Positions 1-40,479 of a stretch of DNA of 40,479 nt are shown piece by piece (position 1 is the first letter of the stretch; each line of letters begins with the position of its first letter). This stretch comes from an uncultured Chloroflexota bacterium. Lineage in GTDB: Bacteria; Chloroflexota; Chloroflexia; Thermomicrobiales; UBA6265. The translations under genes and the position numbers were made by a program. The stretch lies in the NCBI GenBank assembly GCA_937870845.1, contig CALMZR010000051.1:1-40479 (forward strand), written 5' to 3'. The notes below the pieces were generated by a model. That model searched no databases. It was not told where the DNA came from and saw only the letters and a program-made list of their open reading frames with translations.

Positions 1-1852
1 CCCGAGTATGCCCGCCTTGGCGAACATCGACTGGGAGCATGAAGCGGAAGATCGTGCCCCCGCCCGGATTCGGCTCCGCCCAGATCTCCCCACCGTGCGC
101 CTGCACGATGTGCTTGGCAATCGCCAGTCCGAGCCCCGTGCCCTGTGAATGCCGCGCCCGGTCGGCCTTGAAGAACCGCTCGAAGATGCGGGGCAGATCT
201 TCCGGGCTGACGCCAACGCCCGTGTCGCGCACCTCGAACCGCACGGCGCCCGACGCCGCCGTCGCGGACAGCGTAATCTCGCCGCCGGCCGGGGTAAACT
301 TCACCGCGTTGTGCATCAGATTCAGCAAGACCTGATCGATGCGCTCCCGATCCGCGGCCACCATGGGCGTGTCGCTGTCAACCTGGACGTGGACTTTCAG
401 CCCCGCTCGCTCGGTCTGCGGCCCCAGCCGCTCCGCCGCGTGCGCCAGCAGTTCCGCCGGGCTCACCGGCTGGGGAGCGAGGACGATCCGCCCCGACTCG
501 ATCCGGGCCAGGTCGAGCAGGTCGTCCACGAGCAGCGCCAGTCGATCGACCTCGGAAATGATCCGTGCCAGGAAGTCCGTCGAAACAGCCGGATCATGCA
601 TTGCTCCGGACTCGAGCGTCTCCACAAGCACCCGAATCGATGTCAGCGGCGTGCGCAGCTCGTGCGAAACGTTGGCGACGAAATCGCGCCGCACCCCCTC
701 CAATCGCCGCAGCTCGGTAATGTCGCGCAGAACGACGACGCCAATGCGCTCCCCAACCGTGTCGACGCGTCGCGCCGCCGCCTGCAGCACACGGCCGCTC
801 CGCCCATGGCGCACCACGCGCTCGTCTACGGCTTCGTCAGTCCCCAGCGCCCGGGCGACCATCTCGGCCAGCTCGTGATCCCTGGCCACCTCCACCAGCG
901 GGTCTCCGGCAACCGGCCCCGGCGCGCCGAGCATCGCCAGCGCGGACTCGTTGGCGAGCGCCACGTGCCCGCGCTGATCCGTAATGATCACGCCGTCCGA
1001 AAGGTTGGCGAGCGTCGCCTCCAGCCGCACGCGGGCGCGCTCCAGTTCCGTGACCGTGCCTCGCAACCGCGCCGACATCGCGTTGAACGCGCGGCCGAGA
1101 TCGCCAAGCTCCCGCGTCGGAGCCGGGTCGACTGAAGCGTGGAGATCGCCCTCCGCGATGGCCGCCGCTTGCCCCCGGATGTCAGCAAGCGCCGAGCCAA
1201 TGCGCCGCGCAACAAACCACCCCGCGCCAGTCATCAGGGCAGCCGCGACAACCGCCGCCGCCGCGATCCTGCGCTGGATATCCCACACCAGGGCATCGAC
1301 CATATCCAGCGGTATCGCCAGCCGCACGATGAAATCGCCTGATTCCACCACCCGCGCCACGTAGAAGTACGGCGCCCCGATAGTACTGCTCCCGCGAATG
1401 GCTGCCCCCGTGCCCTTGCGCTCCGCTTCCACAATCTCGGGTCGGTCGCTGTGGTCGTCCATCGCGTCGGCATCGCCCGCCGAATCGGCCAGCACCCGCC
1501 CCGCCGCGTCCACGACCGTGACACGCGCCCCGAGCCCCTTGGCCAGCCGCTCCACCGCGGCGGCCAAGTCCCCAGACTCCGCGCCGCCGTAGGCCAACGG
1601 CTCCACGATATCCGCGGCGATGCGCGTCTCCTCCAACAACTCCGTCTCGAGCTGACGGAGATAGAAGTCGCGGATCGTGTCGGCCAGGAACCACGCCAAC
1701 GACCCCATGATCAGCAGGGTCAGTCCGGTGTACGTCAGGGCCAGCCGCGTGCCAAGGGTCTGGGGAACAAGCGCCGGCAACCACATCGATGGGCGCCGCG
1801 GCGCGGCCACGTCCAGCGCCGGAGCGAGGCCGCCCCGCGTGGGGCCGGTCAA
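1..1852 (-). CDS. PhoR-like sensor histidine kinase (partial, runs off left edge)
   Basis: Not in the ORF track because it runs off the edge. Reverse complement reads ...RDFVANVSHELRTPLTSIRVLVETL (H-box) and ...SQGTGLGLAIAKHIVQAHGGEIWAEPNPGGGTIFRFMLPVD (G box). N-terminal TM segment LALTYTGLTLLIMG. Directly downstream of an OmpR-type regulator. Start (TTG ~1852 or ATG 1786) uncertain. Confidence 0.9.
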   Translation of the reverse strand, partial: MTGPTRGGLAPALDVAAPRRPSMWLPALVPQTLGTRLALTYTGLTLLIMGSLAWFLADTIRDFYLRQLETELLEETRIAADIVEPLAYGGAESGDLAAAVERLAKGLGARVTVVDAAGRVLADSAGDADAMDDHSDRPEIVEAERKGTGAAIRGSSTIGAPYFYVARVVESGDFIVRLAIPLDMVDALVWDIQRRIAAAAVVAAALMTGAGWFVARRIGSALADIRGQAAAIAEGDLHASVDPAPTRELGDLGRAFNAMSARLRGTVTELERARVRLEATLANLSDGVIITDQRGHVALANESALAMLGAPGPVAGDPLVEVARDHELAEMVARALGTDEAVDERVVRHGRSGRVLQAAARRVDTVGERIGVVVLRDITELRRLEGVRRDFVANVSHELRTPLTSIRVLVETLESGAMHDPAVSTDFLARIISEVDRLALLVDDLLDLARIESGRIVLAPQPVSPAELLAHAAERLGPQTERAGLKVHVQVDSDTPMVAADRERIDQVLLNLMHNAVKFTPAGGEITLSATAASGAVRFEVRDTGVGVSPEDLPRIFERFFKADRARHSQGTGLGLAIAKHIVQAHGGEIWAEPNPGGGTIFRFMLPVDVRQGGHTR

Positions 1853-1853
1853 G

Positions 1854-2687
1854 TCAGAGCTCGTCGGCGTCGTCTGTGACAAGGCGGTAACCGACGCCGC
1901 GCACGGTTTCGAGTCGCGTCGGACGGCCCGGATCACGCTCGATCTTCTGCCGCAGCCAGCGCACATGCACGTCAACTGTGCGAGTGCCGAACGAGTAGTC
2001 GTATCCCCAGACCCTCCGCAGCAGCACATCGCGCGAATGCACCACGCCGGGATGCTTGACCAAAAAGTGCAGGAGATCGAACTCTTTGGGCCGCAGGGTC
2101 AGCGCATGGCCGCGCAACGTCGCGGTGCGCCGGGCTCGATCGACGACAAGGTCGCCCAGCGCCACGGGAGATTCTTCCGCTCCGACCGCGGCGTTTGATT
2201 CGCCCGGTGCAAGCATCGGCGCCGGGGCTGGTCCCGGCGCCCCATCCGCCGAGGCTCCCGGGCGCATCATCTCAACCCGGCGCAACATGGCCCGAATCCG
2301 CGCCAACAGCTCGCGCATGGCAAACGGCTTGGTCAGGTAGTCGTCGGCGCCTATCTCCAGACCGACCACGCGGTCGATCTCCTCCCCCCGCGCCGAGAGG
2401 AGCAGAATGGGCACCGTCGATTCCGCGCGCAGCGTTCGGCAGACCTGTAGCCCGTCCATGCCGGGGAGCATGATATCCAGCACCACGGCGTCCGGCCGGC
2501 GCCGGCGCGCCGCCTGAATCGCCTCCTGCCCGGTCGCCGCCACCTCGACGCGATATCCCTCCTTGCTCAGGGTGTAGGAAAGGGCGTCGCGCACCGACGA
2601 TTCGTCGTCGACAACCAGCACCGTCTGCACGGCCGTGTCGGACTGCATCGACATCGATACTCCCCAGCCGCGGCTCCGATCCGACAT
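1854..2687 (-). CDS. OmpR/PhoB-family response regulator
   Basis: Receiver domain VLVVDDESSVRDAL...DAVVLDIMLPGMDGLQVCRTL...DDYLTKPFAMRELLARI plus winged helix LTLRPKEFDLLHFLVKHPG...TVDVHVRWLRQKIE...TVRGVGYRL. Confidence 0.93.
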   Translation of the reverse strand: MSDRSRGWGVSMSMQSDTAVQTVLVVDDESSVRDALSYTLSKEGYRVEVAATGQEAIQAARRRRPDAVVLDIMLPGMDGLQVCRTLRAESTVPILLLSARGEEIDRVVGLEIGADDYLTKPFAMRELLARIRAMLRRVEMMRPGASADGAPGPAPAPMLAPGESNAAVGAEESPVALGDLVVDRARRTATLRGHALTLRPKEFDLLHFLVKHPGVVHSRDVLLRRVWGYDYSFGTRTVDVHVRWLRQKIERDPGRPTRLETVRGVGYRLVTDDADEL

Positions 2688-2741
2688 CCGCGAGAGCGTT
2701 CCGCGTCTTGGCCGGCAGTATAGGCAGGCGATCTGACCTCC

Positions 2742-3284
2742 TCAGCGATTTCCCCTGTACACCTCTGGCAACGACTCCGCCGCTCTGCCGTCCGGCCGAA
2801 AGGCAAGAGCGACTTCTGGCGGAATCCGACGCGGCTTTCCTTGCTCCGAGGTAAACACCCACTCGGTTCTGCCACGGACGACGATCTCTTCCTCGGCGGC
2901 GAGGTCGTGGGCGCCCAGCAGCCGGCCGCCGACAGGGAGTTCCCCCATGGTCTCCGCCACGCGATACACAAGATAGCGCCGCTCGACACGGGCGCCGCGT
3001 GGCTCGCCTAACCAGGTCACGATCCGGAGCACGTCTCCTGCGTACGCCTGTCGCAGGAAGATCACCTCGTGCCGCCGGGCCACGAACACGCCGCCAAGTC
3101 GCCTCAGCCGTTCCAGATCCAGTCCGAGCAGCACGGCGTGGTCGATCGCCGCCTGTTCCAGATAGTTCAGATATGCAGCGTTGTTGACGTGGCCGAGCGC
3201 GTCGACCTCGTGAAAACGAACCCGAATGAACGCTTCGCAGACGTGCACGCCCGCATCCGGAATGAATTCCGGATCGGCCTTCAC
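2742..3284 (-). CDS. 4-hydroxybenzoyl-CoA thioesterase-fold acyl-CoA thioesterase
   Basis: VRFHEVDALGHVNNAAYLNYLEQAAIDHA hot-dog fold signature. Confidence 0.85.
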   Translation of the reverse strand: MKADPEFIPDAGVHVCEAFIRVRFHEVDALGHVNNAAYLNYLEQAAIDHAVLLGLDLERLRRLGGVFVARRHEVIFLRQAYAGDVLRIVTWLGEPRGARVERRYLVYRVAETMGELPVGGRLLGAHDLAAEEEIVVRGRTEWVFTSEQGKPRRIPPEVALAFRPDGRAAESLPEVYRGNR

Positions 3285-5200
3285 GCCGCGGCGCCTGCTC
3301 GTGACGCCGCATCCGACCCGACGGACCCCGCATCGGCCGGCGTCAGCGCCTGGTGGAAAATGCGCCGCAGGATCGCCACCGTCGAGGCATACGTCGAATC
3401 CATCCCGTGGTACGAAAGCCCGCGCGCGCCCAGCGTCTGCGCCCGCGTGTACGGCGTGTCCGACGCGTAGTGGATGATCCCGAGGTCCATTGCCCCCGGC
3501 CGGTGCGTTTGCAGGTTGATCGCCTCCTCCGACGGGTAGCGCCGCAGATACAGATCCTCGTAGAGGGCGTTGAGGTATGGCCCCGCCTCCATCTCGACCA
3601 CGGTGTAGTTCTCGCGATAGAAGAAGTCGAGATACCCCTCGTTCTGGAGGAAGGTGCCTTTCACCGTGACCGCCTTCTGATTGTCGAGTGCGGCGCCGTA
3701 CTCCAGGTACGGCGCCAGATCGGCGTAGCTGAAAGCGTTCTCAAACCAGTAGGTGTTGCCGGAGTGCTCGTCGTACACCACATCGGAGATCATCACGTCC
3801 CCAATCCGGCCGTTCAGCGTCGCGGCCTTGCCCAGGATATACACCCCATGCAGCTCGTCCGTCGTCATGCCAACCTGAGTCATGATGTTGTACGCCGCCA
3901 GACCTAAGGGGTAGTTCACGTTGACGATGAGCGCGTCCGACTGCCGCGGATCAAGGCATACCCCGTCTACGTCGCTCAACCGGGGATCGAAGTGGGCCGG
4001 ATCGAGTTTGGCCAGCTCGATGATCTGGATGCCGACGTCAATCGCCCCGGTCGCGTCAATGTGGTGGATGCCGACAGCCTGCTCCTCGTTGCTCCGCTCG
4101 CGCCGGTCGTCTTCACGGCCAGGACTGGAAAAGTACTGGCGCGCCGCGAAATAGAGCAGGTTCTCCCAATTAGAGCGGCTCGTGCCGGCCTCGAGCCGGA
4201 CCAGCTCCTCCTTCAGCTCGGCGTCGCCGTGGGCGCGAATGAACTCGGTCAGCTCCCGTTTGCGCCGACGCGCTGTTCCGGAGAGCACGTTGACGATCGA
4301 GTGCGTGTTCGAGGACACGAAATAGACCGGCCGTTCGGCGGCGCCCAGCCCGTGCAGCACGCGCTCCGCTGGCAGCCACCACTGATGCGTGGCGCGGGCG
4401 TTGCCGAGGTGGCTGCCTCCGATCATGCGCAGCGTATACCGCTTGCGCTGCCCGGCGATCGCGTCGAGGTTTCGCCACAGAGCGCCGCCCCACACGCTCT
4501 GCAGCCGCTGCCAATCATCCGGTTGCAGCAGCAGTCGCTTGCCGGCGTTGGCAACCTCAGCCGCGTCGAGATCATCCCCGGATGCGGTTCGCTGGATCAG
4601 CGATCGCAGCTCGGGATCGGACTCGATGATCCCGTGCATCTTGTTCCATTCGATCTGATGCGCCACGATCGAGGGTACAAGATCGTCGAGGTCCGACGCC
4701 GAGCCGATCGACGCGGCCAGCGTGCGCTCCCCGTCGAACCGCCATCGCCTCCGCCGGCCCGGCGCGGACACCACGCGCCATGTCTCCATGCCGACGAACC
4801 CGGCGCGCCGGAACCCTCGCGCCGACTGCCCAAGCACGATCTCGGTCACGTCGACGACGCACTCGGGCAGACGCTGAACCGAATAGATGAACGCGTTGAG
4901 ATCTGGTTGTGGTTCATTGGCCCCGGCGTGCAGTGACGACGAGGCCGTCAGATGCGCGGGAACCAGGCTCGACACCGGGATGGCTCCGGAACTTTGCAGC
5001 AGTGTGGTGTAGGTGCGGACGTAAAGGTCGACTTCACGTTTGCCCGGCACGCGCGCCGAGGCGTCGATCGCCGGCGATGCGCTTCGCTCCCCCGGGAAAA
5101 GCCTCCCCTGTTCCGATTCAGTCTCGAGCCCGCGCGTCATGGCCGCAGTATAACCGTGCTTGACCGAGGGACCGGCGCTGCCGGTCGAGCCAAACGACAT
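3281..5200 (-). CDS. Conserved hypothetical protein with nucleoside-phosphorylase-like C-terminal region
   Basis: Long ORF (639 aa; start may be internal, e.g. MTRGLETE). C-terminal segments GKAATLNGRIGDVMISDVVYDEHSG and VVEMEAGPYLNALYE resemble PNP/UDP-family nucleosidases. Confidence 0.75.
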   Translation of the reverse strand: MSFGSTGSAGPSVKHGYTAAMTRGLETESEQGRLFPGERSASPAIDASARVPGKREVDLYVRTYTTLLQSSGAIPVSSLVPAHLTASSSLHAGANEPQPDLNAFIYSVQRLPECVVDVTEIVLGQSARGFRRAGFVGMETWRVVSAPGRRRRWRFDGERTLAASIGSASDLDDLVPSIVAHQIEWNKMHGIIESDPELRSLIQRTASGDDLDAAEVANAGKRLLLQPDDWQRLQSVWGGALWRNLDAIAGQRKRYTLRMIGGSHLGNARATHQWWLPAERVLHGLGAAERPVYFVSSNTHSIVNVLSGTARRRKRELTEFIRAHGDAELKEELVRLEAGTSRSNWENLLYFAARQYFSSPGREDDRRERSNEEQAVGIHHIDATGAIDVGIQIIELAKLDPAHFDPRLSDVDGVCLDPRQSDALIVNVNYPLGLAAYNIMTQVGMTTDELHGVYILGKAATLNGRIGDVMISDVVYDEHSGNTYWFENAFSYADLAPYLEYGAALDNQKAVTVKGTFLQNEGYLDFFYRENYTVVEMEAGPYLNALYEDLYLRRYPSEEAINLQTHRPGAMDLGIIHYASDTPYTRAQTLGARGLSYHGMDSTYASTVAILRRIFHQALTPADAGSVGSDAASRAGAAA

Positions 5201-5271
5201 TCTGCAAGGGGCCTGAAACGTGTGGGAAGCCCTGTAGTGCGCCGCCGTGCTCCCCGACGAACAGAAACCGT

Positions 5272-6210
5272 CTACCGCCGGCCGAGGTAAGCGAGACCGT
5301 CCTCCAGTCGCAGAGGCTCCCGTCCAATCAGCTCCGCGGTGGCCGAGCGGTTCGTCGCATTGTCGATCGCCAGCATCTTGAGCTGCTCGCTGGTGACCGG
5401 TGGCCGCAACGCCTTGGGCAATGGCGAAGAGAGCGCCACGATGCCCTTCATCAACCCAACCGGCACGTGCATCTTCGGTTTCGACACGCCAAGCTGCCCA
5501 GCCACCGCATCGAGCAACGCTTCGTACGTGTAGATCTTGCCGCCGCCCAGCTCGTAAATGTGGCCAGCGGTGGAAGGGTCGTCCAAAGCCCGCACGTAGG
5601 CGGCCGCGACCTCTTCGACGGCGATGGGTTGAAACAAACTCTTCCCGGACCCAACGACCGGGATCACCGGGGCCGTTTTGACGAGCTTGGCCAGCAGTGT
5701 CACGAATCCATCCCCGGGACCGAAGATGATCGATGGACGGAAGATGGTCCAGGGGATGCCCGACCGCTCAACTGCTTGTTCCGCCTGCCACTTCGCCTCG
5801 AAATACCCGTAGCGTGGATCGTTGCGCGTGCCGAGAGCGCTCATGTGCAACAACCGTCGCGCCCCGGAACGCTGCGCCTCCTGAATCACATTGACGGTCC
5901 CGCCGCGGATGACCTCGTCGAAGGTCGTCCCACCTTCCTCTTCGATGATCGCCACGAGGTGGATCACCGCTTCGCAGCCGTCCATCGCCCCGCGCAGCGA
6001 CTCGGCATTCGTGACATCGCCCGCCACGATCTCGACGTTGGTCGTCTTTAAGCGCACAGCGTCGGCGGGGTCGCGCACCAGAATCCTCATGGGACGGTCG
6101 CCCAACGCCCGCACGATGGTGCGTCCGACAAACCCTGTCCCGCCCGTCACGAAGACCCGGCCGGTCACCGGGCGCGGCGATGCTTGCTCTTCACCAGCGC
6201 TCGCGCTCAT
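5272..6210 (-). CDS. NAD(P)-dependent epimerase / complex I NDUFA9-like SDR protein
   Basis: GRVFVTGGTGFVGRTIVRAL Rossmann motif; extended atypical SDR pattern. Confidence 0.88.
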   Translation of the reverse strand: MSASAGEEQASPRPVTGRVFVTGGTGFVGRTIVRALGDRPMRILVRDPADAVRLKTTNVEIVAGDVTNAESLRGAMDGCEAVIHLVAIIEEEGGTTFDEVIRGGTVNVIQEAQRSGARRLLHMSALGTRNDPRYGYFEAKWQAEQAVERSGIPWTIFRPSIIFGPGDGFVTLLAKLVKTAPVIPVVGSGKSLFQPIAVEEVAAAYVRALDDPSTAGHIYELGGGKIYTYEALLDAVAGQLGVSKPKMHVPVGLMKGIVALSSPLPKALRPPVTSEQLKMLAIDNATNRSATAELIGREPLRLEDGLAYLGRR

Positions 6211-6272
6211 TCGCCGCTCCGCTCAATCAACACGACTCGCTTTCGGAAAAGTCGTCGGGCGTGGCGTGGGGC

Positions 6273-7088
6273 TCACCCCGAATCGCTCGTCGCAGCTCTG
6301 GCGTGGGTCAGCAATTTGCCGGGGTCCACGGCGATCGCATTGCGGCCCAGCGACTTGACGGCCCCATGCTCCTGCAACTCCAGCAGTTTACGCGTCACCG
6401 TCACCCGATTCGAGCCAATCATGTTGGCCAACTGCTGGTGCGTCACCGGTAGTGTGATCGCCGTCAACCCGCCTGCCGCGGGGCGGCCGAACGCCCGCGC
6501 CAACGACACGAGCGTGGTCGCGAGCCGTACCGACGTGTCCCGCGCCAGCAACTGCTCTGCCAGGATCTGCAACTCAGAAAGGCGGCGCGACATGCCGTGC
6601 ACCACCGCCGCCGCCAGCTCCGGCGTGCGACGAATCAGCTCGACCAGGTCGTCAGACTCCACGACGGTGACCGTCGAATCGACGAGTGCTTCGGCAATGC
6701 TGCTGCTGGAGAGGCCATCCGGGTCGATCTCCTGGGTAATGACGTTTCCAGGTCCAAGCAGCCCCAGGTTGATCGAGCGCCCGTCCGGCAGAACCTTGTA
6801 ATGCCGAACACACCCCGATCGCACGATGTAGACGCGATCCAACCCGTGTCCGGGACCGAACAGCTCCTCCGCTCTTCGCAGCGAGACAGTGGAGGTTTTC
6901 GACGCTTCCGACCGGTAACTCCGCGTATCCGGGGCTGGGACGCCGCTGGACATCGTCCGACCCGGAGGTCTCGCCACGGCGGAGGCGGCGACGGCGCCCG
7001 TCGCAGCGCCTTTGCCTCCGGCGTACCACCCTGCCGCGGTGACGGCCAGGGTGCGGGCAGTTGTTCCTTCCCGAGAAGCAAACTTCAT
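6273..7088 (-). CDS. Crp/Fnr-family transcriptional regulator
   Basis: cNMP-like YIVRSGCVRHYKVLPDGRSINLGLLGPG plus HTH LPVTHQQLANMIGSNRVTVTRKLLELQEHGAV. The N-terminal ~60 aa is atypical and the start is uncertain. Confidence 0.85.
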   Translation of the reverse strand: MKFASREGTTARTLAVTAAGWYAGGKGAATGAVAASAVARPPGRTMSSGVPAPDTRSYRSEASKTSTVSLRRAEELFGPGHGLDRVYIVRSGCVRHYKVLPDGRSINLGLLGPGNVITQEIDPDGLSSSSIAEALVDSTVTVVESDDLVELIRRTPELAAAVVHGMSRRLSELQILAEQLLARDTSVRLATTLVSLARAFGRPAAGGLTAITLPVTHQQLANMIGSNRVTVTRKLLELQEHGAVKSLGRNAIAVDPGKLLTHARAATSDSG

Positions 7089-7180
7089 CGCGGGACTCCT
7101 TCACCAATGCTCAAAGGTGGATGAGTGCTCCTCGATGACACTCGGCCAGGACCGAGGCAAGAGGACCGCTCCCTCGCTTC

Positions 7181-7209
7181 ATCCTATGGGCAACGCCCCT
7201 TTTTGTCAA
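7181..7209 (-). promoter_or_regulatory. Sigma70-type promoter upstream of the Crp/Fnr gene
   Basis: On the minus strand: TTGACA-N17-TAGGAT (TTGACA AAAAGGGGCGTTGCCCA TAGGAT). Confidence 0.65.
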
Positions 7210-7214
7210 TATTT

Positions 7215-7233
7215 TGCACAGCTATTCTGTGCA
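7215..7233. promoter_or_regulatory. Operator-like inverted repeat TGCACAG-CTATT-CTGTGCA
   Basis: Perfect 7-bp inverted repeat with 5-nt spacer, immediately upstream of the -35 box. Confidence 0.6.
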
Positions 7234-7386
7234 TCGAGGGAACCCCGACGGCGAATCCTGGTTCTCGAGTCCGAACGTCGCGCATGGCCGATGCACGATT
7301 TCCATGAAACCGCGAATACGTGGGAACCGTGAGGCACATCCAGACGAGCCGATGCCGGCCTCGTAGGTTGCGCTATGTCGCTTTCC

Positions 7387-8670
7387 TCAACCGGCTCCGC
7401 ACCAATCGGCCGTGAACGTCGCGGTGATCGCCGCTGCGGCGACCAGATCATCCAGGAAAATCGCCTCGTCAGGCGCATGCGCCAACCGAACGTCTCCTGC
7501 CCCGAACATCACGCACGGCATGCCGCCGACCAATACGAAGTGACGCATGTCGGCGCCGTACGTCACCGCTTCGATGGCGGGCTCGGCCCTCCGCACGCGC
7601 CGCCACGCCGCGCTCAGGGTATGCACGAGTGGGGATTCGACGGCCACCTCGGCTGGGGCGAAATGCCCATCCCGCCATTCGATCCGTGGTCGGTGCTCAC
7701 GCAGCCACGGGTCCGCGTCGGCCAGCCTCGCCACCTCGTCCGAGAGCGCGCGCTTCATCCCGGCCAGAGATTCGCCGGGCACAAGTCCCGCCCGGCCCTC
7801 GGCCTCCAGCCACTCAGGCACCGAGGACGGCCAAGCTCCACCGCGCACCGTCCCGATGTTGATGGGCGCCTTGTTCACCATGCCGTCATACAGCGGGTGC
7901 GCAATTTCGCCGTTGTGGCGCGCCTCGAACTCGAGGAGTCCGCGATGCAGGTAGGCGAACTTCTCGATTGCGCTCACTCCCTCGTCCCGCACACACGCGT
8001 GCGCTGAGAGACCAGGCACCACCAACCGAAACATCAGTGAGCCGCCCTGCGCCACCACGATCGCGAGATTCGTCGGCTCCGATATCAGGGCGGCGTCGGC
8101 TACATAGCCGCGCAACACCGCGGCCAGCGCCCCGGCGCCGCCATCTTCCTCCGAGATCGTGCTCTGCACGATCACGTCGCCGGCTGGCTCGATCCCTGCC
8201 TCCCGCAGGACGCGCACGGCGAACAGGTTCGCGATCACCCCGCCCTTCATGTCGCACGCGCCACGGCCGTAAAGCCGGCCGTCGACCACGTCCCCGCCGA
8301 GCGGATCGCGCCTCCAGGCGCCTCGATCGCCGATCTCTACCGTGTCGATATGCCCATTGAGTATGAGGGATCGCCCGCCGCCGCTGCCCCGGTAGACTCC
8401 GACAACGTTCGGCCTCCCGGCGAATCCGGACCCCAGCGTGACCGACTCGGCATGCGGCGCCAGCGTCGCCGCATCCGGCTCCCAGACGTCGACATCGAGG
8501 CCATGGTCGCGCATCAAGCGTGCGACCGCCTCCTGGACCAACCCCTCTTCCCCGGTCTGGCTCGGGATTTGCACAAGTTCCTTTAGTGCGGCGACCATCG
8601 CCGGTCGCAGTGCTTCCGCCGCGCCCCGAATCGCCATATCGCGCCGATCGCCTCCCTCCCTGCCGCTCAT
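7387..8670 (-). CDS. M20 family peptidase (ArgE/DapE/ACY1 type)
   Basis: LILNGHIDTVEIGD...LYGRGACDMKGGVIANLFAVRVL...SEEDGGAGALAAV. The ORF track runs to 8766; start probably near MSGREGGDRRD. Confidence 0.88.
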   Translation of the reverse strand: MSGREGGDRRDMAIRGAAEALRPAMVAALKELVQIPSQTGEEGLVQEAVARLMRDHGLDVDVWEPDAATLAPHAESVTLGSGFAGRPNVVGVYRGSGGGRSLILNGHIDTVEIGDRGAWRRDPLGGDVVDGRLYGRGACDMKGGVIANLFAVRVLREAGIEPAGDVIVQSTISEEDGGAGALAAVLRGYVADAALISEPTNLAIVVAQGGSLMFRLVVPGLSAHACVRDEGVSAIEKFAYLHRGLLEFEARHNGEIAHPLYDGMVNKAPINIGTVRGGAWPSSVPEWLEAEGRAGLVPGESLAGMKRALSDEVARLADADPWLREHRPRIEWRDGHFAPAEVAVESPLVHTLSAAWRRVRRAEPAIEAVTYGADMRHFVLVGGMPCVMFGAGDVRLAHAPDEAIFLDDLVAAAAITATFTADWCGAG

Positions 8671-9263
8671 GGCGCGGTCCCCCCCGTCGGATCGGCATGT
8701 GCGACGGCGGATGTAGACAGCCCCACCAGTTCCGCCCGCATTCCGTCGCCGGCATACCGCGCCCACAGCTTGCGAAATCGATCGTACGCCGCTCGCCGCT
8801 CGGCGTGCTCACGGCCAAGAAGGGCAATCAGCCCCCGGCGCGGGTCGTCCGGCGGCGGCCGCAGCGCCGCCGTGGCAATCTCGACCAACGCAGCCGGTGA
8901 GGCTTCCGCGATCTCCTGCCGGGTTTGCCGGCTCTGCTCGACCATCACCCGCGATAGCTCGTCGCCGATCAGCGCGATCCGCACGTCGCGGTCGTGCAGC
9001 GCGCCGAGCGCCTCCTGGATCGCTTTGACCCGGTCGATCTGCCGATCCCCCGCCTCGCCGAACTGAGGCCGAAACAACTCCAGCGTGTAGCGAAGGCGTT
9101 TGGCGGAAATCCGCAGATCGTGCAACGCCTCCGATAGCTCGGGATGCGGCACGACGGGAGCATAGGAGTAGTATTCCGCGATTCGCACCGCCAGCACTTT
9201 GCGCGCGTTCTCGGCCACGCTTGCTTCGGGATCGACGTCTTCGACCGGCCACGCCCGGCTCAT
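8667..9263 (-). CDS. CHAD domain protein (second half of a CHAD domain)
   Basis: LSEALHDLRISAKRLRYTLELFRPQF...KAIQEALGALHDRDVRIALI. Starts with an ATGA overlap with the upstream gene. Confidence 0.82.
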   Translation of the reverse strand: MSRAWPVEDVDPEASVAENARKVLAVRIAEYYSYAPVVPHPELSEALHDLRISAKRLRYTLELFRPQFGEAGDRQIDRVKAIQEALGALHDRDVRIALIGDELSRVMVEQSRQTRQEIAEASPAALVEIATAALRPPPDDPRRGLIALLGREHAERRAAYDRFRKLWARYAGDGMRAELVGLSTSAVAHADPTGGTAP

Positions 9264-10765
9264 GCAGTCGCCCCCGCCATTCCGGCTGCCGGTTTCGGGC
9301 GCCGCGCCCCCGATGCAAACCGATGCTCGACCTCTTGCCGTACCGGCCCTGCGAGCAGATCCTCAAGAAACGCTTCCATCTCCCCTCGCGCCGCCACGCG
9401 TTCCCGCTCCAGCCGGTCGATGAGCCGATCGATCCCTGGGTGCTCGACCACCGGTGCGGAGGCGCGGTCCGCCCGGATCGCATCGAGCAACACGTCGCGG
9501 TCGCGGACCTCGCCCAGTGCGCGGGTGATCTCCTTCGCGGTCCGATGCAGCGCCCTGTACCACGGCTTCGGAAACACCGGGGCGGCGATGTCCATCGCCG
9601 CCCGCAGCCGCCGCGACGCGACACGCACGTCATGGACGCCTTCGATGTCCTCGCCCTCGAGGGCAACCGGGATCGCCGCCCAGACGGCGTCCCATCGCGC
9701 GGCGATGAGGGCCTTCATCGTCTCCCGAAAATCGTCCTCGTCGACCGCGAGGCCGTCGGAATCTGCGTTGGGTTGCCTCGTTGGTTTCTCCGTGCTGTTC
9801 CGGCGTCGCCTCGTTTCGGCGTGACGACCCGGACTGCCGCCGGCAATGGCTGACTCCTGCAGCGCATCGAGGAGCAACCCACCGCGCAGCCCGCTGTGGG
9901 CGATCTTGATCGCCTCCGGCGTCACCAGCCCGGCCACCGCGGCGACGATGGCCACCCCTGCCGGCAAGACCTTGGCGCGCGCCTTCGGAACGGCGATCCG
10001 CTCCGCCAGGTTCGCCGCGGTGAGACTGGTCATCATCGCCAGTGCGTCTCGGAGGGCCGGGAGATTGGCAGATCGTCCATCAGGCAACAATCGCATCAAG
10101 TACTCGCCCGTGCCCCCGACGAGCACCAACTGGCTCACCCCATCAGCCGGCAAGTCCAGAGATGGCAGGGCCGCGGCAACCACCCGCGCCGCCTCTTCCT
10201 CACATGCGGCCAACTCCACGATATCCGGCGGGTCGGCGTGAACGAACCGCTCCGTCAGCGCCCCAGAGCCCAGTGAGAGCGAGCGCGCCGCGCCCATCGC
10301 CCCGTCGTGGGTCGCGATCAGCTCCGTGCTGCCGCCGCCGATGTCGGCGATAAGCGCCGATCCGCTGAGGTCCAATTCCGACGCGAGGCCGCGAAAGGTC
10401 AGCATCGCTTCCTCGTCTCCGTCGATGACGCGAACGTCTATCCCGGCCTCTTCCTGAACGCGATCGAGGAAGGCATCGCTATTCACCGCCGACCGAGTCG
10501 CCTCGGTCGCCACCGCGACGATAGTCGTCGCCCCGAGTCCTCGCGCTTGCGCCGCAAAGCGGCGCAACGTCTCGATCGCCGCTTCAATTCGGCGCTCGTC
10601 GAGGCGACCGGACGCCGCCACACCCTCCCCGAGCCGCACCACCTCCGACGCCCAAGCGAGTTGCTCAATTCCGCCGTGCCCGTTCGCGCGGCCGATGGTC
10701 ATTTTGATCGAGTTCGAGCCGATGTCGATTGCCGCGGCGAGCAACTCCCCCGCATCTCTATTCAC
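9260..10765 (-). CDS. Ppx/GppA exopolyphosphatase with C-terminal half CHAD domain
   Basis: AAIDIGSNSIKMTIGR...TEATRSAVNSDAFL...LIADIGGGSTELIA, then IEGVHDVRVASRRLRAAMDIAAPVFPKPW...ITRALGEVRDRDVLLDAI. Confidence 0.9.
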   Translation of the reverse strand: MNRDAGELLAAAIDIGSNSIKMTIGRANGHGGIEQLAWASEVVRLGEGVAASGRLDERRIEAAIETLRRFAAQARGLGATTIVAVATEATRSAVNSDAFLDRVQEEAGIDVRVIDGDEEAMLTFRGLASELDLSGSALIADIGGGSTELIATHDGAMGAARSLSLGSGALTERFVHADPPDIVELAACEEEAARVVAAALPSLDLPADGVSQLVLVGGTGEYLMRLLPDGRSANLPALRDALAMMTSLTAANLAERIAVPKARAKVLPAGVAIVAAVAGLVTPEAIKIAHSGLRGGLLLDALQESAIAGGSPGRHAETRRRRNSTEKPTRQPNADSDGLAVDEDDFRETMKALIAARWDAVWAAIPVALEGEDIEGVHDVRVASRRLRAAMDIAAPVFPKPWYRALHRTAKEITRALGEVRDRDVLLDAIRADRASAPVVEHPGIDRLIDRLERERVAARGEMEAFLEDLLAGPVRQEVEHRFASGARRPKPAAGMAGATA

Positions 10766-10900
10766 GGCAGAGGCCCACCCGCGCTGAAAGCAGAACGAAG
10801 CGGTCGTATCATGCGCGGTAGTCTACCGGTTCGGGGCCCCTGGTCGGCGCAGCCGCCGCCACACCCCAGGATCAGCCAGAAGGCGCCAGAGAGCGAAGAG

Positions 10901-11173
10901 ATGACGGTGGAACACGGCGAGGCGAGCGCCCTGGGACGAGCGGCCGAGCTCCTGAACGAGGGGGCTGAAGCCGAGCTGCGCCTGCTCAAGCGCGAGCGCA
11001 AGGCGGAGCGCCTCCTCGCCGAAGCACGAGCGGCGCTGGCGGAAGACCAAAAACGTCTGGAGCGGGCCAGAAAGCGCGTCGCCTATAGCGCGGCGGCGGT
11101 TGCTGAAGCCGAAACTCGGTTGAGTGAAGCTCAGGCCGCGCGAGCCGCAGGCCCGCGACCCGCTCAGGATTGA
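10901..11173 (+). CDS. Small coiled-coil hypothetical protein
   Basis: MTVEHGEASALGRAAELLNEGAEAELRLLKRERKAERLLAEARAALAEDQKRLERARKRV...; heptad-like, divergent from ppx. Confidence 0.5.
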   Translation: MTVEHGEASALGRAAELLNEGAEAELRLLKRERKAERLLAEARAALAEDQKRLERARKRVAYSAAAVAEAETRLSEAQAARAAGPRPAQD

Positions 11174-12786
11174 CCCACGCCGGCCTCGCGGGCCGCGAGA
11201 CGATCTGTTGCGGCCCAGAATCGGTCCATCAGCGCCGCGTGCTCGCCGGCGGCCATCCGCCGCGGCTGGTGGAACTCCTCGATCTCAACTCCGTGGAAGC
11301 GAAGGGCCGCAATCTTCGTCCCGTGCAGCACGATCTCCAGGGCATACCCCGAGCGCACTTCCGCCGCCCACATCTGGTCGAGAATGAAGTTGCCGGGCGA
11401 GTAGACGATCGGCTTGCCCGCGTAGACCTCCATGCCCTGGATCAGATGCGGGTGGTTCGTGACCACCATCGCCGCGCCGGCGTCGATAGCCATGTGCGCC
11501 GTCTGCACCGCCCACGGCGGCGGCGCAGCGACGTACTCCGCCCCAAGGTGGAAATACGGGATCACCACATCCGCGGCCTCGGACGCCGCCGCGATGTCGG
11601 CCGCGATCTGGGATGCCAGATAGGGGTTTGTCCCGGCTCGATCGGCCGTGGCGCTCACGTCCACGTCGAGCACCCCGGTCTCCGCCCCCGGCTCCACTTC
11701 GGAGTTTGCGGTCACGGCGTCGATGCCGAGCAACGCGATCCGTACGTCTCCAGCCTCGACCACCCACGGCGCCCGCGCAACATCGATCGTCTCTCCCGCC
11801 CCGAAGTACGGGATGCCCGCCCCGTCCAGCGCGGCGATGGTGTCGAGCAGCCCCTGCACGCCCCACCCTTCGTCGTTCCACGTCGAGTGGTTGTTCGCCA
11901 ACGTCACCGCGTCGATTCCGGCCAGGGCAAACCCCTCCAGCATTGCCGGGCTCGAAACGAACGTTACCGAATGGGGATCGGCAGGCTGCGGCAACGAGTC
12001 CGACAGATTCCCTTCCAGATTCGCCACCGTCACGTCGAAGGCGCTCAGCAACGGGGCAATCCGCCGAAATGGCCGGGTGTAATCGCCGTACCGTTGCATG
12101 TGCAAATGCACATTCCGCCCAGGCACGATGTCCCCAACGACTCCGACCCGTACGGGTTCTACGCCCTCGATTGGCGCGAGGACGGGATCAGCCTCGCCCA
12201 CCGCCAAGGTCTGTACCCGGAAATCGATAAGCTCGATGGGAACAAGAGCAACGGCGCCGGGATCGACGGCGATCGCCGCTGCCAGAGCCTCGTAGCTTTC
12301 GAACGTCTGCTCCGCCTGAATCCCGCTCGCCGTAGAGCCTGCGAGCGCCAATGGCCGCACAGGGTAGCGCGTCGGCGAACCGAGCTCTTTCCAGTTTGCG
12401 ATCTTTCCGGAGACCAGGCGCCAGGGATCGTCCGACCCGACGGCGAGCAGCGGCAGCCGCGGTGAAGCCGCCAGCGCCATCCCCTCTGGCAACCCCGAGT
12501 TCGGCAAGGCGCGCGCCGCCTCGGCAACCGGGGTCGAGGCCGGCAGGAGGACTGGTGCAGGTGATGCCGACGGCGTCGCGGCGGCGGGCGCCTGCGGCGT
12601 GTCAACGGCGGACGGCGCCATGGCGCTTCCCGGCGCCTGTGCCTGCCGCGAGACTTGCAGCGCGAGCGAGCCGGCGGCGCCCGCCGCCGCGGCGACGACC
12701 GGCACGGCCCCCAGCACGACTTCCCGCCGGGTGAATCGGCGGACTCGTCGCGACCGCGAGTCAGACCCCGATGCCGCCTCAGTCAC
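11164..12786 (-). CDS. CapA-type poly-gamma-glutamate synthesis/metallophosphatase protein with N-terminal PBP-like region
   Basis: VGVVGDIVPGRNV...FDVTVANLEGNLSD...GIDAVTLANNHSTWNDEGWGVQGLLDT...VVTNHPHLIQGMEVYAGKPIVYSPGNFI. GTG start overlapping the upstream stop. N-terminal basic/TM region RRVRRFTRREVVLGAVPVVAAAAGAAGSL. Confidence 0.85.
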   Translation of the reverse strand: MTEAASGSDSRSRRVRRFTRREVVLGAVPVVAAAAGAAGSLALQVSRQAQAPGSAMAPSAVDTPQAPAAATPSASPAPVLLPASTPVAEAARALPNSGLPEGMALAASPRLPLLAVGSDDPWRLVSGKIANWKELGSPTRYPVRPLALAGSTASGIQAEQTFESYEALAAAIAVDPGAVALVPIELIDFRVQTLAVGEADPVLAPIEGVEPVRVGVVGDIVPGRNVHLHMQRYGDYTRPFRRIAPLLSAFDVTVANLEGNLSDSLPQPADPHSVTFVSSPAMLEGFALAGIDAVTLANNHSTWNDEGWGVQGLLDTIAALDGAGIPYFGAGETIDVARAPWVVEAGDVRIALLGIDAVTANSEVEPGAETGVLDVDVSATADRAGTNPYLASQIAADIAAASEAADVVIPYFHLGAEYVAAPPPWAVQTAHMAIDAGAAMVVTNHPHLIQGMEVYAGKPIVYSPGNFILDQMWAAEVRSGYALEIVLHGTKIAALRFHGVEIEEFHQPRRMAAGEHAALMDRFWAATDRLAAREAGVGQS

Positions 12787-14032
12787 GACTCGGAACCACT
12801 GGCGTCGCCGATCGGCCGATTTCAGGCGGATAGTAGTCGGCGAAGTAATCCACGATGGCGTTCTCGTACGCCGTGACGATCGCGTTCCGCCCCTCGGCAC
12901 TGGAGAGGACGGCGGCATCGCCGTCGTTGGAGACGAACAGCGCCTCGACGATCGCCCCCGGCATCTGGCTGGGCTCGACCACCCCAGGCACCGCTGGCCC
13001 CGTCATAATGAAGTTGCGAAACATGGAGTACTCCTTCTGCACGTCGGCCGTCGTGTCTGGGAGTACCCCGCGTTCCTCCTCGGTCGGCAGGACGTAGCCG
13101 ATAAAGCCCAGTTGCTCTTTGAGATGAGCGTACGCCAGGCTCGCGAACCTGACGTTGCGGTCACCGAACTCTCGCTCCCGCGTGTACCAAGTCTCATACC
13201 CGCGCGGGTTCCCGTTTGAGAACCCGTTGACGTGCATCGAGACCAGCAGGTCGGCGCTGGCGCCGTTGCACACATTGATGCGCGCTTGCAGCTCGTCGAG
13301 GTTCTTGTTGCGGCTTGACCGCGGCGCGTCGTGCGCCGCCGTCCGCCCGTCCCCATTGACGTCGGCCCCGTCCAGATTGACCGCCGCATCCGTCTGCCGT
13401 GTCATCACGACGTCGTAGCCGCGCCGCTGCAACCGCTCCTTTAGATCCCAGGCGTGCTCCAGCGTCAGCATCGCCTCCTCCATCGCGGGTACGCCATCCG
13501 GCAAGAATCGCTGAAAACCCCGGTCATACCCGCCGTGCCCCGGATCGAGGCAGACCACCGGCGCCCGCGCGAACGATGCAGGCAATGGAATGGGCGTTTC
13601 GGCCGCCGCATCCGCCTCCGGCGGCGGAGCCATGCCCAATGGCTCCGCCGCCGGGACTTGCGGCGCCATGGCTTCGACCTGAGCGCCGCCCGTCGGCTCC
13701 TCCACCCGCCCGAACAACCGGCCGCCAGCAAAAGCAAGCACCGTCAATCCCACGATCAGGAGCGCGCCGGCGAGTGTCATCCCCGGCGAGCGCACCTGCG
13801 ATTCTTGGCGCGTCTTGGGCATCTTCGGCGCGGGTTTTGACGTGCCGTTGTGCGAGGCTCCACCATTTGCGCGTGACTCGCGGCGGGCGCGGTACGCGCG
13901 CCGCTCGGCCCCGGACAGGGTTCGCCCGTTGCCAAACTCCGGCCCACGCTGCGACCTGGACGACGCGGCCGCCCGCGGTTCCGTGCTGCCTCGGTTCGCG
14001 AGCTCCCTGCCCAGCTCTCCCATCCCCGCCAC
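12779..14032 (-). CDS. N-acetylmuramoyl-L-alanine amidase (Amidase_3), membrane-anchored
   Basis: VVCLDPGHGGYDRGFQ...EEAMLTLEHAWDLKERLQRRGYDVVMTR...LLVSMHVNGFSNG...IVEALFVSNDGDA. Confidence 0.88.
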   Translation of the reverse strand: MAGMGELGRELANRGSTEPRAAASSRSQRGPEFGNGRTLSGAERRAYRARRESRANGGASHNGTSKPAPKMPKTRQESQVRSPGMTLAGALLIVGLTVLAFAGGRLFGRVEEPTGGAQVEAMAPQVPAAEPLGMAPPPEADAAAETPIPLPASFARAPVVCLDPGHGGYDRGFQRFLPDGVPAMEEAMLTLEHAWDLKERLQRRGYDVVMTRQTDAAVNLDGADVNGDGRTAAHDAPRSSRNKNLDELQARINVCNGASADLLVSMHVNGFSNGNPRGYETWYTREREFGDRNVRFASLAYAHLKEQLGFIGYVLPTEEERGVLPDTTADVQKEYSMFRNFIMTGPAVPGVVEPSQMPGAIVEALFVSNDGDAAVLSSAEGRNAIVTAYENAIVDYFADYYPPEIGRSATPVVPSRD

Positions 14033-14072
14033 GCGCCACGCGCCAAACGCGGCCTACCTCACGACAGGCCGT

Positions 14073-15035
14073 CTACCCCGGATATACGTCGAAGTAAGCG
14101 TTGATGGCTTCCTCATACGCCCCAACCACGGCGTCTGCCGAATCATCCCTCTCGATAAACGCGGCATCCTCTTCGTTGGAAAGGAACAACCCCTCGATCA
14201 CGGCCCCGGGCATCTCGCTTGGGACCAGCTCGCCTGGGCGCTCCGGACCTGTCACTACGTGATCCGCAAGACCGATGCCGCGGTCGTTGGCATCGTACCC
14301 AGCTTCGGCATAGGCGTTGCCCAGCGCTTGCTGAATCAGGTTGGCGAAGGTCTGGCTCCGCCCGCTGAAGGGGCGATCCCCGTTGTACCAGACCTCATAG
14401 CCCTGCAGGAACTCATTTTCCGCCCCGTTGTAATGAACCGAGACGAGCAGATCGGCGCTGGCCAGATTGCAGATGTTCACCCGAGCCTGAAGGTCGTCGA
14501 GCTGGGTGGTCAGAGCCGGGCTACCTGGTTCGGCCACCACGCCATCTCCATTGACGTCCTCGTTTGCGGGATTGACTTCGGTATCCGACTCCCGCGTCAA
14601 GACCACCTCGTACCCTTGCTCGCGCAGCCGCTCCGCGAGCAGCAGCGAGTGCTCGAGGGTGAAGTCCTTCTCCCGCAAGACGATCTCCCCGTCGCGCACC
14701 AGCACGTTCCCCAAGTCCTCGCCCCCGTGCCCGGGATCGATGCAGACAATGTTGCGCCCATCCCGCGCGTACAGTTCGTCCACCCCCGCCACCGGCGCCG
14801 GAACCGGCGTCGGCGTCGGCGGCTGCGGCAGCGGGGTTGGCGTCGGCGGTTCAGGAGTCGCGGTCGGCGTCGGCAGTGGCGTCGCGCTCGGGATCGGAGT
14901 CGACGTCGGCGGCGGCGCCGTGAACCGTTGCGCCCCGAACCGCGCCCCGACGATCAAGAGGGCGATGCCGACCGAGATCAGCAGGATGATGGCGCCACGG
15001 GCAACCTCCTCCTGCCGGCTTTGCCGCCCGTCCAT
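14073..15035 (-). CDS. N-acetylmuramoyl-L-alanine amidase (Amidase_3), paralogue of the neighbouring gene
   Basis: IVCIDPGHGGEDLGN...DFTLEHSLLLAERLREQGYEVVLTR...LLVSVHYNGAEN...VIEGLFLSNEEDA; Pro/Thr-rich linker after the TM helix. Confidence 0.88.
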   Translation of the reverse strand: MDGRQSRQEEVARGAIILLISVGIALLIVGARFGAQRFTAPPPTSTPIPSATPLPTPTATPEPPTPTPLPQPPTPTPVPAPVAGVDELYARDGRNIVCIDPGHGGEDLGNVLVRDGEIVLREKDFTLEHSLLLAERLREQGYEVVLTRESDTEVNPANEDVNGDGVVAEPGSPALTTQLDDLQARVNICNLASADLLVSVHYNGAENEFLQGYEVWYNGDRPFSGRSQTFANLIQQALGNAYAEAGYDANDRGIGLADHVVTGPERPGELVPSEMPGAVIEGLFLSNEEDAAFIERDDSADAVVGAYEEAINAYFDVYPG

Positions 15036-15211
15036 GCGATTGGTCAGCCTTCGATCCGGAAGCGGAAGGTCATGCCTGCCGGGCGGGTCTCAACGGCCCA
15101 GCGATGCCAGTCCGTTCACGGCGGGGACGAGGATAGCCTACCGGCTCGCGCAGCGCGGCACAACCCCGCGCCGGGTCAATCGAGTTCGATTCTCTCGGTC
15201 ACGCCCGAGAA

Positions 15212-15240
15212 TTGACAAGGTTTTCGTAGCCCGATACGAT
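15212..15240 (+). promoter_or_regulatory. Sigma70-type promoter of the sugar ABC operon
   Basis: TTGACA-N17-TACGAT; about 174 nt upstream of the ATG, which has an AGGAGG RBS. Confidence 0.65.
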
Positions 15241-15413
15241 GCTGCCAACCTCGACGAGGGAAATTCCGCCGACGGCGCAACAGAGGATGCTTTCGTTCAC
15301 TTCGCGACCTGGGAGCCCCGTTTCGCCAGCCAGGGTTGGCGCCCCGCTCGATCGCACGATCTTTGGCGACGGAGCCGTAAGCCGCATCGCCGCCGATCAC
15401 CCAGGAGGAACCG

Positions 15414-16793
15414 ATGCTGCGCAGGAGACTGCTCACAGGCGTGATGACGGCAGCGGTGGTCGCTGCCACGATGGTTCCGTTCTCCTTGACCTCGCGCGCG
15501 CAGACGCCCGCGGTCGAGCCCAACACCGAGATCTCCGGCACGATCGACGTGGCCATGGTCGCCAACCCACAGATGGTGGCGCTTCAGGAGCTGGTCGAAT
15601 CCGGGGCCTTCAACGAGGCCTACCCGAACATCACCGTCAACCTCACCGTGCTCCCGGAAAACGAAATCCGCCAGACCATCACCCAGGATGTCACCACCCA
15701 ATCCGGCCAGTTCGACGTCTTCACTATCGGCCCCTTCGAGGTGCCCCTCTGGGCCGAGCAGGGCTGGCTGGAAGAGGTCGGCGCGGCGGCCGAAGCCAAC
15801 CCCGACTACGACCTTGCCGATGTCTTCGAAAGCATGAAGGCCGGTCTCACCTACGAGGGCGGGCTCTACGCCCTCCCCTTCTACGGTGAAAGCGCCATGA
15901 CCTTCTACCGCACCGACCTCTTCGAAGAAGCCGGTCTCGAGATGCCGGAGCGCCCGACCTGGACGCAGATTGCCGAGTTCGCCGCGGCGCTCGATTCCGA
16001 CGCGGTCTCTGGTGTCTGCCTGCGCGGCCTGCCCGGCTGGGGTGAGATGGGCGCCCCTCTCGGCACCGTGATCAACGCCTTCGGCGGCCGCTGGTACGAC
16101 GAGAACTGGGTCGCCCAACTCAACGACGAGGACTCGGCGCGGGCCATCCGCTTCTACATCGAGCTGCTGCAGAACTACGGCCCCGAGGGCGCCGTCGGCA
16201 ACGGCTTCACCGAGAACGAGACGCTCCTCATCCAGGGTCAGTGCGCGATGTGGTACGACGCCACCTCCGCCGCCGAGTTGATCACCGACCCGGCCATCAA
16301 TCCCGACTACGAGCAGGTCGGCTTCGCCTACGGCCCCTCCGACAAGCTCCCGACCGGCAACTGGCTCTGGAGCTGGAACTTCGCCATGGCGGCCAACTCC
16401 GACGCCAAGGATGCCGCCAACGCCTTCATGCAGTGGGCCACCTCCACCGCCTACGTCGACGCCATCGTCGCCTTCGACGGCGGCTGGGGTCGCGCCCCGA
16501 CCGGCGCCCGCGCCTCCGTCTACGAGAACCCCTCCTACCAGGAGCGCGCCGCCGACTTCGCCGAGATCGTGCTCAACTCCATCAACGAAGCCAATCCGAA
16601 CGAGCCGACCGAAGAGCCGGTCCCCTACACCGGCGGTCAATTCGTGCGCATCCCCGAATTCCAGCAACTCGGCAACGACGTGACGCAGATCTTCGCCTCC
16701 GCCCTCGTCGGCGACATGGAGATCGACGCCGCCATCGAGGAGGCCAACGCCCTGGCCGATCAGGTCGCCATCGACGCCGGCTACCAGGAGTAA
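15414..16793 (+). CDS. ABC transporter sugar-binding protein
   Basis: Signal peptide followed by extracellular solute-binding family 1 features (EIRQTITQDVTTQSGQFDVFTIGPFEVPLWAEQGWL...). Confidence 0.9.
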   Translation: MLRRRLLTGVMTAAVVAATMVPFSLTSRAQTPAVEPNTEISGTIDVAMVANPQMVALQELVESGAFNEAYPNITVNLTVLPENEIRQTITQDVTTQSGQFDVFTIGPFEVPLWAEQGWLEEVGAAAEANPDYDLADVFESMKAGLTYEGGLYALPFYGESAMTFYRTDLFEEAGLEMPERPTWTQIAEFAAALDSDAVSGVCLRGLPGWGEMGAPLGTVINAFGGRWYDENWVAQLNDEDSARAIRFYIELLQNYGPEGAVGNGFTENETLLIQGQCAMWYDATSAAELITDPAINPDYEQVGFAYGPSDKLPTGNWLWSWNFAMAANSDAKDAANAFMQWATSTAYVDAIVAFDGGWGRAPTGARASVYENPSYQERAADFAEIVLNSINEANPNEPTEEPVPYTGGQFVRIPEFQQLGNDVTQIFASALVGDMEIDAAIEEANALADQVAIDAGYQE

Positions 16794-16845
16794 CCGCCCC
16801 TTCGCTCGGGCGAGGGAGGAGTATTCCAAACCCGGCCCGCCAAAG

Positions 16846-16873
16846 CCCCTCTCCCTGCGCACAGGGAGAGGGG
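16846..16873 (+). repeat. Intercistronic hairpin CCCCTCTCCCTGCGCACAGGGAGAGGGG
   Basis: Near-perfect 12-bp inverted repeat between the binding-protein and permease genes. Confidence 0.7.
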
Positions 16874-16885
16874 TTGGGGTGAGGG

Positions 16886-17851
16886 TTGTCAAGGGAAATC
16901 CGCCACATGGCCGTCGCCCAGTCGCCAGCCCAACCAGCCGTCGCCGCCCCCGCCGCCCCGACCGGCTCCCGCCGCCTGGCGGAGCACCAGATCGGGCGGC
17001 TGCTGGTCTTGCCCGCCCTCATCTTCGCCATCCTCGTTACTCAGGCCCCGTTCCTCCTCACCATCCTCTACAGCTTCCAACGCTGGAACCTCAATCGCCC
17101 CGACCAACGCGGCTTCGTCGGCTTCGACAACTACATCTTCCTCCTTACGCGCGATCCCGCCTTTTACGAAGTCATCCTCAACACGGTCATTTTCGTCGTC
17201 GGGGCCGTCCTCGCCTCGCTTGCCCTCGGCCTCCTCTTCGCCGAATTGGTCAACCACCGCTTCCCAGGCCGCGGCATCGTCCGCACCATGCTCATCACCC
17301 CCTTCCTCATCATGCCCGCCGCCGCGGCCCTGACCTGGAAGAACCAGATGCTCGACGCCAACTTCGGCATCGTCGACTGGCTCATCTCCCTCGTCGGTCT
17401 GCGCGGCCCGGTCTGGTTGTCCGACTACCCCATGCTCTCCGTGATCGCCGTCATCGTCTGGCGCTGGGCTCCGTTCATGATGCTCATCCTGCTCGCCGGT
17501 ATGCAGTCAATCTCGGAAGAAGTGCGCGAGGCGGCCCGCGTCGACGGCGCCACCGCCCGGCAGGAGTTCTTCGACATCACCCTGCCCCATCTGTGGCGCT
17601 TCATGCAACTCGGCGGTCTCCTCGGCACCGTCTTCATCGTCCAGGAGATCGACCCCATCTTCATGATGACCGGCGGCGGCCCCGGCGACGCCACCACCAC
17701 CCTCCCCTACTTTGTCTACGAGAAAGCCCGCGAGTCGTTCGACATCGGCCGCGGCGCCGCGCTGGGGGTCATCGTCGTCCTCATGTCGATCGTCGTCATC
17801 ACCTTGCTTGTGCGGCTCCTCGATCGCATGCTGGAACGCCAGGAGGCGTAG
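16886..17851 (+). CDS. Sugar ABC transporter permease (MalF/UgpA type)
   Basis: Multiple TM helices; EAA loop EEVREAARVDGATARQEFFDITLPHLW. The start may be MAVAQSP. Confidence 0.92.
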   Translation: MSREIRHMAVAQSPAQPAVAAPAAPTGSRRLAEHQIGRLLVLPALIFAILVTQAPFLLTILYSFQRWNLNRPDQRGFVGFDNYIFLLTRDPAFYEVILNTVIFVVGAVLASLALGLLFAELVNHRFPGRGIVRTMLITPFLIMPAAAALTWKNQMLDANFGIVDWLISLVGLRGPVWLSDYPMLSVIAVIVWRWAPFMMLILLAGMQSISEEVREAARVDGATARQEFFDITLPHLWRFMQLGGLLGTVFIVQEIDPIFMMTGGGPGDATTTLPYFVYEKARESFDIGRGAALGVIVVLMSIVVITLLVRLLDRMLERQEA

Positions 17852-17854
17852 GTC

Positions 17855-18733
17855 ATGGCGACCCTGCCCATCCGTCGCGCCGGCCGGGGCGTCTCCAGGG
17901 AGACCGCCTCCCCTCTCTGGGCCATTTCCGCCTGGATCGTGGGCCTGATCGTTTTCTTCCCGGTCCTCTACATGTTCCTCACCGGCTTCAAGTCCGAGAA
18001 CGCCGCCGTCGAGCTGCCGCCCCGCCTCATCTTCTGGCCCACGTTCGAGAACTACGACGCTGTCTTCGGCATCAATTTCGTTCCGTTCTTCCGCAACTCC
18101 CTCGTCACCTCCCTCGTCTCCACCTTCTTCGTCATGCTGCTCGCCATCCCCTGCGCCTACGCCCTCGCCCTCTACCGGCCGAAGAAATGGAAAGACATTC
18201 TCTTTTTCTTCATCTCCACCCGTTTCTTGCCGGCGGCCGGCGTCATCGTTCCCCTCTACGTCCTCTTCAGCCCCGTCGGCGACCCCGTCCTGGGCGTTCC
18301 CGGTCTCGGGTTGCTTGGCACCTTGCAGGGTCTGGTCATCCTCTACACGGCCATGAATCTCCCCATCGCCGTCTGGATGCTCCGCTCCTTCTTCGAGGAG
18401 GTCCCCCGCGACATCCTCGACGCCGCTCGTGTCGACGGCGCCAGCCTCCCCCGCGAGATGTTTCAAATCGTCCTGCCCATGATCTCCCCTGGCCTCGTCG
18501 CCACCGCCTTCATCGCCATCATCTTCGCCTGGAACGAGTTCTTCCTCGCCTACAACCTCGCCCCGAAGGAATCGACCGTCCCCATGTTCATGGTCCGCTT
18601 CGTCACCTCCGAAGGCCTCTTCTGGGCCAAGCTGGCCGCCTCATCGACCATGGCCGTCATCCCCATCGTGCTCCTCGGCTGGATCGCCCAGCGCCAGCTC
18701 GTGCGCGGCCTCTCCATGGGCGCCGTCAAGTAA
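17855..18733 (+). CDS. Carbohydrate ABC transporter permease (MalG/UgpE type)
   Basis: EAA loop EEVPRDILDAARVDGASLPREMFQIVLPMISPG; multiple TM helices. Confidence 0.92.
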   Translation: MATLPIRRAGRGVSRETASPLWAISAWIVGLIVFFPVLYMFLTGFKSENAAVELPPRLIFWPTFENYDAVFGINFVPFFRNSLVTSLVSTFFVMLLAIPCAYALALYRPKKWKDILFFFISTRFLPAAGVIVPLYVLFSPVGDPVLGVPGLGLLGTLQGLVILYTAMNLPIAVWMLRSFFEEVPRDILDAARVDGASLPREMFQIVLPMISPGLVATAFIAIIFAWNEFFLAYNLAPKESTVPMFMVRFVTSEGLFWAKLAASSTMAVIPIVLLGWIAQRQLVRGLSMGAVK

Positions 18734-18783
18734 TCTTCGCGGTGGGAAAAGGCGCCGAGCGGAATCGTATCCGCGCGCCGTAC

Positions 18784-18803
18784 GGGCACAGCATGCCGTG
18801 CCC
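18784..18803. repeat. Palindromic intergenic repeat, family A copy (GGGCACAGCATGCCGTGCCC)
   Basis: Near-perfect palindrome; related copies at 31472 and 35144. Confidence 0.6.
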
Positions 18804-18854
18804 GCCGCCAGACAGAGGAGGTGGAAGTGGCAGTCTGGAGGGCCGCCACGGTGT

Positions 18855-18896
18855 AGAGGCGATGCCCGCATCGCCCGTCGGCCGCAGGCCGACAGC
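18855..18896. repeat. Double-hairpin intergenic repeat, family B copy
   Basis: GGCGATGCCCGCATCGCC + GTCGGCCGCAGGCCGAC; also at ~24025 and ~27519. Confidence 0.75.
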
Positions 18897-19015
18897 AGGC
18901 GCCGAGGCCGCGCCCGCTGCGACCCGCCGCGCCAGGCCTCAGGAAGCGATGGCCACCCGTATAGCGCGGTCAGTGTCGTCCCCGCGGACCAGACACCAAC
19001 CCCAGGAGGAACCCC

Positions 19016-20029
19016 ATGAAAGCCGTCGTCGTCGATGAACCCGGAGCCGTCCGCGTCGCCGACCTGCCCACTCCCGAACCCGGCCCCAATGACGTCGTCC
19101 TCAAAGTCGGCGCCTGCGGCATCTGCGGCACCGACATCCACATCATCGACGGCGAGTTCCCCCCCACCGTCTATCCCATCGTCATTGGCCACGAGTTCGG
19201 CGGCCAAGTGACCGCCGTCGGCGAAAACGTCACCGCGTTCAAGCCCGGCGACCGCGTCGGCGTCGACCCGACCCTGAACTGCGGCTCCTGCTACTTCTGC
19301 CAACGCGGCATGGGCAACCTCTGCGAACGCTGGAACGGCATCGGCGTCGCCAGCCATCCCGGCGGCTTCGCCGAGTACATCTCCGTGCCGGAGCGGGTCG
19401 TCTACGCGATCCCGGACGACATGTCGATGAAAGCCGCCGCCCTCATCGAGCCCGTCTCCTGCGTCGTGCGCGGCTTCCACCGCCTGCAACCGCAGACCGG
19501 CGAGACCTACCTCATCTACGGCGCCGGCCCCATGGGCCTCCTCAACGCCCAGGTCGCCCGCTACAACGGCGCCAGCCTCGTCGCCCTCATCGACATCAAC
19601 CAGAGCCGGCTCGACCGCGCCAAAAACGAGTTCGGCTTCGAGCACGTCGCCACGAACCTGGAGGACCTGCGCGACATCGCACCCCGCGGTTTCGACAACG
19701 TCATTGAGGCCACCGGCGTCACCAGGGTCGCGGAACAGGCCATCGACGCGGTCAAGCGCCGCGGCAAGCTCCTCCTCTTCGGCGTCTGCCCCCCAGGCGA
19801 AAAAGCGAGCTACGACGCCTTCAAGATTTACAATGAGGAGATCACCATCCTCGGCTCGATGGCCGTCCTCAACTCTTACGGCCCCGCCATCGACATCATC
19901 GCCTCCGGCGCCATCGACGTCGAACGCATGGTCTCCGACACCTTCACCCTCGACGAGTTCCCCGCCGCCCTCGCCCACGTCCGCAGCGGCAACGGCCTCA
20001 AAGTCCAGGTCGCCGGCACGAGTAGTTGA
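19016..20029 (+). CDS. Zinc-dependent alcohol/polyol dehydrogenase (MDR, sorbitol/threonine dehydrogenase-like)
   Basis: CGICGTDIHIIDGEFPPTVYPIVIGHEFGGQV...GVDPTLNCGSCYFCQRGMGNLCE; Rossmann YGAGPMGLLNAQVA. Confidence 0.92.
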   Translation: MKAVVVDEPGAVRVADLPTPEPGPNDVVLKVGACGICGTDIHIIDGEFPPTVYPIVIGHEFGGQVTAVGENVTAFKPGDRVGVDPTLNCGSCYFCQRGMGNLCERWNGIGVASHPGGFAEYISVPERVVYAIPDDMSMKAAALIEPVSCVVRGFHRLQPQTGETYLIYGAGPMGLLNAQVARYNGASLVALIDINQSRLDRAKNEFGFEHVATNLEDLRDIAPRGFDNVIEATGVTRVAEQAIDAVKRRGKLLLFGVCPPGEKASYDAFKIYNEEITILGSMAVLNSYGPAIDIIASGAIDVERMVSDTFTLDEFPAALAHVRSGNGLKVQVAGTSS

Positions 20030-20046
20030 TTTCTGCGCCAAGACTC

Positions 20047-20133
20047 GCGTCATCCCGACCAAGGAGGAATCTCTGCGCCCGGGGAACGTCGTTTCGTCGG
20101 AGCCGGGATTCATCGTTGCGCTCGGAATGACAC
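20047..20133. repeat. Intergenic repeat, family C (GTCATCCCGA...TCGGAATGACAC)
   Basis: Imperfect terminal inverted repeats; related copy at 23073. Confidence 0.6.
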
Positions 20134-20169
20134 ATCTCTTGCTTTCAGCTCCAGGACCTGCGGCGCCGC

Positions 20170-20964
20170 TCACAGAAACAACAACATCGCCCCAGCCGTG
20201 ACCGGGACCGCCACCACCGCGATCCGCAGCAACTCGCGCGGCGCCCGCCGCGTGTACCGCGCTCCAATGTACGCCCCGGACGCCAACCCGATCGTCAGCC
20301 CAACCAGATGCGGCCCCGACACGTCCCCATGGCGCGCCATCGCCAACCCGCCAGCCGCGCTGATAAAGATCAGCGCCATCATCGCGGTCCCGACCGTCTG
20401 CCGCAGCGGCAAGCAATGAATGGTCAACAGCCCGAGCTGAATCAGCGGCGCCATCCCTATGCCGAGAAACGCCGCCGCCGCTCCCCCCGTCGCCCCAATC
20501 CCAATCCCGGCGGCCCACTCGCGCTTCGTCCGGATCGGCTCTTCATGCACGTCCGTTTCGTGGCCAACGATGCCCCTCGTGATCCGCGATCGTAAAAAGA
20601 CCAGCACGGCAAGGCTCCACAGCGCCAAGCCGGCCGCGACCCGCAGCACCTCGTCCGGGACCGATTGACTCCAATCAGCTCCAATCACGGCGCCGGCCGC
20701 CCCGGCCAAACCGACGACCAGACCCAGCCGGTGCGCGACATTCCCTTCTCGATAGTGCGAGATAGCTCCAGAGATGGTGACAAAGAGCATCGCCGCGATC
20801 GCGGTTCCGATCGCCGTGTGCGCTGGCAATCCAAAAACGCTCGTCAGCAGCGCGACCGCGACCCCTGCTCCGCCCACCCCGATGAAACCCACGGCCAGCC
20901 CGAACGCGAAGGTGACGGCCGCAAGCTCACCGATGATCCGCAGATCCTGCGGCGCAATCGTCAC
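20170..20964 (-). CDS. TauE/SafE family (sulfite exporter-like) membrane protein
   Basis: GFIGVGGAGVAVALL...GIGATGGAAAAFLGIGMAPLIQLGLL; ~8 TM helices. Confidence 0.85.
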   Translation of the reverse strand: MTIAPQDLRIIGELAAVTFAFGLAVGFIGVGGAGVAVALLTSVFGLPAHTAIGTAIAAMLFVTISGAISHYREGNVAHRLGLVVGLAGAAGAVIGADWSQSVPDEVLRVAAGLALWSLAVLVFLRSRITRGIVGHETDVHEEPIRTKREWAAGIGIGATGGAAAAFLGIGMAPLIQLGLLTIHCLPLRQTVGTAMMALIFISAAGGLAMARHGDVSGPHLVGLTIGLASGAYIGARYTRRAPRELLRIAVVAVPVTAGAMLLFL

Positions 20965-21269
20965 CTGGGCAGCGGTTCCCGTTCCGCGCTATGGACCACG
21001 GCCCGCGTCTCAATGGCGTATCCAGGATCGACGTACTCGCGCCGGACGGGAGGCCGCAGTATCGGCGCCATGAACTTCCGCCACGCGATGAAGAGCAGCA
21101 CCACCGGCACGAGCACCAGCAGCACCACCCCCACCCGGATGAACGCCCCGATAAATCCGGCGAAAAACCATCCGAAGAGTACGCCGACGACGATGCCGGC
21201 CATGAAGCCGTACCCGCCCCACTGCACCCGGACGCTGCCGGTTCCGTTGCCCCGATTGCCCTGATTCAT
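20961..21269 (-). CDS. Small membrane protein
   Basis: MNQGNRGNGTGSVRVQWGGYGFMAGIVVGVLFGWFFAGFIGAFIRVGVVLLVLVPVVLLFIAWRKF; stop overlaps the tauE/safE-like start. Confidence 0.65.
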   Translation of the reverse strand: MNQGNRGNGTGSVRVQWGGYGFMAGIVVGVLFGWFFAGFIGAFIRVGVVLLVLVPVVLLFIAWRKFMAPILRPPVRREYVDPGYAIETRAVVHSAEREPLPR

Positions 21270-21553
21270 GGCGACTCCCGCCTGGTTGATGTCAGCACAT
21301 ACGTGGATCGCTGGCAGCGATCCTGGATACAGCGTACCGCACACTCTCCCGCTTGACCTTCATATTTGGCGTCGTCCGCAGCCCCTGGGCGCCTCTGCTG
21401 CCCGTATACCGAACCGTCCCGCATGGGGTATTCTCTCCGGCCGCGAAAGCGGACCCCGCACGTCCTCTTCCGGCCGTACGATGCTGGCAACCGGAAAGCC
21501 AAAACTCTTCCGGTTCGCGACCTCAATCCATCACGTTTCGCTCGGGGGAGCCA

Positions 21554-23017
21554 GTGTCCACGATCGCCCAAGAGGTCATCGAGTCCGCCAGCGCCACGGC
21601 GATCCCCTCGATCCTGCCCGAAACGCCGGAGCGACTGCCCGCCCCTGCTCCCGAGCCGATGACCCAGCGCCGAGTCCTCGGTCTCGCCACCCCGATCATC
21701 GGCGAGAACCTGCTTCACACCATGGTCGGAGCCGTCGACACCTTCATGGTGGCCCGCCTCGGCGCGGCCGCGGTGGCCGGCGTCGGCATGGGGTTCGAGT
21801 TCGTCTTTTTCATCATCTCGATCCTCTCCGCCATCGACATCGGCGCCACCGTCCTCGTCTCCCAGGCCATCGGCGCGGGCGACAAACACCGCGCCAACCA
21901 GCTCGCCCGCCAGGCGATCGTCTGGGGGCTCGTGCTGGCCATCCCCATGTCGGTCATCCTGTACGTCCTGGCCCCGGGCATCATCGGCCTCTTCGGCGCC
22001 GAAGCGGATGTCGCTGTCCACGCCACGACCTATTTGCAGGTCATCGCCGCCACCGGCGTTACCCTCTTCCTCTCGTTCGTCTGCGGCGCGGTCCTGCGCG
22101 GCGCAGGCGACAGCCGCACGCCCCTCTACGCCGCGGTTGTCGCCAACATCGTCAACGTCGCCGTCGCCTATACCCTCATCTTCGGCAACTTCGGCTTCCC
22201 GGCCCTCGGCGTGGCCGGCAGCGCGCTCGGCGCCGCCAGCGGCCGCGCCCTCGGCGCCGCCTTCATGCTCATCGTCATGGCCCGCGGCATGAAAGCCATC
22301 TCCCTCGCCGGCTCCTGGGGATGGCGGCCAAGACTCGAAACCGCCAGGCAGCTCCTCACGCTCGGCGTCCCGGCCGCGGTGGAGCAGATGCTCTCCTCCG
22401 GCGCCTTCATGGTCCTCATCGCCGTCGTCGCCCTCATCGGCACTCCCGCGCTGGCCGCCCAGCAGATCGCCTTCACCGCCCTCTCGACGGCCTTCCTGCC
22501 CGGCATCGCCTTCTCCATCACCGCCACCGCCCTCGTCGGCCAGAGCATCGGCGCCCGTGTCCCGTCCGATGCCAGAAAGGCATGGACGATCTCCCTCCGC
22601 TGGGCCATCGCCTGGCTCGGCATCGGCGGCGTCCTCGTCTACATCTTCAGCGAGCGGCTGATGCGCATCTTTTCATCAGATCAGTCCGTCGTTGACGCCG
22701 GCGTCAGCGCCCTGCACGCCCTCAGCGTCGCCCTCCCCTTCTGGGCCATCTGGTTCGTCAGCAGCGGCAGCCTCCGCGGCAGCGGCGACACCCGCACCCC
22801 GCTCATCATCGGCGCCTCCACCATGTGGCTCTCCGTCCTCCTCGCCTGGATCGGCGTCCGCTTCTTCGGCGCCGGCATGGGCTGGGTCTGGAGCGCGTTC
22901 GTCCTGACCTCAGCGCCCGCCTCCCTCCTCATGCTCTGGATCTTCCGCGAGCGTATCACCGACTACGAACGCGGCCGCCGCGACCTCCCCGAACTCAACG
23001 CGGCGCCCCTGCACTGA
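21554..23017 (+). CDS. MATE family efflux transporter
   Basis: LGLATPIIGENLLHTMVGAVDTFMVARLGAAAVAGVG...CGAVLRGAGDSRTPLYAA...GSLRGSGDTRTPLI; GTG start inferred. Confidence 0.92.
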   Translation: MSTIAQEVIESASATAIPSILPETPERLPAPAPEPMTQRRVLGLATPIIGENLLHTMVGAVDTFMVARLGAAAVAGVGMGFEFVFFIISILSAIDIGATVLVSQAIGAGDKHRANQLARQAIVWGLVLAIPMSVILYVLAPGIIGLFGAEADVAVHATTYLQVIAATGVTLFLSFVCGAVLRGAGDSRTPLYAAVVANIVNVAVAYTLIFGNFGFPALGVAGSALGAASGRALGAAFMLIVMARGMKAISLAGSWGWRPRLETARQLLTLGVPAAVEQMLSSGAFMVLIAVVALIGTPALAAQQIAFTALSTAFLPGIAFSITATALVGQSIGARVPSDARKAWTISLRWAIAWLGIGGVLVYIFSERLMRIFSSDQSVVDAGVSALHALSVALPFWAIWFVSSGSLRGSGDTRTPLIIGASTMWLSVLLAWIGVRFFGAGMGWVWSAFVLTSAPASLLMLWIFRERITDYERGRRDLPELNAAPLH

Positions 23018-23072
23018 GCCTCGACTCGCCGCCGCAGCCCCGTGGCCGTGCGACGAATCTGCCCACGAAACC

Positions 23073-23160
23073 CGTGTCATTCCGACGAAGGAGAAATCTC
23101 GGCGTTCAGGACCGACCCGTTCGCGAACATCAAGATGCTTCGCCTCACCGCACAGGACAC
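23073..23160. repeat. Intergenic repeat, family C copy (degenerate)
   Basis: CGTGTCATTCCGACGAAGGAGAAATCTCGGCG resembles GCGTCATCCCGACCAAGGAGGAATCTCTGCG at 20047. Confidence 0.5.
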
Positions 23161-23184
23161 GCCCGGCGCGCAGCCCGTGGCGGC

Positions 23185-23958
23185 CTACCACCACCCATAC
23201 GGCACATTCCGCCGCGGACTGAGCACCGGGTAACATCCATACTCCGAAAAATTCGCGATGCGCCTCTGCAGCGCCTGAATCTCCCCCGCGCTAATGACGC
23301 CAGCCAGCGTTTCGCGCAACTCACCCGCACGCTCATTCAAAGCTTGCAAATCTCGCTTCAGCGGTGGTGAGATCGCCTCGCCCACGAACTGCCACAACAC
23401 CGTCCGCAGCTTCGGCTCCCGGTTGAACGTCAACCCGTGGTCGATGCCCCACACCTTCCCCTCGCGGTCGCGCAGGCAATGGCTGATCTTCCGGTCGGCG
23501 TTGTTGACCAGATGGTCGAACAGCACCAGCCGCTCCACCGCCGGATCGCGGCTCCCCCAAAAAAGACCGCGATCCGGCCCCTCCGCCTCCGGCTGCACGT
23601 AGAGTTGCACGCTGCCGACCCCCTGCGGCCCCTCCCGCGCCACCGTCGGCGGCACCAGATCCCACCCCGCCCACCTGCTGAACAGGTAGGCGGCCAGCTC
23701 TCGCCGATAGAGCGTCCCGTCGGGAAAATCGTAGAGGGGCGCTTCCCCCGCCTGCGGCTTGTAGATCGCCAGTTGCGAGCGCCCATCCGGCGCTTCCAGC
23801 GCCACGGCGAACGAATAGTTCGACCCCCACGGGATCAACTGCGAAGCGGTGATCTCCGCATCCCGCAACAACGCCAGCGCTTCGTCTTCAGGCAGTGGGG
23901 CCGGAGTCTGCTCGTCGCCGCCGGACTCGTCTCGCAGTTCGAGAAACAGATCGGGCAT
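23185..23958 (-). CDS. SCO1664-like PI3K/PI4K-fold protein
   Basis: SNYSFAVALEAPDGRSQLAIYKPQAGEAPLYDFPDGTLYRRELAAYLFSRWAGWDLVPPTV...LVLFDHLVNNADRKISHCL...VWGIDHGLTFN. Confidence 0.8.
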   Translation of the reverse strand: MPDLFLELRDESGGDEQTPAPLPEDEALALLRDAEITASQLIPWGSNYSFAVALEAPDGRSQLAIYKPQAGEAPLYDFPDGTLYRRELAAYLFSRWAGWDLVPPTVAREGPQGVGSVQLYVQPEAEGPDRGLFWGSRDPAVERLVLFDHLVNNADRKISHCLRDREGKVWGIDHGLTFNREPKLRTVLWQFVGEAISPPLKRDLQALNERAGELRETLAGVISAGEIQALQRRIANFSEYGCYPVLSPRRNVPYGWW

Positions 23959-24024
23959 GCGGCGTCCCGGGTGCTAAAGAGGAGGTCGTGGCTTGCTGGA
24001 TCGCCGCTATGCCACGCCCGGTCG

Positions 24025-24068
24025 TAGGGGCGCTGCTTGCCGCGCCCGTCGGCCGCAGGCCGACAGCC
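24025..24068. repeat. Double-hairpin intergenic repeat, family B copy
   Basis: TAGGGGCGCTGCTTGCCGCGCCC + GTCGGCCGCAGGCCGAC. Confidence 0.7.
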
Positions 24069-24285
24069 GGCCCTCCAAGAAGCCACGGCCATCCACGAAG
24101 GGCGGCTTGGGGCACAACGCTCCGGCAGTCATTCTACTTGCCGAGGGTAGCGGGTGACGGGATTCGGGCGACGGGGATAAAGGCTGGGTAGTGGCTCTTG
24201 GGATCCGACACGCCCCCTCTACCGACCACGGAACCACCCCACCAGCCTCTAACGCGTCTCCTGACACCCCGACACCCCGACACCC

Positions 24286-26397
24286 TCAAAAATCTCGCCA
24301 CGCCACCCCCGTCCCTTCCGCGAGCTGCCTCAGCAGTTCTTCCGGCTCATGCACCGGCGGCAGGCACGCAAAATGCTCGCAGACATAGGCCGTCGCCCGC
24401 CCGTTTCTCGGCGGCCGCTCCTGCAAAAAGGGCAACTGCTCCGTCAACTCAGGTTGCTCGGCATCGACGTACCCGAGCACCACGTTCGGCTCGAATCTGT
24501 CGTACACCGCGTCGAGCAGGGCCTGGAGCTCGTCACTCTTCAGTGCCCCGGACAGCGCGACTTCCTTGACCGGCCCGAGATAGAAGTCCGTGGCGCTCAG
24601 GTAGCGGCCGGCGGCCAGGGGATGCTCGCGCATCGTCCGCGCCATCGTCCGCAGCAGTTCGCTTCCCCGTTCGGACCACGCCTCGTTCCCCGTCATCGCT
24701 CCCAACCGCAGCAGCACATCGGCGGCAACGGCGTTCCCGGACGGCGTCGCCCCATCGTGCAGGTCACGCGGCCTCGCCACCGGCGTCTCATGGCTGACGG
24801 CCGTGTCGAAGAACCCCGGCCCATCCGGGTCGCCGAACTCCTCGACCATCAGCTCCGTCAACCGCATCGCCTCGCGCAGCCAGCGCTCGTTCAGCGTCGC
24901 CTGGTACAGCGCCAGCAACCCGTCGATGAAGAACGCATAGTCCTCCAGGAACCCGCCGATCCGCGCATCCCCATCTTTCCAGCTACGAAGAAACCGCTTC
25001 TTGCGCTGCAGATTCTTGAGCACGAAAGCCGCGTTCCGTTCGCCCAGCCGGCGGAAATCCGGCCGGTCGAGGATGCGCGATCCATTCGCGAACGCCTTGA
25101 GCATCAACCCGTTCCAACCGGTGATGACCTTCTCGTCTCGTCCCGGCCGCTCTCGCGTTTCTCGAACCTCCAGCAGGGCGTGTCGGATGCGCTCCAAAGC
25201 CTCCTTCAGCTCGTCCTCGCCGATACCGAGCCGATCCGCGACGTCCGCGGCCGTCCGCGGCGTCGCCAGCACCGTCCGCCCCTCGAAGTTGCCGCCCGGC
25301 TCGACGTTGAACCATGCCTTGGCGATCCGGGCATCGTCCTCGCCCAGCGCCTCGTCGATCTCCTCGGTCGTCCAGGTGTAGAACAGCCCCTCGTGCCCTT
25401 CGGTATCGGCATCGAGCGTGGCGTAGAAACCGCCTCCCTCGCCCGTCATTTCGCGGGCGACAAAGTCGAGCGTCTCCTCCGCTGTGCGCCGATACCGCTC
25501 TTCGCCAAACGCCTGATAGCCCGCCAGGTAGACCGAGGCGAGCTGGGCGTTGTCGTACAACATCTTCTCGAAGTGCGGCACGAGCCACACGGCATCGACC
25601 GCGTATCGGTGAAATCCGCCCCCGAGATGATCGTAGATGCCGCCGCTTGCCATCCGGTCCAACGTCCGCTGCGCCATGATCGTCTCGCGCTGCCCGCCCG
25701 TCCGATGGCCCTGCCGTAGCAGGAACTCGACCGTCGCCGGCTGCGGGAACTTCGGCGCCCCGCCAAATCCTCCGTTTCGCGCGTCGAACGACCGCGCCAG
25801 CTGCTCGACCGCCTCCCCCAGGATCTCGGGCGTCAGGTCATCCGCCTTCGGCATGGCGCCGGTCGCCCGGCGCAGCAAATCCCGGATTTGCCCCGCGCTC
25901 TCCTCGACCTCCTCCCGCCGCTCCGTGAACGCCGAGGAGACCGCCTCCAGCACCTTGGGAAAGCCGGGCATTCCCATCCGATCGTCCGGAGGAAAGTAGG
26001 TGCCCCCATAGAACGGCGTCCCATCCGGCGTGAGGAAGACATTGAGCGGCCAGCCGCCATGCCCCGTCAGCGCATGCACGGCCGTCATGTAGAGCGAATC
26101 GAGATCCGGGCGCTCCTCCCGGTCGACCTTGATATTGACGAACCGGTCGTTCATCACCGCCGCGATCTCGGCGTTCTCGAACGACTCGTGCTCCATCACG
26201 TGGCACCAGTGGCAGGCTGAATAACCGATGCTGACGAGCATCGGCTTGTCTTCAGAGCGCGCCCTCGCCAGCGCCTCGTCCCCCCAGGGATACCAATCAA
26301 CCGGGTTCTCGGCGTGCTGCAACAGGTAGGGACTCGTTTCGGAGGCTAGACGGTTCGCCACGGTGACTCGCTTTCTGCTCGCGGGTTGCGGGGCCAA
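24286..26397 (-). CDS. Thioredoxin domain-containing protein (YyaL / DUF255 family)
   Basis: [32 protein letters not shown]...[45 protein letters not shown]. Confidence 0.95.
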
Positions 26398-26462
26398 AGT
26401 CGGACATGTACCGCCTGTACCCCGCTACAATGGTGGCACAGACCGTTCGCAGGAGGCCGCTC

Positions 26463-27338
26463 ATGCCCGAACAAACCGACCGGGGAGGGACCGGCGCGGT
26501 CAATCCGCTCGCCGACGCCCGCATCGCCTTCGTCGGCGCCGGGGTCATGGCCGAGTCGATGATCGCCGGCCTCCTCAAGCAAGCGATGATCCCGCCTGGC
26601 CATATCATCGCCAGCCACCCCCGCGCTGACCGCCGCCACAAGCTCGAGGAGCGCTTCGGCATCGCGACCGTCGAGAGCAACCGCGACGCTGCTCACGACG
26701 CGGATCTCGTCGTCCTCACCATCAAGCCCCAGGTTCTCAAGGCCGTGACTCGCCAGCTCTTCGGCAGCCTATCGCCGGAGCAGGTCGTCGTCTCCGTCAT
26801 CGCCGGCGCCCCGATCGACGTCCTCATGGAGGGCCTCGGCCACGACGCCGTCGTCCGCGTCATGCCCAACACCCCCGCTCAGGTCGGTCAGGGCATGAGC
26901 GTCTGGAGCACAACCCCCGGCGTCACCGAGCAGCAGCGACAGCGAGTCCAATCGCTCCTCCGCGCCCTCGGCGAAGAGCTCTGGGTCGAAGAAGAAAAGT
27001 ACGTCGACATGGCCACCGCCCTCTCCGGCACCGGCCCGACCTACGTCTTCCTCATGATGGAAGCCCTCATCGACGCCGGCGTCCACATGGGCTTCCCCCG
27101 CCGCATCGCCGAGCAGATCGTCCTGCAAACCGTCTCCGGCTCCGTCGCCTTCGCCCGCGACTCCGGCAAGCACATGGCCGAGCTGCGCAACATGGTCACC
27201 TCCCCCGGTGGCACCTCCGCCGAGGCCATCTACCAGATGGAGAAAGGCGGCCTCCGCACTGTCCTCTCCCGCGCCGTCTACGCCGCCTACCAGCGCACCC
27301 AGGTCCTGGCCAACCGCGAGCGCGGCGAAAGCCCCTGA
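26463..27338 (+). CDS. proC: Pyrroline-5-carboxylate reductase
   Basis: RIAFVGAGVMAESMIAGLL...VVRVMPNTPAQVGQGMS...ALSGTGPTYVFLMMEALIDAGVHMG...SPGGTSAEAIYQMEKGGLR. Confidence 0.95.
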   Translation: MPEQTDRGGTGAVNPLADARIAFVGAGVMAESMIAGLLKQAMIPPGHIIASHPRADRRHKLEERFGIATVESNRDAAHDADLVVLTIKPQVLKAVTRQLFGSLSPEQVVVSVIAGAPIDVLMEGLGHDAVVRVMPNTPAQVGQGMSVWSTTPGVTEQQRQRVQSLLRALGEELWVEEEKYVDMATALSGTGPTYVFLMMEALIDAGVHMGFPRRIAEQIVLQTVSGSVAFARDSGKHMAELRNMVTSPGGTSAEAIYQMEKGGLRTVLSRAVYAAYQRTQVLANRERGESP

Positions 27339-27374
27339 ATCTACCGCGCCCCACCGCCGCCCCGCTCCCCAGAA

Positions 27375-27406
27375 TCTTTGGCATCTTTGGCATCTTTGGC
27401 ATCTTT
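27375..27406. repeat. 9-bp tandem repeat (CTTTGGCAT)n, about 3.3 copies
   Basis: atctttggcatctttggcatctttggcatctttcg in the intergenic region. Confidence 0.75.
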
Positions 27407-27518
27407 CGACGACCGTGCCAAACTTCAGGATCTCCGCCGCCGCACATCGCCACCACGGGAACCCATCGAAGGCCCTGGTTCCGGCTTGCCGAATCGCGGC
27501 CATCCCACCCCCGCCCCT

Positions 27519-27560
27519 AGGGGCGATGCCCGCATCGCCTGTCGGCCGCAGGCCGACAGC
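27519..27560. repeat. Double-hairpin intergenic repeat, family B copy
   Basis: GGCGATGCCCGCATCGCC + GTCGGCCGCAGGCCGAC. Confidence 0.75.
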
Positions 27561-27619
27561 CGGCGCTCCATTGAGCCATGGCCCCCTCCCTGGCGACAGT
27601 AAGTACCATTCCCCTCCCC

Positions 27620-28531
27620 TCACACGTCAACGTACGCCAGCACCCCCCGCATCCCATCGCGCCCAACCACGGCCCCCGCGAAGACCTCCGTCGCATTCCC
27701 CGCAAAGACCCCAGGATCATCCAGCCCCGGGCTGAAGTGCGTAATCCACAGCCGCCTTGCCGCCGCGTCCCGCGCCAGCGTCGCCGCCTCCCGGAACGTC
27801 ATGTGCGTATTCTTCTCCGCCTTGGCGGCATCCTCGTCGCTCCCATACGTCCCCTCGCACACCAGCAAATCCACCCCCGCCGCAAACGTCGCCAGCTCCC
27901 GAAGCGGCCTCGTATCAGTGATGTACGCGATCGACAACCCCTTGCGCGGCAGGCCGAGCACCTCATTGGGCTCGGCAACTCCTCCTTCCCAACGCACGGC
28001 CTCCCCTCGCTGGAGCGCGCCCCAAAGCTCGATCGGCACGCCGCGCTCCCGCGCCCGCTCCGGCAAGAACGCCCGATTGCGCGGCAGATCGGCCCGGTAC
28101 GCCAGCACCGGCAGCGCATGCTCGCCTTCCTGGCAACTCCCCATCATGCCACCGGGCATCGGAAACGCATCGCCGCTCCGCAGCTCCGTCAACCGGACCT
28201 CGTAAGGCAGATACGGTGCAATCGTGCGCAGCCCCCGCACGACCAATGCGGTCCCCGGTGGCCCGTAGACCGCGATCGGCTCGCTGCGATCGGCATTGGC
28301 GACCGCGTGCAGCAGCCCCGGCAATCCCGCGACGTGGTCCGCGTGCGTGTGCGACAGGCAGATCGCCTCCAGCCGCCGCATGCTCCACCCGGCCTGCCGC
28401 CATGCGATCTGCGTCCCCTCCCCGCAGTCAAACAGCGTCAACGCCCCATTGACCCGAACCAACAAACTCGACAGCCACCGATCCGGCAGCGGCAGCATCC
28501 CGCCCGTCCCCAGCAGCACCGCTTCCATCAT
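27620..28531 (-). CDS. Ribonuclease Z-like metallo-beta-lactamase-fold hydrolase
   Basis: MMEAVLLGTGGMLPLPDRWLSSLLVRVNG...LFDCGEGTQIAWRQAGWSMRRLEAICLSHTHADHVAGLPGLL. Confidence 0.85.
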   Translation of the reverse strand: MMEAVLLGTGGMLPLPDRWLSSLLVRVNGALTLFDCGEGTQIAWRQAGWSMRRLEAICLSHTHADHVAGLPGLLHAVANADRSEPIAVYGPPGTALVVRGLRTIAPYLPYEVRLTELRSGDAFPMPGGMMGSCQEGEHALPVLAYRADLPRNRAFLPERARERGVPIELWGALQRGEAVRWEGGVAEPNEVLGLPRKGLSIAYITDTRPLRELATFAAGVDLLVCEGTYGSDEDAAKAEKNTHMTFREAATLARDAAARRLWITHFSPGLDDPGVFAGNATEVFAGAVVGRDGMRGVLAYVDV

Positions 28532-28680
28532 GAGAAAGGCAGCTCTCCCACCTCCGCGCGCATCGTGCAAGCATAGAGCCCGGCACGGAAGCCAACCCAG
28601 CGGAAGCCCCAAGACGGCGGTTGCTGACACGTTTGCGAGGTCGCTACACTGCCCACGCCCCAGGAACCGCCGGTGGCGCG

Positions 28681-29139
28681 ATGCCGACACCACACACCCA
28701 CCAGCCCACGACCTTGCGCTTGGTCCTGCCCCTGCCGCCAGGGGTCAACAACCAGTACGTCAGCGTGGGCAATCGCCGCGTCCTGAGCCCGAGCGCCAGA
28801 TCGTTTCTCCGCAACGTAGAAAAGCACCTCGCCGGCCTCAGAACCCGCGGCGCGCTCTCCCTGGCGACCGAGCAGGCGTTCGCCACCGCGGCCCTCGGCG
28901 TCTACCTGGTCTACTATTTTGAGACCCCGCATCGGCGCGACCTCGACGGCGGGCTGAAGATCACGCTCGACGCCCTGAGCCGCACCCTCGGCTTCGACGA
29001 CCGCGCCGTCGTCGATCTCCACCTCTCCAAGAAGATCGATCCGCTGCGCCCACGCGTCGAAGTCGAGATCGAAACCATCGCGGACTGGGAGTTTGACCTC
29101 ACCTACCAGTATCTTGGCGACGATCACGGCGCGGACTGA
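28681..29139 (+). CDS. RusA-like Holliday junction resolvase family protein
   Basis: RLVLPLPPGVNNQY...FETPHRRDLDGGLKITLDALSRTLGFDDRAVVDLHLSKKID matches the RusA Asp-motif layout (RDLDN..K...D....DD). Confidence 0.75.
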   Translation: MPTPHTHQPTTLRLVLPLPPGVNNQYVSVGNRRVLSPSARSFLRNVEKHLAGLRTRGALSLATEQAFATAALGVYLVYYFETPHRRDLDGGLKITLDALSRTLGFDDRAVVDLHLSKKIDPLRPRVEVEIETIADWEFDLTYQYLGDDHGAD

Positions 29140-29166
29140 CGGCGATACGACGGCTCGGGAGCAGGA

Positions 29167-30759
29167 ATGGCCCAGGGAGCACCTTCAAACACCGCCGGCC
29201 CAGTGGCGGACGCGACGCCGAGCCGCGATTTCGACACCGTCGTTGTCCTCGATTTCGGCAGCCAGTACAGCCAACTCATCGCGCGCCGCGTGCGCGAGGT
29301 CGGCGTCTACAGCGTCCTCCTCCCCTGGGACACGCCACGGCACGAGATCGCCAACCTCAAGCCAAAGGGCGTCATCCTCTCCGGCGGCCCGGCCAGCGTC
29401 TACGACCCCGGAGCACCAATCCTCCCAACCTGGGTCTTGGAGGAAGAGCTGCCCACGCTCGGCATCTGCTACGGAATGCACCTACTGGCAAACGCTCTCG
29501 ACGGCACGGTCGAATCCGCCGCCAAACGGGAATACGGCTCGGCCTCCATCTCCACGATCGAGTCATCGCCGCTCTTCCAGGGTTTGCCAGATACGATTGA
29601 TGTCTGGATGAGCCACGGCGACCACGTCACCCGCCTGCCTGCCGGATTTGCCGCCATCGCAGGCACGAGCAACGCCCCCATTGCCGCCATGAGCGACGGC
29701 AGGCGTTTCGGAATCCAGTTCCACCCGGAAGTCGTCCACACCCCGCTCGGCCGCGACCTCATTCGCAACTTCCTCGTCGAGGTCTGCCGCTGCCGCACGG
29801 ACTGGACCGCCGACCACTTCATCGACAGCGCGGTCGATCAGATTCGAAGTACCGTCGGCGACGGACGCGTCCTCCTCGGCCTCAGCGGCGGCGTCGATTC
29901 TTCGGTGGCGGCCGCCCTCATTCACCGCGCTATCGGTGACCGCCTCACCCCCGTCTTCGTCGACAACGGCCTCCTCCGCCTCGGCGAAACCGATCTGGTG
30001 CGGGAGGTCTTCGGCCGCGCCTTCGGAATGGACCTCGTCTTCGTCGACGCCAGCGAGCGATTCCTTTCCAACCTCGAAGGCGTCGAAGACCCTGAGGAGA
30101 AGCGGCGCATCGTCGGCGCCGAATTCATCCGCGTCTTTGAAATCGAGGCGGAGCGGCACGGCCCATTCGAGTTCCTGGCCCAGGGCACCCTCTACCCGGA
30201 TGTCATCGAAAGCACCTCGCCCGACACCAAAGCCGCGGTGAAAATCAAGACACACCACAACGTCGGCGGCCTGCCGGCTGACCTCTCCTTCTCCCTCATC
30301 GAGCCTTTGCGTTACCTGTTCAAGGACGAAGTGCGCGCCGTCGGCCGCGCCCTCGGCCTCCCGAACGAGATCGTCGAGCGCCAGCCCTTCCCCGGCCCCG
30401 GACTCTCCGTGCGCATCATCGGCCCGGTAACCGCCGCCGACCTCGCCTTGTTGCGGCAAGCCGACGCCGTCGTGCGCGAGGAGATCGACGCGCTCGGTCC
30501 CGAGTCCGGCGTCTGGCAGTACTTCGCGGTCCTCCTCCCCATCCGCTCGGTCGGAGTCATGGGCGACGATCGAACCTACGGCCGCGTCTGCGCCGTCCGC
30601 GCCGTCGCCTCCGAAGACGCCATGACCGCCGACTGGGCCCGCCTGCCGTCCGAAACGTTGGCCCGCATCAGCACCCGCATCGTCAACGAGGTCCACGGCA
30701 TCACCCGCGTCGTCTATGACATCTCGTCCAAACCGCCCTCCACGATCGAGTGGGAATAA
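29167..30759 (+). CDS. guaA: GMP synthase (glutamine-hydrolysing)
   Basis: [19 protein letters not shown]...[11 protein letters not shown]...[20 protein letters not shown]...[14 protein letters not shown]...PPSTIEWE. Confidence 0.97.
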
Positions 30760-30870
30760 CCGCCGCCAGCGCAGAGGGCCGGTACTGGTACCATAACGTC
30801 ATACATGAGGCCGGCGCGCGGTCAACCCGATCGCGAACGCACGGCCAGGTCGATAGAAACGAGGAGATTC

Positions 30871-31425
30871 ATGGCGGAAGCTGCCCCCCAGGTCACGGTC
30901 TATACCACCGACACCTGACCGTGGTGCGACAGAGCTAAGGAGTTCCTTAGCCGACACAAGGTGCCGTTTGTCGAAAAGGACGTAGCCAAGGACTACGCCG
31001 CCGCCATCGAGATGATCCGCCTCAGCGGTCAACAGGGCGTGCCCGTCACGGTCGCCGACGGCGACGTCATTCTGGGCTTCGACCAGCAGAAGTTCGCCAA
31101 ATTGGCCGAAAAGTTCGCCGGCCCCAAGCGGCCCCCGCTCGGCATCCTCGCCGCCGACGCCGAGGAGTATCTGGCCCGGCATCCCGAAAAGGCAGAGAAG
31201 ATTCCCGAGGGGACCAAGGGCATCTACGTCGGCAAGATCCGGCCCAAGACTGTCGCCGCGCGCGCCGAGCTCAAGCCTGGCGACGTCATCACCAGCTTCG
31301 CCGGCAAGCGCGTGCGCAACATGGCCGCCCTGGACCAGATGGTCGAGACGCTCAAACCCGGCGACCAGGCGACCGCCAAGTTCATCCGCGACGGCGAGAA
31401 CCAAACGGTTGTCCTGCAGTTCTAG
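30871..31425 (+). CDS. Candidate selenoprotein: glutaredoxin (UPWC active site)-PDZ fusion with in-frame TGA at 30916-30918
   Basis: Good RBS (GAGGAG) before ATG 30871. Frame reads MAEAAPQVTVYTTDT*PWCDRAKEFLSRHKVPFVEKDVAKDYAAAIEMIRLSGQQGVPVTVADGDVILGFDQQKF..., then PDZ KGIYVGKIRPKTVAARAELKPGDVITSFAGKRV. The TGA replaces the first Cys of CPWC. The ORF track shows only 30961-31425. Confidence 0.85.
30934..30951 (+). promoter_or_regulatory. Candidate bacterial SECIS hairpin
   Basis: GCTAAGG-AGTT-CCTTAGC: perfect 7-bp stem (8 if A-U closes), apical GU, loop starting 23 nt after the TGA. Confidence 0.75.
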
Positions 31426-31471
31426 GCCGCGGGACGGACATGCCAAACTCCGTTGGCTCACGACCCGCGTA

Positions 31472-31493
31472 GGGGCACGGCATGCCGTGCCCC
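31472..31493. repeat. Palindromic intergenic repeat, family A (GGGGCACGGCATGCCGTGCCCC)
   Basis: Perfect 22-nt palindrome between the selenoprotein candidate and the mgtC-like gene. Confidence 0.8.
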
Positions 31494-31515
31494 CCGATCG
31501 CATGCTAGGGGCAAT

Positions 31516-31983
31516 TTGGAACCACTGACGGACCTCGAAGCAATGCAGCGCCTCGGCGTGGCCATGCTGGCCGGCGTCGTACTGGGATTCGAGCGCGAGC
31601 GCGCCGACAAACCAGCCGGCATCCGCACCTACATGCTCGTCACCCAGGGCGCGGCCCTCTTTATGATCTGCGCCATCATGCTCAGCAACCAGGTGACGAT
31701 GTTCGACGGCACGGTGTCCGACCCCGGCCGCATCGCATCGACGGTCGTGCAGGGCATCGGCTTCATCGCCGCCGGCGTCATCCTCACCACCGGCCGCGAA
31801 ATCGTCGGCCTCACCACCGCCGCCGGTCTCTGGGTGGCCACGGCTATCGGCCTCCTCATCGGCGCTGGCTTCTACCCCATCGCCCTCGTGGCCACCGTCG
31901 CGACCGTCATCGGGCTCATCCTCCTGCACCGAATCGAGTGGCGCTTCATATCCAGTGACGAACCCAAAGATCGGGATTCATGA
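31516..31983 (+). CDS. MgtC/SapB family membrane protein
   Basis: RLGVAMLAGVVLGFERERADKPAGIRTYMLVTQGAALFM...GIGFIAAGVIL...VVGLTTAAGLWVATAIGLLIGAGFY. TTG start (or ATG 31543) inferred. Confidence 0.88.
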   Translation: MEPLTDLEAMQRLGVAMLAGVVLGFERERADKPAGIRTYMLVTQGAALFMICAIMLSNQVTMFDGTVSDPGRIASTVVQGIGFIAAGVILTTGREIVGLTTAAGLWVATAIGLLIGAGFYPIALVATVATVIGLILLHRIEWRFISSDEPKDRDS

Positions 31984-32004
31984 GCGTCGGCGATTCCCCG
32001 CCCC

Positions 32005-32661
32005 CTATCGTCGCAACCAATCTTCCTCTAGCGCGCGCAAGCGGTTGTCACTGATCCTGGCCGTCTCATATGTCCCAGCCGCCAAACGCTGGCGTAATGC
32101 CTCGTAAAGGCAAACCGCGCCGGCCACGGAGACGTTCAAGCTCTGCACCATGCCCAGCATTGGGATGGCTATCGCTCCGTCCGCCAGCTCGCTCGCCTCA
32201 TCCGACACGCCGCGCATCTCGTTGCCCAGAACCAGCGCCGTGGGTCCCGTCAGGTCCCACGCGTACAGCGAGCGCGATCCCGATCCCAGGCTGGTAACGA
32301 GCATCCGGAATCCTTCGCCTCTCAGCTTGGCAAAGCAGGACGCCACCGAATCGTGACGTTCGACTTCCACCCACTTCGCCGCACTGGCGGACGTCTGCCG
32401 CGCAAACGCGCCGGGGGGCGGCGCTTCGAGCGAGTACACCGCATGGGCCCGCAACACCCCAACCGCGTCGCAACTACGCAGAATGGCGCTTACGTTGTGC
32501 GGGTCGTGGATATTCTCCAACACCACGGTCAGGTCGGGCTGCCGGCGCGACAGCACGGCGCGAATCCTCGCCTGGCGTCGCTCGGTGCGGGGCCAACCTT
32601 CTGACTTGACCGGTTGCTCCCTCGCCAGCGTGCGACGGTCGGCGGCGCCTGGCTCGCTCAA
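32005..32661 (-). CDS. TrmH/SpoU-type tRNA/rRNA methyltransferase
   Basis: LTVVLENIHDPHNVSAILRSCDAVGV...TALVLGNEMRGVSDEASELADGAIAIPMLGMVQSLNVSVAGAVCLYEALRQR (motifs 1-3). TTG start overlapping the upstream stop as TTGA (inferred). Confidence 0.87.
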   Translation of the reverse strand: MSEPGAADRRTLAREQPVKSEGWPRTERRQARIRAVLSRRQPDLTVVLENIHDPHNVSAILRSCDAVGVLRAHAVYSLEAPPPGAFARQTSASAAKWVEVERHDSVASCFAKLRGEGFRMLVTSLGSGSRSLYAWDLTGPTALVLGNEMRGVSDEASELADGAIAIPMLGMVQSLNVSVAGAVCLYEALRQRLAAGTYETARISDNRLRALEEDWLRR

Positions 32662-32948
32662 GGTGCGGCTGCTCCACGCCGCCGTCGCGGCGCACCTGGG
32701 CGAGCGCCCTCTTTCTTGCCGGCGATGATGATGCGCCAGAAGTTCCCCGGCAGATCGCCCTGGCACGGCATCCACTCATCGGTCGATCCACGCCTCCGGA
32801 TCTCCGAGATCTCCGGTCCAGCCGGCTCGCCCTTGTCGTAGCGATGCTCCTCGCCGCATAACGGGCAGCGAGCGGAGACGTACGCCCGTCCGCCTTCGAT
32901 GCTGATGCGTCCCCGGCCGCGGGACAACGACATGACCCACCTCACCAC
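32658..32948 (-). CDS. Small putative zinc-binding protein
   Basis: SIEGGRAYVSARCPLCGEEHRYDKGEPAGPEISEIRRRGSTDEWMPCQGDLPGNFWRII; CPLC motif, coupled to the downstream gene. Confidence 0.5.
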   Translation of the reverse strand: MVRWVMSLSRGRGRISIEGGRAYVSARCPLCGEEHRYDKGEPAGPEISEIRRRGSTDEWMPCQGDLPGNFWRIIIAGKKEGARPGAPRRRRGAAAP

Positions 32949-33109
32949 GCCGCGATATCGAGCAGCAGCGCCCAGACAAGCGTACGAACCACAGCAGGCT
33001 TCGACAACCGAACCGCGACGCAGTCATGTGAACGGGGCTTGACCAGAGCCGCCTCTGCCAGGAAGATGCTGCGCGTCTGACCAGAATTTCGGATAGAAAA
33101 GGACATCGC

Positions 33110-34105
33110 ATGCAATCCCGCGCCCCGCATCCGTGGGTGGCTTCGCGCAAGGGCTCCGTAGGTCTTGCGCTTCAGGCCGTCGCCGCCAGGAGCGCCGGCG
33201 ACCACGGCGCTGCGCTGATCCGTGCCGGACTCCACGCGGAGCGGTATGGTTACGATGCGTTTTTTCTCGGCGATCACCCCGCTTGGGCGCCCGACTGCTG
33301 GCTCCATCTGGCGGTGATCGCCTCGCAAACCAGCCGCATCCGGCTCGGGCAGATGGTGGCGGCCGCCCCCTACCGCAACCCGCTCTTGACCGCCCGCCTG
33401 CAATCGGACCTGGACCGCCTCAGCGGCGGCCGCTCCGTCCTCGGCCTCGGCATCGGCTGGAACGCCGCCGACTATGGTCTCGGAACCAACGAGTTCGACC
33501 GTATGGGCCTGCCGTATCCCGCTGTCCCCGCTCGCCAGGACGGTCTCGAAGAGGCCATCGCCATCATCCACGGGGTCTGGGGCAACGAGCCATTTTCGAT
33601 GATTGGGGCCTACTATTCAGCCGCCGGCGCCCAGGTCGATCCCCCAATCCAGGACGGCGGCGTCCCGCTCGTCGTCGCTGGCGGCGGAACCCGAACGCTC
33701 AACCAATTAGCGCGGCTGGGAGACGTTGCCAACTTTGGCCCCGGACCGGCCGGCAACGTCAACTCACCAGCCGATGCCAAAGCACGCCTGGCTGCCCTCG
33801 CGGAGCAATGCCGCGCGGTCGGCCGCTCGTATGACCATATCCTTCGCACGCATTTCACCCATTGGCTGTTGCTGGCCGAGACTGAGCGCGCTCTAGCCGC
33901 CAAAGTGACCCACTATTTTCCCGACGGTCTCGACCCGTTCTGGGGCGCCTATCTCGTCGCCGGCACGCCGGTATCGGTCGCCTCCCACTACCAGGAATAC
34001 GTCAATGCTGGGATCGAGTACTTCGTCGTGCAGACTCTCGATCCAGATGACGAAGAATCAATCGCGCTGGCTACTGCCGAGGTGGCGCCACGTCTGCAAC
34101 CCTAA
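33110..34105 (+). CDS. LLM class flavin-dependent oxidoreductase (bacterial luciferase-like)
   Basis: AERYGYDAFFLGDHPAWAPDCWLHLAVIASQTSRIRLGQMVAAAPYRNPLLTARLQSDLDRLSGGRSVLGLGIGWN. Confidence 0.9.
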   Translation: MQSRAPHPWVASRKGSVGLALQAVAARSAGDHGAALIRAGLHAERYGYDAFFLGDHPAWAPDCWLHLAVIASQTSRIRLGQMVAAAPYRNPLLTARLQSDLDRLSGGRSVLGLGIGWNAADYGLGTNEFDRMGLPYPAVPARQDGLEEAIAIIHGVWGNEPFSMIGAYYSAAGAQVDPPIQDGGVPLVVAGGGTRTLNQLARLGDVANFGPGPAGNVNSPADAKARLAALAEQCRAVGRSYDHILRTHFTHWLLLAETERALAAKVTHYFPDGLDPFWGAYLVAGTPVSVASHYQEYVNAGIEYFVVQTLDPDDEESIALATAEVAPRLQP

Positions 34106-34348
34106 GTGTCGAATCCACTCGCGTACGTACGCGGAATGGCTCGCGAGCGCCGCGAGCGGCCCGTGATAAACTGGAAACGTCTCGAGGCTGGCGAAATCGG
34201 CCAACCTGGAAACGTCGCCGAGGACCCGCTCGTTAGCAGCCTGTGGATGGGCAGGCGTCGAGGCAGGCGCGCATTCCATGGCCCCCTGGGGACGCGAGAC
34301 CACCGACACGCGGCGAGACGGCCGGCGACGGGTAGAGGGAAGAACGAC

Positions 34349-35128
34349 GTGGACGATCGCCGGCTGAAAATTGGATCCTGGCGCGAGGTGGGGCGCTCGG
34401 CCCTTGCTCGATCCGGAAAGCTCCTGTTTGGACTTGGCATGACCGCGGCGTTGCCGCCGGCCGGGTCCGGAGCCCGCAAAGACAAACGCGCCGAAGACGA
34501 CGCCGATGCCAGGAAGGAAGACCGTCGCGAGGCCAAGGCCGAGGACAACAGCCGCGACATCCAGAAGCAAAGCGACGCGAACGCGGAAAACTCCGAGACA
34601 TCCAACAACCGAACCAAAGACGAGAGCCAGGAAGGCAAGAACCGGACAGAAAAAGGCGAACGCCGGGAAGAGCGCACCGAGAGCAATGACACGTCCGTGA
34701 AAGATGAATCTACGGACGGAGCTCGGCGATCGGTCACTCGCCAGCAAGAAGCCAACGTCGACTCCTCTGACGACGATGGAGCTGGTCGTCGCGAGCGGAG
34801 CACAGAAGAACTGGCCCAGAACCTCGGCGATACGACCGACGACATTCTGCCGACCCCAACGGTGCCCAGCAACCCGAACATTCCCGTCGCCACGACCCCC
34901 GATCTGACCGACGCCGACCTCTTCATCGAAGCCAATCCCGATGTCATCGCCAGCGTCAGCACGAGCGGCGGGTTCGCCTTCGCCCGCTCCGGGAACGTCA
35001 TCGCCGTTTCCGGGCCGGACGGGGCGCAGATCATCCAGACCGACGACCCCGAAGATGTCGTCACCCCCTCCCCGTCTCCAAGCGAGCCCTCCGACGGCGG
35101 GAATAACGACATCGACTTTTCGAGCTGA
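34349..35128 (+). CDS. Low-complexity, highly charged putative exported protein
   Basis: GTG start with upstream AGGGA; Lys/Arg/Asp/Glu/Ser-rich middle (RKDKRAEDDADARKEDRREAKAEDN...), then an Asp/Pro-rich tail. Confidence 0.6.
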   Translation: MDDRRLKIGSWREVGRSALARSGKLLFGLGMTAALPPAGSGARKDKRAEDDADARKEDRREAKAEDNSRDIQKQSDANAENSETSNNRTKDESQEGKNRTEKGERREERTESNDTSVKDESTDGARRSVTRQQEANVDSSDDDGAGRRERSTEELAQNLGDTTDDILPTPTVPSNPNIPVATTPDLTDADLFIEANPDVIASVSTSGGFAFARSGNVIAVSGPDGAQIIQTDDPEDVVTPSPSPSEPSDGGNNDIDFSS

Positions 35129-35143
35129 TCCTCGCCCCACTTT

Positions 35144-35165
35144 GGGGCACGGCATGCCGCACCCC
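35144..35165. repeat. Palindromic repeat, family A copy (GGGGCACGGCATGCCGCACCCC)
   Basis: Lies between two convergent genes; may also act as a terminator hairpin. Confidence 0.6.
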
Positions 35166-35217
35166 GGCGTGAGGAATGCGTCTCTCCTGTTCCCGGTTGC
35201 TGAGGCGCGCCCAACAG

Positions 35218-36411
35218 CTACCGGTCGCGGTCGCGCTTCTTCTCTTTCCGGTCGGCGCGATCCTTCTTACTCTTGGACTTGGACTTCCTGTCCTTGCTCT
35301 TCTTGCCTTCGGACTTTCTGTCGTTGCCCTCGGCGTTCACCCCGTCGTCGCGCCCACTGCCACGATCCTGCTTCCGGGATTCGGATCTCGTCTCGCCGCT
35401 ATCGGACTCGGCGCGGGTGCGCGTGTCGTTCTCCTCATCACGGCCGGACCGGTTCTCCACCTTGACGCGGGGTTCCCGGTCTCGCGCTCGCTGCGCGAAC
35501 GACACGGTGCTCGCGCCGCCCGTTTCGATCGCTGGCGCGGCGGCCGCGTCGTCATCTCGCACGCGATTACCGCCGCGCGCCGAGACGAATACGTTGGTGT
35601 CGGAGCCGTCATCCCGGCTCGCCGCTACAGCGAGCTCTTCGTCGTCTCCAAACGGAAAGTTGGGGTCCGTGAAGAACGCCTCATCCCCCTCGAACGGAAA
35701 CTCGGCTTCGAGGACAAACGGAAAAGCTTCGAACGAAGGCGCGTGCCCGACGAATGAGGCCCCTTCGTCCTCCCCGCAGTCGATGCCGACGTATGCACGG
35801 CCAGTGACCGCGCCGACGTGGCATTCGGCGATGCCGATTGGCGCCTCGCCCCGGCCCGCCACGGCATGCACGCGGCCTGTGCCAAAGCCCGGCGGCAGCG
35901 CCGGCCCCGTCGCTGCCGCCGGAGCTGGCTCAGGGGCGACGTACGTCGTCGTGGCGTCCGCGGTCGGAGCCACGTAGACAGTCTCGACCGGCTGCCCGGC
36001 CGTGGCCGGCGGCGCTCCCTGATCGAGCAGCTCGACATCTTCGTCCTGCGCCGCGGGCGGCGCGCCGGCATCCAGCGTTTCGGGATCGGCGACGGCCGTT
36101 TCTTCTACGGGAGGTTCACTCTCGTCGAGCGTTTCGACGTCATCACCGGTTCCCTCCCCAACCTGCTCGATCGGCGGCGGCTCGACCTGCTGCGCCCAAC
36201 CGATCATGAAGCTGGCCGGGTTGGGGTCAACGGCCGGCGCCGGACCCGGCGGGGCGCCCATGGATACGATGCCCGAAACCCAGGTCAGCGACGCCACGAG
36301 AGCGGCGGAGAGCCACTCGTTGAGCCGGTCCCAGACGCCCACAGCTACCCCATCCCTCGTCTTCGCCCAGACGACTTCCGCCGCACTCCCACGATTGAGG
36401 CTGCCGCACAC
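35218..36411 (-). CDS. Putative exported protein with polyampholyte C-terminal tail
   Basis: N-terminal hydrophobic segment LSAALVASLTWVSGIVSMG, acidic/Pro repeats, C-tail DRKSEGKKSKDRKSKSKSKKDRADRKEKKRDRDR. Start uncertain. Confidence 0.6.
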   Translation of the reverse strand: MCGSLNRGSAAEVVWAKTRDGVAVGVWDRLNEWLSAALVASLTWVSGIVSMGAPPGPAPAVDPNPASFMIGWAQQVEPPPIEQVGEGTGDDVETLDESEPPVEETAVADPETLDAGAPPAAQDEDVELLDQGAPPATAGQPVETVYVAPTADATTTYVAPEPAPAAATGPALPPGFGTGRVHAVAGRGEAPIGIAECHVGAVTGRAYVGIDCGEDEGASFVGHAPSFEAFPFVLEAEFPFEGDEAFFTDPNFPFGDDEELAVAASRDDGSDTNVFVSARGGNRVRDDDAAAAPAIETGGASTVSFAQRARDREPRVKVENRSGRDEENDTRTRAESDSGETRSESRKQDRGSGRDDGVNAEGNDRKSEGKKSKDRKSKSKSKKDRADRKEKKRDRDR

Positions 36412-36475
36412 TCACGGCCAGCGGGGCGCTGCGCCAAATGCGATCTCCCTATGCCCGATGGTTTCGCCAGCACCA

Positions 36476-37036
36476 TCAACTCACCGCCGCTGGTTGCAAA
36501 AGGAACCGACGGTCGAACCTCGGAGCGCAGCGTCCACACGACCAGGTTCCTTGCTTCTGCCGCGGGATTGCCATCCCGCACGCCGGGCACCGGTACAGGT
36601 ATCGTGCCGGCCGGCGCGGCGCCGGCAGCAGCGCGCTTCGGATCTCGTCGAGGCTGGCGCCGGTGAGCGCGGCCACGCGATGGGCGATGCGGTCGTGCCC
36701 GTGCTTGGCGTGCCGCCGCAGATCGCCATCCAGCCGGTCGCGCATGTGGATCAACTCTTCAGCGACGACGACCTCCAGCGCTCGCGGCCGCGCGAGGTCG
36801 ATGCGCGACAGATTGATCAGAATCAAGTGCTCGCTTCGGTGCGGCACATACGCATGCGCGCCCCCGATCGACGACCGGACCCGGCGCCCGAGCCACCCCT
36901 CGAACACCGAGCGGTCGGTCGTTGCCCGCAGCCGGTCGGTCGGGAGATCGAGCAGGATGATGTACCGTTGCAGCAGTTCGCGGGTTTCCGCGTGATCGAG
37001 CCGGTCGTCCACGACGCCGCCTTCCCTGGATCGCAT
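36476..37036 (-). CDS. SprT-like protein with C-terminal zinc ribbon
   Basis: LEVVVAEELIHMRDRLDGDLRRHAKHGHDRIAHRVAALTG...YLYRCPACGMAIPRQKQGTWSCGRC. Confidence 0.6.
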   Translation of the reverse strand: MRSREGGVVDDRLDHAETRELLQRYIILLDLPTDRLRATTDRSVFEGWLGRRVRSSIGGAHAYVPHRSEHLILINLSRIDLARPRALEVVVAEELIHMRDRLDGDLRRHAKHGHDRIAHRVAALTGASLDEIRSALLPAPRRPARYLYRCPACGMAIPRQKQGTWSCGRCAPRFDRRFLLQPAAVS

Positions 37037-37142
37037 CTGCCGGCCGGCGATACGGGCGCCGGCCTCACGAGCGGGGCGCGGGACGAGGCCATCATACCGT
37101 ATCGGACCTGCTCTCAATTCGTGAGCTGGGCCAGGAGCGAAG

Positions 37143-37595
37143 ATGCCGGCGCTGCAACGGCCACACCTCCTCATCGTCAGCGACGACCCGGACCTGAGCG
37201 ACTTCCTGGGCGAAGGTCTGGTCTACGCCGGCTTCTGGACCAGCGTCATCGCCAGCGCCGTGCAGACCCTGGAGGTGTTTCGCCTGCGCAGCTTCGACCT
37301 CGCAATCGTCGACGCCGAGCTCGGCGGCATCGGCGCACCGGAGCTGGTGCGACGGTTGCGAGGCCGATCGGACAGGTCTGCGGCGGCGGCCAGAACCGAC
37401 ATTCCCATCCTCGCGGTCGTTTCGGGGCCGACATTCGACGCGGCGCCATTGCTGCATGCAGGGGTCAACGCGGTCGTCTCGGCGCCGATCGAACTGCCGG
37501 ATCTGGCGCAATCCCTCCTCGGTCTCGTACGTGACTGGCGGCGGGAGCACCCGGAGCGCCTCTGGGCCGACCAAGCTGCCCAGACCACCTCATGA
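37143..37595 (+). CDS. Stand-alone receiver-domain protein
   Basis: HLLIVSDDPDLSDFLGEGLVYAGF...FDLAIVDAELGGIGAPELVRRLR...VNAVVSAPIELPDLAQSL. Confidence 0.75.
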   Translation: MPALQRPHLLIVSDDPDLSDFLGEGLVYAGFWTSVIASAVQTLEVFRLRSFDLAIVDAELGGIGAPELVRRLRGRSDRSAAAARTDIPILAVVSGPTFDAAPLLHAGVNAVVSAPIELPDLAQSLLGLVRDWRREHPERLWADQAAQTTS

Positions 37596-37768
37596 CGCCG
37601 GGGCGGCAGACTTGCCAAACGGCCCGCGCCATGGCAACGTGGCGTGTACGGACACGGCTCTGGGCCGAATCGTTCCGGAACGGCCCCGCGACATCGTTCG
37701 TCTATGCTCGTGGCCCAGACTCGGTCGCGAGGCACGGCAAGATCGGGAATCCAGGAGTGGGTGCGGCG

Positions 37769-38680
37769 ATGAAGGTTTGGGCCGGTGTAATCGCGCTCTT
37801 GTTGGCTATGGGGATCATATCTCCGAGCGCATCGAGCGCGTCGACCGGGATGCCCTCGCATCTTACGAAGTCGTTCGCTCAGGAAGACGCCGACCTTGAC
37901 TGCGAGGATTTCAATACGCAGGAAGAAGCGCAGGCTGTACTGGACGAAGACCCCGCGGACCCGAACAACCTCGACCCCAACGCCGACGGCATCGCCTGCG
38001 CACTCTTGCCGTCCGCAGCAGACGTCGACCCGGCCGCGCGCGATGACGCCGCCGTCGCAACCGAGCAAGACACCGGCGATGAGACCCAGACCCGCGAAGA
38101 GCGCAGAGCGGCGCGTCAGGCCGAGCGCCCGGCGAATCAAGACGACGCGGCGCAAGATTCACCGGCGGTGACATGCGCCGACTACACCACGGCCGAAGAC
38201 GCCCAGGACGCCTTTGACGCGGACCCCGTGGCACTCGCCAACCTCGACGCCGACGGGAACGGCATCGCTTGTGAAGAGCTGTTGGATATCGAGCCAGAAC
38301 CCACCGACGAGGCGCCTACCCGCGCCGAGCGGCGTGCCCAACGCAACCAGGACGAGGAGCCCGCCGACGTCGAGATCGTCATTGACGCCCCGGCACGGCC
38401 GCTGGTGCGCGAGGACATCGACTGCATCGACTTCGCGTTTCAGGAAGAAGCGCAGCGGGTCTACAACCAGGATGTCTCGGACCCGTACAACCTCGATCCG
38501 AACGGAGACGGGTTCGCCTGCTCCTCGCTCCCATCGTCTGACCCGGTCGTCTCCCAGGTGCCACGCACGGGAACTGGAACGACGCAGGAGGCTGCTGCCG
38601 GCGCGTTGTTGGCGGCGAGCCTGGTCGCCGCGGCCGGGGCGACGAGTCTCCTTACGCGGCGCGAGGGTCGCCGCACCTGA
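37769..38680 (+). CDS. Secreted protein with three Excalibur (Ca-binding) repeats and LPxTG-like C-terminus
   Basis: Signal peptide MKVWAGVIALLLAMGIISPSASSAS; DLDCEDF...LDPNADGIACALL, VTCADY...LDADGNGIACEEL, DIDCIDF...LDPNGDGFACSSL; C-term VPRTGTGTTQEAAAGALLAASLVAAAGATSLLTRREGRRT. Confidence 0.85.
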   Translation: MKVWAGVIALLLAMGIISPSASSASTGMPSHLTKSFAQEDADLDCEDFNTQEEAQAVLDEDPADPNNLDPNADGIACALLPSAADVDPAARDDAAVATEQDTGDETQTREERRAARQAERPANQDDAAQDSPAVTCADYTTAEDAQDAFDADPVALANLDADGNGIACEELLDIEPEPTDEAPTRAERRAQRNQDEEPADVEIVIDAPARPLVREDIDCIDFAFQEEAQRVYNQDVSDPYNLDPNGDGFACSSLPSSDPVVSQVPRTGTGTTQEAAAGALLAASLVAAAGATSLLTRREGRRT

Positions 38681-39352
38681 TCAATAGGTCGACACGTTGA
38701 TCTCGGTCAGCTCCCCGGTCTCGGCGAACACGACCCGCTCGCAGATGTTCGTCACGCGGTCTGCGATGCGCTCCAGGTTGTGCGACACCCACAGCAGATG
38801 CGTGGCGCGGTTGATGGTCGTCGGATCGGCCATCATGTACGTCAGCAGCTCGCGATACACTTGCTCATACAGGGCATCGACCTCGTCGTCGACAAGCGCA
38901 ATGCGCCGCGCCGCATCGGAATCCCCCTCGATGTAGGCCGTGATCGCGTCATTCAACATCCCTCGCGAAATCTCGGCCATCCGCGGAATGTCGACCAGCG
39001 GCTTGAGCAGCGGCTCGCTGGCCGTATCCACCACGATCTTGGCGATCCCCGCGGCGTGGTCGGCCATTCGCTCCAGGTCCGTAACGATATGAATGGCGGC
39101 GGCGATGTTGCGCAGATCCCCGGCCATCGGCGCCTGAGTGGCGATGATGCGCAAGGCGTCTTCCTCGATGCCCCACCGCTGGCTATTGACCGTTCGATCG
39201 GCGGTAATGATCTCCTCGGCCATCCGAACGTCCTGGTGCATCAACGCCTCGATCGCGCGGGAAATGGCCTTGTCGACCATACTCGACATGGCGACCACCG
39301 CGCCCCGTAGCGTTTCGAGTTCGTTAGCGTACTCAACGCGAACCATGGTCAT
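38681..39352 (-). CDS. phoU: Phosphate signalling complex protein PhoU
   Basis: Position downstream of pstB; LRGAVVAMSSMVDKAISRAIEAL...TQAPMAGDLRNIAAAIHIVTDLERMADHAAGIAK...HNLERIADRVTNICERVVF. Confidence 0.95.
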   Translation of the reverse strand: MTMVRVEYANELETLRGAVVAMSSMVDKAISRAIEALMHQDVRMAEEIITADRTVNSQRWGIEEDALRIIATQAPMAGDLRNIAAAIHIVTDLERMADHAAGIAKIVVDTASEPLLKPLVDIPRMAEISRGMLNDAITAYIEGDSDAARRIALVDDEVDALYEQVYRELLTYMMADPTTINRATHLLWVSHNLERIADRVTNICERVVFAETGELTEINVSTY

Positions 39353-39395
39353 TCCTGTTTCCTAACTAGCCGGCGGCGCGCTGCAAGGTTGCGTC

Positions 39396-40208
39396 TTAGC
39401 CGAAGCGTCCCGTGATGTAATCCTCCGTCCGCTGGTCCGACGGGTTGGTGAAGAGCTGTCGCGTCGGCGCTGCCTCGACCAACATCCCCATCCGATTCTC
39501 GCCCAACGAGAAGAAGACGGTCTGGTCGGAGACTCGCGCCGCCTGCTGCATGTTGTGCGTCACGATCACGATCGTGTATTGCCGTTGCAGCTCGCGCATG
39601 AGGTCTTCGATCCGCAAGGTCGATATTGGGTCAAGCGCACTGCACGGCTCGTCCATCAGAATCACGTCCGGGTTGATGGCCAACGTCCGCGCGATGCACA
39701 GACGCTGCTGTTGCCCGCCGGAGAGTGCTAACCCGCTCTCCCGCAACTTGTCCTTGACTTCGTCCCAGAGCGCCGCCTGCCGCAGGCACCGTTCGACCAA
39801 CTCGTCCGTATTGCCCCGGTACCCATTGATCTTTGCGCCCCACACGATATTGTCGTAGATCGACTTCGGGAACGGGTTTGGCTTCTGAAAGACCATGCCG
39901 ATGTGCTTGCGCACCTCGACGGGGTCGATTGATGAATCGTTGATGTTCATGCCGTGGTACTCGATAGACCCTTCGACCCGCGCCCCCGGGATGAGGTCGT
40001 TCATGCGGTTGATGCAGCGCAGCACGGTACTCTTGCCGCATCCGGACGGCCCGATCAGCGCCGTAATCTGATTCCTCGGCACCATGAACGAGACGCCGCC
40101 GACCGCGTGGAACCCACCATAGTAGACGTTGAGATCCGCGACGCGCACGACCGCCGGTATCGTCGGCGCCGAGGCGGTCATCATGTTGGATTCCAGCACA
40201 GTGCTCAT
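39396..40208 (-). CDS. pstB: Phosphate ABC transporter ATP-binding protein
   Basis: [30 protein letters not shown]...[18 protein letters not shown]...[16 protein letters not shown]...[15 protein letters not shown]. Confidence 0.97.
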
Positions 40209-40260
40209 AAGGTCTTCCTCGCTGGCTCATTCTCACGCGGCGACAAGTCATCCCTGGCCC

Positions 40261-40479
40261 CTACCATCGCAGCCGCCGTCGCAGACGCTGCCGGAGAAAG
40301 ATCGCCAGTCCGTTCAGACTGAGGAGAACCGCCAGCAGCACGATGATCCCGGCCGCCGCGAGATCGTGAAACTCGTCCTGCGGCTTCGAGATCCAGTTGA
40401 AGATCTGGATCGGAAGCACGGTAAACAGATCGAGCGGATCGTCCGGCACGTAGCGAAGATAGGTCAGGGCTCCGATCGT
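40261..40479 (-). CDS. pstA: Phosphate ABC transporter permease (C-terminal end; runs off right edge)
   Basis: Reverse complement reads [72 protein letters not shown]. Confidence 0.85.

Follow-up and report, generated by a model that had tools for sequence, protein, structure and literature searches.

A CHAD domain divided between two overlapping genes, the first of them fused to a Ppx/GppA phosphatase domain, in an uncultured Chloroflexota bacterium

CHAD domains are among the best-defined polyphosphate (polyP)-binding modules. The solved structures consist of two four-helix bundles around a twofold axis, and these two lobes superimpose on one another (PMC6537752). In CtCHAD of C. tepidum, which is a homodimer in solution, mutating His253, Arg256, Arg260, Arg296 and Arg418/Tyr419 of the central site cut polyP binding, and the tripolyphosphatase activity of E. 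coli YgiF is raised by its CHAD domain (PMC6537752). Short gene overlaps are enriched among subunits of heteromeric complexes, 30.4% versus 6.8% in E. coli (PMC10666635). In the open-access literature searched, no description of a split CHAD domain was found.

The stretch of DNA analysed here (the window; 40,479 nucleotides) comes from an uncultured Chloroflexota bacterium and carries the following features.

9260-10765, minus strand: Ppx-CHAD-N gene, a short Ppx/GppA phosphatase domain plus the CHAD N-lobe (Pfam, AlphaFold2, top fold match 1t6c)
9263-9739, minus strand: CHAD N-lobe part of that gene, with equivalents of CtCHAD His253, Arg256, Arg260 and Arg296
9260-9263, minus strand: ATGA stop/start overlap of the two lobe genes
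9264-9283, minus strand: Shine-Dalgarno-like stretch ggaatggcgggggcgactgc (duplex -8.6 kcal/mol) within the end of Ppx-CHAD-N, just 5′ of the CHAD-C start
8667-9263, minus strand: CHAD-C gene, the C-lobe, with equivalents of CtCHAD Arg418/Tyr419 (Pfam, alignment, AlphaFold2, PDB matches)
7387-8670, minus strand: M20 peptidase gene, next in the operon, with an ATGA overlap with the CHAD-C stop

The original prediction held that a CHAD domain is split over two overlapping genes, the first fused to Ppx/GppA, and the Pfam coverage bears this out. The upstream ORF (501 aa, GTG start) matches the Ppx/GppA family profile PF02541 over residues 30-303 with 175.8 bits (cut-off 27) and positions 2-137 of the CHAD profile PF05235 with 87.2 bits; the downstream ORF (198 aa) matches CHAD positions 142-226 with 66.4 bits. 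Both CHAD scores lie above the curated cut-off of 25.6 bits, and the two ORFs cover complementary parts of the profile. The 4-nt ATGA overlap was found as predicted, with the TGA stop of Ppx-CHAD-N at 9260-9262 and the ATG start of CHAD-C, in a different frame, at 9261-9263. A CHAD domain is defined by both four-helix lobes in one chain, and neither product alone is a complete CHAD. Judged by its profile match, the Ppx-CHAD-N product is a member of the Ppx/GppA family; its exact substrate is not assured, because the score for the NCBIfam exopolyphosphatase model TIGR03706 (216.9 bits) falls below the curated cut-off of 307. Profile searches of the window's genome, a Thermomicrobiales-type draft of 418 contigs (the order being taken from near relatives), found no CHAD besides the two halves and no second Ppx/GppA; one PPK1 is present.

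The CHAD-C stop and the M20 peptidase start likewise share an ATGA, at 8667-8670. Few kinds of operon junction are commoner than the ATGA overlap. Since the M20 start has one too, the overlap by itself is nothing out of the ordinary for an operon; its peculiarity is its position between the two lobes of a single domain, and its conservation there. The M20 peptidase, for which the start at 8670 is likelier than that of a longer GTG ORF at 8766, probably has no part in polyP function. The operon is flanked by genes for a Crp-family regulator (6273-7088) and a capsule-synthesis-like PGA_cap protein (11164-12918), both of which also lie near the operon in several relatives of family f1.

Alignment to CtCHAD identifies the N-half as the first lobe and the C-half as the second. 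The equivalents of His253, Arg256, Arg260 and Arg296 fall in the N-half and those of Arg418/Tyr419 in the C-half, and the HxxR motifs and polyP-contact residues of CHAD are retained in split halves. All six central-site residues are kept in 72/72 split pairs, a figure in which Arg418/Tyr419 are conserved by construction at loci L061-L140, which were collected by a pattern containing them, and which is free of this bias for the N-half residues and for Pfam-collected loci. An alignment of 21 C-halves has 19 invariant columns, the polyP residues included, an invariant start Met (GTG and TTG starts being read as Met) and a variable C-lobe tail. Autonomous folding is predicted for both lobes: AlphaFold2 gives CHAD-C alone a mean pLDDT of 93 and models Ppx-CHAD-N as a confident Ppx domain (1-307), a disordered linker (307-340) and a helical bundle (342-482). 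The top fold match of the latter model is Aquifex Ppx 1t6c; the CHAD structures 6qva and 6qv7 are the top PDB matches of the CHAD-C model, but with weak Foldseek E-values (best 0.026). Of the earlier description of two matching halves, each half a bundle, the first part stands and the second does not, in that each product is a whole helical lobe and a CHAD is two lobes. The distances of N-halves and C-halves correlate (r 0.77-0.90), as those of linked genes would regardless.

In 60 relatives from the order, families f1, f2 and f5 show the CHAD match in two neighbouring pieces, whereas it is undivided in f4 and in a single f3 genome; the remaining orders of the class have almost exclusively one-piece matches. 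The split position is identical in the CHAD-bearing genomes of f1, f2 and f5, apart from one f1 genome (G023), where the two halves share a reading frame at the end of a contig, so that the one-chain form may exist even in f1. Comparison of the junction in related loci, as had been suggested, showed [AG]TGA to be kept in 17/17 readable f1 genomes. At the next junction, between CHAD-C and the gene after it, just 5 of these 17 have an ATGA overlap, so the N/C overlap is the more strictly conserved of the two. Family f2 has an overlap of 8 nt (14 in one genome) with another frame relation than in f1, and in f5 the two genes do not overlap. Ppx lies directly upstream of CHAD-N in f1 and f5, the order Ppx, CHAD-N, CHAD-C being conserved. 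Within f1, Ppx is fused to CHAD-N in G000, G001 and G003 only; in the congener G002 the two are separate genes with an 8-nt overlap. The 4-nt N/C overlap, present in 17/17 f1 genomes, falls within the range expected of termination-reinitiation pairs (-8 to +10 nt), and Shine-Dalgarno strength before CHAD-C starts is -6.9 kcal/mol versus -2.9 at control positions (p about 3e-17, the relatives not being independent).

The split also occurs well beyond the order. A scan of public genomes found it in Ktedonobacter racemifer and other Ktedonobacter and Thermogemmatispora species, isolates among them, and in Chthonomonas, another Armatimonadota genome, Eremiobacterota and Bryobacterales/Solibacter (Acidobacteriota). 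In a sample of the phylum, families f23, f27, f30 and f47 are split (in f30, 26 of the 28 CHAD-bearing genomes by match tables), and the loci fetched from these four families were confirmed as split at ORF level, except one with a C-half only. A Ppx-CHAD-N fusion followed by a separate CHAD-C is standard in Ktedonobacteria and is found in f23 and f47 as well, the first ORF being of Ppx-CHAD-N size or shown as Ppx-CHAD-N. In these three groups Ppx domain III (PF21447, HD-like) is a gene of its own adjoining CHAD-C (locus L175, 1166-1861, minus strand; it follows CHAD-C also in L078-L089 and several of L171-L190), an arrangement that resembles a dismantled full PPX. In some genomes the halves are not contiguous. 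In the Chloroflexota genome G230 (L175), a DinB-family gene on the opposite strand (2755-3315, plus) lies between Ppx-CHAD-N and CHAD-C. In the acidobacterial genomes G628, G629 and G630, the N-half (L228, L230, L231) follows a Ppx gene, while the C-half (L111, L114, L117) is on another contig after an esterase-like gene; in G628 the gene next after the N-half is a different one, not the C-half. Because the halves are unlinked in these three, tight coupling is not essential everywhere. The majority of sampled acidobacteria have one-chain CHADs. In no genome examined was one half found together with evidence that the other is absent.

That the gene is truly split is close to certain, as the recurrence of the split in many related and some distant bacteria marks a real two-part protein rather than a sequencing error. 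The window comes from a many-contig draft and a one-chain Ppx-CHAD is known in Thermosporothrix, so an indel from sequencing or assembly, or recent pseudogene formation, might have broken a one-chain gene; the chance of this is negligible, since three congeners and another 13 members of the family share the split, as do isolate genomes of Ktedonobacter and Thermogemmatispora, and the start Met, Shine-Dalgarno sequence and polyP residues are conserved. Independent assemblies and isolates thus rule it out. A relative with a continuous Ppx-CHAD ORF, which the original prediction had linked to such an indel, does exist in Thermosporothrix (L100), yet it lies among split relatives and gives no pointer to an indel in the window. 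Programmed frameshifting or readthrough yielding one continuous CHAD chain is also very unlikely. In its favour, the ORFs overlap in different frames in most lineages, and in some Thermogemmatispora only a single stop separates halves that share a frame. Programmed frameshifting, however, entails a constant frame relation, and all of frames 0, 1 and 2 occur, by lineage: in 67 split loci, a few with atypical starts set automatically, the C-half, with the frame of the N-half as reference, is in frame 2 (35), 1 (28) or 0 (4), and the two overlap by 4, 8, 14, 7 or 1 nt or are separated by small gaps. CHAD-C moreover has its own conserved start and Shine-Dalgarno sequence, an opposite-strand gene interrupts the halves in G230, and in G628-G630 they lie on different contigs. 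Variable frames together with interrupted and unlinked halves rule this candidate out, and they count, with the 17/17 junctions, against the programmed or accidental frameshift once proposed for the window.

Set beside the observed gene structure, homology, conservation of the split and polyP residues in both halves, the reading that we consider probable is that of two translationally coupled subunits which assemble, by pairing in trans, a two-lobe polyP-binding module on an exopolyphosphatase. The Ppx-CHAD-N product would be an exopolyphosphatase to which a flexible linker attaches the N-lobe, and the CHAD-C product the C-lobe alone, both made from one mRNA by termination-reinitiation at the ATGA with its Shine-Dalgarno sequence, presumably in balanced amounts. 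The lobes would pair as in one-chain CHADs and so endow the C-terminal end of the exopolyphosphatase with a basic polyP site composed from both, and this site could hold or recruit long polyP chains and so tether polyP to the phosphatase. The split in isolates of other classes, the 17/17 junctions and the unlinked halves all fit the earlier proposal of an exopolyphosphatase with one CHAD half that takes the other from the next gene. The lobes might also self-associate, by analogy with the homodimer that CtCHAD forms. They could even act apart, Ppx-CHAD-N and CHAD-C each binding polyP singly or as homodimers, with CHAD-C for example a granule protein. Separate folding of each lobe is predicted, the lobes of known CHADs superimpose (PMC6537752), and the halves are unlinked in G628-G630; nevertheless, separate action appears unlikely, given that adjacency and overlap are conserved in most lineages, that the polyP residues make up one composite site in CtCHAD and that no genome was found with one half where the other can be excluded. 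Highly improbable is a third possibility, that the N-lobe is sufficient by itself and CHAD-C a relic in decay: the variable C-lobe tail speaks for it at most indirectly, and against it stand the 19 invariant columns, including polyP residues, in 21 C-halves and the retention of CHAD-C in isolates and several phyla.

Joint alignment of the halves with one-chain CHADs misplaced N-halves and was replaced by an alignment of full-length rows. On a 124-row tree of joined lobes, 8 changes between split and one-chain forms are needed, at least 3 of them on well-supported branches. In Thermosporothrix hazakensis (L100), what the window encodes in two genes is joined in a continuous Ppx-CHAD ORF of 658 aa; a careful subtree nests this species within split Ktedonobacteria (99/97), which suggests that its one-chain form is a re-fusion, but grouping all split rows in a single clade is not rejected by an AU test (p 0.39). 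A chain-start motif, MAKA..V.GL, is common to C-halves (at CHAD-C gene starts near 4001 in L078 and L082, for example), stand-alone N-halves and some one-chain CHADs, and scores highly in 0/52 one-chain inter-lobe linkers; a rank test on the motif has no overall significance, the high-score counts alone differing. With the motif at starts and without high scores in linkers, the halves may behave as tandem paralogues. The further idea that the one-lobe, two-gene CHAD is an old, persistent heterodimer of such paralogues, predating or reverting from the one-chain domain, is doubtful at present; if it holds, separate lobes would let cells regulate how polyP reaches the exopolyphosphatase, through the provision or replacement of one of them.

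A natural split of this kind, in which the exopolyphosphatase carries one lobe and would receive its partner in trans, offers a clean handle on the role of CHAD in polyP breakdown, as either lobe can be removed or mixed separately. It also shows that a domain with twofold symmetry can occur as a pair of subunits and switch between one gene and two, and labelling both products "CHAD domain protein" would mask the two-part module.

Compared with solved CHADs such as CtCHAD (6qv7/6qva) and YgiF, the window pair has the same lobes, HxxR motifs and polyP-contact residues, but distributes over two gene products the lobes that those proteins carry on one chain. The window Ppx shares the whole catalytic fold, at 28% identity, with the short Ppx/GppA of Aquifex (1t6c/2j4r), to which it adds a CHAD lobe on a linker; the C-terminal domains that full-length E. 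coli PPX has are absent from it. T. hazakensis has the same domains in the same order, with both CHAD lobes in its single ORF. CYTH/TTM-CHAD proteins (YgiF) likewise combine a polyP-acting enzyme with CHAD, but differ in enzyme fold and consist of one chain. Finally, translationally coupled pairs that use termination-reinitiation have a short overlap and a Shine-Dalgarno sequence as the window pair does (PMC6728339, PMC10666635); unlike those pairs, the two genes of the window encode the two lobes of what is otherwise one domain.
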